In this document: piece after piece, positions 1 to 64,000 of the stretch
Numbering within the stretch: the first letter of the stretch is position 1
Layout: each line of letters begins with the position of its first letter
Source: Candidatus Nitrospira nitrosa
GTDB taxonomy: Bacteria > Nitrospirota > Nitrospiria > Nitrospirales > Nitrospiraceae
Direction: 5' to 3'
DNA: 64,000 nucleotides
NCBI RefSeq assembly: GCF_001458735.1
Contig: NZ_CZQA01000013.1
Span: 1-64,000 of the forward strand
Translations under genes and position numbers: made by a program
Notes under the pieces: model-generated
Databases searched by the model: none
Told to the model about the DNA's origin: nothing
Seen by the model: the letters and a program-made list of their open reading frames with translations, nothing else

Positions 1-60
1 TGAGGTAAGCTCGAAAAAGTGGACGCCTTCAACCTAGAATGAGAGGGCTGGAGGTGTGAG

Positions 61-378
61 ATGGAACAGGTCCCGCGACAGCAGTATACGAAGGAGTTCC
101 GAGAGCAGGCCGTGCGGCTAGTCCTGGAACAGCAGGTGACGATTCCGGAGGCCGCCAGGCGCCTGAGCATGTCGGGCAGGACGCTCGAGCGCTGGGTGGG
201 TCGGGCTCGGCAGGGCCAGCTCACTACGCTGGGAGAGAGCCGACGGCCCGTGACGGAGCTGGAGGCCGAGGTGTCTCGGCTCAAACGGGATCTTGCGGAA
301 GCGCGGATGGAGCGCGACATCTTAAAAAAAGCCACCGCGTACTTTGCCAAGGCGCAGCTGCCCGGTACGCGCTCATGA
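61..378 (+). CDS. IS3-family transposase OrfA
   Basis: A 105-residue DNA-binding subunit of the IS3 transposase. Residues 8-50 form a helix-turn-helix of the transposase-8 type (KEFREQAVRLV, then IPEAARRLSMS). A leucine-zipper-like coiled coil follows at about 65-90, ending in the family's ILKKATAYFAK tail. It overlaps orfB by 4 bp (ATGA at 375-378). An A7 slippery run at 324-330 lies in the phase needed for a -1 shift into orfB, so an OrfAB fusion is expected. It is identical to the OrfA of copy 2. Confidence 0.95.
   Translation: MEQVPRQQYTKEFREQAVRLVLEQQVTIPEAARRLSMSGRTLERWVGRARQGQLTTLGESRRPVTELEAEVSRLKRDLAEARMERDILKKATAYFAKAQLPGTRS
324..330 (+). promoter_or_regulatory. Probable -1 programmed frameshift site
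   Basis: A run of seven A residues is read TTA AAA AAA GCC in the orfA frame. That is the A_AAA_AAA slippery pattern used by IS3 elements. The -1 frame stays open from here into orfB at 375, so slippage would give a full OrfAB transposase. Confidence 0.6.
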
Positions 379-1235
379 GGACGCTGCGTCTCCAGTATCC
401 GTTGACTCTGTTGTGTCGGGTGCTGGAGGTGTCCCGAAGCGGCTACTATGCCTGGCAGCATCGGCGTCCGTCGACACGCGCCCAGGAGAATGCGCGGCTG
501 GAAGTGGCGATTCAGGCGGCACACGTGCGGACCCGACACACGTACGGCCCGGAGCGCCTCCAAGCGGAATTGCGTGAAGACGGCTTTCCAGCTGGGATCG
601 GCCGTATCAAGCGGCTGCGGAAGAAACTGGGCCTGCGCTGCACACCGGTGCGACGGTTCACGATCACCACGGATTCGGCGCATCACCTGCCGGTGGCGGA
701 GAATCGCTTGGCACAAACGTTCACCGCGACACGCCCGAATGAGACCTGGCTCACCGACATCACCTATGTTCCTACAGGGGAAGGGTGGTTGTATGTAGCC
801 GGGGTCAAGGATCTGTATACCTGTGAGGTCGTCGGGTATGCCATGGGGGCCCGGATGACGACGGACTTGGTGCGCCACGCCTTGGGGAACGCGGTCGGGG
901 CGAAACGCCCACGCCCGGGCTTGCTCCACCACTCCGACCGTGGGTCTCAATATTGTGCCCACGACTATCAGGATCAGCTGCGGCAGTTCGGCATGATCCC
1001 CTCCATGAGTCGCAAGGGCAATTGCTATGACAACGCACCGATGGAGAGTTTCTGGGGAACACTGAAAACTGAGCTGGTGCATCACCGACGATATGAGACG
1101 CGGGAGCAGGCTCGGCAAGAGATTACAGCATACATCGAGGTGTTCTACAACCGCCAGCGACGGCATTCCCGGCTGGGGAATCGCTCGCCCGCGGCATTTG
1201 CCCAACGGTGGGCCCGTCAACAGTCGGCGGCGTGA
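375..1235 (+). CDS. IS3-family transposase OrfB (DDE integrase core)
   Basis: A 286-residue catalytic subunit with the retroviral-integrase fold. An N-terminal HTH_21-like segment (residues 40-85) precedes the rve core. The DDE triad is visible as D128 (WLTDITYV), D188 (LLHHSDRGSQY) and E224 (NAPMESFWGTLK), with 35 residues between D188 and E224 as in IS3. It is full length with no stops, so it is probably active, alone or as the OrfAB frameshift product. Copy 2 is identical, which points to recent transposition. Confidence 0.95.
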   Translation: MRTLRLQYPLTLLCRVLEVSRSGYYAWQHRRPSTRAQENARLEVAIQAAHVRTRHTYGPERLQAELREDGFPAGIGRIKRLRKKLGLRCTPVRRFTITTDSAHHLPVAENRLAQTFTATRPNETWLTDITYVPTGEGWLYVAGVKDLYTCEVVGYAMGARMTTDLVRHALGNAVGAKRPRPGLLHHSDRGSQYCAHDYQDQLRQFGMIPSMSRKGNCYDNAPMESFWGTLKTELVHHRRYETREQARQEITAYIEVFYNRQRRHSRLGNRSPAAFAQRWARQQSAA

Positions 1236-1297
1236 GACTGTCATTCATGGCGTCCACTCTTGACAACCGGGGTCAACTCGCCCAAACAAACGTGTCA

Positions 1298-1327
1298 TTG
1301 ACGTGGGTACTATCATTCAAGTAATGT
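1298..1327 (+). promoter_or_regulatory. Candidate promoter for the RsbRD-like gene
   Basis: TTGACG at 1298-1303 and TAATGT at 1322-1327 are separated by 18 bp, just outside the IS right end and about 80 bp upstream of the ATG at 1406. The match to the sigma-70 consensus is only moderate. Confidence 0.25.
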
Positions 1328-1348
1328 CTTTGAAATGGATACTACATT

Positions 1349-1363
1349 GTATACATGGTATAC
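1349..1363. promoter_or_regulatory. Repeated GTATAC palindromes, possible operator
   Basis: Two GTATAC hexamers, each self-palindromic, are separated by ATG between the candidate promoter and the start codon of the next gene. They could be a repressor site; only the symmetry supports this. Confidence 0.2.
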
Positions 1364-1405
1364 ATGCGGTCCTCTCCCTCAACCACTCACAAGAGGAGGT
1401 GCGCT

Positions 1406-1891
1406 ATGTTGGCTGGCCGATTGGTGAGGCTGATCGAGAAGAACTCCGAAAAACTTGCTCGAGAGTTGAGCGAGAAAGTATGGAATTCTCCACGCTGTAG
1501 CGATTTACGAAAAGTCCCACCCGACGAGCTCCAAGCGCGCACCCGCGAAATCTACCAAAACCTAAATAACTGGCTGATGGACATGACCGAGACCGAAATT
1601 GAGCACCGCTACACCGAACTTGGCGCACGGCGAGCCGCACAGGGCGTCGCCTATAGCCATTTCCTCTGGGCGATTACGGCTACCAGAGATCATATGACGG
1701 GCTTTGTCCAACGCGAAGGATTCTCTGATAGCCCGATGGAGCTCCATGGGGAATTGGAACTCCTGCACATCCTCGGTCAGTTTTTTGATCGGGCCTTGTA
1801 CTACACGGCCATGGGGTATGAACAGGAACGGGCCCGCATCGGAACAAACCTTCGCCGCCGCCGGGATGATCATCAGGCAGCACACGCATAG
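1406..1891 (+). CDS. RsbRD N-terminal-like sensor protein
   Basis: A 161-residue all-helical soluble protein resembling the RsbRD N-terminal (globin-like, non-haem) sensor domain found in stressosome proteins. It runs from LVRLIEKNSEKLARELSEKV to the C-terminal helices that contain FDRALYYTAMGYEQER. It carries no STAS or kinase domain, so the sensor module stands alone. The start at 1406 follows AAGAGGAGG with good spacing; an upstream in-frame ATG at 1355 lacks one. It has no partner gene nearby. The family call rests on pattern similarity. Confidence 0.6.
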   Translation: MLAGRLVRLIEKNSEKLARELSEKVWNSPRCSDLRKVPPDELQARTREIYQNLNNWLMDMTETEIEHRYTELGARRAAQGVAYSHFLWAITATRDHMTGFVQREGFSDSPMELHGELELLHILGQFFDRALYYTAMGYEQERARIGTNLRRRRDDHQAAHA

Positions 1892-2285
1892 GCCAGCGCC
1901 AAGGAATAGGCATGAGCGCCCTACTGGCGGGCTCACAGCAAACAGGTGAGCCCGTCTCAGTTCCCTTCACAAACACTTCCTTCCGGAACAACTCACCCTC
2001 CGGATACGACTCAAAAATGTCCCGTAGCACCGTGGAGAATACGCCCGCCGCTTCAGCCACCTCGGAAGAAGTGATCGTCTCCCTTACACCGACAGATTCC
2101 GAAGAGACCGCTAGCGACGTGCCTACTCCTATATCAGGACGATCCATCCTCCCAACAAGCATGCGCAGCACGAGCCCCGCACTCTTCCGGTATAACCCAG
2201 ACCGAACACAAGCAGGGCCCCTCCTCCACCAGTATCGACGGCCATTGAATTTGGGCAAATTTCATCCTAGTACATGCCTGATCAA
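1892..2285. other. Intergenic stretch, no convincing gene
   Basis: This stretch lies between the RsbRD-like gene and the small ORF before the coiled-coil gene. Open frames exist on both strands, but none shows a family motif or a good ribosome binding site. It contains an 8-bp hairpin at 1929-1953. Confidence 0.5.
1929..1953. terminator. Hairpin downstream of the RsbRD-like gene
   Basis: GGGCTCAC and GTGAGCCC form a perfect 8-bp stem around a 9-nt loop, 38 bp after the stop codon. There is no T run after it, so this is a weak or factor-dependent terminator at best. Confidence 0.3.
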
Positions 2286-2546
2286 TTGTGGTACCGTCAC
2301 ATGTTGAACCCCTGGCATCACATCATCCACAGTGGGCATGACCTCATGAAGCACGCGGAGATTATCACCGGCGGCATGGCGTTGAGACCCCCTCCTGCGT
2401 CCCGGATATCCCACAACCTCATTCTTCTTCACCAGAGACAAGCGGCATCTTTGCCTACAAGCCGATCCAGTGATGGTTCGATGCAATCTCTCACTCAGCA
2501 ACCCACGAGCATATCTTCAACCGCATCATCTACAAAGCTGCAGTAA
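2286..2546 (+). CDS. Small uncharacterised ORF, possibly an OmpA-gene relic
   Basis: A TTG-started frame of about 86 residues (begins WYRHMLNPWHH) ends 13 bp before the coiled-coil gene. No family is recognised, and the Ser/Gln-rich tail looks unconstrained. The DNA around its start resembles the start of the OmpA-like gene at 5623: CCTAGTACAT, then about ten bases, then TGTGGYACCGTCA in both places. It may therefore be a decayed copy of that gene's 5' end rather than a working gene. Confidence 0.25.
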   Translation: MWYRHMLNPWHHIIHSGHDLMKHAEIITGGMALRPPPASRISHNLILLHQRQAASLPTSRSSDGSMQSLTQQPTSISSTASSTKLQ

Positions 2547-2559
2547 GGACTGATTAACT

Positions 2560-5391
2560 ATGAGCACACTGGGCAGATGGTTACAACCTCCTCCGAAGGG
2601 CTCGTTGGAGCAACAACACCAAGAGCTTGTCAATCTGCTACGGACCAAGGAACGGGCACTGGAGACGACGTCCCATGATCTGAAAGTCAAGACTGCGGCG
2701 ATGCAGATTCTCGAGCAGAAGGTCATGTCATCGGAGACGCAATTCAACTCAGCCCAACGAGAGCTCGTCTCTCGCGGCGAGCAGATCAAGGCGCTTGAGG
2801 CAGAATTGGCCCTCCGATCGAAACGCGTGTCGGAGATAGAGACTGATGGAGTCGCAGCACAACAACAGGCGGGTGAGCTGAAGTCGATCATTGCGGCCCA
2901 GACGGAAGAGCTCCGTGGAGCTCAGCAAGCTCGCGAGGTCCTGAAGGAAGAGATTCGCGTGCTGCGCGAACATGTTGCTCAGCTCAATGCGGGACTGGCG
3001 GACCGGGATCAAGTCCGAGTCCGCATGGAGAAGCTGGAATCGGCACAAGATCGTGTCCATCTGCTGGAAGTGGAACTGAGTGACAGAGAAGCCGCTCATC
3101 GTCGTAGGATTCAGCAACTCGAACAGCTTCTCACCGAACGAGATCAGCGGATCGATACGTTTGACGTCAGCGCGGCTGCCCACGCGGATGAACTCCGTGC
3201 GGCGCAGCAGGCTAGTCAGTCGGCCGAACAGGCCCGCGAAGTCCTGAAGGAGGAAATCCGCATCCTCCGTGAACAGATCACTCAACTCAACGAAGGCCTC
3301 CCCGCCCGAGAACGCCTTCGCGCTCAAGTCAAAGAGTTGGAGTCGATGCGAGGCCGTGTCCACCAGCTGGAAGTCGAACTGAGTGATCGAGAGGCCGCCC
3401 ATCGCGGCACCATCCAGCAACTCGAACAGGCCCTGACGGAGCGCGACCGTCGCATCAGTGAGTTTGATTCGCTGGCGGCCATCCAGCTGGGCGAACTCCA
3501 CACGGCCCAACAGGTCTCTCAGACCGCCGAACAGACTCGCGAAGTCCTCAAGGAAGAAATCCGCGTCCTCCGGGAACAGATCACCCAACTCAATGAGAGC
3601 CTTGCTCACCAGGACCGACTCCGCGCCCAAGTCAAGAAGCTGGAGGCGACCCAAGACCGTGTCCACCAGCTGGAAGTCGAACTGAGTGATCGAGAGGCCG
3701 CCCATCGCGGCACCATCCAGCAACTCGAACAGGCCCTGACGGAGCGCGACCGTCGCATCGGGGAATTCGATACGCTGGCGGCCGCGCAAGCGGACGAGGT
3801 TCAGGATGCCTTGGAGGCCTGTCGAACGGCGGAGCAGGCCCGTGATGTCCAGAAGGAAGAAATCCGCGTCCTCCGGGAGCATATCGCCCAACAGAACGAG
3901 GAACTCGCCCACCGAGACCGGCTGCGAGCCCAGGTCAAGAAACTGGAGGCAACCCAAGACCGCGTGCACCAGCTGGAAGTCGAACTGAGTGATCGGGAGG
4001 CCGCCCATCGCGGCACCATCCAGCAACTCGAACGGACGCTGGCCGAACGCGATCAGCGGCTTGGGGAGTTTCATGCGAGCGCCGCTGCCCAGACGGACGA
4101 ACTCCGTGGTGCCCAGCAGGCCTGTCAGGCGGCTGAGCAGGCCCGCGAAGTCTCCAAGGAGGAAATCCGCGTCCTCCGTGAGCAGATCGTACGGCTGCAT
4201 GAGGAACTAGCGGATCGGGATCACATCCGAGTCCGCATGGAGAAATTGGAGTCGGCGCAAGATCGTGTCCATCAGCTGGAAGTGGAACTGAGTGACCGGG
4301 AAGCCGCCCATCGCGGCACGCTCCAGCAACTCGAACAGGCCCTTGCGGAGCGCGACCGTCGGATCAGTGAGTTTGATTCGCTGGCGGCCGTGCAAGCGGA
4401 CGAAGTGCAGGATGCGTTGGAAGCCAGTCGAACGGCGGAGCAGGCCCGGGAGGTCATGAAGGAGGAAATCCGCGTCCTCCGTGAGCAGATCGCGCAACTC
4501 AATGAAGGCCTTGCCCACCGCGATCGACTCCGTGCCCGGGTCCAGAAGCTGGAGGCGACCCAGGACCGTGTGCATCAGCTGGAAGTCGAGCTGAGTGATC
4601 GGGAAGCCGCCCACCGCGGCACCATCCAACAACTCGAACAGGCTCTCACGGAGCGAGACCGTCGGATCGATGAGCTGGTGCCGGCCGCCCACCTCCTGCA
4701 CGAGAAAGAAGCTGCCATTAAAGAATGGGAACGAACCCACGTACGCGCGATGCAGGACCTCGAAGCTGAGGCGACAAAGCTTCAAGAATCCTGTACAGTG
4801 CAGGATCAACTCCGGGCGCAACATCAACTCGACGAGCAACAGCTAGAGGAACGCGACACCAGGATTGCGAACCTCCAGCGTGAGCTGAAGGACTTGCAGG
4901 CGGAACGGCAAGCCCTCCGCAAGGAGGTGCAAGTCATTCCTGAAAAGGAGGAGCAGATCGATCGCTTGCAAAAGCGGTTAAAAGAACTGCGTGCAGCACT
5001 GAAGGCAACGCCTTCATCAGCCATCGTTCCTCCCCAGCCGCATCGCCAGAGGGAAGCTGCGCCACACTCCTCGCAACCCAAAGTCAGCAAACCCGTCGCC
5101 CCGGCGCGCCAGAATGGGACGGGACAACAGTCCCCGGTCGGACAACAGCCGAAGAGCGGCAAGCCCATTCAGCCAGACGATCTGAAAAAGATCGACGGGA
5201 TTGGGCCTGGCCTTGCCGCTACGCTCCAGAAGCTGGGCACCCGCACGTTTATCCAAATCGCGCGATGGAAACCAGAAGACATCGAGAAAATCGCCAAGAA
5301 GCTTGCGACTGATCCGGAGCGGATTAAACGTGAGAATTGGATTGCCGGAGCGAAGAAACAGCACTACGAAAAGTACAAGGAACGGCTTTGA
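2560..5391 (+). CDS. Long coiled-coil protein with six 101-residue repeats and C-terminal HhH domain
   Basis: A 943-residue, almost wholly helical, Gln/Glu/Arg-rich protein. Its centre consists of six copies of a 101-residue unit (303 bp spacing exactly), each containing EEIRVLREQI, then HQLEVELSDREAAHR, then QQLEQALTERDRRI. The Pro-rich linker at about 815-865 leads to a C-terminal helix-hairpin-helix domain (LKKIDGIGPGLAATLQKLG). The paralogue at 6559 shares the N-terminal LRTKE and QILEQKVMSSET segments and the tail, but starts with a membrane helix that is missing here, so this copy is probably soluble. A structural or scaffolding role is likely; the HhH tail suggests nucleic acid or protein docking. 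RBS TAAGGA precedes the ATG. Confidence 0.8.
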   Translation: MSTLGRWLQPPPKGSLEQQHQELVNLLRTKERALETTSHDLKVKTAAMQILEQKVMSSETQFNSAQRELVSRGEQIKALEAELALRSKRVSEIETDGVAAQQQAGELKSIIAAQTEELRGAQQAREVLKEEIRVLREHVAQLNAGLADRDQVRVRMEKLESAQDRVHLLEVELSDREAAHRRRIQQLEQLLTERDQRIDTFDVSAAAHADELRAAQQASQSAEQAREVLKEEIRILREQITQLNEGLPARERLRAQVKELESMRGRVHQLEVELSDREAAHRGTIQQLEQALTERDRRISEFDSLAAIQLGELHTAQQVSQTAEQTREVLKEEIRVLREQITQLNESLAHQDRLRAQVKKLEATQDRVHQLEVELSDREAAHRGTIQQLEQALTERDRRIGEFDTLAAAQADEVQDALEACRTAEQARDVQKEEIRVLREHIAQQNEELAHRDRLRAQVKKLEATQDRVHQLEVELSDREAAHRGTIQQLERTLAERDQRLGEFHASAAAQTDELRGAQQACQAAEQAREVSKEEIRVLREQIVRLHEELADRDHIRVRMEKLESAQDRVHQLEVELSDREAAHRGTLQQLEQALAERDRRISEFDSLAAVQADEVQDALEASRTAEQAREVMKEEIRVLREQIAQLNEGLAHRDRLRARVQKLEATQDRVHQLEVELSDREAAHRGTIQQLEQALTERDRRIDELVPAAHLLHEKEAAIKEWERTHVRAMQDLEAEATKLQESCTVQDQLRAQHQLDEQQLEERDTRIANLQRELKDLQAERQALRKEVQVIPEKEEQIDRLQKRLKELRAALKATPSSAIVPPQPHRQREAAPHSSQPKVSKPVAPARQNGTGQQSPVGQQPKSGKPIQPDDLKKIDGIGPGLAATLQKLGTRTFIQIARWKPEDIEKIAKKLATDPERIKRENWIAGAKKQHYEKYKERL
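3058..4875 (+). repeat. Tandem 303-bp in-gene repeat array (six units)
   Basis: The codons for (V/H)HQLEVELSDREAAHR begin at about 3055, 3358, 3661, 3964, 4267 and 4570, a constant 303-bp period. Units at 3358 and 3661 are identical for about 95 bp, which indicates recent duplication or gene conversion. The array will be prone to copy-number change by recombination. The right border is approximate. Confidence 0.85.
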
Positions 5392-5622
5392 CCTTCGCTG
5401 ACGATGAAGAGTCGTCGGTCGTGACTCCGATACGAGTGATTCCTTACGCGGTCTAAAAACCATATAATTCGTCTACCGAACTATATGCGGTGATGGCCGA
5501 TTGACCTCAGTTTCAACTAGAAGCATGCCGAAGCATCTAGCTCCATGGAGACCAGTTCGAACCCGTCTCCTTGTCGTTGACCTGCTTGACTGAACATCTC
5601 CCACCTAGTACATAGTCGTGAC

Positions 5623-6555
5623 ATGTGGCACCGTCAGGACCCGCACAGCAACGACCAGCCCCAGGTTGAACGGGACGAGTTCACGAGGCGTGCAAGAATT
5701 CTTGCTGTCGGTATCGCTGCGCTGATGCTGCTTGCCGTGGTGTGCATCCCCCGACATCTCCCTTCACAACCACGGACCACAGCTATCACCCCAGCTTCGC
5801 TTTATATCAGCTTCGAACAAAACACCTTGATACTTCGGGGCTCACTCCCCACCCAACGGAGCAAGACCTCGATTCTTGAGCAGGCACATACGCTGTATGC
5901 AAAAAAGGGAACCCGTGTGACTGACCAGTTCACCGTCGACGCACAAGTCGGTTCAGCTGCATGGGTGGACACCATTCCACAGCTGCTCCCGATTTTGGGC
6001 TGGATGACTGAACGTGGCTCTATCATTATTGACGGCCATTCACTGGTTGTGACCGGTCAGGTCGCGAGTGCTCGCGAAAAAGCCGACGTGCTCCAGGTGA
6101 TGGCTCCGGCGGTACGAGCAGGGTTAAAAATTGAGGACCGCGTGATGGTCGCACAGGCGACAGCCTCGTCCCCCGCTTCCGTTTCACTCACGGCCCTCCA
6201 GTTGTCACTGAATCAGGTCCTTGCGAAATCCTCGATCGAGTTCGAACCAGACAGCGCCACCGTCACGGCCAAAGGTCAGGCGGTTCTCGATCACATTGTC
6301 GTCCTCCTTCGAAAAGCTCCGACCGCACCGATTGAGATCGCAAGTCATACCGATATCGGTGGTGCGGCCGAGCACAATTTACGGTTGAGCCGGCAGCGCG
6401 CCGATGCGGTGAAGCAGTACTTGACCGACCAGGGGCTCACCAATCCGTTTACCACCATCGGCTATGGATCGACGCGTCCTCTGTCAAATAGAAAATATCA
6501 ACCGGGTCTCCCGCAGAATCAACGGATCGAGTTGCTCATGATAAGGACCACGTGA
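5623..6555 (+). CDS. OmpA-family peptidoglycan-binding membrane protein
   Basis: A 310-residue inner-membrane-anchored or envelope protein. One transmembrane helix at about residues 26-44 (ILAVGIAALMLLAVV) is followed by a BON-like region at about 60-170 and a C-terminal OmpA/MotB domain from about 205. That domain shows IEFEPDSATVTAKGQAVLD, the TDIGGAAEHNLRLSRQRADAV peptidoglycan-binding loop and GYGSTRP. It should bind the diaminopimelate of the cell wall. It sits between the two coiled-coil paralogues, 3 bp ahead of the second, so it is probably co-transcribed with it. Confidence 0.85.
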   Translation: MWHRQDPHSNDQPQVERDEFTRRARILAVGIAALMLLAVVCIPRHLPSQPRTTAITPASLYISFEQNTLILRGSLPTQRSKTSILEQAHTLYAKKGTRVTDQFTVDAQVGSAAWVDTIPQLLPILGWMTERGSIIIDGHSLVVTGQVASAREKADVLQVMAPAVRAGLKIEDRVMVAQATASSPASVSLTALQLSLNQVLAKSSIEFEPDSATVTAKGQAVLDHIVVLLRKAPTAPIEIASHTDIGGAAEHNLRLSRQRADAVKQYLTDQGLTNPFTTIGYGSTRPLSNRKYQPGLPQNQRIELLMIRTT

Positions 6556-6558
6556 TCT

Positions 6559-8493
6559 ATGATGACGCTGATTAGCCAAATGATCGGATGTCTCCTCATT
6601 GCAGCCGGAATTGGGTTTGGAGTCGGCTGGTGGTTGCGGCAAATTCCCAAACGCTCACAAGAACAGCCCTCTCATGACGCCACAGGTCTGTTACGGACCA
6701 AAGAGCAGGCCCTGGATGCGTTGACGCACGATCTGAAGGTCAAAACGTCGGCCGTGCAGATTCTTGAACAAAAAGTCATGTCGTCGGAGACCATGCATTC
6801 CTCCGTGCAACGTGAGCTGATCGCCCGCAATGAGCGGCTCAAAGCCCTTGAGGCAGAACTCACAACCCGATCAAAGCAACTGACGATCTCGGAAGGAGAA
6901 GGAGCCACGGCTCGCCGACGCGTGAGTGAAATAGAGTCGATTCTTGCGACCCAGACTCATGAACTCAGAGGAGCTCAACAGACCTGTCGAAACGCCGAGC
7001 AAGCCCGTGAAATCATGGAACGGGAAGTGGGGGTCCTGCGCGAGCATATTGCTCAACTCAACGAAGGCTTGGCCGATCGCGAGCGTCTCCGCACCCAGAT
7101 CAAGCAGCTGGAGACGGCACAAGACCGCGTCCACCAACTTGAAGTCGAGCTCAGTGATCGCGAAGCCGCCCATCGCGGCATTATCCAGCAACTCGAACGT
7201 GCGCTCACCGAACGTGATCAACGAATTGAGGCGTTCGATAGCCAGGCCTCCACCCAAGCCGAAGACCTACGCGCTGCTCGCCAAATCTCCCAGAGCGCCG
7301 AGCAGGCCCGGGAAGTCATGGAACGGGAAGTGAGTGCCCTGCGAGACCATATTGCCCAACTCAACGAAGGCTTGGCCGACCGCGAGCGGCTCCGCAGCCA
7401 GGTCAAGCAACTCGAGACGGCACAAGATCGGATCCACCAGCTCGAAGTGGAGTTGAGCGATCGCGAGGCCGCCCATCGTACCACCATCCAGCAACTTGAA
7501 CGTACGCTCGCCGAGCGCGATCAACGGATTGGGGAGGCTGATGCGAATGCCGCTGCTCACATGGACGAACTTCGAGATGCCCAGCAGGCCTCTCAGTCGG
7601 CTGAGCAAGCCCGGGAGGTCCTCAAGGAAGAGATCCGCGTCCTCCGTGATCACATTGCGCAACTGAATGAAGGCTTGGCCGACCGCGAGCGGCTCCGCAG
7701 CCAGGTCAAGCAACTCGAGACGGCACAAGATCGGATCCACCAGCTCGAAGTGGAGTTGAGCGATCGCGAGGCCGCCCATCGCACCACCATCCAGCAACTT
7801 GAGCAGTCTCTCGTCGACCGTGACCGGCGAATTGAAGAGCTGGTACCGATGCCCCACCTCCTGCGTGAGAAGGAAGCGGTAATCAAGGAGTGGGAACGTA
7901 CCCACGCACAGACCGTCAAGACCCTGGAACGCGAGACCGCAACGCTCCTCGAACAGAATCTGGTCTACAAAGACCTACAGGCACAACATCAGCTTGAGGA
8001 GCAACGGGTACAGGAGCGAGACAAACAACTTGCCGACCTCCAGCGCGAGCTTCAAGAGCTCCACACGGAACGCGATACTCTCCGGAAAGAAGTGCAGGGT
8101 ATTCCGGAAAAAGACGAGCAGATCGAACGCCTACAAAAACGGCTCAAAGAACTGCGCGCGACCCTGCGCACTACGCCACCTGCTCCGATAACGGCGTCCG
8201 CCCCACAGTCACGCCAGCATGATGCTGAGACTCCTCCTCTCAGTAGCCCTCCCAAAGGCAGCAAGCCCAAGCAAAGCGATGACCTCAAGAAGATCCAGGG
8301 TATCGGTCCAGTCTTTGCTGAGACGCTGCACAAGCTCGGCACCCGGACGTTTATTCAAATCGCTCGATGGAAACCCGAGGATGTGGAGAAAATCGCCAAG
8401 AAACTCGCGACCGATCCCGAGCGGATTAAACGGGAGAATTGGATCGCGGGAGCCAAAAAGCAACACTACGACAAATATAAGGAACGGCTCTAG
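6559..8493 (+). CDS. Membrane-anchored coiled-coil protein with three 101-residue repeats and C-terminal HhH domain
   Basis: A 644-residue paralogue of the protein at 2560. An N-terminal membrane helix (LISQMIGCLLIAAGIGFGVG, residues 4-23) is followed by QILEQKVMSSET, three 303-bp-spaced units with HQLEVELSDREAAHR, a Pro/Ser linker and an HhH tail (KKIQGIGPVFAETLHKLGTRT). The last 60 residues are almost identical to those of the paralogue. It starts 3 bp after the OmpA-like gene. Together they suggest an envelope-linked filament or scaffold: a wall-binding partner plus an inner-membrane coil. The molecular role is unknown. Confidence 0.8.
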   Translation: MMTLISQMIGCLLIAAGIGFGVGWWLRQIPKRSQEQPSHDATGLLRTKEQALDALTHDLKVKTSAVQILEQKVMSSETMHSSVQRELIARNERLKALEAELTTRSKQLTISEGEGATARRRVSEIESILATQTHELRGAQQTCRNAEQAREIMEREVGVLREHIAQLNEGLADRERLRTQIKQLETAQDRVHQLEVELSDREAAHRGIIQQLERALTERDQRIEAFDSQASTQAEDLRAARQISQSAEQAREVMEREVSALRDHIAQLNEGLADRERLRSQVKQLETAQDRIHQLEVELSDREAAHRTTIQQLERTLAERDQRIGEADANAAAHMDELRDAQQASQSAEQAREVLKEEIRVLRDHIAQLNEGLADRERLRSQVKQLETAQDRIHQLEVELSDREAAHRTTIQQLEQSLVDRDRRIEELVPMPHLLREKEAVIKEWERTHAQTVKTLERETATLLEQNLVYKDLQAQHQLEEQRVQERDKQLADLQRELQELHTERDTLRKEVQGIPEKDEQIERLQKRLKELRATLRTTPPAPITASAPQSRQHDAETPPLSSPPKGSKPKQSDDLKKIQGIGPVFAETLHKLGTRTFIQIARWKPEDVEKIAKKLATDPERIKRENWIAGAKKQHYDKYKERL

Positions 8494-8608
8494 CTAGGCC
8501 ACCAGCCCCAATATCGGCCTGCGACAGGCGAACGGCCCATCCTACTTTTCCCTGCCGTTGACTCCTTCGTTCACCCTGACTACAATCGCGCAACGAGGTT
8601 TATCGTTC

Positions 8609-11600
8609 GTGGCATCTTCTTTCGTTCACCTTCATCTCCATACACAATTCAGCCTGCTCGACGGCGCCAATCAGATCGATCCACTGGTCCGTCAAATCAA
8701 AACATTCAATCAGCCGGCTGTCGCCATGACCGACCATGGCAACATGTTCGGCGCCGTCGAATTTTACCGCAAGGCCAAAGAGGTAGGGGTCAAACCCATT
8801 ATCGGCTGTGAAGCCTATATGGCGTTAGGCAGTCGCCATGCAAAGAAAGATAGCGGGCTTGCCCATAACGATTACTACCATCTGATTCTGCTCGCGAGAA
8901 ATCTCGCCGGTTACCAGAACCTCATCAAGCTGGTCAGTAAGGGATATCTTGAAGGGTTCTACTATAAGCCGCGTATCGACAAGGAATTATTGAAGCTCCA
9001 TCATGACGGCATCATTGCGCTGTCAGGTTGCTTGAGCGGTGAAATCCCCTATCTCATCGGCCAAAAAGATATGGATGGCGCCATGGCGGTGGCGGGAGAA
9101 TTTCAGGAGATTTTCGGGAAGGATCATTTCTATCTTGAAGTGCAGGCGAACGGACTTGATCATCAGCGTATCGCGAATGCCGGCCTCGTGGAAATTCACA
9201 AGAAACTCGGGATCCCGATGGCCGGGACCAACGATTGTCACTACCTGAAGAAGGAAGATGCGCGTCCCCATGAGCTCATGCTGTGCCTGCAAACCGGGAA
9301 AACCGTCGGCGATCCACACCGGATGAAGTTCGACACGGACCAGCTGTACGTCAAATCCACTGAAGAGATCGCTCCGGCGTTTGCAGAGTTTCCAGGCGCA
9401 GTGACGAATACCTGCCGTATTGCGGATCATTGCGCACTCGACCTTCCGCTCAACAAGACCTACCTCCCGCAGTACCGTATCCCTGATGGATTCAAGGACC
9501 GTGAGTCCTATCTCGAGCATCTTGCACTGGCGGGTCTACAAGCACGACTCAAGGAGCGTCCCAGTCGCATAGCATCGGCTGTCTATGACCAACGGCTTCG
9601 TGAAGAGCTCATGGTCATCTGTTCGATGGGGTTTGCCGGATACTTCCTCATCGTCTGGGATATCATTCGTTTCGCCCGATCACGAGGCATTCCGGTAGGA
9701 CCGGGGCGAGGCTCGGCAGCCGGAAGTCTTGTCGCCTATGCGCTTCGGATTACCGATCTTGATCCGCTGGTGTACACCCTCTTATTTGAGCGATTCTTGA
9801 ACCCTGAACGGGTCTCCCTGCCCGATATCGATATGGACTTCTGCATGGATCGCCGGGGAGAGGTCATCAACTATGTGGTGGAGAAATACGGGACCGACCA
9901 TGTCGCTCAGATCATTACCTTCGGGACGCTCGGAGCGAAAGCCGCCATCCGCGATGTCGGACGTGTGCTGGAGATGCCCTATGCAGACGCGGACAAGGTC
10001 GCAAAGCTCATTCCCAACCAGTTGAACATCTCCCTCCAGCAAGCCCTGGAGACCGAACCTCGCTTACGCGAGCTGGTCGACACTGATCCTAAAGTGAAAG
10101 AACTGATGACCAACGCGCAGTCCCTTGAAGGCCTCGCGCGCCATGCCTCGACCCATGCGGCCGGCATCGTGATTTCTGAAGGCCCCCTCACCGACCATGT
10201 GCCCCTCTACAAGGGGGCCAACGATGAAGTGGTGACCCAGTACTCGATGGGAGACGTCGAGAAAATCGGTCTTGTGAAATTCGATTTTCTCGGACTCAAG
10301 ACCCTCACGATGATTCGCCGTGCCGAGACCTTAATCAACGAGACGCATCCCGGCAGCCCCCCACTCGTCATTGATCAGGTTTCGTTTGACGACCCAGCCA
10401 CGTTTGCGCTGTTAAGCTCGGGGAAAACCACTGGCTTGTTTCAGTTGGAAAGCTCCGGAATGCGCGATCTGCTCACGGGACTCAAGCCGGACCGATTCGA
10501 AGATATCATCGCCATTATTGCGCTCTATCGACCAGGCCCCATGGATCTCATCCCGGACTTCATCAAGCGAAAACAGGGCAAGGTCACCATTACCTATGAA
10601 GTTCCTGAATTGGAACCAATCCTCAAGGATACCTACGGGGTGATCGTCTACCAGGAACAAGTGATGGCGATTGCCAACAAGGTCGCCGGCTTTTCGTTGG
10701 GACAAGCCGATATTCTTCGTCGTGCCATGGGGAAGAAGAAGCCCGAGGAAATGGAAAAGCTGCGCGTCAAATTCATTGACGGGGCCACAGAGAACAAGAT
10801 TCCCGAGAAAAAAGCGGAGAAGTTATACGAGTTGATTCAAAAGTTCGCCGGATATGGGTTCAACAAATCACATGCCGCCGCCTATGCGGTGGTCTGTTAT
10901 CAAACAGGATACCTCAAGGCGCACTATCCGACCGAGTTTATGGCGGCCCTCATGACGACCGACATGGGCAATCAAGACAAGCTGGTCGGCTATTTTACGG
11001 AATGTCGCGATTTGGGGATCAAAGTGTTGGGCCCCGATGTGAACGCCAGTCAAAAACACTTCGCCGTCGCCGAGGACGTCATCCGATTCGGGTTGGCCGC
11101 CATTAAGAATGTCGGTGAAGGCGCCGTGGAGTCGGTCCTGGAGGTGAGGACCCAGACGGGTTCCTTCACCTCCTTCTTTGACTTCTGCCGACGAGTCGAT
11201 CTCCACAAGGTCAACAAGCGGATGTTGGAAGGCCTGATCAAGGCCGGGGCCTTCGATTCCACCGGGGCCAGGCGATCACAGCTTGTCGCCGTGCTGGACC
11301 AAGCGGTGGAGGAAGGAGCCGCGGCTCAGCGCGAGCGTGACTGCGGTCAGATCAGTATCTTCGGGGAGGAGATGAACGGGCACGGGATGTCCGCGCCTCT
11401 CCCGATTCCACCATTGCCGTCGATCGCAGAATGGGATCAAGCCCAACGATTGAAATACGAGCGCGAACTCACCGGGTTTTATATCTCCGCCCACCCATTG
11501 ACGCGGTACGAAACCGTGCTGGGTGCCTTGTCCACCACGACGACGACAGGACTGAAAGATTGCGCGGACGGGAGTGAGGTCAAGATCTGCGGGGTCATCG

Positions 11601-12073
11601 CCGCCGTCAAATCCATGCTGACGAAGAAGGGCGATCGCATGGCCTATCTGACGATCGAAGACCTGCAAGGCACGACGGAAATCATCGTGTTCCCGGACTT
11701 GTTTAAGACGGCCGGTGAGATGATGATACCTGAACAGATCGTGCGCATCACCGGGACAATCGATCGCGGCGACAAAGGGACCAAGATTCGTGGCAGCAAA
11801 ATTGAACCGTTAGCTGAGGTTCAAGCTCAATCCATCAAACGAATCCGCATTCGGCTCACGGATCACCCTGACGTGCGAGAACAATTACCTCGCTTGGCCG
11901 ATGTCTTCCGCCGGCATCCAGGCAGCACCACCGTCTCCATGCTGTTCCGGACAGAGGCGCGTTTGGAAGCTGAGACCAATCCGCTCCCGAATGTGACGAT
12001 CTGCCCCAGCGACCATTTCATGTCGGATGTCGAGGAAGTACTAGGCAAAGGGGCCCTTTCTTTGCTATCGTAG
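8609..12073 (+). CDS. dnaE: DNA polymerase III subunit alpha
   Basis: The replicative polymerase catalytic subunit, 1154 residues from the GTG at 8609 (RBS CGAGGT, 9 bp spacing), the usual DnaE1 length. The N-terminal PHP domain begins FVHLHLHTQFSLLDG. The polymerase core shows GPGRGSAAGS and the catalytic acidic motif PDIDMDF at residues 405-411. A helix-hairpin-helix segment and an OB-fold (VKICGVIAAVKSMLTKKG) follow near the C-terminus. An upstream in-frame ATG at 8558 would add 17 residues of no recognisable homology. accA lies about 60 bp downstream. Confidence 0.97.
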   Translation: MASSFVHLHLHTQFSLLDGANQIDPLVRQIKTFNQPAVAMTDHGNMFGAVEFYRKAKEVGVKPIIGCEAYMALGSRHAKKDSGLAHNDYYHLILLARNLAGYQNLIKLVSKGYLEGFYYKPRIDKELLKLHHDGIIALSGCLSGEIPYLIGQKDMDGAMAVAGEFQEIFGKDHFYLEVQANGLDHQRIANAGLVEIHKKLGIPMAGTNDCHYLKKEDARPHELMLCLQTGKTVGDPHRMKFDTDQLYVKSTEEIAPAFAEFPGAVTNTCRIADHCALDLPLNKTYLPQYRIPDGFKDRESYLEHLALAGLQARLKERPSRIASAVYDQRLREELMVICSMGFAGYFLIVWDIIRFARSRGIPVGPGRGSAAGSLVAYALRITDLDPLVYTLLFERFLNPERVSLPDIDMDFCMDRRGEVINYVVEKYGTDHVAQIITFGTLGAKAAIRDVGRVLEMPYADADKVAKLIPNQLNISLQQALETEPRLRELVDTDPKVKELMTNAQSLEGLARHASTHAAGIVISEGPLTDHVPLYKGANDEVVTQYSMGDVEKIGLVKFDFLGLKTLTMIRRAETLINETHPGSPPLVIDQVSFDDPATFALLSSGKTTGLFQLESSGMRDLLTGLKPDRFEDIIAIIALYRPGPMDLIPDFIKRKQGKVTITYEVPELEPILKDTYGVIVYQEQVMAIANKVAGFSLGQADILRRAMGKKKPEEMEKLRVKFIDGATENKIPEKKAEKLYELIQKFAGYGFNKSHAAAYAVVCYQTGYLKAHYPTEFMAALMTTDMGNQDKLVGYFTECRDLGIKVLGPDVNASQKHFAVAEDVIRFGLAAIKNVGEGAVESVLEVRTQTGSFTSFFDFCRRVDLHKVNKRMLEGLIKAGAFDSTGARRSQLVAVLDQAVEEGAAAQRERDCGQISIFGEEMNGHGMSAPLPIPPLPSIAEWDQAQRLKYERELTGFYISAHPLTRYETVLGALSTTTTTGLKDCADGSEVKICGVIAAVKSMLTKKGDRMAYLTIEDLQGTTEIIVFPDLFKTAGEMMIPEQIVRITGTIDRGDKGTKIRGSKIEPLAEVQAQSIKRIRIRLTDHPDVREQLPRLADVFRRHPGSTTVSMLFRTEARLEAETNPLPNVTICPSDHFMSDVEEVLGKGALSLLS

Positions 12074-12131
12074 GAACCAGTATTATTGGGAATCAACCAC
12101 GATCGGTCCACCATCACTGCGAAGGAATCGA

Positions 12132-13112
12132 TTGACGTCCATGCGAGACTACCTCGACTTTGAAAAACCCCTCCGCGAGATTGAAGAGAAAATCGAGAAA
12201 CTCTCCGCTGCGGCAAGCAGCGGAAAAGCGAGCTCCCAAAACGATCTTCGAAAGCTTCGGGCCAAGCTGGCGCAGGCTGAGCACGAGCTGTATAAGAACC
12301 TGAGTCCCTGGCAGAGAACGCAGCTCGCTCGTCACCCGCAACGACCCAGCACACTCGACTACATTCGCGAACTGACGCGAGACTTTCTTGAGCTTCATGG
12401 CGACCGGGCCTATGGAGATGACCGGGCCATCGTCGGCGGGTTTGCCCGGTTTAACGACCGTCCCGTGATGATGATCGGCCATCAGAAGGGCAAGACGCTC
12501 AAGGAACGCATGCAACGAAATTTCGGGATGCCCAATCCCGAAGGATACCGGAAAGCCCTCCGGCTCATGAAGCTGGCGGAAAAGTTCAACCGTCCGATTC
12601 TGACCTTTATCGATACGCCCGGAGCCTACCCTGGAATCGGCGCCGAGGAGCGCGGACAAGCTGAAGCCATTGCGCGGAACTTGTTCGTCATGTCTCGGTT
12701 GACCGTCCCCATCATCTCGGTCGTCATCGGCGAAGGTGGGAGCGGAGGAGCCTTGGCGCTCGGCGTTGCGGACCGTGTCCTGATGCTGGAGCATTCGGTT
12801 TATTCGGTCATTTCCCCGGAAGGATGTGCCGCCATTCTGTGGGACAGCCCGGAAAAAGTTCAGACCGCCGCCTCCGCGCTGAAAATGACCGCACAGGACC
12901 TGCTGGAACTTGGCGTGATCGACACGATCGTGCCGGAACCCCTGGGAGGAGCCCACCGCGAACCGGATGCCATGTACGATCTCGTCGGAAAGACGCTCAC
13001 GAACCAACTGTTTGAGTTACTTGACGTGCCGGTCGAACAACTCGTCCCACAACGAGAGCTCAAATACCGGAAGATAGGAGCCGTCACCGGCCTCCTCGTC
13101 GAACAGGCGTAA
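12132..13112 (+). CDS. accA: Acetyl-CoA carboxylase carboxyltransferase subunit alpha
   Basis: The alpha half of the carboxyltransferase that makes malonyl-CoA for fatty acid synthesis. It is 326 residues, near the typical 320. The crotonase-like core is clear: GDRAYGDDRAIVGG, DTPGAYPGIGAEERGQAEAIA and GEGGSGGALALGVADRVLMLEHSVYSVISPEG, the oxyanion-hole region. The start is unsure. TTG at 12132 has AAGGA 5 bp upstream, while ATG at 12141 (MRDYLDFEKP, the family's common N-terminus) has it 14 bp away. It abuts the convergent ferritin-like gene with no gap. Confidence 0.96.
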   Translation: MTSMRDYLDFEKPLREIEEKIEKLSAAASSGKASSQNDLRKLRAKLAQAEHELYKNLSPWQRTQLARHPQRPSTLDYIRELTRDFLELHGDRAYGDDRAIVGGFARFNDRPVMMIGHQKGKTLKERMQRNFGMPNPEGYRKALRLMKLAEKFNRPILTFIDTPGAYPGIGAEERGQAEAIARNLFVMSRLTVPIISVVIGEGGSGGALALGVADRVLMLEHSVYSVISPEGCAAILWDSPEKVQTAASALKMTAQDLLELGVIDTIVPEPLGGAHREPDAMYDLVGKTLTNQLFELLDVPVEQLVPQRELKYRKIGAVTGLLVEQA

Positions 13113-13730
13113 TCACCCCTTCAGCGTTGCCTTCTTGTCCAGTAGTCCCGTCGTGACCAATCTTCGCTCGATCGCCTCCAGAATGTGGGTGGTCAAACTC
13201 TGTCGAAACGGATCGAGCACCGGCGCTTCCACGTAGCGATCGACGGTTCGCGGCAGTCTCCGCCACCAACCCCGTGCCGACGCGCGGGCCTGTTCAGCGC
13301 CCTCAGGACTTCCGCCGAGAATACGTCGAACCTCTCGTTCGAAAAAGCCGACATGAACAATTTCGTCTTCAAGAATCGAGGCAAGATCAGGTCGCAACGT
13401 CAACAAGAGGCGAGCGAATTCCAACCCCAACGACTCATATCCGTAGATCTGCACCGCCAACGCCGGCCACTGTCGTGGAACAGAAGGCAGACGATCACGT
13501 TCACGAGGCTGTCGACCGATCAGCGACTCAAACTGGGCCAGATGCTTTTGCTCATCTTCCTCATGCTTTCTGAGAAAGGTGTACACGTTCGGAGGCACAT
13601 TCTGCAGTTGCGCTGATCGAACCGTCCACAGAGCCATCGCCTCGGCCTTGAGAAACCGTTCGAGCAAGGCGGCTTCACACTCCGGTGAGAGCCGAATGGA
13701 TATGGGCGACTCCGATACCATGACGACCAT
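13113..13730 (-). CDS. Ferritin-like diiron-domain protein
   Basis: A 205-residue four-helix protein of the ferritin-like superfamily. Carboxylate and His ligands in the expected spacing are visible: E in LKAEAMALW, then EEDEQKH, then YESLGLEFARLLL, then EDEIVHVGFFERE. It may be an oxygen- or peroxide-reactive diiron enzyme; the specific reaction cannot be told. The start may be the ATG at 13730 or the one at 13721 (MVSES). It is convergent with accA, the two stop codons being adjacent. Confidence 0.7.
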   Translation of the reverse strand: MVVMVSESPISIRLSPECEAALLERFLKAEAMALWTVRSAQLQNVPPNVYTFLRKHEEDEQKHLAQFESLIGRQPRERDRLPSVPRQWPALAVQIYGYESLGLEFARLLLTLRPDLASILEDEIVHVGFFEREVRRILGGSPEGAEQARASARGWWRRLPRTVDRYVEAPVLDPFRQSLTTHILEAIERRLVTTGLLDKKATLKG

Positions 13731-13932
13731 ATGGTACGCAAAGCGGACCCATGTTGTCCAAGCGCCGTTTACCGAATCACTAAAGGGGTTGACTCACACC
13801 CCCAATCTGTGTACATCCTTAGCATCTTGCGAGATTCAGCGATCTTTGAGGCACGACGCCCACTCCCCCTCGAACCAACAGCGCATCCAGGCACGAGTGC
13901 TTCTGGTCACACTAACCCATGAGGCGAGGCCT

Positions 13933-14646
13933 ATGACAAACCCTAGCAGCACAGTCTCAGGCGTCTTTCAAGGGATCACCGTATGCCTGCTCGCGGGAGC
14001 ACTCTTTGCGGAGGCTGGCTGCGTCAGCCAACGCGCGTATGAACAGATCAAAGCGGAAGCGCAGGAACATACACGAGCACTTGAATCGGTTCGAGACGAA
14101 GTGAAGGAACTTGACCAGCAAATCGCCGGGCTGCAAGCCGCCAATCGGCATGAAGACGCGAGCACCGCTGAACTACGCGCAGCCGTTCAGCGTGAAGAAG
14201 AACAGTTGCCGGTAATGAGGCAACGAGCGGAGGCGATGCTCACCTCGCTCAAGGGACAAGTCGCGGCGTTGATGAACCAGAGTTGGAGCCTCGCGCGAAA
14301 AATTGCGGACCTTCGTCATGAAAGCGCGTCCTTGCAGACTGCGGCCGCACAGTATAAACAGGAGCGGGAAGAGGGCCAAGCCGCTTTGACGGTGGCTGCG
14401 GATGAGGAAGAATCGAGCCTCACTCCGGCCATGACAGCCGAACCCTCCACGCCATCAGAGTCGCCGACGCTGGAACCCCTTGTGGCACAACTCCCGGAAC
14501 CAACGGCTGCTTCACCGAGTCGGTCGGTCTCCGCACCATCGATCCCCTCCCCCTCGATGAATGCGGACCCCCCTGAGGTAGACAACTCATGGATCGGCAT
14601 GATCTTCAGCTGGCTCACCACATTCTGGAATTGGCTCCTCAGCTAA
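13933..14646 (+). CDS. Secreted or membrane-anchored coiled-coil envelope protein
   Basis: A 237-residue protein starting at the ATG at 13933, behind GAGGCGAGG. A hydrophobic leader (GITVCLLAGALFAEAGC) resembles a lipoprotein signal with a non-canonical lipobox (E-A-G before Cys). A coiled coil rich in Glu/Gln spans about residues 32-150, followed by a Ser/Pro/Glu linker and a C-terminal hydrophobic tail (WIGMIFSWLTTFWNWLL). The longer frame from 13579 overlaps the opposing gene and is rejected. No function is recognised. Confidence 0.65.
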   Translation: MTNPSSTVSGVFQGITVCLLAGALFAEAGCVSQRAYEQIKAEAQEHTRALESVRDEVKELDQQIAGLQAANRHEDASTAELRAAVQREEEQLPVMRQRAEAMLTSLKGQVAALMNQSWSLARKIADLRHESASLQTAAAQYKQEREEGQAALTVAADEEESSLTPAMTAEPSTPSESPTLEPLVAQLPEPTAASPSRSVSAPSIPSPSMNADPPEVDNSWIGMIFSWLTTFWNWLLS

Positions 14647-14662
14647 GCGCAGGCCCCTGCGC
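14647..14662. terminator. Bidirectional hairpin between convergent genes
   Basis: GCGCAG and CTGCGC form a perfect stem around a 4-nt loop, directly after the coiled-coil gene stop and just before the end of the opposing flavoprotein gene. There is no long T run, so termination strength is uncertain. Confidence 0.4.
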
Positions 14663-14675
14663 GTTATCAATCCCG

Positions 14676-15920
14676 TTATCCGCACGGTGATCGCCCCACC
14701 TGAGTCTTGCTCCATTGTGCAGCCTTGTCTCCGGCAAGACGTCCCGTCGCGAGACAAGCTGTAAGCAGATAGCCTCCCGTGGGGGCCTCCCAATCCAGCA
14801 TTTCTCCTGCACAGAACACTCCCGGGAGAGAACGGACCATCAGGCTGTCATCAAGAGCCGTGAATGAGAGACCGCCGGCCGTACTGATGGCCTCCTCGAT
14901 CGGCCGAGGTGCCGTCAGCATCAGCGGAAGAGCTTTGATCGCAGCAGCCAAGCGAACGGGATCACCCAACACCTCCCTCGGCACGGCCTCGCGCAACAGA
15001 CCAGCCTTCACACCGGTCATCCCGGCGCACCGCTTGAGATGCGTGGCAACCGTCCGTTTTCCACGGGGCCGAGAAAGATCGCTTACGAGCTGCTTCAGGG
15101 TTCGATCAGGAGCGAGATCGAGCCTCAGAGTCGCCAGGCCCTCGGCAGTGATCACATCGCGCACGGTAGCTGACACTATATATATGATTCCGCCTTCCAC
15201 ACCATTCGCGGTAACGACGAATTCTCCCATATGACGGATGGTCGAACCGTCCAGGGCGTTACTCACCAGCGCCACAGTCTTGACGGGATATCCAGCGAAC
15301 CTGGCACGAAAATGTTGGCTCCACCGAACATCAAACCCACAATTGGCAGGTTGCAATGGTGCGATCGGCACATGCCGTTCTGACAAGATCTTCACCCACC
15401 CAGCATCAGAACCAAGTTGGGGCCAGCTGCCTCCGCCCAAGGCCAACACCACCGCATCCGCCTGCACCAGAGATATTCCGTCCGCGGTGAGAAAACGAAG
15501 CCTTCCCTGCTCATCCCAGCCACACCATCGATGTCGCACATGAAACCGTACACCATTCAGCCGTAACCGACGCAGCCATGCGCGCAACAGTGGCGCTGCG
15601 TTCATATCAACAGGGAAGATCCGTCCGGAACTGCCGACAAACGTTTCTACTCCAAGTTCATGGGCCCAGGCCCGCAGAGCCGTCGGAGGAAATGCTGTAA
15701 TCGCCGGTTCGATGAATGCCCGGCGCGTCCCATAGCGAGAGAGGAAGGAGTCCATCGGCTCCGAATGCGTGAGATTCAGGCCGCCTTTTCCCGCCAATAG
15801 AAATTTTCGCCCTACAGACGGCATCGAGTCATAGACCTCCACCCCGACGCCGGTCCTAACGGCTGCTTCAGCAGCCATGAGGCCTGCCGCCCCACCTCCG
15901 ATGATGACAATTGATCCCAT
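14676..15920 (-). CDS. HI0933-type NAD(P)/FAD-dependent flavoprotein
   Basis: A 414-residue oxidoreductase of the HI0933/YhiN family (TIGR03862-like). The N-terminal FAD-binding GGGAAGLMAAEAA is followed by the family signature GRKFLLAGKGGLNLTHSE and the NAD-like VLALGGGSWPQLGSDA. The C-terminal FAD loop is CAGEMLDWEAPTGGYLLTACLATG. The start is placed at the ATG at 15920 (MGSIVIIGG), because the dinucleotide fold begins there. An upstream TTG at 15986 would add an unrelated 22 residues. The substrate is unknown. Confidence 0.88.
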   Translation of the reverse strand: MGSIVIIGGGAAGLMAAEAAVRTGVGVEVYDSMPSVGRKFLLAGKGGLNLTHSEPMDSFLSRYGTRRAFIEPAITAFPPTALRAWAHELGVETFVGSSGRIFPVDMNAAPLLRAWLRRLRLNGVRFHVRHRWCGWDEQGRLRFLTADGISLVQADAVVLALGGGSWPQLGSDAGWVKILSERHVPIAPLQPANCGFDVRWSQHFRARFAGYPVKTVALVSNALDGSTIRHMGEFVVTANGVEGGIIYIVSATVRDVITAEGLATLRLDLAPDRTLKQLVSDLSRPRGKRTVATHLKRCAGMTGVKAGLLREAVPREVLGDPVRLAAAIKALPLMLTAPRPIEEAISTAGGLSFTALDDSLMVRSLPGVFCAGEMLDWEAPTGGYLLTACLATGRLAGDKAAQWSKTQVGRSPCG

Positions 15921-16133
15921 GGCTCCCTTCAGATTCTCACAAACTAAAGACACTTCACTCGGACAGTCTATTACCTGTATTGACAAGAAATCATTTCTTT
16001 ATTCTCGCCCAGCCTATTCATGAGGGTTCGTAAGGCTACGGCTCCATGATGAGCAACGGCAGGGGCCCCCTGAGAGGCCGACAGGCTTCCGTACAGAAAC
16101 GGGGTGGCATGTGGAGACCGGAAGCGACGGGCA

Positions 16134-16286
16134 TCATCGTCGAAAGGCATCCTTGCCTTTGATCACATCCTCCAACATCTTGTCGGCCAATTTTCCGGCT
16201 TTCCATCGACGGTATCGGTGATGCACCATGACCCAACAGACTACCCCGCCGACTAGGAATACAATCATCACAACTGTGTCGTCCAT
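16134..16286 (-). CDS. Small single-span membrane protein (50 residues)
   Basis: A short frame beginning MDDTVVMIVFLVGGVVCWVM, which is one transmembrane helix, followed by a basic cytoplasmic stretch (HHRYRRWKAGK) and an acidic helix. GAGGATC precedes the ATG. It lies 41 bp after the DUF488 gene on the same strand, so it is probably the last gene of that operon. No family is known. Confidence 0.6.
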   Translation of the reverse strand: MDDTVVMIVFLVGGVVCWVMVHHRYRRWKAGKLADKMLEDVIKGKDAFRR

Positions 16287-16327
16287 TGATCCTCACCAAC
16301 ACAATAAGAGTAGAGATTCACCACCAG

Positions 16328-16771
16328 CTAGTCGCGGTCATGATCGCGGCGCCTTCTTCTCTGTTCTATGGGCCTTCCATGAGATTGATTCGTCGGCGGC
16401 ACCGCAGGTCTGATCTTCGCCTCTCGTTTCAGCAGGAAGCTGCGGAGCGCAACGGCCTGGTTGTGCTGTTCGTCCTTGGCGGAATAAACCAGCGTGACCG
16501 GACTGGCTTTGGCTTGCGCGGTGATCGTTGCAAGGACTGTTGATTGCTGTTCCAGCTCGGCATGGTACCGTCGCTGGAATTCCGTCCACCGAGTCGGATC
16601 GTGATTGAACCATGTCCGCAATGCCGTCGATGGGCCGATGTCCCGGAGCCAGAGATGAAGTTTCGCATCAGCTTTGGCAATCCCGCGAGGCCAGATTCGA
16701 TCGACCAGGACACGAAACCCATCGGACGTGCTAGCTGGTTCATAGATACGTTTGACCAGAATCTTACCCAT
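16328..16771 (-). CDS. DUF488 (YeaO-like) family protein
   Basis: A 147-residue protein with the DUF488 signatures: VKRIYEPASTSDGFRVLVDRIWPRGIAK, then LHLWLRDIGPSTALRTWFNHDPTRW, then VTLVYSAKDEQHNQAVAL. Members are small cytoplasmic proteins of unproven function. The Arg-rich C-terminal tail (RRRRRDHDRD) is longer than usual. Only 5 bp separate it from the upstream aldo/keto reductase, which indicates co-transcription. Confidence 0.9.
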   Translation of the reverse strand: MGKILVKRIYEPASTSDGFRVLVDRIWPRGIAKADAKLHLWLRDIGPSTALRTWFNHDPTRWTEFQRRYHAELEQQSTVLATITAQAKASPVTLVYSAKDEQHNQAVALRSFLLKREAKIRPAVPPTNQSHGRPIEQRRRRRDHDRD

Positions 16772-16776
16772 GATCG

Positions 16777-17616
16777 CTATAGGCCTATGGTCTCAATTTG
16801 TCGAACCTCTTCCGGTACCAGTGTAAACCGATCCGATTGCAGGTCTTCCTTCATATGGTGAGGATTCGTCGTGCCCGTCAGAGGCACCATGCCGACCTGC
16901 TGCGAAAAGCGAAACACGATCTGGGCAAGCCCTGCCTGGTACTTCGCCGCCATCGCCTGGATGACCGGTTCGGCAAAGATGGCTTGATTGGCAGTCAGGA
17001 GAGAAAAGCCCTGATACATTATCCGATGTGACCGACAAATCTCTCGTACTGCTTGATCCCACCCGAAGGCCGCATAACAGCGGTTCTGCACCACCATCGG
17101 CTTATGTTTGGCTTTCGTACAGAGCAAGGTCAGCTGCTCCGCCGAGACATTGCTGACGCCAATCATCTTTGTCTTGCCGGCATCGTAGAGTGACTCGATC
17201 GCCGCCCAAACCTCCCAATCTTCTGCTCCTAAGCCACGCCGGGAGTACGGTCCATGGAGGACGTACGAGTCGAGATAGTCCGTATGGAGATGTGTTAACG
17301 AACTCGCAAAGGACTGTTGGACCTGTGTCGTGATACTCGCCTGCGCGTCATACGGGAGGCGATGGTCCTGGCCGTTGACCGGAGTGAACTTGGTTTGGAG
17401 AAACAGCTTGTCGCGGGTGACCCCTTGCTTCGCTAATTGAAGCAGCGCCTCCCCCACCCGCGCTTCATCGTAATGGACGAGCTGATTCGCCGTATCGATC
17501 GCGGTGAACCCTGCCTCCACCGCTTGCAGAACCAGCCCCGTCGTGGCTTCTTTCTTCCACGCCGTGCCGTACATGAATGAGGGAATGGACACATGATTGT
17601 CGGTGATCAATGGCAT
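16777..17616 (-). CDS. Aldo/keto reductase
   Basis: A 279-residue NADPH-dependent TIM-barrel oxidoreductase. The catalytic tetrad is visible as D and Y in AIDTANQLVHYDEARVGEAL, K in LFLQTKFTP and H in DSYVLHGPYS; MIGVSNVS and VPLTGTTNPHHMKEDL mark the cofactor side. The ATG at 17616 (MPLITDN) has GGAG at good spacing; the frame extends 10 codons upstream without support. It is the first gene of the set with DUF488 and the 50-residue membrane protein. The carbonyl substrate is unknown. Confidence 0.9.
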   Translation of the reverse strand: MPLITDNHVSIPSFMYGTAWKKEATTGLVLQAVEAGFTAIDTANQLVHYDEARVGEALLQLAKQGVTRDKLFLQTKFTPVNGQDHRLPYDAQASITTQVQQSFASSLTHLHTDYLDSYVLHGPYSRRGLGAEDWEVWAAIESLYDAGKTKMIGVSNVSAEQLTLLCTKAKHKPMVVQNRCYAAFGWDQAVREICRSHRIMYQGFSLLTANQAIFAEPVIQAMAAKYQAGLAQIVFRFSQQVGMVPLTGTTNPHHMKEDLQSDRFTLVPEEVRQIETIGL

Positions 17617-17830
17617 CGCGATATCTCCTGTGGATGCTCGTACCATACACAGTTTCCGATGAGAGTCTCAATGACCGTCATCGCGAGACCTCTCCACCGG
17701 GACGATTCTCTCTTGCCCACATCCCGTATCAGCCTGACTGAACGGATAGGGCCATCTTCGGGGGTTGACACGCGATGACAACAGCGTAGAGTCAATCACG
17801 TAATCTATTGTCCTTCTTGAGCGAGGGCAT

Positions 17831-19602
17831 GCAGAACAGTTTCTGACCTATGATGTAAAGGGCAATCTGCTCACGAGCACGGAGCAGAGTATTACCGCCA
17901 CGACCACGTTTACCTACGAAGCGACCTTCAATCAGGTGACGAGCATCACAGATCCCAAGAATCATCTGACCATGATCACCTACGATGCCAAGGGCAACCC
18001 GCTCACGATCACGGATGCGGACAACAACGTCACGCGGTTCTTCTATGACGCGCGTGGGCTCTTGACCGAAACCCGCGACGCGCTCTATCCGGCCAACCCC
18101 GCCACCATATTCACCTACGATCCACTGGGACGGCTGCTCACCACCACCGATCCGTTGCACCGCACCACAACCTTGACCTATGACAGCGCCGGGAACGTGG
18201 CGACGTCGAAGGATCACCTCGATCGCATCACGGCCTTTGAGTATGATGTAAAGAATCGGTTGAAGAAGGTGACCGATCCCCTCTTGGGTGAGACGGTCTA
18301 TACCTATGACGGGAATGGCAATCTCCTCACCGTGAAGGACGCGAAGAACCAGATCACCACGTTTGCCTACGACAGCCGGAATCGACTCGCCAGCACGACC
18401 GATCCGCTGGGCAAAGTCGAAACCTATGAGTACGACGGCAATGATAATCTGACCAAGCGCATCACACCCAAACTGGACCAGATTGTCTTTGCCTACGATC
18501 CGGTGAACCAATTGTTGAGCAAGACGCTCCCCGGGAATCTGCTCACCAGTTATCAATACGATCTCGTGGGCAACTTGACGACCGTGACCGATCCCGATAG
18601 CGTGCTCACCATGACGTACGATCAGGCCAATCGGCTCACCACGGTGAAGACCGATGGCTCGTCCAATCAACCAACTGTGACGTTGAGCGCTGACTACGAC
18701 AAAACCGGCAATCGGCTGGCGCTCACTCATCCGACCGGGCAGACGAGCTACGCCTACGATGTGCTGAATCGGCTGAGTCGTGTGGCTACCTCTGATGCGA
18801 ACACCTGTCCCGCCTCCCCGACTGCCGACTTGGTCAGCTGGTGGCGAGCGGAGGGCACGGCCACGGATAGTCAGGACGGCAACACGGGCACCCTGCAGAA
18901 CGGCCTCACCTTCGCGACGGGACGTGTCGGCCAAGCCTTCAGCCTGGATGGCGTGAATGATTATGTGGCGATCCCGTTTGCCACGAACCTCAATCTCGCT
19001 CCCACGGGGGCGTTCACGCTCGCGGCCTGGGTCCAGCCCCAACCACGCGGCCAGTTTCAAGCGGTGGTGGTCAAGTCTCCCACAAGCGGCATCTGGGACT
19101 GGGGCCTCTATGTCGATCCCACGGGGCACGTCGTCAGTGGGCGCAATGGGAATTTGACGGTCTCGTCGTCGACGGTCGTCCAAGCGGGGCAGTGGATTCA
19201 CGCCGCGGTGACGTACAGCAATGGCACCTGGCAGCTCTATATGAATGGCGTGCTCGAAAGCACGGCCACGGGGGCGCTCATCACGCAATCGACCGGGGGG
19301 CTGGCCATCGGGAGGACGGGTGACGCGAATAGCGGCTACTCTCAAGGCCTGATCGATGAGGTGCGGCTGTACAGCCGAGTCCTCACGCCCGGTGAACTGG
19401 CGGCGGGTGCCTGTCAGGATGCGACGACGTTCACTTACGACGCCCTGAGTCGCCGCACGGCCATGACCTTGCCGAACGGGACCCAGACGACGTACACCTA
19501 TGATCCCGCCTCGCAAGTGCAACAGATTCTCCACCAGCTCGGCGCCAGCGGCCCCACGATCAACCAAGCCGCCTACACCTATAACGGCGTGGGCAATCGC
19601 AC
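17831..19602 (+). pseudogene. Rhs/YD-repeat protein, 5'-truncated first part, interrupted by IS3 copy 2
   Basis: About 590 residues of YD repeats (FLTYDVKGNLLTS, TYDAKGNPLTITD, YEYDGNDNLTKRI). A LamG/concanavalin-like domain is inserted at about 18810-19430 (LVSWWRAEGTATDSQ ... DEVRLYSRVLTPGELAAG). The frame is open only from 17804, and no ATG, GTG or TTG start lies before the first repeat, so the N-terminal part of a normal Rhs protein is missing. The IS enters in VGNRT; without the IS and one GCAC the frame continues as VGNRTSLTDRRGSQAFGYD at 20878. Probably not expressed as a functional protein. Confidence 0.85.
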
Positions 19603-19642
19603 TGACCCCGGTTGTCAAGAGTGGACGCCATGAATGACAGTC

Positions 19643-20503
19643 TCACGCCGCCGACTGTTGACGGGCCCACCGTTGGGCAAATGCCGCGGGCGAGCGATTC
19701 CCCAGCCGGGAATGCCGTCGCTGGCGGTTGTAGAACACCTCGATGTATGCTGTAATCTCTTGCCGAGCCTGCTCCCGCGTCTCATATCGTCGGTGATGCA
19801 CCAGCTCAGTTTTCAGTGTTCCCCAGAAACTCTCCATCGGTGCGTTGTCATAGCAATTGCCCTTGCGACTCATGGAGGGGATCATGCCGAACTGCCGCAG
19901 CTGATCCTGATAGTCGTGGGCACAATATTGAGACCCACGGTCGGAGTGGTGGAGCAAGCCCGGGCGTGGGCGTTTCGCCCCGACCGCGTTCCCCAAGGCG
20001 TGGCGCACCAAGTCCGTCGTCATCCGGGCCCCCATGGCATACCCGACGACCTCACAGGTATACAGATCCTTGACCCCGGCTACATACAACCACCCTTCCC
20101 CTGTAGGAACATAGGTGATGTCGGTGAGCCAGGTCTCATTCGGGCGTGTCGCGGTGAACGTTTGTGCCAAGCGATTCTCCGCCACCGGCAGGTGATGCGC
20201 CGAATCCGTGGTGATCGTGAACCGTCGCACCGGTGTGCAGCGCAGGCCCAGTTTCTTCCGCAGCCGCTTGATACGGCCGATCCCAGCTGGAAAGCCGTCT
20301 TCACGCAATTCCGCTTGGAGGCGCTCCGGGCCGTACGTGTGTCGGGTCCGCACGTGTGCCGCCTGAATCGCCACTTCCAGCCGCGCATTCTCCTGGGCGC
20401 GTGTCGACGGACGCCGATGCTGCCAGGCATAGTAGCCGCTTCGGGACACCTCCAGCACCCGACACAACAGAGTCAACGGATACTGGAGACGCAGCGTCCT
20501 CAT
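19643..20503 (-). CDS. IS3-family transposase OrfB (copy 2)
   Basis: A 286-residue DDE transposase, identical to the copy at 375-1235, including D128, D188 and E224. It overlaps its orfA by 4 bp and is transcribed against the Rhs gene it interrupts. Confidence 0.95.
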   Translation of the reverse strand: MRTLRLQYPLTLLCRVLEVSRSGYYAWQHRRPSTRAQENARLEVAIQAAHVRTRHTYGPERLQAELREDGFPAGIGRIKRLRKKLGLRCTPVRRFTITTDSAHHLPVAENRLAQTFTATRPNETWLTDITYVPTGEGWLYVAGVKDLYTCEVVGYAMGARMTTDLVRHALGNAVGAKRPRPGLLHHSDRGSQYCAHDYQDQLRQFGMIPSMSRKGNCYDNAPMESFWGTLKTELVHHRRYETREQARQEITAYIEVFYNRQRRHSRLGNRSPAAFAQRWARQQSAA

Positions 20504-20817
20504 GAGCGCGTACCGGGCAGCTGCGCCTTGGCAAAGTACGCGGTGGCTTTTTTTAAGATGTCGCGCTCCATCCGCGCTTCCGCAAGATCCCGTTTGAGCC
20601 GAGACACCTCGGCCTCCAGCTCCGTCACGGGCCGTCGGCTCTCTCCCAGCGTAGTGAGCTGGCCCTGCCGAGCCCGACCCACCCAGCGCTCGAGCGTCCT
20701 GCCCGACATGCTCAGGCGCCTGGCGGCCTCCGGAATCGTCACCTGCTGTTCCAGGACTAGCCGCACGGCCTGCTCTCGGAACTCCTTCGTATACTGCTGT
20801 CGCGGGACCTGTTCCAT
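20500..20817 (-). CDS. IS3-family transposase OrfA (copy 2)
   Basis: A 105-residue helix-turn-helix subunit, identical to the copy at 61-378. The same A7 run (a T7 run on the + strand) provides the -1 frameshift site. Confidence 0.95.
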   Translation of the reverse strand: MEQVPRQQYTKEFREQAVRLVLEQQVTIPEAARRLSMSGRTLERWVGRARQGQLTTLGESRRPVTELEAEVSRLKRDLAEARMERDILKKATAYFAKAQLPGTRS

Positions 20818-20877
20818 CTCACACCTCCAGCCCTCTCATTCTAGGTTGAAGGCGTCCACTTTTTCGAGCTTACCTCA

Positions 20878-22064
20878 GCACATCGTTGACGGACAGGAGA
20901 GGCAGTCAGGCGTTTGGGTACGACAATCTCGATCGACTCACCTCGGCCTCCCATCCCCTCCTTGGCACGCCGCAGGCGTTTGCGTATGATCCGGTGGGCA
21001 ACCGCACCACAGGCGGCAGCGTGGTGAATGCGGGGAATCAACTCACCGCCGATGTGACGCACAGTTACCAGTATGACGATAACGGGAACCTGACGCGGAA
21101 GACGCTCCTCGCCACCGGGAACTTCACCCAGTACACCTACGATGCCGAGAACCGGCTGACGAAGGTCGAAGACTTCGTCGCCGGGAATCCCACGGCAGCA
21201 TTCACAAGCACCTACCGCTACGATGGCTTGGGGCGCAGGATCGAGAAGGTGGCGAACGGCCAAACCAAACGCTACATCTACGACGGCGAGGACATCTTGC
21301 TCGAGTACGACGGCAGCAACACGTTGCAGGCGCGCTACACCCATGGCCCGGGCATTGATGAGCCCATTGCCGTGACGAAGGGCGGTTCGACGTTCTTCTA
21401 CCATCAAGACGGCCTCGGTTCCGTCACGGATCTGACGGATAGCGCTGGAGCCACGGCAAAGAGTTACAGCTACGATGCGTACGGGAATATTCTTGAGTCC
21501 CCTGGCACCTTGGAGCAGCCGTACACCTATACGGGCCGGGAGTTTGATAGTGAGTCTGGGCTCTACTACTACCGGGCGAGGTATTACGACTCAGCCGTAG
21601 GGAGATTTTCACAGCGTGATCCAGTTGGGTTTTCAGGAGGTCTGAATTTCTATCAATATGTCGGTTCCAATCCAACAAATATGGTTGACCCAACGGGGAA
21701 GTTTGCGATGGTGCTTCCCTTGCTGCCTACGTTACCAATTATTACTACTTCAGTCGCGAACGCACTCGGAGGGCTAGCAATTGCAGCAATGATCGCCAGC
21801 TCAGGGGATTCGCAGCAAGCAGCTCAGAAACAGGCTGAGCATGATGCGTACAAGGCTCGATGTAATCAGGGGCCCCCTTCCGGTTTGGATCAATGCGAGA
21901 CGGCAAGGTGGGAACTGGAAAGGAATAAAGATTGTTTCCGTATGCGTCTGGATTGGATAAGGAGATGGGGATCGACACCGGGTCTGGAGGACCAACTCGC
22001 GCAGGTTGGGCGAGCTATAAAGAATGCAGAGGCAAGGGTAAAGGAGTTTTGCGGTTGTCGTTAG
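20878..22064 (+). pseudogene. Rhs/YD-repeat protein, C-terminal part with core and variable toxin-like tip
   Basis: The continuation of the Rhs gene after the IS. YD repeats lead to the Rhs-associated core: YRARYYDSAVGRFSQRDPVG, GLNFYQYVGSNPTNMVDPTG. After DPTG (21687-21698) the sequence changes to a 121-residue tip: a hydrophobic stretch (LGGLAIAAMIASSG), then a Cys-containing helical part (CETARWELERNKDCF, ending VKEFCGCR). Such tips are normally toxins cut from the shell by Rhs. The tip's family is not recognised. A TTG at 20886 could start a shortened product. The ankyrin gene follows after 11 bp. Confidence 0.8.
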
Positions 22065-22075
22065 GGAAAGACGAA

Positions 22076-22471
22076 ATGGCCCGTGAATTGTCCGTCCAGC
22101 AGATTTTTGATCGATACAAAACACTCCCTGAGTTTATCGATATGGAGCTTACAGATGTTAATCAAACTGGGCACTTTGGAAGTAGCCCACTGCATGTTGC
22201 TTGCGTAAGAGGTGACCTTGAAGAAGTTTTGCCACTTCTAACCGCAGGGGCTGATATGAATTTAAGGGGAGAACTTGGCTATACACCACTTCACGACGCA
22301 GCAGCACAGGGACATATAGAAGTTGTGAAGGTGTTGTTGCAAAGAGGCGCTATTCCGAAAATAAAGAATGATGAAGGGGAAACGCCTAGAGATAGAGCGG
22401 AGAGTAAGGGCTTTTTCGATATCGTTGCTCTCTTCGATACCGTGCCTAATGATGACCATTGCTCAACCTGA
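22076..22471 (+). CDS. Ankyrin-repeat protein, probable immunity protein of the Rhs tip
   Basis: A 131-residue protein with at least two ankyrin repeats: GSSPLHVACVRGDLEEVLPLLTAGADMNLR and GYTPLHDAAAQGHIEVVKVLLQRGA, plus a degenerate third (GETPRDRAESKGF). The start is the ATG at 22076 behind AGGGA; the longer frame from 21932 lies inside the Rhs tip. Its position 11 bp after a variable Rhs tip is where cognate immunity genes sit, and ankyrin proteins are a known immunity class in polymorphic toxin systems. It looks more AT-rich than the Rhs core, as expected for a swapped cassette. Confidence 0.75.
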   Translation: MARELSVQQIFDRYKTLPEFIDMELTDVNQTGHFGSSPLHVACVRGDLEEVLPLLTAGADMNLRGELGYTPLHDAAAQGHIEVVKVLLQRGAIPKIKNDEGETPRDRAESKGFFDIVALFDTVPNDDHCST

Positions 22472-22599
22472 CCTCTCACCCGCTGCCGAATGGCACGATC
22501 TAGTAGTCCACCGCGCTTGCGCCCAATCGAGAACTTGCCAGAAGGTTGTCCCATGCCTGGGTTGTCCTCCACACTCACACTACTAGTTCCAGCCTCAGC

Positions 22600-23384
22600 C
22601 TACGACGAACGGGCAGAGGGCTTCAGGTATGATCCCGCCTCGCAAGTGACGAACATCCTGCACCAGCTCACGGCCAGTGCCACACAGATCAACAAGGCGG
22701 ACTATCTCTATAACGGGGTGGGGAACCGGACGAGTCTCACGGATCGGCGCGGGATCCAGAATTTCGGGTACGACACCCTGGATCGGCTGACGAGCGCGTC
22801 TCATCCCTTGCTCGGCACGGCGCAAGCCTTCGCCTATGACCCGGTGGGCAATCGCACGACGGCAGGCAATGTGACCAATGCCGGGAATCAACTCACCGCC
22901 GATGCCACGCACAGTTACCAGTATGACGACAATGGCAATCTGACGCGCAAGACCCTGCTCGCCACCGGCACCTATACGCAGTACAGCTACGATGCCGAAA
23001 ACCGATTGGTAAAGGTCGAAGACTTCGTGGCCGGCAATCCGACGCCCGCGTTCACCTCCACGTATCGGTATGATGGTCTTGGAAGAAGAATTGAGAAGGT
23101 CGCGAATGGGCAGACGAAACGGTACGTCTACGATGGCGAGGATATTTTGCTGGAGTACGACGGCAGCAATGTCTTGCAAGCTCGCTACACGCACGGCCCC
23201 GGCATTGATGAACCCATCGCGGTCACGAAGGGCGGCAACACCTACTTCTACCATCAAGATGGGCTCGGCAGCGTGACGGATCTCACGGATTCAGCTGGAG
23301 TCACGGCGAAGAGCTACAGCTACGACGCCTATGGCACCATCCTCGAATCACCAGGCACGATCGAGCAGCCGGCCGACAGTAATA
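22600..23384 (+). pseudogene. Orphan Rhs core fragment 1
   Basis: A second copy of the distal Rhs core, starting at FRYDPASQV and running through GVGNRTSLTDRRGIQNFGYD to YDAYGTILESPGTIEQP. It is homologous to the main gene from about 19500 to 21520 with the IS removed, and has the uninterrupted version of the IS target. It lacks a 5' part and is cut before the YTGREFD motif by the transposase element at 23385. The reading frame runs without a stop into the transposase, giving an artificial fusion frame. Confidence 0.8.
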
Positions 23385-24310
23385 GGGTCAGATCTTGTCT
23401 TGTGCATGGAGAGTGCGGTAGTCTGTCAGGCATGGCTCGCCCCCTTCGTCTCGAATATGCTGGTGCGCTCTACCACGTCACCGCGCGAGGCAACGCCCGG
23501 CAAGATATCTTTCTGGATGACGACGACCGGCAGCGGTTCTTGGGCGTGCTCGATCGCGTTGTCTCCCGCTTTCATTTGTTGCTCCACGCCTACTGCCTGA
23601 TGGACAATCACTTTCACCTGGTGGTGGAAACGCCCGAGGCCAATCTGTCCAAGGCCATGCGCCAACTCAACGGCGTCTATGCCCAGGTCTTCAACCGACG
23701 GCACCAGCGGGTCGGTCACGTCTTACAAGGCCGGTTTAAGGCGATTGTGGTGGAGCGAGAGGGCTACCTGTTGGAACTCTGCCGCTACGTGGTGCTCAAC
23801 CCGGTGCGCGCTGGCCTCATCCGCCAGCCCAACACCTATCCCTGGTCCAGCTATCGTGCGACCGCAGGACTGGCGTCTGCACCGGCGTGTCTCACCGTAG
23901 ACTGGCTCTTATCCCAGTTTGGCCGCCAGCGGTCAGCCGCCCAAACGAAGTATCGTGCGTTTGTAGCCGAGGGCATCGGACAAGAGTCCCCGTGGGAGCA
24001 GGTGCAAGGACAGGTGTTGCTCGGGAGCGACCGGTTTGTCGAACAACTCCGCCCGGGGCTTCAGGAGAAGCGACCGATGAAAGAGATTCCCCGGCAGCAA
24101 CGGTTTGCCGACCGGCCGACCTTGCGCCAGTTATTTCCCGTCCGGTTCCGTGCCAACCGCACTCAACGCAATGAGACGATCCGCAGAGCCCACGTGGAGC
24201 ATGGCTACAGCCTGTCAGACATCGGTCGCGTGCTAGACTTGCACTATTCGACCATCAGTCGCCTTGTGAGCGCGCAAGAACATCCGAATGCACAACACAA
24301 GATCTGACCC
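23385..24310 (+). mobile_element. REP-associated-type transposase element with terminal inverted repeats
   Basis: The left end starts GGGTCAGATCTTGT at 23385 and the right end finishes ACAAGATCTGACCC at 24310. The 23-bp arms match except for one base. The unit contains only the HUH transposase, whose stop codon lies in the right arm. It sits inside orphan Rhs fragment 1. Confidence 0.75.
23432..24307 (+). CDS. Y1-type (REP-associated) HUH transposase
   Basis: A 291-residue single-strand transposase starting at the ATG at 23432 (MARPLRLEYAGALYHVTARG, the canonical N-terminus). The HUH metal site is MDNHFHLVVET. The nucleophilic Tyr is expected in LCRYVVLNPVRAGL. The C-terminal extension carries a helix-turn-helix-like DIGRVLDLHYSTISRLV, typical of the subgroup that acts on REP-like palindromes. 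It is in frame with the Rhs fragment upstream by chance. It appears intact. Confidence 0.9.
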   Translation: MARPLRLEYAGALYHVTARGNARQDIFLDDDDRQRFLGVLDRVVSRFHLLLHAYCLMDNHFHLVVETPEANLSKAMRQLNGVYAQVFNRRHQRVGHVLQGRFKAIVVEREGYLLELCRYVVLNPVRAGLIRQPNTYPWSSYRATAGLASAPACLTVDWLLSQFGRQRSAAQTKYRAFVAEGIGQESPWEQVQGQVLLGSDRFVEQLRPGLQEKRPMKEIPRQQRFADRPTLRQLFPVRFRANRTQRNETIRRAHVEHGYSLSDIGRVLDLHYSTISRLVSAQEHPNAQHKI

Positions 24311-24451
24311 CAAATGTGGCATACGGAGTCCATGCTGGTCGATACTGTCCGACGTATTCTTGCAGACTAATTGGTGGACCCAGCGACTTAGCGTACAGTA
24401 ACCCAGTGAGACGCCTGCACCATGTCACGGTATATGCTGCTGGTGAGAATG

Positions 24452-24474
24452 ATGCACGATTCAAGATCTGACCC
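24452..24474 (+). repeat. Solo right-end repeat of the REP-type transposase family
   Basis: ATGCACGATTCAAGATCTGACCC matches the right arm of the element at 24288-24310, with a few changes. The bases before it could encode a NDARFKI-type C-terminus, so it may be the remnant of a second deleted transposase. Confidence 0.5.
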
Positions 24475-24502
24475 TAACTTGCTGTTCGAAAGGCGGATGA
24501 TC

Positions 24503-24916
24503 ATGAAAACGAAAGTGTTCTGCCTGTTGAGCATGGTCATGGTGCTTGCCTGCTCCCCACTCCGTGCCTTGGGAGAGATTTCGGAGTCACAGGCGATCGA
24601 ACTCGCGAACAAAGAGGTCGAGAAATATTACATCAATCCTGCTCAGTGGCATATCCGTGCCGAAAAAGATCGGCGTGAGTGGCAAGCGACGCGCGAGGCC
24701 TGGGAACACTGGGTTGCCACCGTCGCACGAGGAGGTGTCGCTGTCTACAATGCAAGGATTGCGAAAATTGAGAACGCGATCAAGGGGCGGGAGGTGTGGT
24801 TTGTCACCTATAAGCGCATTATCCCTCCTGGGCAAGTTCCGCACCATAGCGAAGCCATTGTTTTTCTCGATGCCCAGACCGGACAAATCTTGGACGTCAA
24901 AAACCAAGAAGAGTAA
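24503..24916 (+). CDS. Secreted PepSY-like small protein
   Basis: A 137-residue exported protein with a signal peptide, MKTKVFCLLSMVMVLACSPLRALG. The mature part begins EISESQAIELANKEVEKYYINP and ends AIVFLDAQTGQILDV, the arrangement of PepSY-type inhibitory or propeptide domains. The start at 24503 is favoured over 24497 because AAGG is about 8 bp upstream. It lies alone between two Rhs fragments. The function is unknown. Confidence 0.55.
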   Translation: MKTKVFCLLSMVMVLACSPLRALGEISESQAIELANKEVEKYYINPAQWHIRAEKDRREWQATREAWEHWVATVARGGVAVYNARIAKIENAIKGREVWFVTYKRIIPPGQVPHHSEAIVFLDAQTGQILDVKNQEE

Positions 24917-25071
24917 CCCCCACAACCTCACCAAAAGAAAAAGATAGGGTCTGTTCTTGGCTCTGCAGTGTTGGCAACTCCTCTGCTCTTGTAAAGTTCC
25001 ACGCGACTGCTAGAATCGTGTCTCATGACCGCTGTCTGCTCGTCGTGTCCGCCGCGAAAAGTAGAATTCGA

Positions 25072-25339
25072 GTTACCCCTAACCTGCGACGAACTCACAG
25101 AGGGGTTCAGGTATGATCCCGCCTTGCAAGTCCAGCAGATTCTCCACCAGCTCGGGGCTACCAGGCCGACGATCAACCAAGCCGCCTACACCTACACTGG
25201 CGTGGGCAATCGCGAGAGCCTCACCGATCGCCGTGGCATCCAAAACTTTGGGTACGACAATCTCGATCGGCTGACTTCAGCCTCTCATCCTTTGCTTGGC
25301 ACACCGCAATCATTCGCCTATGACGCCGTTGGAGCTTGA
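25072..25339 (+). pseudogene. Orphan Rhs core fragment 2
   Basis: A short Rhs remnant, GFRYDPALQVQQILHQLG ... GVGNRESLTDRRGIQNFGYDNLDRLTSASHPLLGTPQSFAYD, ending at a stop soon after YDAVGA. It begins at the same core position as fragment 1. The 40 bp or so before that point are also similar in the two fragments (GACGAAC..., then AGAGGG.TTCAGG), so they share a duplication border. Confidence 0.8.
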
Positions 25340-25425
25340 CACAACGGGGGAACCGTACGCTTTCGAGTGGTGGGATGTAGAAACGTGGTGTAGAATATCG
25401 TTACGACTTTCTTTAGGAGGCTCGC

Positions 25426-25746
25426 ATGGTACGGAGCAACCACGAACCGTCTTACCGAGCACGCGCGTTGAAATTACTCCCCTGGATTTGTGCCCACTGC
25501 GGGCGGGAGTTTGACGGCAAGAAACTGAGTCAGCTCACAATCCATCACAAAGACCACAACCATCACAATAATCCCCCCGACGGCAGCAACTGGGAGTTGC
25601 TCTGTCTCTACTGCCATGACAACGAACATCAACGCGATCAGGCCGGTCCTGGGCTAGACGACTCACCCTTGAGCCGTGAAGCCGATCGGCCGTTCACACC
25701 CTTCGCCCGACAGGCCAACCTACTCAAACGCAACAGGGCGGCCTGA
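25426..25746 (+). CDS. YajD-like HNH nuclease-domain protein
   Basis: A 106-residue protein with a zinc-type HNH motif: WICAHCGREF, then LTIHHKDHNHHNNPPDGSNWELLCLYCHDNEHQ, with both CxxC pairs and the catalytic HH-N-H pattern present. This arrangement matches the YajD family. It has its own RBS (TTTAGGAGG) and so is not simply an Rhs tip, although it follows an Rhs fragment by 87 bp. Endonuclease activity is expected but the role is unproven. Confidence 0.85.
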   Translation: MVRSNHEPSYRARALKLLPWICAHCGREFDGKKLSQLTIHHKDHNHHNNPPDGSNWELLCLYCHDNEHQRDQAGPGLDDSPLSREADRPFTPFARQANLLKRNRAA

Positions 25747-25748
25747 TC

Positions 25749-25997
25749 AAGCCCACCCAACCTCCTACGACAAATGCCGAAGCGCTAAAGAGAAACGGCC
25801 TCTCCTTCCGTAAGAAGAAGCGCCGCTACAGCAAACCACTCGACAAACAGCGCCACAAGATCGAAGTCATGTTCGGCCGCATCCAGGATTGGCGGCGCAT
25901 TGCGATGCGGTACGACCGCTGCACCCACACGTTCTTTTCCGCCATCTGTCTCGCGGCCACCGTCATCTTCTCTCTCATCGAACGAGTCCTGAACTAG
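25749..25997 (+). pseudogene. IS5-family transposase, C-terminal remnant
   Basis: An open frame of about 82 codons without a start, ending at TAG 25995. It carries the IS5 C-terminal signature KQRHKIEVMFGRIQDWRRIAMRYDRC, then FFSAICLAATVIF. The N-terminal catalytic Asp motifs are absent. It begins where the HNH gene ends, so the left border of the remnant is unclear. Confidence 0.8.
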
Positions 25998-26353
25998 GTC
26001 TCCATCATCTCCAGCCTGACATCGCATTCATGTCCACAGGCCGTGCAGCGGATGTAGTCCGATTCGACGGCGAATTCGTCGGTGCGGATCCCCATACCTC
26101 CGCAATCCGGACATCGGACAAGCTGGACCCGCTCATCGTGAATCGTTTCGTAGTGAGCGCCGTGAAGACAATAGATCGGCTTTCCATCGAGCAGCCATGG
26201 CCGTCCTTGTTTATCGACGACCGGCAGGACGAGATAATGATGGTTCACGTAGGCTTCCAAGTCCTGCCGATTGGTGAACCTATTTTTGATCAACCGGCCT
26301 CCCAAGGCCTCGTAGAGCGCATGTCCTTTTACGATCGCCTTTGTCGGTCCCAT
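25994..26353 (-). CDS. Uncharacterised zinc-ribbon protein
   Basis: A 119-residue protein from the ATG at 26353 (MGPTKAIVKGHALYEALGG) behind GGGAG. The C-terminal half has two CxxC pairs, RCPDCGGMGIRT and RCTACGHECDV, spaced as in a zinc ribbon. The middle shows HHYLVLPVVDKQGRPWLLDG. No family name can be given. It overlaps the end of the IS5 remnant by 4 bp. Confidence 0.6.
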   Translation of the reverse strand: MGPTKAIVKGHALYEALGGRLIKNRFTNRQDLEAYVNHHYLVLPVVDKQGRPWLLDGKPIYCLHGAHYETIHDERVQLVRCPDCGGMGIRTDEFAVESDYIRCTACGHECDVRLEMMET

Positions 26354-26471
26354 AACTCCCTCCCCTCGCCAGCGATTGGGTTGTGCGCACACCCATCCTC
26401 CCCACTCCCACCGTCTCACCCGAACGTTCCCCCACACTCAAACCCACAAGGATCGAGCCAACACCATACCG

Positions 26472-26651
26472 TCATGCAGCTCGCCTGCGGATCGCTGACG
26501 GTTCTGGAATGCGATCACCCGATTCACCGGCATGTAACCGTGATGTCTGCCCCTCCTCCTTGTCATCCAAGGAAAGTAAACGGATACATCCTATCAACAT
26601 GATCACCATGGCTGTGAGACCGATGACGATTCCCCAATATCCCCATGACAT
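26472..26651 (-). CDS. Small single-span membrane protein (59 residues)
   Basis: MSWGYWGIVIGLTAMVIMLI begins a single transmembrane helix followed by a hydrophilic tail (SLDDKEEGQTSRLHAGESG). GAGGGTGAT lies before the ATG at sensible spacing. It lies alone, upstream of the zinc-ribbon gene on the same strand. Confidence 0.5.
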   Translation of the reverse strand: MSWGYWGIVIGLTAMVIMLIGCIRLLSLDDKEEGQTSRLHAGESGDRIPEPSAIRRRAA

Positions 26652-27107
26652 AGATCACCCTCTCGCGCCATACGACGCGAGTCCTCTGTGAAAGTGTTTG
26701 CACGGATCCCCGCCGTAGAAACTCCTCAGAGGTCTGTGCCTTACCGGCTTCTTTTGCGGTAGACAGACAGCATCAACCGGTCCTTGTGGGAATGTGAGAC
26801 AGTATGAGGTGAGGGCCCGTCTGGTGAGGAACGCGCACCCGGCAAGTCCGAACCGTTGGAATTGTGCTCCACGGAGGACCATGATCACCACCTCCAGAAT
26901 GAGGCGGCAGCGACGTGACAGTATTACCCTACTCCTGGATGGTACCGAGATCAAGGGGGTCCATCCTGTTTTGGTTTCGATCACCACGGTTCAAGGTTAT
27001 CGACCCTCCACATGTGAGCCAACGGATCTCTCCTCTCAGAACAGTGCTTCGCAATTCCTCTATTTCAACAGTGGCGGTCCTGACGCAAGAATTGATACAG
27101 TGCAGCC
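26652..27107. other. Intergenic stretch, nothing recognised
   Basis: 456 bp with only low-quality frames on either strand. No repeat, RNA gene or clear promoter was seen. Confidence 0.5.
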
Positions 27108-27428
27108 ATGGAGTCTGAAGAACAGATCACCGTTACCGAACTCCGGCTCAGCTACCGGTACATCAAGGATCATCCATGGGTGGTCACGGCCATCAACGGC
27201 TTTCTCTCCGCTTACTTCATGGAACAGCCGAGCTTTCGTGTGCAACGTCACTTTGACGAATTGGAATCCGGCATGCACGTCTGGATCTGTGATGTGCCGA
27301 GTACGATGAAAATGACGACGCTCTTACGACGGTTGCAAGCGGATATTCCGCCCTGCCGATATAGTCATGTCACACCGGAGCCGACCAGCCCCCCTCAATA
27401 TGTCATCGATGCGCATAACGCGAGTTGA
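27108..27428 (+). CDS. Uncharacterised small soluble protein
   Basis: A 106-residue protein (begins MESEEQITVTELRLSYRYIKDHPW) with no signal peptide, membrane helix or recognised motif. The composition is that of a folded soluble protein. It is 68 bp upstream of the saccharopine dehydrogenase gene, possibly in the same transcript. Confidence 0.5.
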   Translation: MESEEQITVTELRLSYRYIKDHPWVVTAINGFLSAYFMEQPSFRVQRHFDELESGMHVWICDVPSTMKMTTLLRRLQADIPPCRYSHVTPEPTSPPQYVIDAHNAS

Positions 27429-27496
27429 CGACGTAGCGTTGCGATATTTTTCAAACCACGTGGCCGGAACATGACGGTGGAGTATAATGCACGATC

Positions 27497-28585
27497 ATGA
27501 ATCGTGTGCTGGTGCTCGGGGCCGGAAAAATCGGCTCTCTCATCGCTTGCCTTCTTAATCAATCCGGTCGGTACGAAGTCCATCTCGGCGACATGACCTT
27601 GGAGGCGCCGACCCATCTCGTCGACAGTCTCAAGTTGGAGCGGGTGACGCCGTGCCTGCTGGATGTACGACATCCGGATGCAGTCAGCACCTATCTTTCA
27701 ACCCATCGGTTTGATGCGATTCTCTCGAGTCTCCCCTATTTTTGTAATCCCACGGTCGCCGGCCTGGCGTTGACTCACCATCTGCATTATTTCGACCTCA
27801 CAGAAGACGTCGAGGTCACCAACCAGATCAAAGTCCTGAGCGCTGGAGCCACCCAGGCCTTTATGCCGCAATGCGGTCTGGCCCCGGGGTTCATCAGTAT
27901 CGTGGCACACGAGCTCATGACGCATTTTGATACGTTGGACACGGTCAAGATGCGCGTCGGCGCGCTGCCGGTCCATCCCAGCAATGCCCTAAAGTATTCG
28001 CTGACCTGGTCGACGGATGGACTGATCAACGAATACGGCAATGTCTGTTACGGCATCGAAGAAGGTGAAAAAGTCCCGCTTCAGCCGCTCGAAGGGTATG
28101 AAACGATCGAACTGGACGGCCTGCTCTATGAAGCGTTCAATACCTCAGGCGGACTCGGTACATTGGCCGATAGTTATACCGGCAAAGTCCGCACGATGAA
28201 TTACAAGACACTCCGCTACCCGGGCCACTGCGACAAGATCCATCTGTTGATGAAGGACCTCAAGCTCAATGAAGACCGAGACACCTTGAAACGTGTGCTT
28301 GAACGGGCCGTGCCTCAGACCCTGCAAGATGTCGTATTGATCTATGCGTCGGTCACCGGCACGAACAAGGATGGGTTTTTCGAAGAAAACTACGTGAAGA
28401 AAGTATACCCGCAATGCATCAAGGGCAAGCTCTGGTCGGCCATCCAAGTGACGACCGCGTCCAGCGTCTGTTGCGTCGTGGACCTTGTGTTGAACCGTCC
28501 TGAGCAGTACCATGGATTCATCACTCAGGAATCCGTCTTATTACGAGACTTCTTGGACAACGAATTGGGAGGTTGCTTTCGATGA
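27497..28585 (+). CDS. Saccharopine dehydrogenase family protein
   Basis: A 362-residue NAD(P)-dependent enzyme with a Rossmann start, RVLVLGAGKIGSLIACLL, and the saccharopine dehydrogenase catalytic-domain pattern (CGLAPGFISIVAHEL; MNYKTLRYPGHCDKI). In this family the enzyme interconverts saccharopine with aminoadipate semialdehyde plus glutamate, or lysine plus oxoglutarate. The next gene starts within its stop codon (ATGA) and encodes an ALDH7-like dehydrogenase, which fits lysine breakdown to aminoadipate. It may instead be a lysine 6-dehydrogenase-type relative. Confidence 0.85.
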   Translation: MNRVLVLGAGKIGSLIACLLNQSGRYEVHLGDMTLEAPTHLVDSLKLERVTPCLLDVRHPDAVSTYLSTHRFDAILSSLPYFCNPTVAGLALTHHLHYFDLTEDVEVTNQIKVLSAGATQAFMPQCGLAPGFISIVAHELMTHFDTLDTVKMRVGALPVHPSNALKYSLTWSTDGLINEYGNVCYGIEEGEKVPLQPLEGYETIELDGLLYEAFNTSGGLGTLADSYTGKVRTMNYKTLRYPGHCDKIHLLMKDLKLNEDRDTLKRVLERAVPQTLQDVVLIYASVTGTNKDGFFEENYVKKVYPQCIKGKLWSAIQVTTASSVCCVVDLVLNRPEQYHGFITQESVLLRDFLDNELGGCFR

Positions 28586-30111
28586 GCACGAGTCATTCCG
28601 CATTGAGGGACCTTGGCATCCAGGCCGTGAACTCAGGTGGAAGTACCGGCAATGGGTGGTGGTCCGGTCGCAATGACGGGACCCTGCTCCCCTCCATCAA
28701 TCCGACGACCGGGGAGCAGATCGCGGGTGTCTATCCTTGTTCATCAGATGATTATCAACGTATCGTGAAAGAATCAGTTGAGGCATTTCGAGCCTGGCGC
28801 ATGGTGCCGGCCCCTAAGCGAGGCGAGGTCGTTCGGCTGATCGGCCAAGCCCTCAGAGAGAAGAAGGATCAGCTGGGGACCTTGGTGTCCTTGGAAGTCG
28901 GCAAGATCAAGGCCGAGGGCGACGGAGAAGTCCAAGAGATGATCGACATGGCCGATTTCGTCGTCGGCCAGTCACGGATGCTCTACGGTGCCACGATGCA
29001 ATCCGAACGGCCGGCGCACCGCATGAGCGAGCAGTGGCATCCATTGGGTCCGGTGGGTGTGATCACGGCGTTCAATTTTCCCGTGGCGGTCTGGGCCTGG
29101 AATGCGTTCCTCGCTGCGATCGCAGGCGATACCGTGATCTGGAAGCCATCGCCGAAGGCCCCTCTCTGCGCGGTCGCCATCCAACAGATTTGTAATCGCG
29201 TCATGCAACAACAGGGGTATGCCGGTATTTTCTCCCTCTGCATCGCCGATCAACCGGCGTTGGTCGAACAGATGGTCCAGGATGAGCGCCTCCCGCTCAT
29301 CTCCTTTACCGGTTCGGTGCCGGTCGGTCGGAAGGTCGCGTCATTGGTCGGACAACGACTCGGCCGAACCTTGCTCGAACTGAGCGGCAACAATGCCGTC
29401 ATCGTCGATGAGACCGCCGATCTCAATATGGCGGTCCGCGCGATTGTGTTCGGCGCGGTCGGGACCGCCGGGCAGCGTTGTACGACCACCAGACGTCTCA
29501 TCGTACACGAATCCTGTTACGAGGAATTAGTCGCGAGGCTTGTGAAGGCCTATGCGCAAGTTCAGATCGGCAATCCGCTGGAAAAAGAAGTCCTCATGGG
29601 ACCGCTCATCGACCAGGTGGCGGTGGAGGGCTATCGAGCGGCCCTCGACGAGATCAAGCAAGAGGGCGGAGAAATTCTCCACGGAGGGCGTGTGCTGACC
29701 CGCCCCGGCTACTTCGTCGAACCGACGATCGTGCGGGCGCAGAACCACTGGCCCGTCGTGCAGCGCGAAACCTTTGCGCCTATTCTCTACGTGATGACAT
29801 TCACGACGATCGACGAGGCGATTGCGATGCAGAATGATGTCCGGCAAGGGCTGTCGTCCGCCCTATTTTCCAATGATGTCCGCCGGAGCGAGCGGTTTCT
29901 CTCGGCTACGGGGAGCGATTGCGGAATTGCCAATATCAATATCGGCACGTCCGGAGCCGAGATTGGTGGCGCGTTCGGCGGAGAAAAAGAAACCGGCGGC
30001 GGCCGCGAGGCAGGATCGGACTCCTGGAAGGCCTATATGCGACGACAAACCAACACGGTCAATTGGGGGACGGAACTGCCGCTGGCCCAAGGCATTAAAT
30101 TCGGTTCCTAG
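28582..30111 (+). CDS. ALDH7-like aldehyde dehydrogenase (aminoadipate semialdehyde dehydrogenase candidate)
   Basis: A 509-residue NAD-dependent dehydrogenase closest in pattern to ALDH7 (antiquitin): GWWSGRNDGTLLPSINPTTGEQIA, then GPVGVITAFNFPVAVWAWN, then LELSGNNAVIVD with the general-base Glu, and GTAGQRCTTTRRL with the catalytic C300. ALDH7 members oxidise alpha-aminoadipate semialdehyde. Start is the ATG at 28582 after GGGAGG, overlapping the upstream stop by 4 bp. The C-terminal GGAFGGEKETGGGREAGSD is the family's substrate loop. Confidence 0.88.
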   Translation: MSTSHSALRDLGIQAVNSGGSTGNGWWSGRNDGTLLPSINPTTGEQIAGVYPCSSDDYQRIVKESVEAFRAWRMVPAPKRGEVVRLIGQALREKKDQLGTLVSLEVGKIKAEGDGEVQEMIDMADFVVGQSRMLYGATMQSERPAHRMSEQWHPLGPVGVITAFNFPVAVWAWNAFLAAIAGDTVIWKPSPKAPLCAVAIQQICNRVMQQQGYAGIFSLCIADQPALVEQMVQDERLPLISFTGSVPVGRKVASLVGQRLGRTLLELSGNNAVIVDETADLNMAVRAIVFGAVGTAGQRCTTTRRLIVHESCYEELVARLVKAYAQVQIGNPLEKEVLMGPLIDQVAVEGYRAALDEIKQEGGEILHGGRVLTRPGYFVEPTIVRAQNHWPVVQRETFAPILYVMTFTTIDEAIAMQNDVRQGLSSALFSNDVRRSERFLSATGSDCGIANINIGTSGAEIGGAFGGEKETGGGREAGSDSWKAYMRRQTNTVNWGTELPLAQGIKFGS

Positions 30112-30232
30112 CAGGCTGTTGACAAAGTCATCCGGCGGCGTTCTCGCATCGCTCAGAGGTTCAACGTACCAAAGCGTATGCCTGACCTCCTCCCTCGCTG
30201 CGGTCTTGCCGGAAGGCTTTTTTGAGCATCCT
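30112..30232. repeat. Dispersed palindrome-ended intergenic repeat, copy 1
   Basis: It starts CAGGCTGTTGACAAAGTC and ends TTTTTTGAGCATCC. The core CGGCGTTCTCGCATCGCTCA, plus GAGG and TCAACGTAC, is shared with the copy at 32613-32736. The ends are related but imperfect inverted repeats. It directly follows the ALDH stop codon. Confidence 0.75.
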
Positions 30233-30311
30233 CACATGAGTGACGTGTGAATGCTGCAGGGAATATTCCAGCTCCCAAGCTTTTCCACAATCTGCTATGC
30301 GAGGTGCGATC

Positions 30312-30911
30312 ATGATGGATGAAGCCCAGACCCTGGACAATCTCATGGCACGAATGGTGGCCGACTATGTTGAGCATAACCAGGCTGCCGGCGTCCTGAA
30401 GGCCATGCTGGACGGAACCGGTGTCGGATTCATGCCGGTCGTCGACCATGTCACCATCAGAACCTTGGATATTGACCGAGGCGCTGAACCCTTTGTGACC
30501 TTAGGCTATGCACACGATGAAACCTTGCAGTATGCCGACTGGTACGCGAAGGTGTATCGCAAAAGTGGATACCCCAGTCTGTTCGTGGATCAGGCCTACC
30601 CCGATGAACGGGGCAAGACCAGTATCATTCCCGGCTGGGTGAACAAATTCGGGGACAAAGTCTTCCACCATGTCGCCGTGCGCGTTGAGGAGATCGAACA
30701 AGCGGTCGCTCGGTTGAAACAGAACGGTGTGGTCTTTGCCGGCAACATCGTCGGCGAGCGTGGCGGCCACCTCCGACAGATTTTTTCTTCCCCTGAGATG
30801 GTCGATGGCCAACCGTTTACCGTGTTGGAGCTGGCCGAGCGGCACCGAGGTTACCTTGGTTTTCTCCCGCCGCAGGCAGACAATTTGATGAAGTCATCGA
30901 CCGGCAAATAG
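30312..30911 (+). CDS. VOC-fold metalloenzyme (dioxygenase/glyoxalase type)
   Basis: A 199-residue protein with a vicinal-oxygen-chelate fold. Likely metal ligands are His in VVDHVTIRTLD, His in VFHHVAVRVEE and Glu in FTVLELAERH. Start is the ATG at 30312 behind GCGAGG. It follows the saccharopine dehydrogenase and ALDH7-like genes on the same strand, so a later step of lysine/2-oxoadipate breakdown is a reasonable guess. The only known VOC-like enzyme there, HglS, is much larger, so this remains a hypothesis. Confidence 0.7.
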   Translation: MMDEAQTLDNLMARMVADYVEHNQAAGVLKAMLDGTGVGFMPVVDHVTIRTLDIDRGAEPFVTLGYAHDETLQYADWYAKVYRKSGYPSLFVDQAYPDERGKTSIIPGWVNKFGDKVFHHVAVRVEEIEQAVARLKQNGVVFAGNIVGERGGHLRQIFSSPEMVDGQPFTVLELAERHRGYLGFLPPQADNLMKSSTGK

Positions 30912-30974
30912 GGTGTGGCGCTGGTCGAGTGGTACTGAGTCGCCTACGACCGCGTGAACCACCGGCGGATCCCG

Positions 30975-32579
30975 CTATCCCATTTCCTGCAAGACATGAT
31001 CGGGATTTCGATCGCGGGCGATCGTCTTCATGAGTTGGTCGCCGAAGAGGACGACGACTCGATCCCGCTGGTCCTTCACCATCATGGACGCCGACGGTGA
31101 CTTGAAGGTGGACGGATCTCCCTCGAGCCAGGCGCTGCAGCTGAATGGCAGCGCATCCAGGATGGTTTCGACGCGATACTCGTGGCGGAGCCGGTATTGC
31201 AACACATCGAACTGCAGTCGACCAACAGCGGCGATCAAGATCTCCTGATCATGGAGGCTGCGCATGATCTGGACCGTCCCCTCCTGCGCCATCTGGGTGA
31301 CTCCCTTGTCGAACGCTTTTCGTTTTCCGACATCCGTCGGTCGCAGACGCGCGAAGATCTCCGGTTGGAACTGCGGCAACGGCTTAAAATTGAACCCTCC
31401 TGTTAAGGAGACCGTATCTCCGATCGCGAAGACGCCGGGATTGATGATTCCAATAATATCCCCCGCATACGCCTCCTCGACGGTACTCCGCTCCTGTGCC
31501 ACCAGGCTATGCGGCCGTGCCAAGCGAATGTCCCGACCCAGTCGATGATGCTTCACGACCATATCGCGCTCAAAGCGCCCCGAGCACACGCGAAGAAATG
31601 CCGTACTATCACGATGTTTGGGATTCATATTCGCCTGGAGCTTGAACACATAGGCACTGAACGGCATGTCAATCGGATCAACGGTGAGCTCGGACCCATC
31701 CTCTCGGTCCGCCAAGCGTGCGCCGGGGCTGGGCGCCAACTCCACAAAGGCGTCCAGGAAACTCTCGATACCGAAGTTCGTGAGTGCGGAAGCAAAAAAG
31801 ACCGGGGTCACGTCGCCACTGAGAAACTGTTCCCGTGTGAACGGGTTCCCGGCAATCTCCAAGAGTTCCAGATCATGCTGCACTTGCGTCAACATCTCTT
31901 CCGTCACTCGGCTGTGTGAGCCAAGCTCGGTGAACGGCAACATATCAGTCTCTACTCTAGTCGCTCCACCATGCATGGTCTTACTGAACAGCTGCACTTG
32001 ACTGTCTGCTCTGGTCACAATGCCCACGAAGTCGCTGCCCGATCCGATCGGCCAGTTGATGGCACTCGCGTGAATATCCAAGGCCTGTTCAACCTCGGTC
32101 ATGAGATCCAAAGGAGGGCGTCCAGGCAGATCCATCTTGTTGATCAACGTCAGGACCGGAATCCGCCGCATGCGGCATACGGCAAAGAGTTTGCGGGTCT
32201 GCGTTTCCACACCTTTCGCCGCGTCGATCACCATGATCGCGCTATCCGCAGCGGTCAAGGTCCGATAGGTATCTTCGGAAAAGTCCTGGTGGCCCGGCGT
32301 ATCGAGTAAATTGATGACCGCGCCCTTGTACGGAAACTGCATCGCCGACGCGGTGATCGAAATTCCCCGTTCCTGCTCCATGCCCATCCAATCCGAAGCT
32401 GTCGTCTTTCCACCCTTGCGTCCACGCACCATGCCGGCCGTGCGGATCAAGCCAGAATACAGCAGGAGTTTTTCGGTCAGCGTCGTCTTCCCGGCATCCG
32501 GATGGCTGATAATGGCAAAGGTCCGCCGTTGCCGGGTCGCAGCCGCCAGTTCACTCAACGTAGTCGTGTCAGATATCAT
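30975..32579 (-). CDS. prfC: Peptide chain release factor 3
   Basis: A 534-residue translational GTPase that removes RF1 and RF2 from the ribosome after termination. The GTP-binding motifs are clear: G1 SHPDAGKTTLTEK, G2/switch I KTTASDWMGMEQERGISITA, G3 DTPGHQDFSEDTY and G4 NKMDLPG. An EF-Tu-like domain 2 and the RF3 C-terminal domain (FKPLPQFQPEIFARLRP; RLQFDVLQYRLRHEY) follow. The length matches the family. Its upstream region contains dispersed repeat copy 2. Confidence 0.96.
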   Translation of the reverse strand: MISDTTTLSELAAATRQRRTFAIISHPDAGKTTLTEKLLLYSGLIRTAGMVRGRKGGKTTASDWMGMEQERGISITASAMQFPYKGAVINLLDTPGHQDFSEDTYRTLTAADSAIMVIDAAKGVETQTRKLFAVCRMRRIPVLTLINKMDLPGRPPLDLMTEVEQALDIHASAINWPIGSGSDFVGIVTRADSQVQLFSKTMHGGATRVETDMLPFTELGSHSRVTEEMLTQVQHDLELLEIAGNPFTREQFLSGDVTPVFFASALTNFGIESFLDAFVELAPSPGARLADREDGSELTVDPIDMPFSAYVFKLQANMNPKHRDSTAFLRVCSGRFERDMVVKHHRLGRDIRLARPHSLVAQERSTVEEAYAGDIIGIINPGVFAIGDTVSLTGGFNFKPLPQFQPEIFARLRPTDVGKRKAFDKGVTQMAQEGTVQIMRSLHDQEILIAAVGRLQFDVLQYRLRHEYRVETILDALPFSCSAWLEGDPSTFKSPSASMMVKDQRDRVVVLFGDQLMKTIARDRNPDHVLQEMG

Positions 32580-32612
32580 GATTGGCCAGGCAGTCTATCA
32601 TATTGTGTCTAA

Positions 32613-32736
32613 CAGGGTGCTGAAAAAGTCCGCCAGCGGCGTTCTCGCATCGCTCAGAGGCTCAACGTACGGGGCAGAGTACGATTCGCCTCTTCGCTTG
32701 CTGCGGCCTTGCTGAACGGCCATTTTGAGCACCCTG
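32613..32736. repeat. Dispersed palindrome-ended intergenic repeat, copy 2
   Basis: A 124-bp unit with terminal inverted repeats, CAGGGTGCTGAAAA and TTTTGAGCACCCTG (one mismatch). The inner core CAGCGGCGTTCTCGCATCGC matches copy 1. It has no coding capacity. The structure is that of a MITE-like or REP/BIME-like element. Confidence 0.8.
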
Positions 32737-32830
32737 CACGGCCAGTTAGAGTCCTCTCAAACTTCGATACCTGTGATGGCCGCAGGAGCCAAAATGAGTT
32801 TTTCCGCAACCTGCTAAAAGAGGAGTGTGA

Positions 32831-33361
32831 TCATCCGGGGAAATCGCTGGGAAGCTCAAATCCAGCTCGCTCTACCGCGCGACGAACGGCACCCAGAACA
32901 GCCGGAGTATCGGAACAAGGCAGCACAGTCACTTCAGGAGCCGCACGAAGTCGAATCACCAACTGGTCGATCTCCTCGCCAAGGACTGTGTCACAGGTGT
33001 GGTAGAGACCCTCCGGACCTTCCTCGAGCAGATTATGCTTTTCAAGAACAGAGCGCAACGTCGCCAAGACTCCGAACGTGGGAGTCGGCATTAGTAAGGC
33101 CGCAATCGCCCCATGATCGAGCCTGAGTTTTGCCGCGATGGGAAGCGGCTCTCCCCCACGCTGTCGCTGAGCCGCAGGGAGTAAGATCTTCTCCTCAATT
33201 CCAATATGACGCAACAGCCCGGCCCGAAAGCCATCGTAGGATTTCCGTTCCACGCGGCCGCCTCTATCAATCGCCGATTCCAGCAACCGCTCAAGTCTCC
33301 GGTGATCGTCCACCAGAATGCGGGTGATCGATCCGTTCCTCTCACCGTCAGCAGGCCCCAT
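32831..33361 (-). CDS. Hemerythrin-like (HHE) domain protein
   Basis: A 176-residue protein with a hemerythrin-like four-helix bundle: LVDDHRRLERLLESAI, then LLRHIGIEEKILLPA, then LRLDHGAIAALL, then LEKHNLLEEGPEGLYHTCD, giving the His/Glu set that binds a diiron centre. The start is placed at the ATG at 33361 behind GAGGAG; an upstream extension to 33568 lacks homology. It may have a role in oxygen or NO response, as for other bacterial HHE proteins. Confidence 0.8.
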   Translation of the reverse strand: MGPADGERNGSITRILVDDHRRLERLLESAIDRGGRVERKSYDGFRAGLLRHIGIEEKILLPAAQRQRGGEPLPIAAKLRLDHGAIAALLMPTPTFGVLATLRSVLEKHNLLEEGPEGLYHTCDTVLGEEIDQLVIRLRAAPEVTVLPCSDTPAVLGAVRRAVERAGFELPSDFPG

Positions 33362-33590
33362 CGAGACAGTCTCCTCGACAACCGCTCCAAGAACACGTGA
33401 TGCCCACGTGGTTCCACCTCCATCAGTGATCACTTCATACAGCATCGGTACCGGCCGCGACGGAGCATACCGGTTTGGGAGGTCACAATTCCATAGCTTC
33501 TTCAAGCTGTAGGGGGTCGGCTGGTGTCGGACGGTCAGAATACGGCCGGCTCCATGGCGATCGGACATCCAGTCTGTTCCAGCTGTGTGT

Positions 33591-33791
33591 TCAGTGCCGG
33601 ACCGCTTGAGCGTAGACGGCGAGAACCGAGATAAAGAAAATGACGCACGCGGTGGAGAATGAGGCTAGGAGGGAGAATGGACCGGCCGGCTGAAATCGCG
33701 CCCGCCGAGTACGAGGGAATCGCATCAGGCAAAACGTCATAAACGAGGCCGCTGCTCCTGTGAGTGCCAGAAGAATGTAGGCTGTGTCCAT
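33591..33791 (-). CDS. Small two-span membrane protein
   Basis: A 66-residue protein with two hydrophobic helices (AYILLALTGAAASFMTFCLM and FSLLASFSTACVIFFISVLA) joined by a basic loop (RFPRTRRAR). Start is the ATG at 33791; a second in-frame ATG at 33803 is possible. It follows the L7/L12-like gene by 8-20 bp in the same direction and may act with it. Confidence 0.6.
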   Translation of the reverse strand: MDTAYILLALTGAAASFMTFCLMRFPRTRRARFQPAGPFSLLASFSTACVIFFISVLAVYAQAVRH

Positions 33792-33811
33792 GCAGACACC
33801 CAACTCCTCTG

Positions 33812-34120
33812 CTACGTCAGAACAAACAGCAGGCCGGCGCCTCCAATCAGAAGGAACAACGCCCAGCGAAGCAATCCCGCTCGCGCATCGGACTGTTCTT
33901 GTTGAATTCGACGTTGCAAGGCGGGGTGACTTTGCAGATAGGCGGCAACAGAGGCTTTGGCCTCTTTCACGTCGACCTGCTGTTCGTGACGAACCAACGT
34001 GATCGCATCAAGCACTTGCCCTCGCCGCAAAGCCGCCAGAACCGCTTCGGAGAGGGGGTGGTCAAAGAGCGACTGTTGCGCGGTCTCAGCAATCGGTGGG
34101 TGAAGTGAGGAGGGTGACAT
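33812..34120 (-). CDS. Membrane-anchored protein with ribosomal L7/L12 C-terminal-like domain
   Basis: A 102-residue protein. Residues about 24-65 (LSEAVLAALRRGQVLDAITLVRHEQQVDVKEAKASVAAYL) follow the L7/L12 C-terminal pattern, with the KEAK helix and an LVR motif. A single C-terminal transmembrane helix follows (WALFLLIGGAGLLFVLT). Such stand-alone domains occur outside ribosomes and their role is not known. It is the first gene of a pair with the two-span protein. Confidence 0.65.
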   Translation of the reverse strand: MSPSSLHPPIAETAQQSLFDHPLSEAVLAALRRGQVLDAITLVRHEQQVDVKEAKASVAAYLQSHPALQRRIQQEQSDARAGLLRWALFLLIGGAGLLFVLT

Positions 34121-34282
34121 AGGCTGAGAGTCAGCCTACCACCATCATGCGAGCGGCAGAAGCAAATCAACAGAACCGGCAGCAGAATTCATCACGCCAC
34201 AGCGAGCTCTGAACCTACCGGTATCCGTTCTCCTCGTCGCGGATACGGTGTTGCGATGATCCCGCTGGACCGAAGAAGCCGC

Positions 34283-35014
34283 TTACAACTGCTTCGGCCA
34301 CAGGGAGCTGAGTTCCGGATATTGAGCCCGGTAGTCGGCGTGGCTCGCACGAATCACTTTGAGCGCTTCCTCCCGGCCATACACGCTGGTAATTTCCACC
34401 TTATTATGTTGAGTCGTCCCAGGCGCGCTCTTGTAGGTCAGAAAATAATGTTGCAGGCGATCCATGAGTGCCGACGGACATTGTGAAATATCCGTGAAGC
34501 CCCCGTACACCGCGTCGTCCCGCATGACGGCGATAATCTTGTCATCGGCTTCCCCGCCGTCGGCCATGCTCAACCCACCGATCGGGAGCGCCGTGAGTAA
34601 GATATCGCTATGCGGAATGTTTTTTTCCGACAAGACACAGATATCCAGCGGGTCACCGTCCCCGACCATGCCCTTCCGACGGGCTCGCTTCGCAAAGATC
34701 CCCGCCACCTGTTCCCCGGAATAGGTCTGCGGAATCAGGCCGTAGTAGACCGGACAACAATTGGAGAACCGCTGCGGCCGATCAACCTTGAGAAACCCGC
34801 TGCGTTTGTCGACTTCATACTTAACCGTATCAGTGGGAACAATTTCGATATAGGCCATGACGACGTCCGGAGCTTCCTGCCCGATCGATACGCCGTGCCA
34901 CGGATGCGCCTTGAACATCAGCCCGAGCAACCGCTGAAACGGGTCGCTGCCGCCATGCGCTTCATTACTTCTCTCTGTCGTCTTCCCGCTGGTCTTCACT
35001 CTCTGCCCTTTCAT
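34283..35014 (-). CDS. ppa: Family I inorganic pyrophosphatase
   Basis: A 243-residue enzyme that hydrolyses pyrophosphate to phosphate. The family I signature is DGDPLDI, with further active-site segments KYEVDKRSGFLKVDR, then CCPVYYGLIPQTY, then KIIAVMRDDAVY. It is longer than the E. coli enzyme (about 175 residues). The extra N-terminal 50 residues and an internal insertion resemble the longer eukaryote-like or cyanobacterial forms. It is a single gene with its own promoter region. Confidence 0.93.
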   Translation of the reverse strand: MKGQRVKTSGKTTERSNEAHGGSDPFQRLLGLMFKAHPWHGVSIGQEAPDVVMAYIEIVPTDTVKYEVDKRSGFLKVDRPQRFSNCCPVYYGLIPQTYSGEQVAGIFAKRARRKGMVGDGDPLDICVLSEKNIPHSDILLTALPIGGLSMADGGEADDKIIAVMRDDAVYGGFTDISQCPSALMDRLQHYFLTYKSAPGTTQHNKVEITSVYGREEALKVIRASHADYRAQYPELSSLWPKQL

Positions 35015-35308
35015 GGATCCTCCCCCTCCCTAGTACGAACCGCTCTTCGCTGTCAGCCCACTTTGCACTTCAGACTCAGTATGTCTCAGGCATTCCGAGA
35101 GGGCAAGCAGATGCCGAGAAAAACTCTTTCACGCTTCGCCAAGCTTATGGTGTTCTCGGACTGGCCTCGCAAGACTCCCCATCCAGAGAAGAATGTGCCG
35201 ACGATTGGCGGCACGAGTGCGAGACTTAAGTTATTCTTCAAAAGGACCGAATAAATACGGACGATTACCTGAATCGCACATTACAACGCCGGACTGGCCA
35301 CACACACT

Positions 35309-36646
35309 ATGGCACACCCGAACGCTTCTGAAACACAACCCAACGGACCAATCCCGACGAGACCCGACGACCTCACAATCGGCATGTACGTAGATCTGAA
35401 TTGTTCCTGGTTCAGACATCCGTTTGCGAGCAAGACCTTCACCATTACATCCGATAAGGAATTGACCATCATTCGTGGCCTTGGACTGGACACTGTGCTG
35501 GTTCATCCCGCGCTATCTGATTCTCAAGGCACCCCACAAAACTCCCAAAATGATGGCGATGGAAGAACAACCGCAGCGCCCACCCTCCCTGATACGACAG
35601 GACCGGACACCGTGCGCTGCGATACTCCTGCTCCTCCCCCAACAATCGTCCAATATAAAGAGAGCCTTCAGCAAGCCAACATGCTGTATCGGCAGACCGT
35701 GGCTGAAAGCTCACAAGCGCTCAACGATATCAAGAACGGATCTGAATCCGGTCTGGTTGCGGCAAAACAGATGATCCATGGGCTGACAGAAATCCTGGTC
35801 AGTGACAACGCCTCGAGCGCCATGGGAAGTTTGTTGGGCGCCCAGGAGCTCGACGATCTCAGTGTTCTGCATGCCATGAACGTTGCCGTACTCTCCATGC
35901 TCGTCGGACGCCAATTTGACCTTGGCCATGAAGCCATGCATGCACTCGGAACTGCCGGGTTCCTGCACGACATCGGTGAGCAGGCGCTCCCCCCTGATCT
36001 CCGACACCGGAGCTGGGCCAGTATGAACACCGAGGATCAAAAAGCGTTTCAACAACACGTGGATTTCGGGCTCAACATGCTGGCCCAATTCCCAGGACTT
36101 CCCGATGACGTACTCAGCATCATTCGAAACCACCATGAACGGGTCGATGGATCCGGCTATCCTGCCCGGATACGGGGCGATCAACTGTCTCTGCTCTCTA
36201 GAATTCATGCGGTGGTAGATGAATATGAAAGCCTGGTGAATACACCGGATCCTCTCACGACCATGACTCCCACAGAAACTTTGTCCAAACTGTACACTAA
36301 CGCCAAAACAAAATTCTCGGAAGAGGTCGTCGTTGGACTTATTCAAACACTGAGCGTGTATCCCCCTGGAACGGTCGTCGCCCTCAACGATCATTCAGTT
36401 GGACTGGTCGTCAGCATCAATCTTCACTCCCGTATGCGTCCCCTCATTGTGCTTTACGACCCTACCGTCAACCAAGCGAATCCTCACATTGCCGACCTCA
36501 GCAAGGACCCTACCCTCTCCATCGTACGAAGCATCCCGAGAAGTGAGCTCTCGCAGGAAACCTCCGACTATCTCAATCTGACAAAGTGGACAGGATTTTT
36601 CATCAGTTCCTCTTTAAAAACATTGGAAGAGGATCGGGCAGCCTAG
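35309..36646 (+). CDS. HD-GYP domain cyclic-di-GMP phosphodiesterase
   Basis: A 445-residue protein with an N-terminal DUF3391-like domain (IGMYVDLNCSWFRHPFASKTFTI) and a C-terminal HD-GYP domain. The catalytic residues are visible as H and D in GFLHDIGEQALPPDL, HH in IIRNHHERVDGSGYP and the GYP motif. It probably degrades c-di-GMP to pGpG or GMP. It has no receiver or membrane domain, so the DUF3391 part is the likely regulatory input. The ribosome binding site is weak. Confidence 0.9.
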   Translation: MAHPNASETQPNGPIPTRPDDLTIGMYVDLNCSWFRHPFASKTFTITSDKELTIIRGLGLDTVLVHPALSDSQGTPQNSQNDGDGRTTAAPTLPDTTGPDTVRCDTPAPPPTIVQYKESLQQANMLYRQTVAESSQALNDIKNGSESGLVAAKQMIHGLTEILVSDNASSAMGSLLGAQELDDLSVLHAMNVAVLSMLVGRQFDLGHEAMHALGTAGFLHDIGEQALPPDLRHRSWASMNTEDQKAFQQHVDFGLNMLAQFPGLPDDVLSIIRNHHERVDGSGYPARIRGDQLSLLSRIHAVVDEYESLVNTPDPLTTMTPTETLSKLYTNAKTKFSEEVVVGLIQTLSVYPPGTVVALNDHSVGLVVSINLHSRMRPLIVLYDPTVNQANPHIADLSKDPTLSIVRSIPRSELSQETSDYLNLTKWTGFFISSSLKTLEEDRAA

Positions 36647-36778
36647 CAACTCCTGCGCATCGCCAATTTCGAAGACTCCGCCCGGGAGAATTTGGTTCAC
36701 CGGCACTGAGAATACCTTCAGACCATCATCAGATCCCTCACCGCTTCCACCCTTCGCACAGCATCTAAATCCCGCTAC

Positions 36779-37099
36779 TCACTTCCCACGAGCTCTTACG
36801 ATCACCGCCGCCACATCATTCAACCTGATCGTCGCATCGAACAACTCCATCCCGACCAACTCCGTCAACTGCACGGCATGAGCGCCAACCTTGGCGACCT
36901 TGCCTTCCACGTCTTGCCCCGAACCCAACTTGACCTTTACACGTTTTCCAACGTGCTGCTCAAGCAAGGACTTCATGGCATTCGGGCTATCGATGTCCAC
37001 CATCGCTTCATCGACCGCGACAGCTGGCGCTGGTCCAGCAACGCCAAGCCCAACGAGTAACGCACACGCACAGATTGCCCTGCTTATGCTTTCCTGCAT
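36779..37099 (-). CDS. Exported Sm-like (LSm-fold) small protein
   Basis: A 106-residue protein with a signal peptide (ISRAICACALLVGLGVAGPAPAVA) and a mature C-terminal half, LLEQHVGKRVKVKLGSGQDVEGKVAKVG ... LNDVAAVIVRA. This has the Sm1/Sm2 strand pattern. RBS AAGGGGG is 5 bp from the ATG at 37099. A periplasmic Sm-like domain cannot act on cytoplasmic RNA, so it probably serves as a protein scaffold. Confidence 0.65.
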   Translation of the reverse strand: MQESISRAICACALLVGLGVAGPAPAVAVDEAMVDIDSPNAMKSLLEQHVGKRVKVKLGSGQDVEGKVAKVGAHAVQLTELVGMELFDATIRLNDVAAVIVRARGK

Positions 37100-37155
37100 C
37101 CTGTCCCCCTTGCTGGATATTGTCACGATCGTACGGGCCATCACGAGGCCGGAGC

Positions 37156-37335
37156 TTACCGCGAGTACGTAAGAAAGTCATCTACCGTCTCATTCGTCGC
37201 CAAACGGTCGGAGGCCACCACAAGAAGGCCGGCTGCGCACGGCGGAACACGAGCCCCCACAATCGCATGATTACAGGTATTCATAGCCAGCGCGCACTCG
37301 GCGCACGACCATCGCGCCGTCACGAACAAGTCCAT
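37156..37335 (-). CDS. Possible small Cys-rich protein
   Basis: A 59-residue frame (MDLFVTARWSCAECALAMNT ...) with four cysteines, preceded by AAGGGGG at 6 bp. It is on the same strand as the Sm-like gene, 56 bp upstream of it. No homology is recognised. It is listed because of the good ribosome binding site. Confidence 0.35.
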   Translation of the reverse strand: MDLFVTARWSCAECALAMNTCNHAIVGARVPPCAAGLLVVASDRLATNETVDDFLTYSR

Positions 37336-37482
37336 TGCCACCCCCTTGCACAACTTTGAAGAAAAATGGATGTCTCTTCTTTTTTTCGCTAGACTGAGTC
37401 CGCATTCATCACCACATCTGAGCCGCTTCATGACTGTGAGGAAAGGCGCTTACCAAACCGAATCGGTGAGCCCGTAGATCCC

Positions 37483-37932
37483 GTGACGACTCTCCCCGCA
37501 AAAATCCCTGACGTCCCGCCCAAGCCCCGCGCGTCTCTGGTGGTACGGGCCGGCGGCGTCTATTTTCTTGTCGCGCTCGGGGTCGGATTCGTACTCGAGG
37601 TCGTTCGGCTTGAAGTGATCGCCCTGCATATCAGCGAACTGATTGCTCGATTACTCGAAGTCCCCAACACCCTGTTGGCCATGATCATCGGCGCGAAATG
37701 GACGATCGACCGCTTCCATCTGCCGCCTCTCCCACGCATACGGCTCGGCATCGGGTTCGTGGCCTTCGTCTTGATGATTCTCACGGAGTCAGCGGTCGTC
37801 CTTCCGCTTCATGGCCTCACAATCGATGAGTACATGGCCCTTCAACATGCCGTTGCGGGGATGTTGCCGGTCGGAGTGCTCGCCGTATTGACCGGCATGC
37901 CATTGCTGGTCAGCTATCGATGGGAACGCTGA
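37483..37932 (+). CDS. Integral membrane protein, four predicted helices
   Basis: A 149-residue protein with hydrophobic segments at about residues 24-45 (GGVYFLVALGVGFVLEVVRL), 62-75, 86-105 (IRLGIGFVAFVLMILTESAV) and 122-142. It starts with GTG at 37483; the upstream frame is closed by TAG. No family is recognised and it has no obvious operon partner. Confidence 0.6.
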   Translation: MTTLPAKIPDVPPKPRASLVVRAGGVYFLVALGVGFVLEVVRLEVIALHISELIARLLEVPNTLLAMIIGAKWTIDRFHLPPLPRIRLGIGFVAFVLMILTESAVVLPLHGLTIDEYMALQHAVAGMLPVGVLAVLTGMPLLVSYRWER

Positions 37933-38197
37933 TGTGAGTGAGTGAGTGCCTGCCTGGCCTGACCGGCTCTACCCGATTGAGCTGACGACATCGACGATCA
38001 TCTTCTCCCTCCCGAATCTATTTCTCCATCCACCTATCGCCACTCACAAGACTCCCGGAAACCTCAGCCTGAAGTCTTGACAGCCATGCCCCCTCTTGTG
38101 AGATACGAGTGAAACGACTGAGTCCTGCGTCTCCCCAGAGAGTCATCGTCAAACCAGAAGCCTGTGACGTGTTCGCCCCATATGACAGGAGTGATTG

Positions 38198-39055
38198 ATG
38201 AGCCCTATCAAATATCTCGCGTGGTTAAGTCCGTTGATATGCATAACCATCATCACAACCGGGACAGCATCAGAGCCTTCCGACCCAGAGTCGGCCGTCC
38301 GGCGTCTCGTCCGAGCCAATGCCGAGAAAGACTTGCCGACACTCTCTCGCATGATGGCTCATGACGCCGATATCATCAGCTACGGGGTTGCCGGTCGGAA
38401 ATATGTCGGATGGCCCGAGCTTGAGCAAGGCATGAAAGAGGAGTTTGGGAACGCTCAGAAACTGGAGATTCCCATCAAAGAACTGACGGTGTGGACGAAG
38501 CGAGACCTCGCTTGGTACGCGATGGAACTTGACTATATTCGGTATGTGACCGACGGCACCGGACTCAAGAAGACAGTGCTTCCGATGAGAGAAACCGGCG
38601 TGCTGGAACGACGCGATGGCCGATGGCAGCTGTTATCATGGCATGAATCCTTTCGATCCGCTCAATTGAGCGCTCCACTCTCCTCACCTTCAACCGGGTC
38701 TTCGCCACAAGCACGTGAGAGCACTCACACCCCACCTGCCACCGATCTGAGTGGAGAGTGGGAAATCCTTGAGGTTGAAGATGACAAGCGATATAGAGCG
38801 ACGTTCGACCGAAGTGGAAATGGACCGTACACCCAGCATGGCGGTCGCTTCACGACCAACCAGGTGATGAACCGCCTATGGCAAGGCACCTGGCAACAGC
38901 CGGGCAATGATCGAGAGGGTGGATTTGAAGTCCTGCTTTCAGAGGACGGCACTGAGGCCAAAGGCATCTGGTGGTACAGCAGAGTCGGTGCACAAAAGAA
39001 TATCCCTCCGCGAGAACACGGCGGGACCTATCACTGGAAGAAGGTTGCGCCGTAG
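38198..39055 (+). CDS. Exported NTF2/SnoaL-like protein
   Basis: A 285-residue protein with a signal peptide (YLAWLSPLICITIITTGTAS). An NTF2-like cone domain (residues 30-150: AVRRLVRANAEKDLPTLSRMM, then ISYGVAGRKYVGW, then TGVLERRDGRWQLLSWHES) is followed by a Ser/Pro linker and a C-terminal beta-rich domain from about 180 (DLSGEWEILEVEDDKRYRATF). ATG at 38198 has AGGAG 7 bp upstream. It is probably periplasmic; ligand or enzyme role unknown. Confidence 0.7.
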   Translation: MSPIKYLAWLSPLICITIITTGTASEPSDPESAVRRLVRANAEKDLPTLSRMMAHDADIISYGVAGRKYVGWPELEQGMKEEFGNAQKLEIPIKELTVWTKRDLAWYAMELDYIRYVTDGTGLKKTVLPMRETGVLERRDGRWQLLSWHESFRSAQLSAPLSSPSTGSSPQARESTHTPPATDLSGEWEILEVEDDKRYRATFDRSGNGPYTQHGGRFTTNQVMNRLWQGTWQQPGNDREGGFEVLLSEDGTEAKGIWWYSRVGAQKNIPPREHGGTYHWKKVAP

Positions 39056-39629
39056 CTGATTCAAAGGCGATGCGCGATCCGTAGACTTGGGTATCGAGAT
39101 GCGCTATGCAATGAAGTCTGGAGAAGAAAAGAGTGAGTTAGGCCGGTGTGGGAATGGTGAGGCCGCACTGGGGGGCCATTCCCTGCCATTGATACTCTGT
39201 AGCTGACATTTCTTCTCCTCCGAAGAGTTCTGACAGGGTACGCCCGCCTGAGTTTTCATATTCGTCATCGTTGCCTTCTTTCAGAGGGTCCTTGATGGAA
39301 CTGCGCCTACCAGGCCGCAATCATTGGCATCGTCCATGGTGCTATGGCCTGGGGAACTTCTCGTGAGGAATCCCGTCTCAGGATCTACGCCAGAAGTCTT
39401 ACGGTTCACGGTTCCTCTCATTCACAAACCATTGACTACTCATTTCTTAGAAACCTTCGAGTACTACATTTTGAGGTCATGAGCGCGGCCAGCTCACCAG
39501 CGAGTTCCGCCTCTCCATGCTTTCTCTCCAGCTCCTTGTTATGGACTGGGACACCTCACATCGGTAGAATGTTCACACATTCAAATACCCGGCACCTCAC
39601 GATATCCTGGCTCTTCCGGAGGGCACTTC
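39056..39629. other. Intergenic stretch with no firm gene
   Basis: 574 bp. A 60-codon frame on the minus strand (39138-39320, TTG start) has protein-like composition but no ribosome binding site. Plus-strand frames look random. Confidence 0.45.
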
Positions 39630-40196
39630 ATGGACACGCATCGCTGGATACTTACGCACATGATCACGGTCCTTGGAATCACTGGCAGCCTCGTTCACCT
39701 TCTCCTCACCCTGACACCCGATGCACATGCCGAATCTTTCAACATCAAACCCGGTGCATGGGAGATGTCCGTGACAACTGTCACATCCGGAATGAAGCTT
39801 TCACCTGAACTGTCGGCAAAGATGGCACCGGCACAACGGGCTCACATGGAACAGATGATGAAGGCTCGAGAAGGCAAACCTCACACGATGACCACGCGAT
39901 CCTGTATTACCCAGGAAGATCTGAGCCAGGATCGGATTATCAAGGAGATGGAAGACGAAGACGAGGACACGGCGGTGCAGTGCAAGGTCAAGGTACTGTC
40001 CAAATCCTCGACCAAGCTTGTCCTCGACCAACTATGCCCAGGCCCTCCCCCCTCCGCCACGCACTTCATGGTTGAGGCGAAGACACCTGAAAGCATCGTG
40101 GCACTCGGAGATCGAGGAGAGACCGGATCCGGCAAGTCCCATATCGACATCAAAGGAAAGTGGGTCAGCGCGAGCTGTGATGGACTGGATGAGTAG
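39630..40196 (+). CDS. DUF3617-type exported protein
   Basis: A 188-residue protein with an N-terminal signal (ITVLGITGSLVHLLLTLTPDAHA). The mature part follows the DUF3617 pattern: FNIKPGAWEMSVTTVTSGM, then TTRSCITQEDL, then a Cys pair further on (VQCKVKV, DQLCPG) and GKWVSASCDGL. Members are periplasmic proteins without a known function. Confidence 0.8.
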   Translation: MDTHRWILTHMITVLGITGSLVHLLLTLTPDAHAESFNIKPGAWEMSVTTVTSGMKLSPELSAKMAPAQRAHMEQMMKAREGKPHTMTTRSCITQEDLSQDRIIKEMEDEDEDTAVQCKVKVLSKSSTKLVLDQLCPGPPPSATHFMVEAKTPESIVALGDRGETGSGKSHIDIKGKWVSASCDGLDE

Positions 40197-40382
40197 CGCT
40201 TAATCTTCATCCAATACTTTCACTCTTCAAGTAAAACATGCGGTAGGGTTGGAGCAGTCTCGGTCGACTCTTATTGTTTCAATCGCGGGGCTCTTGAGGG
40301 ACACCACGAGTCGGGGTACACTGATTGTCCTATGATGTTCCTAAACCCAGATACGGCACAATCATCGAAAGGAGATTCTTTC

Positions 40383-40847
40383 ATGAAAATCATAAGTCTG
40401 TTGGCCGCCTTCTCCGTGACGGCCCTCTTCGGCGTCTCTCTTACTCTTACTTTTTCTTCGTCGGCTATCGCTCAGAGCGTCTCTCCATCGGCCAAACAGA
40501 ATGTTGAATCAGCGCAGAAGCCGGTCAAAACCATTGGCATGGAAGAGTATCGAAAGATTGTTGATAATCCTGGCGCAGCCTTGATTGTGGATGTGCGTGA
40601 ACCGCAAGAGTATGCAGCCGGACACGTCCCTGGAGCGATCAACATTCCACGTGGAGTGATCGATTCCAAAATCTGGAACTATCTGCAGAAAACCGACATG
40701 GAACACCCAATTGTGCTCCAGTGTCAAAGTGGGAGACGTGCGACACTTGCCGCTCAAACTCTTGGAGAACTTGGATTCACACAGACCTCTGCGGTGATTA
40801 TGAACCTTGACGAATGGAAAACATCGGGCAACCCGTTTGTGAAGTAG
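40383..40847 (+). CDS. Periplasmic rhodanese-domain protein
   Basis: A 154-residue exported single-domain rhodanese. Signal peptide at residues 1-31; the domain shows IVDVREPQEYAAGHVPGAINIPRG and the active-site loop VLQCQSGRRATLAAQTL, with catalytic Cys. It should bind or transfer sulfane sulfur in the periplasm. The ATG at 40383 has AAAGGAG at good spacing; an upstream start at 40332 lacks one. Confidence 0.9.
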   Translation: MKIISLLAAFSVTALFGVSLTLTFSSSAIAQSVSPSAKQNVESAQKPVKTIGMEEYRKIVDNPGAALIVDVREPQEYAAGHVPGAINIPRGVIDSKIWNYLQKTDMEHPIVLQCQSGRRATLAAQTLGELGFTQTSAVIMNLDEWKTSGNPFVK

Positions 40848-40884
40848 CCGTCTAGCCAGTCAGATCCCAACGAGGGAGAATCCC

Positions 40885-41187
40885 ATGACCGTCGATAGCT
40901 CTCTCCGTGTGATTGCTCGAGCTCACGCCAAGCTCCACCACGTGGCACAGGTACGAGAGATCCTGACCGCCTTAGTCGATGTGACTCGCCGAGAACCCGG
41001 CTGTCTCAGCTACGAGCTCTTGCAAAACCATGCCGATAAGACGGAATTCGTGTTTATCGAACAATGGGCAAGCGCTGCAGCAGAACAAGCGCATTTCATG
41101 ACGCCCCACCTATCGGCGGCGCTGCAACAATTGAGCGGTCTGCTGGCCTCAGAACCTCAGATCTGTCGATACGGCGTTGTCCGATAG
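40885..41187 (+). CDS. Antibiotic biosynthesis monooxygenase (ABM) domain protein
   Basis: A 100-residue dimeric alpha-beta barrel protein: RVIARAHAKLHHVAQVREIL, then VTRREPGCLSYELLQ, then FVFIEQWASAAAEQAHFMTPH. It is a putative quinol or haem-type monooxygenase, YgiN-like. It sits between the rhodanese gene and the epimerase with short spacers, so the three may be one transcript. Confidence 0.88.
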   Translation: MTVDSSLRVIARAHAKLHHVAQVREILTALVDVTRREPGCLSYELLQNHADKTEFVFIEQWASAAAEQAHFMTPHLSAALQQLSGLLASEPQICRYGVVR

Positions 41188-41226
41188 TACCCACGCAAAA
41201 CCGTAGCGGCACGGAGAACCAGGACG

Positions 41227-42183
41227 ATGGCATCCATGACAGCGGACACTGAGCGTACGCTCTCATTTCAGAATCAACGAGCAGTCGTATCTCCTTGGGG
41301 CGCGTCCTTACGCAGATACCTTTTCATTGATGCAGATGGACGGGAGATCGATATTGCCTGGGGCTATTCCGGCGGTAGCGGAAAGCGAGGGGGGCAAGGC
41401 GATGTCCTGATCCCCTTTCCTGGCCGCATCGGCAATGGACGGTACTCTTTCGACGGCCGAACATTTCAGCTGGAATGTAACGATAAGGAAGGCCCGAACG
41501 CCATTCACGGTTTTGTTCGCAACCTACCTTGGCACATACAGGAATCTCATCCGAACCGCGTCGCATTTGGGGTACGTCTCGACGCCACAACATATGCCGA
41601 GCGGGGCTACCCCTTTTCCCTTCGGATCCTAGTGACGTATGAACTGAACAAACAGGGCCTTGGGTGCAGGTTTTCCGTGACGAACGTTGGTCACAAACCT
41701 GCACCGGTGGGCGTGGGATTTCATCCCTACTTCACCGTCGGCACCGGCATCATCGACGAAGCGGAGGCACAGATCCCCGGCACCGGATTCTTGGAATTCA
41801 ACCAACGGCTCGTCCCAACTGGGACGATCTATCCCGTACAGGATACGCCGTGGGACTATCGCCGGTTTCGCCCGATTGCACAGCAACGCTTCAACCATTG
41901 CTACGTCAACTTGGAGCGTGACACCGAAGGAGTCGCCATGGCCGCTCTTCGTCATGTCCCAAGCAACCGAACGATCACCATGACGATGGACGCGGCTTTT
42001 TCCTCAGTGGTCGTCTATACGGGAGATGCCATTGCGGACGCCCCGCGTGTTGCGCTGGCCATCGAACCGATGACCTGTGCAAGCGACGCATTCAACCATC
42101 CGGAGTGGGGGCTCAAGCGCCTAGCTGCTGATGAAACTTTCTCCGGATGCTGGGGTGTGGATGATTCAAGTCGCCGAGGCTAG
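41227..42183 (+). CDS. Aldose 1-epimerase (GalM-like mutarotase)
   Basis: A 318-residue mutarotase-fold enzyme. Family landmarks are GGQGDVLIPFPGRIGNGRYSFDGR, NAIHGFVRNLPW (catalytic His), then VGVGFHPYFTVG (second His) and the late acidic AIEPMTCASDAFN carrying the general base. It interconverts sugar anomers; the exact sugar is not predictable. The start at 41227 could move to the in-frame ATG at 41236. Confidence 0.9.
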   Translation: MASMTADTERTLSFQNQRAVVSPWGASLRRYLFIDADGREIDIAWGYSGGSGKRGGQGDVLIPFPGRIGNGRYSFDGRTFQLECNDKEGPNAIHGFVRNLPWHIQESHPNRVAFGVRLDATTYAERGYPFSLRILVTYELNKQGLGCRFSVTNVGHKPAPVGVGFHPYFTVGTGIIDEAEAQIPGTGFLEFNQRLVPTGTIYPVQDTPWDYRRFRPIAQQRFNHCYVNLERDTEGVAMAALRHVPSNRTITMTMDAAFSSVVVYTGDAIADAPRVALAIEPMTCASDAFNHPEWGLKRLAADETFSGCWGVDDSSRRG

Positions 42184-42253
42184 CACCGGATATCTTCACG
42201 TGCGGAGAGAAGTCAGCACGTCCGGCGGATGAAGCGTCGCAACGGAGTATGAC

Positions 42254-42625
42254 TTAGGCCGCTTTTCGAAAGGTGGGAGACTTTCTACCGACGAGATCGC
42301 GCCAGAGAAGACTGAGTTTGAACTCCACTTCATCGAAGGAATCCCCTTGTGCCGACTGATCAGGGTACCCCTGCAGATACCCACGCCACTTGTCTTGATC
42401 CAGTGAGATCACAAATCGGGGTGTATCGATGCGGGGTTGTTCGGCTGCAGATCGCTCGACGCGAGGAAGTTCGCGCGGACTTTTCGCGAACTCTTGGCTC
42501 TGCTGCCGCACTTTTATCTGCAGCTCATCGAAGGAGGCCGCATGCACTTCGCGCTGCGGATTGCCTTCTGGATGTGCAAGCCATTTCTCCTGATCTTGCC
42601 GAAACACCCAATTTGGCCGTTCCAT
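42254..42625 (-). CDS. Two-repeat HicB-like small protein
   Basis: A 123-residue protein made of two related units of about 40 residues: WVFRQDQEKWLAHPEGNPQ followed by HAASFDELQIKV, and FVISLDQDKWRGYLQGYPDQ followed by GDSFDEVEFKLSLL. The sheet plus SFDE-helix pattern resembles HicB-type domains. No HicA toxin is adjacent. The start is at 42625 or 42637. The upstream extension to 42808 overlaps the divergent hydrolase and is rejected. Confidence 0.55.
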   Translation of the reverse strand: MERPNWVFRQDQEKWLAHPEGNPQREVHAASFDELQIKVRQQSQEFAKSPRELPRVERSAAEQPRIDTPRFVISLDQDKWRGYLQGYPDQSAQGDSFDEVEFKLSLLWRDLVGRKSPTFRKAA

Positions 42626-42682
42626 TCCGGTAAGCATAGCGAAGCCGTCGCAATCCGACCAGTACTTTTTCAATTCTTGCAC

Positions 42683-43585
42683 ATGAATAGGAACGACCCG
42701 AATCCTCCCAGCACAACGGCCTGCTCCTATGGGCAGGTCTCGGCCAATCAGCTGTCCTTTCGAGTCGCCATGGCGGGAACGGGAGAACGGCTGGTGCTCT
42801 GCCTGCATGGTTTCCCAGAGTGCGCGCGTTCATGGAGATACCAGCTTCAGCCGCTGGCAGAAGCCGGCTATCGAGTTTGGGCCCCTGATCTCCGTGGCTA
42901 TGGTGGAACGACCCGTCCCGTTGGTCTTGAGGCCTACGCAATCGAGTCATTGCTGGAAGACGTCAGCGGACTGCTGACGGCCGCAGGGACCTCGGAGGCC
43001 ATCCTGGTTGGACACGACTGGGGAGGCATCATCGCCTGGTACTATGCCCTGCGGCACCCGAACCGCATCAAAGCTCTTGTGATCTTGAACGCCCCACACC
43101 CGGCCTGCTTCGAGCGGGAACTCAGGCACTGGCGACAAATGCGCCGCTCCTGGTACATGGGGATATTTCAGATTCCTCGACTTCCTGAAGCCGTGTTGTC
43201 CATGGGACAGGGGTACGTCATCGGAAAAATCTTCGAGCGTATGGCGGTTCATCGCCAGCACATGCCAGACGACATCGTTACGCGCTACCGGCAACAGGCC
43301 TGCACGCCAGGCGCCCTCACTGCCATGCTGAACTACTATCGCGCGGCAATTCGCGGGAAAGGGGCGCTGCGTCAGCGCAAGGGAGGCTATCCCACCATCA
43401 ACATTCCCACACTTGTCATCTGGGGACTCCAGGACCAGGCACTTGTGCGTCACAATCTTGATGGGTTAGGACATTTCGTAAGCAACCTGACTGTAGTCCC
43501 AATAGCCAGTGCAGGCCATTTCGTACATGAAGACGAGCCGAACCGTGTGACAGAGGAGGTAGTGGCCTGGCTGCAGAATCTATGA
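42683..43585 (+). CDS. Alpha/beta hydrolase, epoxide hydrolase-like
   Basis: A 300-residue hydrolase. Oxyanion-hole HGFPECARSW, then PDLRGYGGTTRP, nucleophile Asp in LVGHDWGGIIAWYYALRHP (Asp rather than Ser, as in epoxide hydrolases and dehalogenases), cap domain, then acid in VIWGLQDQAL and His in ASAGHFVHEDEP. Start is the ATG at 42683. The frame opens at 42437, but that part is antisense to the HicB-like gene. Confidence 0.88.
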   Translation: MNRNDPNPPSTTACSYGQVSANQLSFRVAMAGTGERLVLCLHGFPECARSWRYQLQPLAEAGYRVWAPDLRGYGGTTRPVGLEAYAIESLLEDVSGLLTAAGTSEAILVGHDWGGIIAWYYALRHPNRIKALVILNAPHPACFERELRHWRQMRRSWYMGIFQIPRLPEAVLSMGQGYVIGKIFERMAVHRQHMPDDIVTRYRQQACTPGALTAMLNYYRAAIRGKGALRQRKGGYPTINIPTLVIWGLQDQALVRHNLDGLGHFVSNLTVVPIASAGHFVHEDEPNRVTEEVVAWLQNL

Positions 43586-43793
43586 TCTGATTCATTGCGT
43601 CCCCGACTCTTCCTCCTCGACGCTTGGTTCCCTCAACGACTTCTGCTTGAGAGCCGCGAGTACCACATCCCCATTCGTTTCTCCCACAACGCTCCTATCA
43701 CCAAGCGTATTCGCATTCTCTAACCTGCGAGAAATGATCAAGTTATTGACGAGTCAGCCGAACAAGATACGATGCCATGACAAGGCTTTCGGG

Positions 43794-44255
43794 ATGTCTT
43801 CCCAAGAATACGGGGCACCTATGAAACGAATGGGGATTGCCACAGCTCCGCCTACTGAGCAGCCTTCCAATAAGTCCACCACGACCTTGGTGGTGATCGG
43901 TGGCCTGCTGTTGGTCGGCCTGATCTACAGCATCGTAGCCCGTGACCCGGCCGTCTCTTGCCCGAATGAGTTGATCGGTGCCTGGATCACCTCGGCGAAC
44001 GGATACGAGAACAGCATGCTGGTATTTACCACAAACGGTGTGTCGTTCAGCGTCGGATTCGAACATCTGGATGCGCAAGCCATGCGGCGCATCGACATGA
44101 GTACAGAAGGACCTCGCACGTTGTACACAATCGTCTACGGCGATTCTCGAAGCGACGAACAGACCTTGTCCTTCTACTATCACACCAAAGACCACACCAT
44201 CACCTTCAAGAACCAGGCACATCTCGTCTGGACGCGACAAGCGGTGGAGTCATGA
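43794..44255 (+). CDS. Single-span membrane protein with extracytoplasmic beta domain
   Basis: A 153-residue protein with one transmembrane helix (TTTLVVIGGLLLVGLIYSIV, about 28-47), then a mainly beta domain beginning CPNELIGAWITSANGYENSML and ending KNQAHLVWTRQ, similar in outline to lipocalin-like stress domains. The start may be 43794 or 43821. Its stop overlaps the next gene (ATGA), making it the first gene of the 44-53 kb operon. Confidence 0.6.
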   Translation: MSSQEYGAPMKRMGIATAPPTEQPSNKSTTTLVVIGGLLLVGLIYSIVARDPAVSCPNELIGAWITSANGYENSMLVFTTNGVSFSVGFEHLDAQAMRRIDMSTEGPRTLYTIVYGDSRSDEQTLSFYYHTKDHTITFKNQAHLVWTRQAVES

Positions 44256-44917
44256 TTGGTCTCTTTCAACGGAGACAGTTGTTCGTGCATCCCGTCCAAT
44301 ACTGGTGTATTGGGACCACGCTGGTCTACGTGGCTTGTCTGTTGATCACGCTGTATGCCGTGATCTTTCTGCCGATGGTACAGCCGCTTTACGACCCATC
44401 CGTATCCTGGGAACAGCATGCGCAGGTGGCGTCCCAGTTTCTTGAGCTCCATTCTCGGATCTGGCCCTGGCTGATCATCACCTTCCTTGCGTTGCTCCTC
44501 CACTCCCTGTATTTCATGCACCGCATTGCCGGGCCACTGTACCGCTTCTCTACCCTCTTTCGGTCGATCGGAAGCGGCGATCTGCATCAACGGGCACGGT
44601 TACGCAAACACGACTACCTCCATCGGGAGGCACAGGCATTCAACACAATGCTGGATAGTCTTGAAAATCGGATCCAGACCATCAACCTCCACTCAGCGCT
44701 GGTCACCGAAGCCTATGAAGCGGTGGCGATCCACGTGCAGGCACAGGCACCCGGGCAAATCACATCCGCGCTGCAGACACTCGACGAAGAAATTCGCCGA
44801 TTCAAGGGCTGCCTGGCAGACTTCGCGTTGAAGATCGAGAACATGCCTGAGCAACAACAGTTCGAATTTGGTGAGTCCGCTCAAAAAGACTTACCAGCGA
44901 TCAGGAAGGCTGCCTAA
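44252..44917 (+). CDS. HAMP-domain membrane protein without output domain (1)
   Basis: A 221-residue protein. Two transmembrane helices (about 20-40 and 72-92) bracket a short periplasmic loop, followed by a HAMP domain (MHRIAGPLYRFSTLFRSIGSGDLHQRARLRKHDYL) and a coiled coil (LENRIQTINLHSAL) that ends without any enzymatic domain. The second helix carries LLLHSLYFMHRIAGPL, shared with the next gene. It is a likely signal-relay or partner protein of the hybrid kinase encoded downstream. Confidence 0.75.
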   Translation: MIGLFQRRQLFVHPVQYWCIGTTLVYVACLLITLYAVIFLPMVQPLYDPSVSWEQHAQVASQFLELHSRIWPWLIITFLALLLHSLYFMHRIAGPLYRFSTLFRSIGSGDLHQRARLRKHDYLHREAQAFNTMLDSLENRIQTINLHSALVTEAYEAVAIHVQAQAPGQITSALQTLDEEIRRFKGCLADFALKIENMPEQQQFEFGESAQKDLPAIRKAA

Positions 44918-44919
44918 TC

Positions 44920-45663
44920 ATGGGGCAACCACTTCGCGCGACCAACACATCGAAACAGGACCTGGAGCCACCGGCGGATCAAAGCCCTGTAGGAGAATCT
45001 CCACGCCAGCCTCCCACGCTCACCGTCGTACCAGCGGATCGGATCGATCCAGAATCTCAGACTGATCGTCCTCACTCGAGGCGTTGGATCAACATGGTGC
45101 ACCCGCTGCAGGTCCGCATGCTGAGTCAGGTCATCATCTATTCATTGATCATCTTCCTGTTGTTGGCCATTCCCGTGTTCAAACCGCTCATGCAAGCACT
45201 CGATAATCCCGCGCTGTCATGGCAAGAGCGAGCCGTCGTCGCCAACGATCTCCTCAACCTCCACTCCAGATTCTGGCCATGGGCGCTTGGTGCCGGCCTC
45301 GTGGTCGTGCTCCATTGCATACACTCCATGCGGCTGATGCATCGGGTGGCCGGCCCTCTCTCTCGACTTACACATGTGTTCCCTCAGATCGGCAACGGCA
45401 ACCTGTGCGTTCGCACCACCTTGCGTCAGGGGGACTATTTGACCCCGGAGGTCGACCTGGTCAATCACATGACGGCTCAGCTGCACTCGAAGATCACGGC
45501 GATCAAACACATGCAGGTCCTCCTGGCGCTCGATGCCACCCGGATTAGGGAACTGGCTCTGGCGAAAGAGGATCCTGCCTTGGCCACCCTCGCAAAGCAG
45601 ATGGAACAGAATTTATCGGGACTGAAGTCCTCTTTGGATACATTTAAAACTCATAGCGGTTAG
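44920..45663 (+). CDS. HAMP-domain membrane protein without output domain (2)
   Basis: A 247-residue paralogue of the preceding protein, separated by 2 bp. A 50-residue hydrophilic N-terminus precedes two helices (VIIYSLIIFLLLAIPVF and ALGAGLVVVLHCIHSM) and a HAMP domain (MHRVAGPLSRLTHVFPQIGNGNL ... RQGDYL). The periplasmic segment keeps the family's SWQE.A.VANDLLNLHSRFWPW pattern. No kinase, cyclase or MCP tail is present. Confidence 0.75.
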   Translation: MGQPLRATNTSKQDLEPPADQSPVGESPRQPPTLTVVPADRIDPESQTDRPHSRRWINMVHPLQVRMLSQVIIYSLIIFLLLAIPVFKPLMQALDNPALSWQERAVVANDLLNLHSRFWPWALGAGLVVVLHCIHSMRLMHRVAGPLSRLTHVFPQIGNGNLCVRTTLRQGDYLTPEVDLVNHMTAQLHSKITAIKHMQVLLALDATRIRELALAKEDPALATLAKQMEQNLSGLKSSLDTFKTHSG

Positions 45664-45672
45664 ACGATCACC

Positions 45673-46464
45673 ATGAAGCACGAGAGCACATTCATTCTGG
45701 GGATACCCTCATTTCGTACAACCCGACGGTCCCGATCGTGTCTCCGGCATGCTGGCGGATTTAGTCTCATTGAACTCATGCTCGCCGTCTCAATCATGGG
45801 CGTTTTGGCCGCTCTGGCCGTCCCGAATTACATGGATTTTATCGAGAAGGCACGCGTGGCACGAGCCATCTCGGAACTGCACGGTCTCGCCAAAGACATC
45901 AAAGGATTTGCCTTGGCGGTCGGAGCTTATCCGAATAGCCTCGCAGATGTCGGTCTTAGCACGAGGCTGGATCCCTGGGGGACTCCCTATCAGTACTACC
46001 GCATCAATTGCGGGACGACTGATGACATCACCAGCCTGGCCAAACTGAAATTGCGGCAGAAGAATAATTCACGAACGGTTCCCGCCGGCTACTCATTTTC
46101 AGCAGACAGTCAATGGCTTGTCTCGTTGGCCATCCATAATGGACAGTCTCAAGGTTACCTGCATCTTACTGCTGCCGGCGGCAACGGGGGTGGAGGCGGG
46201 AATAACAGCGGAAGTGGTGGGGGGACAAGTGCGGGCAATAGCGGGAGTACCGGAGGAGGTGGCAGTACCGGGGGTGGACCGCCCTGCGGAGGCGTGGGAG
46301 GAGCCAGGAAAGACCGGTTCCTTGTTCCGATTAACTCGGACTTCGACATGTACAGTATGGGAAAGAATCTCGATTCAGTTGCCTCGTTGAACCCACCGAA
46401 GAGCCAAGATGACGTGATTCGCGCAAGCGACGGCGGATTTTATGGCCTGGCTAGGAACTTTTAG
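45673..46464 (+). CDS. GspG-like pseudopilin with glycine-rich, cysteine-bracketed insertion
   Basis: A 263-residue prepilin. Cleavage motif GG/FSLIELMLAVSIMGVLAALAV with Glu at mature position 5. The GspG-like LDPWGTPYQYYRI (about 99-111) is followed by an extra segment to about residue 210 that ends in a Gly/Ser-rich run. The usual C-terminal ARKDRFLVPINSDFDMYSMG ... SQDDVIRASDGGFYGLA then resumes. The mature protein has exactly two cysteines, C113 and C205, at the two edges of the insertion. It lies 9 bp after the second HAMP gene and 21 bp before the hybrid kinase. Confidence 0.85.
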   Translation: MKHESTFILGIPSFRTTRRSRSCLRHAGGFSLIELMLAVSIMGVLAALAVPNYMDFIEKARVARAISELHGLAKDIKGFALAVGAYPNSLADVGLSTRLDPWGTPYQYYRINCGTTDDITSLAKLKLRQKNNSRTVPAGYSFSADSQWLVSLAIHNGQSQGYLHLTAAGGNGGGGGNNSGSGGGTSAGNSGSTGGGGSTGGGPPCGGVGGARKDRFLVPINSDFDMYSMGKNLDSVASLNPPKSQDDVIRASDGGFYGLARNF

Positions 46465-46485
46465 CGTATTGGATCCATGTAGACG

Positions 46486-49400
46486 ATGCTGCCTCATTCC
46501 CTCTTTCACAGTCGCATCGGACGCCGTATTCTCGGGCTGTTCGTCCTCTGCGCGCTGGTTCCAACCTCCCTCCTTGGATGGATGTCCTACCGCCAGGTCA
46601 CCCAGGAACTGATCGTCCAATCAGCCGCCCGGCTCAAGCAAGAGAGCAAGTCCCAGGGAATGGTGCTCTATAATCATCTTCTCACCCTCACCGCAGACCT
46701 GAGCCGAATTTCGAGGGAGCTGCCGCAAGACGGCACGGTGACCGAAGAAGTTGCGATCACCACATCAGTCAAGGAACTGGCTCATCGCTTTCGTGACGTA
46801 CGGCTCACTCCCGCTACAGGTCCTCATCGACGGGAACTCACACAGTCTCAGACTGCCCATCTCCAGGAGGGCAAATCATTGCTCGAGGTCTCTCCCGCTC
46901 CCGATCAGCTGCCGCAACTGACGCTGACTCGTCTCGTCAATCCCGCGCACTGGGAAGCCGGGTTGCTCTCCGCACACCTTGACGGTACAGAGCTATGGAG
47001 CACACAGGTCAAGGAGACGTTGCCGGGCGATACGGATCTCGTCGTCGAAGATGGCGACCGTCATGAGCTCTACTCGACCTTTGGGAAGCCAGTCGTACTC
47101 CCGGACTTTCGTCGACATGACAGCGCCGCTCCCATGGGCAACGGGATGATATGGCAATTAGACACCCACGAGTATATCGCCGGGGCCTGGTCGATGCCGC
47201 TCCGTCATACGTTTCTGGTCGAACCATGGACGATTGTCCTCAGCCAAACGCGAGCCTCGGCCTTGGCACCAGTCGAACGATTCCGCCACACATTCTTCCT
47301 GGTGATCGCGTGCGCATTGAGCGCTGTCGTCCTGCTCAGCCTTGCTCATATCCGACGAAGCCTCAGACCGGTGACATTGCTGAAAGAGGGGACCGCGCGT
47401 CTGGCCACCGGAGATTTCTCGACCCAGGTGACCGTTCAGAGCGGCGATGAATTCGAGGAGTTAGCTGATTCGTTCAACAGCATGACGGACAAGCTGAATC
47501 AACAGTTTCACATGCTGGAGACGCTCTCGGCGATCAGCCAGGCCATTCTCTCGAGCCATGAGCCGGCCACTATGGTAAAAATCGTACAATCCCGCATCAC
47601 GGAAAGCATCGCCTGTGACGCCGTGGGAATGACGCTGCTCAATCCCGAAGAGGCCGGCCCCACTGAATTGTCCGTCCGCTACATTCAGCGCCAATCAGAC
47701 GAGACGACGATCTATCCATGTCAGCTTTCCGAGGAACATCTGGCTGCCATGACGGCGCATCCTCACCACATGGCGGCACCAGCGACTGCGCTCCCCTCTT
47801 ATCTGTCTTTGATGATGCGACCAGGCCTCTCGCTCTTCATCATATTTCCGATCATCGTGAACGAGCGTGTCAGTGGAGCATTGGTACTCGCCTATCGCCA
47901 ACGGAAGTCTCCGCCTGCTCATGATGTGACCTATGCTCGCCGGCTGGCCGACCAGGTGGCCATTGCGTTGGCGAACAGCCTGGCGATTCAGGCACGTCTG
48001 CAGGCCCAGTCGGAATTGGTTGGGGCGGTGGATGCCAAGCAGCAGGCGGAAGAACAGGCCACGCTCCTTCAAGCGACGAATCAATCATTGGCCACAAAGG
48101 AGGAACGGCTACGCCACCAACAGAGTGCGACGCTGGCCCTGGTCCAAGACCGCACGGTGTTCGAGGGATCACTCCCCGTCACGGCGAAGCAGTTGACGAC
48201 TATCGCGGCACAGGCGCTGCTCGTCGATCGAGTCAGCGCCTGGATTTATGACGAACAGACCCAGTCGCTCTACTGTCTTGATCAGTATGATCAGGTCGCC
48301 ATGCAACATACGTTCGGGCAAAAGCTGCTCCGTGGACAATACCCACACTATCTATCAGCCCTTGACCGGGGACAGCTTATAGCAGCGGCACAGGCGGTCC
48401 AGGACCCGACCTTTCAGGAGCTGGGTCCCGCACTCCTCTCGCCGAGCCGGATCGGAGCAAGGCTTGATGCTCCGTTTCACACACAAGGCAAGCTGGCCGG
48501 CGTCGTCTCAATTGAGCAGATTAGCTCCCCCCGGGACTGGGCATCCGATGAACAGCAGTTCGCCCAAGCCTTGGCAAACTTCATGACGTTGGTGCTTGAG
48601 GCCGCACGACGTCGTGAATCCGAAGAAGCCTTGGCCATCGCGAAACTCGCGGCCGAAGATGCGACAAAGGCCAAGGCTGAATTTCTGGCGAACATGAGCC
48701 ACGAGATCCGAACCCCCATGAACGGCGTCATCGGGATGACTGAGATCCTGGCTCGCACACCGCTCTCAGAGACCCAGCGCCACTACGTCGAGACGATCTA
48801 CAACTCCGGCGACACCCTCTTGACCCTGATCAACGATATCCTTGATTTTTCCAAGATCGAGGCTGGCAAACTGGAGATCCAATCAACATCGATCGACTTG
48901 CGCGAAATCGTCGAACGCACGGCGGAACAGTTGGCGGAACGGGCCCAACGAAAAAGACTCAACCTTCTGGTTGACTATCCCCCCTCCGTTCCAAGCACAG
49001 TGAACGGAGACCCCATCCGCATCCGTCAAATCATCACGAACTTGCTTGGCAATGCCATCAAATTCACCCTGGAAGGTGAAGTCATCCTACGCGTGACCCT
49101 CGAGTCTCCGGCATCCGGACTGAACGAACCGGCCCGAATCAAACTCGCCGTCATCGATACAGGCTCCGGTATCAGTCCGGAAGGACAGGCAAAACTCTTT
49201 CAATCCTTTTCGCAGGTGGATGGGGCCTCGACGCGCGTTCACGGCGGGACGGGCCTTGGTCTGAGCATCTGCAAACAGCTTAGTGCATTGATGGGGGGAA
49301 CCATTGGTGTCAGCAGCATGATCGGTCAAGGCAGCACCTTCTGGGTCATACTTCCGTTCCTGCTTCAGTCGGTTGCGCCCACGTCCACCGACACCGATGC

Positions 49401-50670
49401 TGCATTTGGAGATCTGTGCCTATGCACAGCCGTCGATGCCTCTTCGACTCGCCATGTCCTGGCACAGTACTTTTCCTCCTGGGGTATTTCCCCACACATG
49501 GCCGACAGCGAGGGTGAGTTCCTCGAGCACATCATGACGGGGCTCGCAGCCGAACATGGGCCGGTCATCGCAGTGATCGATGAACGCTTCGACCAAATGC
49601 CCGATACGCAAATCGTCCAGACCTTGCTCTCCGACCCGACACTACAATCCGTCAAGATCATCCGACTTGTCTCGCTCATCAGGCGAGCAGATGTTGAGCA
49701 GGATACCCCATCGGTTCACATGCACTATGTGACCAAACCAATCCGGTTCCACGCACTGTATCACGCCTTAGGCAACGCGCTCGCCGACGAGGCGATCACT
49801 ACGCAACACACGCATCCGGAGCCGGCAGCACCGACCTTATCAGGTCATATCCTCCTGGGAGAAGACAACGCGGTAAACCAAGAAATCGCCCTGCTCATGC
49901 TCCAAAGCATGGGATGTACCGTAACCGTGGCTCAGAACGGCCGAGAGGTCCTCGAGCATGCCCAACGATCCCACTACGATGTGATCTTGATGGATTGCCA
50001 AATGCCGGAAATGGATGGATTCGAAGCCACCACGCGAATCCGTGAATGGGAGCGGCATGAATCACGAGCCCCGATGCCGATTATCGCCCTCACGGCCCAT
50101 GCGACGCCAGGCGATCGTAAACAGTGCCTGGCCAAGGGGATGAACGATTACATCGCAAAGCCCTTCTCGATGGAACAACTACAGACCGTCTTGACCACGT
50201 GGCTCTCCTCCAGTCCTACGACCGACATCCAACAGCTGCCGGCTTCAAGCCAATCCAGCCTCAGACCTTCCATACCCAGCGCATCGGCCTCCGCCCCAGA
50301 TTCAGACGCCACATTCATCGTTGATCGAAACGCCTGGAAATCGATTACAGGCCTCCAACGACCGGGGAACCCGGATGTGTTGGCCCAAATCTTGTCACTG
50401 TATTTGGCTGATTCCCATGAGGTGGTAGCAACGATCCGTCAAGGCATGGCCAACGAGAATGCACAGGTGGTGAGCCAGGCAGCCCATAGCCTTCGATCGA
50501 GAAGTGCGATGCTCGGGGCCGTCTCACTCTCCAAACTTTGCCGTCAGCTCGAAGACCTCAGTCGCCAGGGACAGCTCACGGAAGCCGAACCATTGGTAGA
50601 CCCACTGAGCGAGGCGTTCGCCCACGCCAGCCAGATCTTTCAGGCCGAGCTTGAGAGGAGACCCACATGA
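46486..50670 (+). CDS. Hybrid sensor histidine kinase (HAMP-GAF-GAF-HisKA-HATPase-REC-REC-Hpt)
   Basis: A 1394-residue inner-membrane phosphorelay kinase. A signal-anchor ([19 protein letters not shown]), a periplasmic sensor of about 230 residues and a second helix ([20 protein letters not shown]) lead into HAMP and two GAF-type domains. HisKA has [11 protein letters not shown] with H739. The ATPase shows NAIKFT, DTGSGIS and [10 protein letters not shown] degenerate REC (about 970-1100, lacking a clear phospho-Asp) precedes a true REC with D1170 ([11 protein letters not shown]) and an Hpt domain with H1334 ([14 protein letters not shown]). The next gene overlaps its stop and is the expected phosphate receiver. 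Confidence 0.93.
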
Positions 50671-52829
50671 CCAGCTCGATCCAACCGTCTCTCCCGCTGG
50701 CGCTGATCGTCGACGATGATGCCACCTTTCGCATGCTCTCACGTATGAGCCTTGAACAGGGCGATCTCCGTGTCGAGGATGCCAGCAGCGGGGAAGCCGC
50801 CGTCGCATTCGTCTCGTCCACAATGCCCGATATCATCATCCTAGACTTGCAAATGCCCGGCATGAATGGATTTGCCGTGTGTGAACACATCCGTCGGCTG
50901 CCGCACGGAACGTTCGTGCCGATTCTCATCATGACCGGCCTCGACGATGTCGACTCAATCGCACAGGCTTATGAAAGGGGCGCTACCGACTTTATCGTGA
51001 AACCCTGCCATGGGCTCATGCTCAGCCAGCGAGTTCGGTACATGTTGCGCGCCAGCCACACGATGGGTGCCCTTCGCACCAGCGAATCTCAATTGGCCCA
51101 AGCACAACGGATCGCTCGCCTTGGTGGTTGGGAATGGGATCCGGCCAACGATCGGATGGATCTTTCGGAAGCAGCCTGTCGGATTCTTGGAGCCCAGCCC
51201 GGCACCATCGACTCCACACACTCCACGTATCTGGCCTGTGTCCACGACGAAGACCGAGAATTGGTGAGCCAAGCTCTCCACAGGACGATCGCCGACGGAA
51301 CAGGAGTGGATATGGACCACCGGCTCATACCTCGCGACGGCGTAAACCGCGTAGTCCATCTTCTGGGTGAAGTCATGACGGACAGCAGCGCGCAGGCTCG
51401 CCGCCTCATTGGAACGGTACAGGATGTCACCGATGCGCGGGCTGCTGAAATGAAGATCTATTTCATGGCGAACTACGATAGTTTGACACATCTTCCCAAC
51501 CGAACCCTCTTTCTCCATCGCGTCGGTCAAGTCCTGACATCCGGCACAGGTAGCCGTGGTGCGGTCTTCGTCATAAGTTTGGATCGGTATCACCGCATCT
51601 GTGATCTGCATGGTGCTCAAAGCGGAGATGACTTCATCCGAGAGGTAGCCACACGGCTGCAACAAGTTCTCGCAGCGAACATCACGGTCGCCCACCCCCC
51701 GGGTGCCGATCCGTCGATACTGGCACGCCTCAATGATGGTCAGTTTACGCTGTTCTTAGCCAATCTCGCCGTGCCGGAGGATGCGGCTCGGGTCGCCCAG
51801 AATTGTCTCGAGGCACTGCGCATTCCGTTTCAGATTAAATCGGCCAGCGTGGTGCTCTCGGCCAATATCGGAATTGCGATACCTGGTTCCGACGGCACCG
51901 AGGCAGAACAGATCCTACGCAACGCCGGCACGGCCGCTCAGTCGGCCGCACGGAACGGTTCCAACGGCTATCAGTTCTACTCTCATACGATGAATGTCTC
52001 GATCGCCGCTCGAGTCAATCTTGAACAAGACTTACGCACCGCCGTGTCTGAAAACCAGTTTATTCTGCACTACCAACCGCAGGTGGACATTCTTTCCGAA
52101 AAAGTCATTGGGTTTGAAGCGCTGATCCGATGGCAACATCCGACCCGCGGGCTGATCTCCCCTGCCGAGTTCATCCCGGTCGCGGAAGAGGAGGAGCTGA
52201 TGATCCAAATGGGCGAATGGGTCATCAAAAGCGTCGCGCAACAACAGCGGATCTGGCACAAAAACGGATTGGCTCCGACGACTGTGGCGATCAATCTATC
52301 CGGACTTCATTTTCGACAGCCCAACCTCGCCAGCCGGGTGAAGTCGCTGGTCTACACGGAGGGTGGTAACCCGCAGGATATCGAGTTGGAACTGACCGAA
52401 AGCGTGCTCATGAGGGACGCCGCCTCAACAACCACCCTTTTGCAGGAACTCAAGGCGTCCGGCTTTCGACTCGCCATCGATGATTTTGGAACGGGCTACT
52501 CCTCCCTTGCCTATCTGGAACAGTTCCCGATCGACACGCTCAAGATCGACCAGGCCTTCATCAAGGATCTCAAGCTTGGCAAGGAGGATTCACCGATCAC
52601 GCGGGCGATTGTGGGCATGGGGCGTGCGCTCAAGCTGCACATCGTCGCCGAAGGGGTGGAAACCCACGATCAACTGGCCTATCTTCGACTACAAGGCTGT
52701 GATGCCTATCAAGGGTATCTCTTTAGTAAACCCGTGCCCGCGCAACAGCTCCAGTACCTGCTACGGGACCGTTTTTCGGATGAGGGATCCCGGACCAGGG
52801 ATCGATCGCGAACTCGGTTAGCGAGCTGA
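50667..52829 (+). CDS. Response regulator with PAS, degenerate GGDEF and EAL domains
   Basis: A 720-residue c-di-GMP regulator overlapping the kinase gene by 4 bp. REC with phospho-acceptor D60 ([13 protein letters not shown]), a PAS domain with PAC tail (about 145-260), then a GGDEF domain whose signature is replaced by LNDGQF, so cyclase activity is unlikely. A complete EAL domain follows: [13 protein letters not shown], then [10 protein letters not shown], then [14 protein letters not shown], then KIDQAF and AEGVET. A phosphorylation-controlled phosphodiesterase is expected. Confidence 0.93.
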
Positions 52830-52858
52830 GTGAAGACCTTCCCACTGCACCGCGTCGC

Positions 52859-54112
52859 TCAGGACGCTGGTCCAAGCGTGGCAATGGCGGAAGGCGTATT
52901 CTCCGCACGAAAGGGATTCCCCAGAAGCTGCGTGACGGGCACCAACGCACCTGTTCCAGAGACGATCGTGTAGGCCGAGATCGTGCCTCCTGAGACACTG
53001 GTGGCACGATTCGCCACATACAAGAACAGTCCGTCCGGAGAAACCGCAAGCGCCACAGGATTCGACCCTGTGAGCGTGGGAATAGGATTTTGGCTTGCCC
53101 CTACGGCCGGCACGAGAGTCAGTAAACCACTGCTCCCTATCGCAAACACCGATACACTTCCTCCTCCATTGGCCACATAAAGATGAGCCCCATCGGCTCC
53201 CACCGCAAGACCGTTTGGAGTCGTTCCACCTGTCGAAACTGGATTGGAACCGGTCGGTGGAATCAGTGTGAGCAGCCCGGATGGTTCAACTCGAAACATC
53301 GTCACGTTGTTGGACGTCCCGTTGGTCACATAGAGAAACTGTCCGTTCGGGGAGAGCCCGATCGCCGTGAGCCCTGTCCCACCTGATGAAATAGGATTCG
53401 TACCCGGTCCAGCCGGCGGTACGAGCGTGAGTATCCCGGACGCATCGACCTGAAATACCGTGACCATGCTGGAGGTACTGGTGGCAACATATAGAAACCG
53501 CCCATTCGGAGTCATCGCCAATGCAATCGGCGAGGACACCCCTGCACCGACCGGCTTGAAAGGCCCCTCCGCTTGTGGAACAAGCGTCAGCACTCCGGCC
53601 GTGCCTATCTTAAAGACGCTTACATTATCTGATCCACTGTTCGCCACATACAGGAATTGAGAATCTCTTGAGATCGCAAGGGCACGCGGGGCTGTGCCCA
53701 CAACAACCGGATTGGGATTTCCAGAGTTCGAGTCTCCAAGCAACAACGTACCATTGGTGCCAACCCGGAAGGCTGTCACTTTGTTCGTCTGGCTGTTGGC
53801 TATGTAGGCGAACAACCCGTTGGGGGTTGCGGCGATCGCCGACGGAGTCGGAACATCGGGGAATGGAGAACCGGCAATGGCCGCGAGCCCCCCGGTCGCC
53901 TGGTTCACGGTGTATCCGGACACACTATTGGATCCACTATTGGTGACGTAGACGATCGCACCTGTCGTACGTTCTCCTCCGATCGCACCGAGTCCACCAA
54001 GCCCACCTTCCCCTCCATCACCACAAGCAGACAGAAGCACCAAACACGGAAGGAGACAGACGACGTGCGATCGTCTCAGCCGTGGTGTGTTCCGCTGGCT
54101 TTCCTGAAACAT
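52859..54112 (-). CDS. Beta-propeller lipoprotein (YVTN/lactonase-like)
   Basis: A 417-residue exported lipoprotein. Signal with lipobox LLSAC, a Gly-rich linker (GDGGEGGLGGLGAIGG), then seven or so repeats of the form FLYVANSGSDNVSVFKIG...GVLTLVP, each with an (A/V)TPNGRFLYV strand, as in 6-phosphogluconolactonase/YVTN propellers. The start is placed at 54112 because the longer frame reaches into the divergent gene. Convergent with the EAL gene, 29 bp away. It probably acts at the cell surface; ligand unknown. Confidence 0.85.
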   Translation of the reverse strand: MFQESQRNTPRLRRSHVVCLLPCLVLLSACGDGGEGGLGGLGAIGGERTTGAIVYVTNSGSNSVSGYTVNQATGGLAAIAGSPFPDVPTPSAIAATPNGLFAYIANSQTNKVTAFRVGTNGTLLLGDSNSGNPNPVVVGTAPRALAISRDSQFLYVANSGSDNVSVFKIGTAGVLTLVPQAEGPFKPVGAGVSSPIALAMTPNGRFLYVATSTSSMVTVFQVDASGILTLVPPAGPGTNPISSGGTGLTAIGLSPNGQFLYVTNGTSNNVTMFRVEPSGLLTLIPPTGSNPVSTGGTTPNGLAVGADGAHLYVANGGGSVSVFAIGSSGLLTLVPAVGASQNPIPTLTGSNPVALAVSPDGLFLYVANRATSVSGGTISAYTIVSGTGALVPVTQLLGNPFRAENTPSAIATLGPAS

Positions 54113-54262
54113 ACTGTTGTTTATACCACTCCCTCTTAATCCCTCACAACACTGCAATCGAAGCACGTATTCGGATGGATCATGCGCGATGACTTTTTCA
54201 TTGGACTCGGATGACAGCTCACTGGCACACTGCCTGCCAATCAACAGGAAGGATTCTCTGCC

Positions 54263-55087
54263 TTGCATCACTCACTCACTATTCTTGGGTCAGGCTACAG
54301 CTCCAAGTTTTTCCTACCACTCGCCACGCAACAGTACGCACAGGTCTTTGCGACCAGTCGCGATCCTGATCGAAACCTCGCAGACTTGCGTGCGGAACAA
54401 CGAATCAGGTTCGACCTTGCACGGCCTGAGACCTGGCAGCTGATTCCTCCCGCAACCGATCTCCTCTGGTGTTTTCCCGCCGTCCCGATCGAGTTCGTTC
54501 AACAATTCGCTGATACCGCATCGTTGCGAACCCGTCGGCTGGTGGTACTTGGCAGCACCTCCGCCTACGTCGATTCCCTCTCGACCACCTACCCACCCCC
54601 TTGGGTTAACGAAACAGCCACAATTGATCTTGAGCAACCTCGCGTACAAGGTGAAGAACTTCTTAGAACCTCCTATAACGCAACTATTTTAAGAGTCTCA
54701 GGGATCTATGGACCTCGCCGCAGTCCCATGAAGTGGATCAGAACCGGCAGGGTCACCCGTTCACGAAAATTCGTCAACCTGATTCATGTCGAAGATCTTG
54801 CAACGACCTGCCTCGCAGCCATCAGGCAGGGTGAGGAAGGTACGATTTACAATGTCAGCGATGGAACTCCCAGGACCTGGGATGAAATCTGCCGGACCGT
54901 TGAACGACGATGGGCGGTTCGATCTTCGGTCTCTCCTGAGCCACAGCCGATGGGAAAACGGATCGCGAACCAGAGACTGTGCGAGCTACTGAAAGCAGAT
55001 GGGGTGAGTCTCCGCTACCCCGACCTCTACCAAGCGCTTGAACGGATCGAGGAAGTTTCTCTCAGCGAAGCAGAGCCATCACGGTAA
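54263..55087 (+). CDS. NAD-dependent epimerase/dehydratase-like SDR protein
   Basis: A 274-residue extended-SDR-like protein resembling YeeZ. N-terminal nucleotide-binding LTILGSGYSSKFFLPLA, then VVLGSTSAYVDS, then LRVSGIYGPRRSP, then NLIHVEDLATTCLAAI and YNVSDGTPRTWDEI. The usual Tyr-x3-Lys is not clear, so catalysis is uncertain. TTG start at 54263 with AAGGA upstream. Its last 26 bp overlap the convergent CPBP protease gene. Confidence 0.8.
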   Translation: MHHSLTILGSGYSSKFFLPLATQQYAQVFATSRDPDRNLADLRAEQRIRFDLARPETWQLIPPATDLLWCFPAVPIEFVQQFADTASLRTRRLVVLGSTSAYVDSLSTTYPPPWVNETATIDLEQPRVQGEELLRTSYNATILRVSGIYGPRRSPMKWIRTGRVTRSRKFVNLIHVEDLATTCLAAIRQGEEGTIYNVSDGTPRTWDEICRTVERRWAVRSSVSPEPQPMGKRIANQRLCELLKADGVSLRYPDLYQALERIEEVSLSEAEPSR

Positions 55088-56558
55088 GACAGACCAGCAA
55101 GTTGTTTACGGCATGGGCCACCATGCCGGGGATGAGGCTCCCCGTTCGATCATAGATCCAAGCCCAGAGGAACCCACTCCAGAGGACGCTGATAAATCCC
55201 AACAAACTGTAGCCATGAGCCAGTGCAAAGATGGTCGCGCTGAGTAATGCGGCGGGAAGAAACGTGAATCGCCGGCGGAACATCGCAAAGAGAAGCCCCC
55301 GAAACACAATCTCTTCAAAAATCGGCGCGAGAATCACATACTCAAGCAAACTGGTGGCGAGCATGGGCGGAGTCGCCCACACCAAGTCCTGATCGAACCA
55401 TTCAGTCCAATGATTTTCAAGCTTCAGATACTCTGCGGCTTGTCCCAGGCCCCATTCACCCCAAAGTGCAGCTGCAACCACGGCAAAGATGATGCAAACC
55501 AGTCGCCCACGGTCGCCACGATCGAGCCGAAGGCCAAATCCCTGCCAGAAATCGAGACCAGCCGGCTTGAGCAAACGCACATAGGCGATCAGCAGCAGCG
55601 GAAGATTCGCGAGAGGAATAGCCAGTGCACGCAATGATCCCTGGTTCAGTGCGGGTGTAGACAGGAACGCGATGGTCATCAGCGCGCCCAAGGCGCCTCC
55701 CCGGAGAATCACTGCAGCAGCCGTCCCTCCAGACCACGGCGGAGGCACCCCCGGTGAATGGAGCTGGAGTACATTCAGCCGCCGGTCTTGCAATCGAATG
55801 ATTCCCAACAGGATCACCGACCCAATGGCAAGACAGGTCAACTCACTGATCATCAATGGACGAACCCATCGCTGAACCTGCTCTTGCTTCATCTGACTCT
55901 GTGTCTCGACGGTCGTCAGGAGCGCATGATCACCCGCCCGTCGTGCCAGCCTCGCAGCCAGATGGTCGTAGAACCATCCGCTCGGCAACGTCTCTGCCAG
56001 TATGGTCTGTAGATTTGTCTCCTGGGCCAGTGAAAGTGGGACCGTATCGTACGCTGCGACAATCAGCGATCGAAAAGACTCGGCGGATGTTCCACGATCA
56101 TGCCATCCCTGGGCTTCGGCAAGCGCCTCGGATTCACGACTGGATTCACCAAGGAGAATCGCCAACCGAAGCTTTGCCGATGGATCATCAGTCGTCGCGA
56201 TCAGTTCCTGATACCACCTGACGGCCTGACGAGAGGCTTGCTCCTGATTGTCCATCGTCCATTCCGCCAACCATTGCATCCATTTCGGGGCACGGTGCAG
56301 GCCATCTTGGGCTTCCATCATCCGACTGACCATGAGGTCAAGCGCGCGCCCTGGATCCTCGAATCGTTGAAGTTTCGGAACGGTCAGGGACAGCCAGAGG
56401 ATCCCTGCAAGGGAGGCCAACAGGACTCCAGCACAGATCGCGCTTACGAAACGCGACCATCGACTGTTATATGGGAGCGGAGAGGCCGCTGAGACCGCTG
56501 ACTGACCGGCTTCTGGAATCCCTCGTAGCTGTCCAATTGAGAGTGTCTGTTCATTCAT
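55062..56558 (-). CDS. CPBP-family intramembrane protease with long N-terminal helical region
   Basis: A 498-residue membrane protein. The C-terminal CPBP (Abi) domain carries the catalytic motifs: E415 E416 xxx R420 in FEEIVFRGLLFA, then FALAHGYSLLG and HAVNNLLV. The N-terminal 230 residues hold one membrane helix and a soluble helical segment of TPR-like appearance (QASRQAVRWYQELI, KLRLAILLGESSRESEALAEAQ), which most CPBP proteins lack. A regulated protease or a prenyl-processing type role is possible. Confidence 0.85.
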   Translation of the reverse strand: MNEQTLSIGQLRGIPEAGQSAVSAASPLPYNSRWSRFVSAICAGVLLASLAGILWLSLTVPKLQRFEDPGRALDLMVSRMMEAQDGLHRAPKWMQWLAEWTMDNQEQASRQAVRWYQELIATTDDPSAKLRLAILLGESSRESEALAEAQGWHDRGTSAESFRSLIVAAYDTVPLSLAQETNLQTILAETLPSGWFYDHLAARLARRAGDHALLTTVETQSQMKQEQVQRWVRPLMISELTCLAIGSVILLGIIRLQDRRLNVLQLHSPGVPPPWSGGTAAAVILRGGALGALMTIAFLSTPALNQGSLRALAIPLANLPLLLIAYVRLLKPAGLDFWQGFGLRLDRGDRGRLVCIIFAVVAAALWGEWGLGQAAEYLKLENHWTEWFDQDLVWATPPMLATSLLEYVILAPIFEEIVFRGLLFAMFRRRFTFLPAALLSATIFALAHGYSLLGFISVLWSGFLWAWIYDRTGSLIPGMVAHAVNNLLVCLTVMALLR

Positions 56559-56699
56559 GGTGGCCGACTATAGCACGCCCCCTCAACCGCCCGAATCCCC
56601 TCTAATTGGCTAAGAGCCGCGTGTGGGAGAATTTCTCGCATAGCTATGTCTTCTCGGGTTGGCTATACTAACCACGCGACAATTCAGGAGGCTTTGACC

Positions 56700-57878
56700 A
56701 TGCAGGGCTTTCTTGCCCCACAAAGACTGTTGTTAGGGCCTGGTCCCAGTGCAGTACACCCTCGGGTGTTGCGTGCGATGTCGACTCCGCTGATCGGACA
56801 TCTCGACCCGATGTTCTTAGGCATCATGAATGACATTCAGACACTCCTCCGTCGAGTGTTTGCAACGAGCAACCCCTTCACCATCGCCGTCTCGGGAACC
56901 GGATCGGCTGGGATGGAAGCTGCGATCGTCAATATCGTTGAACCAGGGGACCGTGTCATTGTGGGGATCAATGGGGTCTTCGGCACCCGACTGGCCACCA
57001 TCATTGAGCGTTGCGGGGGAAATGCCATTCGCATGGAAGTGCCGTGGGGTCAGGTGATTGAACCGGACTCGCTTGCGGCGGTACTCCAACAATCCGGCCC
57101 AGTGAAGGCGGTGGTGCTCGTCCATGCTGAAACCTCGACGGGGGCCTGTCAGCCGATCGAACCGATGGGGACATTGTGCCGTCAGTCCAATACACTGCTG
57201 ATCGTCGACGCCGTCACCTCCCTTGGGGGAATGCCGGTCGAAGTCGATCGATGGGGGATCGACGTCTGCTACAGTGCCACACAGAAATGTCTCAGTTGTC
57301 CGCCGGGTCTGGCTCCGTTGACACTGAGTCCTCGCGCCCTCTCGGCGCTAAAGGCTCGGCGTTCCCCCTGTCAGAGTTGGTATTTTGATCTATCCCTCAT
57401 CGCCGATTACTGGGCAGAGCAGAGTCGCGCCTATCACCATACGGCACCAATTTCGATGATCTATGCACTCCGGGAAGCGCTACGCCTTATTGAGGAGGAG
57501 GGACTTCCAGCGAGATTTGCCCGCCACGAGTTGAACGGCCGTGCACTGATTGCAGGATTAGTGGCGCTCGGCCTGAGCCCGTTGCCGCCTCCAGATCGGC
57601 GACTTTCAACCTTAGTGTGCGTGACCCTTCCTGCTCACATTGATGAGGCAGCGGTGCGGGCCGAGTTACTCCGGCGTTTCGGTATTGAGATCGGTGGTGG
57701 GCTGGGACCGTTAAAGGGGAAAGTGTGGAGGATCGGACTCATGGGAGAATCATCGTCGGAGGCGAATGTACTCACCCTCTTAAATGCCCTTGAAGAAATC
57801 GGTATTCGAAGTGGCTGGGTATCGACACCTGGTGCCGGGCTCCAGGCTGCGACTCATACCTATAGCGTGGGACGGTAG
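56700..57878 (+). CDS. Class V aminotransferase (serine-pyruvate/alanine-glyoxylate type)
   Basis: A 392-residue PLP enzyme. It begins RLLLGPGPSAVHPRVLRAM, the family's N-terminus. Further signs are SGTGSAGMEAAIVNIVEPGD, the phosphate and Asp region VDAVTSLGGMPVEVDRWGID, and the PLP lysine in YSATQKCLSCPPGLAPLT. ATG at 56700 has AGGAGG 8 bp upstream; the earlier ATG at 56646 lacks one. It may transaminate glyoxylate or a related oxoacid. The amidohydrolase gene starts 3 bp later, so the two form an operon. Confidence 0.92.
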   Translation: MQGFLAPQRLLLGPGPSAVHPRVLRAMSTPLIGHLDPMFLGIMNDIQTLLRRVFATSNPFTIAVSGTGSAGMEAAIVNIVEPGDRVIVGINGVFGTRLATIIERCGGNAIRMEVPWGQVIEPDSLAAVLQQSGPVKAVVLVHAETSTGACQPIEPMGTLCRQSNTLLIVDAVTSLGGMPVEVDRWGIDVCYSATQKCLSCPPGLAPLTLSPRALSALKARRSPCQSWYFDLSLIADYWAEQSRAYHHTAPISMIYALREALRLIEEEGLPARFARHELNGRALIAGLVALGLSPLPPPDRRLSTLVCVTLPAHIDEAAVRAELLRRFGIEIGGGLGPLKGKVWRIGLMGESSSEANVLTLLNALEEIGIRSGWVSTPGAGLQAATHTYSVGR

Positions 57879-57881
57879 ATC

Positions 57882-59090
57882 GTGACCATCGCCATTCAAC
57901 AGGTACGACTCATCGATGGAACAGGTGCGGTACGAGACCGCATGACGCTCCTCGTACGGGGCACCAAGATTGTCGCTGTCGGTCCGAGCAACGATGTGAG
58001 CATCCCGAAAGGCGCGACCCGCATCAACGGCCGTGGCCTGACCGTGATCCCAGGACTCATCGATTGCCATGTGCATCTCTGTTTAGGCGGAGAAGCGGAT
58101 GTGGTCAGTGCTCTGGAGTCTGAACAACCCTCCTACACCCTTCTCAAATCGGCCAGACATGCACAGGCAACGATTGAGTCAGGATTTACGACCGTGCGTG
58201 ATGTAGGATCCCGTGACCATTCTATCTTCTCCCTGAAACAGGCCATTGAATCAGGTCTGATGCCTGGACCGCGTATCGTCGGGGCAGGGCTTGCTATCTG
58301 TATGATCGGTGGCCATGCCCGGTTCATCGGCCAGGAGGTCGAGGGAGTTGACCAGGTGAGAAAGGTTGTGGCTGAACAGGTCGCCGCCGGTGCAGGGGTC
58401 ATTAAGGTCATTGCTTCAGGAGGCGTACTCACCCCCGGCACTTCACCAGACGATGTACAAATGACCGCAGAAGAACTCGCAGCCGCGGTGGATGCCGCGC
58501 GTCAGGCTGGGAAACCCGTGGCCGCCCATGCCCACGGAGCATCAGGAATGAAGCATGCGATCCAGGCCGGTGCACGCTCGATTGAGCATGCCACATTATT
58601 GGATGAGGAGTCCGGCGCGCTGATGAAGCGCCATGGCGTTTATATGGTTCCGACCCTTTCCGCCTTAGCCACAACGGCAGCTTGCCGACCTAGCTGCGGT
58701 ATTCCGGAAAGCGCGTTGGCAAAAGCCAAGGCGATGACGAAACGCCACAAATCGTCCTTCAAACAGGCCTATGACAACGACATTTTCATCGCAATGGGCA
58801 CTGATGCGGGAACACCGTTCAATTACCATGGAGAGAATGCACAAGAGCTGGAGCGCATGGTCGCGCTGGGCATGTCCCCGATGGACGCCATCATCGCCTC
58901 GACCGCCACGGCAGCGCGCTTAATCGGAATCCAAGACTCCGTCGGGACTCTGACGCGTGGAATGGAAGCTGATCTTGTGATCGTGAAAGGAAATCCACTT
59001 CGACGGATCGAGATCCTTCGAGACCGGGGCAAGATTGTGGGTGTCATGAAGGCCGGCAGGTTCGTTGCGGGACAGCTCGCGCAAACGTGA
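57882..59090 (+). CDS. Amidohydrolase-family metal-dependent hydrolase
   Basis: A 402-residue imidazolonepropionase/prolidase-like amidohydrolase. Metal ligands: HVH in GLIDCHVHLC, a probable carboxylated Lys in GAGVIKVIASGG, His in AHAHGASG and in IEHATLL, and Asp in MGTDAGTPF. The N- and C-terminal beta sandwich is present (VRLIDGTGAVRD; GMEADLVIVKGNPLRR). GTG start at 57882, coupled to the aminotransferase. A dipeptide or cyclic amide substrate is likely but not identified. Confidence 0.88.
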   Translation: MTIAIQQVRLIDGTGAVRDRMTLLVRGTKIVAVGPSNDVSIPKGATRINGRGLTVIPGLIDCHVHLCLGGEADVVSALESEQPSYTLLKSARHAQATIESGFTTVRDVGSRDHSIFSLKQAIESGLMPGPRIVGAGLAICMIGGHARFIGQEVEGVDQVRKVVAEQVAAGAGVIKVIASGGVLTPGTSPDDVQMTAEELAAAVDAARQAGKPVAAHAHGASGMKHAIQAGARSIEHATLLDEESGALMKRHGVYMVPTLSALATTAACRPSCGIPESALAKAKAMTKRHKSSFKQAYDNDIFIAMGTDAGTPFNYHGENAQELERMVALGMSPMDAIIASTATAARLIGIQDSVGTLTRGMEADLVIVKGNPLRRIEILRDRGKIVGVMKAGRFVAGQLAQT

Positions 59091-59103
59091 AGCGATTATC
59101 CCC

Positions 59104-59742
59104 TTACCGTCTCTCGTAGAATAATTCCAGTGCCGACGCATATCCGTGGATCCGACCCTTGCGAAAACTTTCCTCCAGTCGAGAGCGAAGCGAGCGCATC
59201 CCTCGGTCATCGCTGCGCTTGGCAACGCCTTGAGACACCAGCATTTCGGCGGCCACGTCGATGAGCCGTTGGCTCCGCAGATGCATCTCTTTCGTCACAA
59301 TCTCGTTCATGATTTCAGAGGCCCGCGATTGCACGATCGGCTCCAGAAATGAATCGTAGCCCTGCGCAGCCACCGTACGTTGTCGGACAATCGCAAGCTC
59401 CGCCTTCACTCGTGAAACATCTTTCATGAGGATCGAGAAGAACTCCTTTCGACCTTCATCAAACAGTTTAAGTTCTAGGTCCTGAAGAATAATGCCCGGA
59501 TCAACAGCTTCGGCACGGGGCTCATTCCCCCAGGATAATCGATCATAGGTTCGACGTTTCTCCACATCGCCGACGACCTCGTAGGCAACGTTGATTTCTC
59601 TGATGCGCTCTTCAGCATCGGCCTTCTCAGGGTTCCTGTCGGGATGGTGCTCAAACACCAGCTTCCGATAGGCCTTCTTGATGTCCTCGTCAGAAGCTTC
59701 TCGGGAGACGCCCAAGATACGATAGTAGTCAATTCTCGCCAT
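59104..59742 (-). CDS. J-domain (DnaJ-like) protein
   Basis: A 212-residue protein with an N-terminal J domain (residues 1-68): [24 protein letters not shown], the HPD motif in [13 protein letters not shown], and [18 protein letters not shown]. The remaining 140 residues are helical and match no known DnaJ zinc or C-terminal domain. It is a type III co-chaperone that would direct DnaK to a particular client. The ATG at 59742 (MARIDYY) is the natural start; 14 upstream codons are not supported. Confidence 0.88.
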
Positions 59743-60054
59743 GGCGGGACTATAGCACGGGGGTTTTGAGCCCTTCACCTTCACAAAGAACGAAACGGTT
59801 TGTCCGGTTATTGGGTCTATTTGGCCTATCTCGTTACGTGCACTCAGGCAAATGGGGCCAGCGACCTCTCGATTGTTCTCATTGGTGGGCCATTGGCAGC
59901 ACTTGTTTGGGAGTCAGGGCTGATCGATTTATTAGAACACCAGCGATGTCGCCATGATCTATCAGATTGAAGTCATTGTGTTTTTTCTACGAAAGTCCAC
60001 CGCCCATCCGGGTCGCCCCTTGACTTGCGGGTGTCCAGGATTATCTCCCCTACC
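59743..60054. other. Intergenic stretch, nothing recognised
   Basis: 312 bp between divergent genes. No repeat or clear promoter was seen and short frames look random. Confidence 0.5.
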
Positions 60055-60741
60055 ATGGATACAACGCGCACCCCACGAATCCTGACCCATGATGAGCGAA
60101 AGGCTGCAGACGCGGCTTTTGCCGGCCGCCCATTGAATCCCACTTGGTCTGAAGCGGCCAAGCGAGTCTACGAAGGCCTCATCCACGCGCTTCCGTCTGT
60201 TCCGGATGAGCCTATTGTCGGACGGGATGAAAACAGCCCAAGCAATCAAGTTCAAGCGGAGTCTCCAGTGACGGTTCCGACGGTAGAGGAGCCGAGGCCT
60301 GAACAGCCGGTAACACCTGAGAATCAACTGCAACCAGTCACCGATGTGTCAGCCAAGCAGCTGACCGCCAACCGTCAACAGGCCATCCAAGCCGGATTGT
60401 TGATTGATGTGTCGACGGACGCGCAAAAACTCGGCCTGACGTTCCCGGTCACAGTAACAAAGCCGCTCTGGGAGATTGGGATTGCCCCGAGTGAATCGAT
60501 CTCGGATGAAGAAAAAGCTCAACGGTTGCGCGATGTCTTGATGGCCTTTCGCCTCCGTATCGCGAGCCAGACAACACTGTCGCCCTTGATCGACTTCCCC
60601 GCGATGCTCGCGCTTCCCCCAGGCGAAGTGCCGCAGCCAGTGCCACTGTTCGCCTTAATCCAACCGGACGAACAGAACCGCGCGGTAGCGACTTTATTAC
60701 TGCCGAACGAAGTCTCGGCCACGATCATTCCGATGAACTGA
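60055..60741 (+). CDS. DUF6573-like hypothetical protein
   Basis: A 228-residue soluble protein. A Pro/Glu-rich linker (about 60-105) joins an N-terminal part (ILTHDERKAADAAFAGRPLNP) to a C-terminal domain. That domain has the pattern RQQAIQAGLLIDVS, then FPVTVTKPLWE, then RLRDVLMAFRLRI, then VATLLLPNEVS. This is like DUF6573, a family often found on mobile DNA. The function is unknown. The ribosome binding site is weak and the start could lie a few codons either side. Confidence 0.6.
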   Translation: MDTTRTPRILTHDERKAADAAFAGRPLNPTWSEAAKRVYEGLIHALPSVPDEPIVGRDENSPSNQVQAESPVTVPTVEEPRPEQPVTPENQLQPVTDVSAKQLTANRQQAIQAGLLIDVSTDAQKLGLTFPVTVTKPLWEIGIAPSESISDEEKAQRLRDVLMAFRLRIASQTTLSPLIDFPAMLALPPGEVPQPVPLFALIQPDEQNRAVATLLLPNEVSATIIPMN

Positions 60742-60928
60742 GCAATTTGGGTAATCCCTCTACGCGAACTCATTCTCGTCCTGCCGTGCTTAGGTCAAGG
60801 CATTCGCCAGCAAGCCGGCACTGAATTCCCGACTGTCCAGTCCCAAAATTAGCCCCCGTTCAGGTGAACCTCCAGCCCATGCTCTTGCCGACTCTCGCAG
60901 ATAACTGTACTCATTCAATGCTCACGAG

Positions 60929-60957
60929 TTGACATCAGCTCGACACCCGAGTACCCT
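60929..60957 (+). promoter_or_regulatory. Candidate promoter of the toxin-antitoxin pair
   Basis: A consensus TTGACA (60929-60934) is followed 17 bp later by TACCCT (60952-60957), 30 bp before the antitoxin start. Such operons are usually repressed by their own antitoxin at this position. Confidence 0.35.
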
Positions 60958-60987
60958 TTCAATAAGTACACCAACAGGAGAGAAGCC

Positions 60988-61266
60988 ATGCCCCGAGTCG
61001 CGATAGACGATAACAAGCGAATGAATCTCCGGGTGCTGCCTGAGCAGAAGGCCACGCTCGTGCGGGCGGCGGCATTGAGAAATACAGACCTGACGGATTT
61101 CGTGCTGCAACCGGCCTTACGCGAAGCCAAACGGGTGATCGAAGAGGCCGAACGCACCAGACTGTCGAAGCGGGACAGCCTCATGGTGCTGAAGCTGCTC
61201 GAAAAACCACCTACTCCAAACGCCAAGCTCAGGAAGGCCATCGCCTCATTACCGAAAGCCAAATGA
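60988..61266 (+). CDS. DUF1778 (TacA-like) antitoxin
   Basis: A 92-residue ribbon-helix-helix antitoxin: RMNLRVLPEQKATLVRAAALRNTDLTDFVLQPALREA is the DNA-binding domain, followed by a C-terminal toxin-wrapping tail. RBS AGGAGAG. It overlaps the GNAT gene by 4 bp (ATGA). It neutralises the acetyltransferase and represses the operon by analogy with TacAT/AtaRT systems. Confidence 0.9.
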   Translation: MPRVAIDDNKRMNLRVLPEQKATLVRAAALRNTDLTDFVLQPALREAKRVIEEAERTRLSKRDSLMVLKLLEKPPTPNAKLRKAIASLPKAK

Positions 61267-61790
61267 CCATCCCGGCCTGGCACGAGGAGCCAATCGCGAA
61301 ACACCACGACCGCAAGGCATTTGACTGCGGCGATGCGGCCATGAATGAGTTCCTGCATCGTTACGCCCGCCAAAGTCACGACGCCGGCGGGGCGAAAACC
61401 TTCCTCGCGATCAATAATGCCGACAACACAATGGTCCTTGGCTTCTATAGCCTCGCACCCGGCGCGCTCGCGTATGCAGATACGCCGGAGATGCTACGGC
61501 ACGGCCTTGCGCGCCACGATGTACCAGGCTTTCGGCTTGCACGTCTCGCAACACAGTTCCAGCTGCAGGGGAAGGGCTTGGGCGGTCAGCTACTTGCGGC
61601 AGCGGGCCGTCGCTGCCTGCGCGCAGCGGCCAACGTCGGAGGCGTGATCCTCATCATCGATGCAAAGAACGACCATGCCGCGAACTGGTGTGCCGCTTAC
61701 GGCGCAGTACTGTTAGCCAATACACCGCTCACGCTCGTCATGTCCCTCGTGACGATTGCAACCGGATTGAAGGCCACAGGTCGGCGATAA
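61263..61790 (+). CDS. GNAT-family acetyltransferase toxin (TacT-like)
   Basis: A 175-residue GNAT protein: FDCGDAAMNEFLHRYARQSH at the N-terminus is the TacT/AtaT type signature. The acetyl-CoA loop is FQLQGKGLGGQLLAAAGRRC, and the C-terminus has the conserved VILIIDAKNDHAANWCAAYGA segment. Members acetylate aminoacyl-tRNAs and block translation. Both genes appear intact. Confidence 0.9.
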   Translation: MTIPAWHEEPIAKHHDRKAFDCGDAAMNEFLHRYARQSHDAGGAKTFLAINNADNTMVLGFYSLAPGALAYADTPEMLRHGLARHDVPGFRLARLATQFQLQGKGLGGQLLAAAGRRCLRAAANVGGVILIIDAKNDHAANWCAAYGAVLLANTPLTLVMSLVTIATGLKATGRR

Positions 61791-62089
61791 CGCAGGTACG
61801 CAGAATGATGTGGTTAGGCGCAGCATACTGAAACATCGTCACCTGCCCCGTTCGATCGGTGAACATAGCCAGATTCTCCACCGCGTCATACTCGTAGCAT
61901 TCGCTCCGTCCCAACGAGTCCGTCCTCGTTCATACCAACAAGAGAACACATCAGATCACAATGAGATTCTGAAACCAAATTCGACGGCGATCTGGCGCCG
62001 CATTACTACAGTTAGGTATCTGACTCCTCACCTTCTGGCATCGTGAGCATCACGAAAAGTTTTACCCTAGAGAAAATAGGATCGCAGTA

Positions 62090-63517
62090 CTATGCAGCAG
62101 CTGGGCCAATTGCTTTTTCGTTCAAGCGAGAGCGAATTGCATAAAAGAGGGCGAGGATTGCAATCCCCTGGACAACGAGGCTCAAAGCGAACGGTGCTAA
62201 TTCTACTTGGTCGTTCGCCATTGACCCAAAAGGTGTCAAATAGACCCACTGTTGTTGAGACTTCGGTAGAGTCAAAACAATGAAATAGTACAATCCGATA
62301 TAGAGACCACCGGCAACCAACGGCTGCTTAAACCGGTAAAATTGGCACCACTGAAGAAATAAACTATCTCGCATGGCAAAAAGAGCAACGATAATGAGAC
62401 TCATGGCTACCCGTTTCATCCCCTCCATGCCAGACCCGGCATCACCGAGCAGCGAAAGATTTGCAAGGCCGTACAACGAAATTGCCACCAAAGCCACTAC
62501 GGCTACCCACGGCCACGATATGCCATCCTCTGCAAATATCGCCCATGGCCGCCCTCGTGTACTTCGCCACCATTCCCGCAATCGTTCAGGCGGAGTCAAT
62601 GCCATCACACCAATGACATATAACAGAACGGCGTTGAGCAAAAAGACCAGCGTCATGATAACACCTGGAGACTGCGCAGGGGCATCGAGAAATGCATACA
62701 ATATCACATTGCAAAATGTGGCGAATCCAATTAGCTGCATACGAGATAGCAATTGGATGTTTTCCGGCTCCTTTTTGATATTCCGGAACAGCATAATGAA
62801 GATCCATGTTCCGAACGTCGTATACAGGATACCAGCTGCAACTGCGACTGGAATGGGAAAACCGAACAGCACTGCATCACGGGCATACACATCTCTCCCA
62901 TTCCCCAACAATTCAGCCACGACATAAATAGGACTGCCCCCTGCTAGTCCCGGTAGTGGGCTCGAACCTAATCCAGGGAGCAATGAAAGTATAGACAAAG
63001 GGACAAACGCCAACGCGAATCCCGTCTGAAGTTTGTCTGCGAGCATCGAAGACAACAGGGCAACCAACGACAGGAACAGTGCCAAGAAGAACAGGAACAC
63101 ATAGACACTCACAACCTTTATCGGTTCGTACCCCGCCGCCATCCCACTAAGCATCCCAACAGGAATTGTTACTCCAACCGCCACATACCCCCGTAGAGGA
63201 GCCCCATACAGCATTCCCCATATCAACTCTGATGCCGTCAACCGCGTGGTTCTCCAAAAATCGAAGGTCTGAAAGATTCGCTCACGCACCAGCGCTTGGC
63301 CACAAGAGTAGATACACCAGAGGCCGAATCCGAAGAATTGACAGATGATCAACAGATGAAAGAAAAGAAGGTAAAGCCCCACGCCCACTTGTTCCCTGGC
63401 AGCCAGGTCATAGGTCACCGCGCACAACACCAACGGAATGACAACGGCAGCAATAGCGCGTGACGGTCTGAGTAGACCTCGCCTATGACGAACCCATTCG
63501 GGATTGGCCCAAATCAT
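62090..63517 (-). CDS. ABC exporter permease
   Basis: A 475-residue membrane protein with about 12 hydrophobic helices. It includes AIAAVVIPLVLCAVTYDLAA, a following FQTFDFWRTTRLTASELIWGML segment seen in ABC-2-type permeases, and VSVYVFLFFLALFLSLVALL. Its start is 2 bp from the end of the ATPase gene upstream, so the two form one transporter operon. The substrate is unknown. Confidence 0.85.
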   Translation of the reverse strand: MIWANPEWVRHRRGLLRPSRAIAAVVIPLVLCAVTYDLAAREQVGVGLYLLFFHLLIICQFFGFGLWCIYSCGQALVRERIFQTFDFWRTTRLTASELIWGMLYGAPLRGYVAVGVTIPVGMLSGMAAGYEPIKVVSVYVFLFFLALFLSLVALLSSMLADKLQTGFALAFVPLSILSLLPGLGSSPLPGLAGGSPIYVVAELLGNGRDVYARDAVLFGFPIPVAVAAGILYTTFGTWIFIMLFRNIKKEPENIQLLSRMQLIGFATFCNVILYAFLDAPAQSPGVIMTLVFLLNAVLLYVIGVMALTPPERLREWWRSTRGRPWAIFAEDGISWPWVAVVALVAISLYGLANLSLLGDAGSGMEGMKRVAMSLIIVALFAMRDSLFLQWCQFYRFKQPLVAGGLYIGLYYFIVLTLPKSQQQWVYLTPFGSMANDQVELAPFALSLVVQGIAILALFYAIRSRLNEKAIGPAAA

Positions 63518-63519
63518 CG

Positions 63520-64000
63520 CTACATCACCCCATGCTGAGACACTTTCATATAGACGTCTTGCACTGTTCTCTGATGCTCCGAGACCGACACCACCTTTAC
63601 CCCTTGCTCAACCAATGTGCGCAGCACAGCCGATACCTCGTCATCGGTTCCATGACATTGCACCCGGACCTCTTGTTTGCCCGTTTCGCTAACCCCGTTG
63701 TACCCTAATCGGCTCAATACCGCGAGGACATGATCGAGTTCGGCGTCGATCCACCGAATCTGAATCAGCCGCTCCGTATCCAAACCCTTTACCATGGCAG
63801 AGACCAGGCCGCTTTTCACAAGTTTCCCCTGCTCCATGATTCCGATAGATGTACATAGTCCATCGAGTTCGGCCAGAATGTGGGATGAAATCAAGATCGT
63901 CGATCCTTGACGCTGCAAAGCTTGTAGTATGTCGCGTAGAGTCATCCGTGCCTTTGGGTCAAGCCCTGAGGCTGGCTCATCGAGAAACAGCACCTTGGGG
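63520..64000 (-). CDS. ABC transporter ATP-binding protein (partial, 5' end outside window)
   Basis: The C-terminal 160 residues of an ATPase, reading in from the window end. Walker B and D-loop are seen in LFLDEPASGLDPKAR, and the H-loop in ILISSHILAELDGL. A regulatory C-terminal extension (IRWIDAELDHVLAVLSRLGYN ... YMKVSQHGVM) resembles CcmA/NatA-type exporters. Walker A and the signature motif lie beyond 64000. Confidence 0.92.
   Translation of the reverse strand, partial: PKVLFLDEPASGLDPKARMTLRDILQALQRQGSTILISSHILAELDGLCTSIGIMEQGKLVKSGLVSAMVKGLDTERLIQIRWIDAELDHVLAVLSRLGYNGVSETGKQEVRVQCHGTDDEVSAVLRTLVEQGVKVVSVSEHQRTVQDVYMKVSQHGVM

Follow-up and report, generated by a model that had tools for sequence, protein, structure and literature searches.

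A predicted peptidoglycan-binding OmpA-like protein and two coiled-coil proteins built of 101-residue repeats are encoded together upstream of dnaE in Nitrospira

The protein Rv0899 of Mycobacterium tuberculosis, also named ArfA or OmpATb, has a membrane anchor followed by BON and OmpA domains, and both this layout and its recognition of peptidoglycan have been published (PMC6151718). A role in ammonia secretion or acid adaptation has been reported for it in M. tuberculosis. In a different context, protein-O of a photosynthetic RC-LH1 complex carries a domain like the tail described below, whose function was considered obscure by the authors of the structure (PMC12079452). Here we compare with these systems a locus found in the window, as we call the whole stretch of 64,000 nucleotides of DNA that was analysed. 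The window belongs to a Nitrospira genome of 4.42 Mb; as this genome has two amoA copies, it is that of a comammox Nitrospira.

The locus contains three intact ORFs (Table 1) in the order CC1, OmpA-like gene and CC2, followed by dnaE. The end of CC1 and the start of the OmpA-like gene are 231 bp apart, and the latter is separated from CC2 by 3 bp. According to a first-pass annotation of this DNA, two coil paralogues sharing a 303-bp unit flank an OmpA-type gene, and only the second has a membrane anchor; our analysis confirmed the ORFs, the repeats (six copies in CC1, 2906-4720, and three in CC2, 6980-7885, in exact 303-bp register) and the anchor, a helix at about residues 4-26 of CC2 that has no counterpart in CC1. 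The same annotation had recognised no name for either coil family and, in fact, Pfam and NCBIfam searches gave no named family, and a literature search for the CC1/OmpA/CC2 gene set found no match. The coil proteins are a lineage-specific family without a name, and the OmpA-CC2 gene pair is undescribed. CC1 orthologues with an MSTLxRWLQ start are present in about 20 Nitrospira loci, and the order CC1-OmpA-CC2-dnaE, usually with accA as well, was found wherever the contig was long enough (20 named Nitrospira loci). The three genes are under purifying selection, which is strongest in the tail. Promoter and terminator scans of the locus stayed at chance level, and an Rfam search of window positions 1-16000 gave no match. 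On its left the locus is bounded by an IS3-type transposase ORF pair (61-1235), and a conserved protein of 161 to 178 aa, encoded here at 1355-1891 and with no match in Pfam or NCBIfam, lies upstream of the locus in most Nitrospira.

Table 1. Features of the locus in window coordinates; dN/dS values are against a Nitrospira relative.
Feature	Coordinates	Strand	Evidence
Tentative remnant of a second OmpA 5' end before CC1	2266..2440	+	Short DNA match to the start of the window OmpA gene, weak alone
CC1, soluble coiled-coil protein, 943 aa, C-terminal HhH-like tail	2560..5391	+	Intact ORF; dN/dS 0.095; orthologues
CC1 coil repeats, six of 101 residues	2905..4722	+	Repeat match, periodicity, copy number varying between species
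CC1 tail domain, 78 aa	5155..5388	+	86% identical to CC2 tail
OmpA-like protein, 310 aa: N-terminal membrane helix, BON-like domain, OmpA peptidoglycan-binding domain	5623..6555	+	Intact ORF; PF00691; AF2/Foldseek; dN/dS 0.16
OmpA membrane helix with invariant Cys41	5692..5760	+	Alignments
OmpA C-terminal domain, Asp244 and Arg259 kept	6187..6540	+	PF00691 match, alignments
CC2, membrane-anchored coiled-coil protein, 644 aa, tail as in CC1	6559..8493	+	Intact ORF, homologues; dN/dS 0.17
CC2 membrane helix with invariant Cys11 and GxxxGW, uncharged before, R/K after (predicted N-out/C-in)	6568..6636	+	Alignments
CC2 coil repeats, three of 101 residues	6979..7887	+	Repeat match, periodicity
CC2 tail domain	8257..8490	+	Homology searches; identity to CC1 tail; dN/dS 0.034 (tail alone)

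The copies of the 303-bp unit are 68-78% identical in nucleotides to a reference copy. Hydrophobicity in the repeat arrays recurs every 3.48 residues (101/29), a signal reached by none of 500 shuffles, so that a repeat accommodates 14 heptads plus a three-residue stammer. With a rise of 0.1485 nm per residue, and assuming a continuous coil, a repeat would measure ~15 nm, CC1 ~119 nm and CC2 ~74 nm. Among the Nitrospira loci the number of repeats ranges from about 3 to 7 in CC1 and from 1 to 4 in CC2. Repeats of close species match by position, and in distant species the repeats of one gene are more alike than those of different species, suggesting that the repeats turn over. The CC2 frame is broken in four loci (L046, L049, L051 and L057), and in L057 it continues into dnaE as a single ORF of 1394 aa; these breaks are either decay or MAG assembly errors in the repeats. 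We have also considered an SMC- or Rad50-like function and rejected it, as only the coil regions and composition matched, far below cut-offs, and ATP-binding heads were not found with Pfam and NCBIfam.

The OmpA-like protein matches PF00691 with 64.6 bits, above the gathering score of 27.2, and the two residues listed in Table 1 for its C-terminal domain are those that contact diaminopimelate/peptidoglycan in this family. Its AF2 model (pLDDT 73.8) has Rv0899 (2l26) as best Foldseek match (E 3.9e-13), followed by isolated OmpA and BON domains such as the 2kgs BON domain (E 1.4e-6), and by this model the protein has the domain order and fold of Rv0899/ArfA (membrane anchor, BON, OmpA). The NCBIfam profile of the ArfA N-domain (NF051434) scored 43.7 bits, below its cut-off of 81. 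The peptidoglycan-binding Asp is replaced by Thr, Gly or Glu in the OmpA of L040, L103 and L051, suggesting that wall binding may be dispensable in these species.

The membrane helices are the best conserved stretches of both OmpA and CC2, with Gly30, Cys41 and Arg44 invariant in OmpA (Cys41 in 14/14 and 17/17 aligned sequences) and Cys11, Gly19, Gly23 and Trp24 in CC2. The OmpA helix is preceded by K/R, and in all 31 CC2 sequences there is no net charge before the helix and a conserved R/K directly after it. According to the positive-inside rule, these flanking charges suggest that OmpA is oriented N-in/C-out and CC2 N-out/C-in. Given these topologies, Cys11 and Cys41 would both be near the periplasmic face, and the OmpA and CC2 helices probably pair, possibly via these cysteines, either as paired helices or by a disulfide. 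A different arrangement, in which the coils lie in the periplasm and bridge the envelope or act as spacers in it, would agree with the periplasmic location of the OmpA partner and with the existence of periplasmic coiled-coil proteins such as CrvA. We consider it very improbable, because it runs against the charges around the CC2 helix, CC1 has the same coil and tail with neither a signal nor a membrane helix, the relatives of the tail are cytoplasmic, and the lengths estimated above for the two coils exceed any periplasm.

The tails of CC1 and CC2 share 67 of 78 residues, so that the "near-identical" of the first-pass annotation was slightly generous but the shared tail itself stands. Its assignment as a helix-hairpin-helix (HhH) domain fared less well, since the scores against PF14520 and PF00633 are below gathering (HHH_5, 19.4 bits vs 27, E 0.0015). 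The AF2 model, built from 23 close sequences, was poor (pLDDT 61.4) and the fold search returned no meaningful match. By sequence search, the tail is homologous to the protein-O domain of the RC-LH1 complex (8yy9_O, E 2.4e-9) and to complex I subunit E (9wqv_a), and it matches PRK12373, PRK12278 and PhaH in NCBIfam, i.e., extensions of NuoE, ribosomal L21 and phasin. These relatives are cytoplasmic proteins or domains. In 198 genomes of the phylum the tail profile was convincing only in Nitrospiraceae, while other families of the phylum gave weak matches (E above 1e-9) to the A2 profile. Among plasmids, the tail was matched only in Rhizobium and Shinella.

HhH domains often bind DNA, and the tail could be such a domain, in which case the module would be a tether across the inner membrane between nucleoid and wall. 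The weak HHH_5 similarity and the basic composition of the tail (19 K/R vs 11 D/E) speak for this possibility. However, the HhH scores do not reach the Pfam cut-offs, and the nearest solved structures and NCBIfam matches are those named above. As the homologous domain of protein-O and complex I subunit E is of obscure function, DNA binding by the tail should not be assumed. Furthermore, chromosome tethering, which the first-pass annotation had suggested looking for, is not indicated by homology, the close relatives of the tail being found on respiratory and photosynthetic subunits, and we regard a DNA-binding tail as unlikely.

Every CC2 locus for which upstream sequence is available has OmpA as the gene immediately before CC2, which amounts to more than 30 loci of several genera. 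A family-wide search with the OmpA-like protein retrieved full-length orthologues in other Nitrospiraceae genera, the most distant with 28% identity to the window protein, and directly downstream of each inspected orthologue there is a protein of ~390-440 aa with a CC2-type membrane helix, coil and tail. The pairs of these genera come without CC1 and without repeat expansion, and close full-length homologues of the coil proteins were found only in the genus Nitrospira. The ancestral unit is the two-gene OmpA-CC2 pair, present across the family Nitrospiraceae, and CC1 is a later duplicate restricted to Nitrospira. The scaffold set of wall, inner-membrane and cytoplasmic parts that had been proposed from the window alone is thus borne out in one respect, as the link between coil and OmpA is real and old and the layout fits the predicted topology and the homology, but the trio is not obligatory. 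Many Nitrospira are without the whole system. A strict link of the module to ammonia oxidation was rejected, because the module occurs both in genomes that have amoA and in genomes that lack it, and several amoA genomes do not carry it. In two genomes without the module (G030:C22, L128, and G172:C41, L133), tandem large lipoprotein-like genes occupy the purH-dnaE interval upstream of dnaE, interspersed with several copies of the 5' end of dnaE (about 27-173 bp, 88-96% identical), a pattern that suggests recurrent insertion at the start of dnaE. In L089 and L091 (genus g19) there is a second adjacent OmpA copy, then a CC2-like gene cut to ~115 aa in which the membrane helix is kept and the tail was not found; this appears to be an independent duplication with an outcome opposite to CC1.

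A second, divergent pair elsewhere in the genome repeats the design. At G000:C1:1434559-1437131 (L058 3560-6132), the OmpA-like protein is 191 aa long and has its own membrane helix; the gene that follows encodes 663 aa, with a membrane helix at the N-terminus, then a hydrophilic stretch and the tail in three copies. In this second pair, too, a Cys is found at the corresponding end of both helices. In 16 of the 18 second- and third-site loci fetched, OmpA is directly before the tail gene (or beside it on a cut contig), usually overlapping it by a few bases; a third divergent pair, whose tail has stops, is present in G132. By our reading of the search table, 20 of 49 good Nitrospira genomes have both sites, 10 site 1 only, none site 2 only and 19 neither, and the two sites co-occur (Fisher p 2e-6, with related genomes not being independent).

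Regarding the origin of CC1, pieces of OmpA (N- or C-terminal, often with stops) are recognisable in 14 of 24 loci shortly before CC1, at a distance of up to a few hundred bases, compared to 3 of 480 shuffled controls with weaker matches; the window is outside these 14 loci with clear remnants. Moreover, in an alignment of the CC1 and CC2 5' ends the only gap, of 54 nt (18 codons), covers the CC2 membrane helix. Remnants and gap together indicate that CC1 is the product of a tandem OmpA-CC2 duplication in which the upstream OmpA decayed and the helix was lost. CC1 is found directly before dnaE, with neither OmpA nor CC2, in G132 and G003; G152 is alike, and CC1 is probably also alone in G013, where the contig starts inside the gene. 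Single homologues with no OmpA neighbour, which the first-pass annotation took to make a shared role unlikely, therefore exist for CC1 and not for CC2. The CC1-only genomes and the loss of the Asp in some species show that, in part of the genus, the soluble coil has persisted longer than the wall-binding arm. CC1 could have become a soluble structural protein in its own right, unconnected today with OmpA and CC2, which would be an ancestral pair in decay; these genomes, the lost Asp and the CC2 frame breaks of some MAGs speak for this reading. We find this rather unlikely given the clear purifying selection on OmpA and CC2 in the window lineage, the identity of 86% that the CC1 and CC2 tails still keep despite saturated silent sites, and the retention of a second OmpA-tail pair in the CC1-only genomes G132, G152 and G013. 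In G003, no OmpA-tail pair was detected anywhere in the genome.

The best explanation, to which we give about an even chance, is that OmpA and CC2 form a wall-to-cytoplasm coupler with a cytoplasmic coil of variable length, CC1 being a soluble derivative. It builds on the observed gene order, homology, conservation, duplication, decay and coil periodicity. Points that speak against it are the survival of CC1 alone in G003, the many Nitrospira without the system, the Asp lost in L040, L103 and L051, and the CC2 frame breaks. The OmpA-like protein would be held in the inner membrane by its single N-terminal helix and grip the periplasmic peptidoglycan with its OmpA domain, and CC2, translated right after it, would cross the inner membrane once and extend into the cytoplasm as a long parallel coiled coil ending in a small docking domain. 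With their helices probably paired, possibly through the Cys near the periplasmic face, the two proteins would link the wall to a strut in the cytoplasm, and the count of 101-residue repeats would determine how long this strut is. Within Nitrospira, tandem duplication of the pair was accompanied by decay of the upstream OmpA and by loss of the helix from the upstream coil, which became the soluble CC1. CC1 most likely shares the tail receptor of CC2 and, where both are kept, may co-assemble with it through the shared repeats.

If the coupling is real, it would provide a testable physical link between cell wall and cytoplasm in nitrifying bacteria. More tentatively, and with confidence well short of even, it may represent an undescribed kind of wall-to-cytoplasm linker, with a peptidoglycan anchor, perhaps disulfide-paired helices, a strut tuned in 15-nm steps and a tail docking on a common receptor. 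Furthermore, the domain that the tail shares with protein-O and complex I subunit E gains a second, independent context, in which it is always paired with a membrane-anchored wall-binder, and this could help to find its binding partner. With its exact loss of the membrane helix, the duplication is also a clean natural example of a membrane protein turned soluble.

Among known systems, Rv0899/ArfA/OmpATb (2l26) is the best whole-chain structural match of the OmpA-like protein and shares with it the single N-terminal anchor, the central BON-like domain and the C-terminal OmpA domain, although identity in the structural alignment is 25% and it is here that a coiled-coil gene adjoins OmpA. Protein-O of the Dinoroseobacter shibae RC-LH1 (8yy9_O) resembles CC2 in having a membrane segment and a C-terminal domain homologous to the tail, but it has two membrane helices, neither a coiled coil nor an OmpA partner, and is part of a photosynthetic complex. 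The C-terminal extensions of alphaproteobacterial NuoE, ribosomal L21 and phasin PhaH are likewise homologous to the tail, but are joined to unrelated soluble proteins. Other coiled-coil scaffolds of bacteria, crescentin-like ones among them, are by description similar in their long rod and short conserved N-terminus, whereas the 101-residue repeats, the tail domain and the paired OmpA gene set the present proteins apart. Finally, the proposed linker would be similar in principle to the linkers that join structures outside the cell to an internal skeleton.
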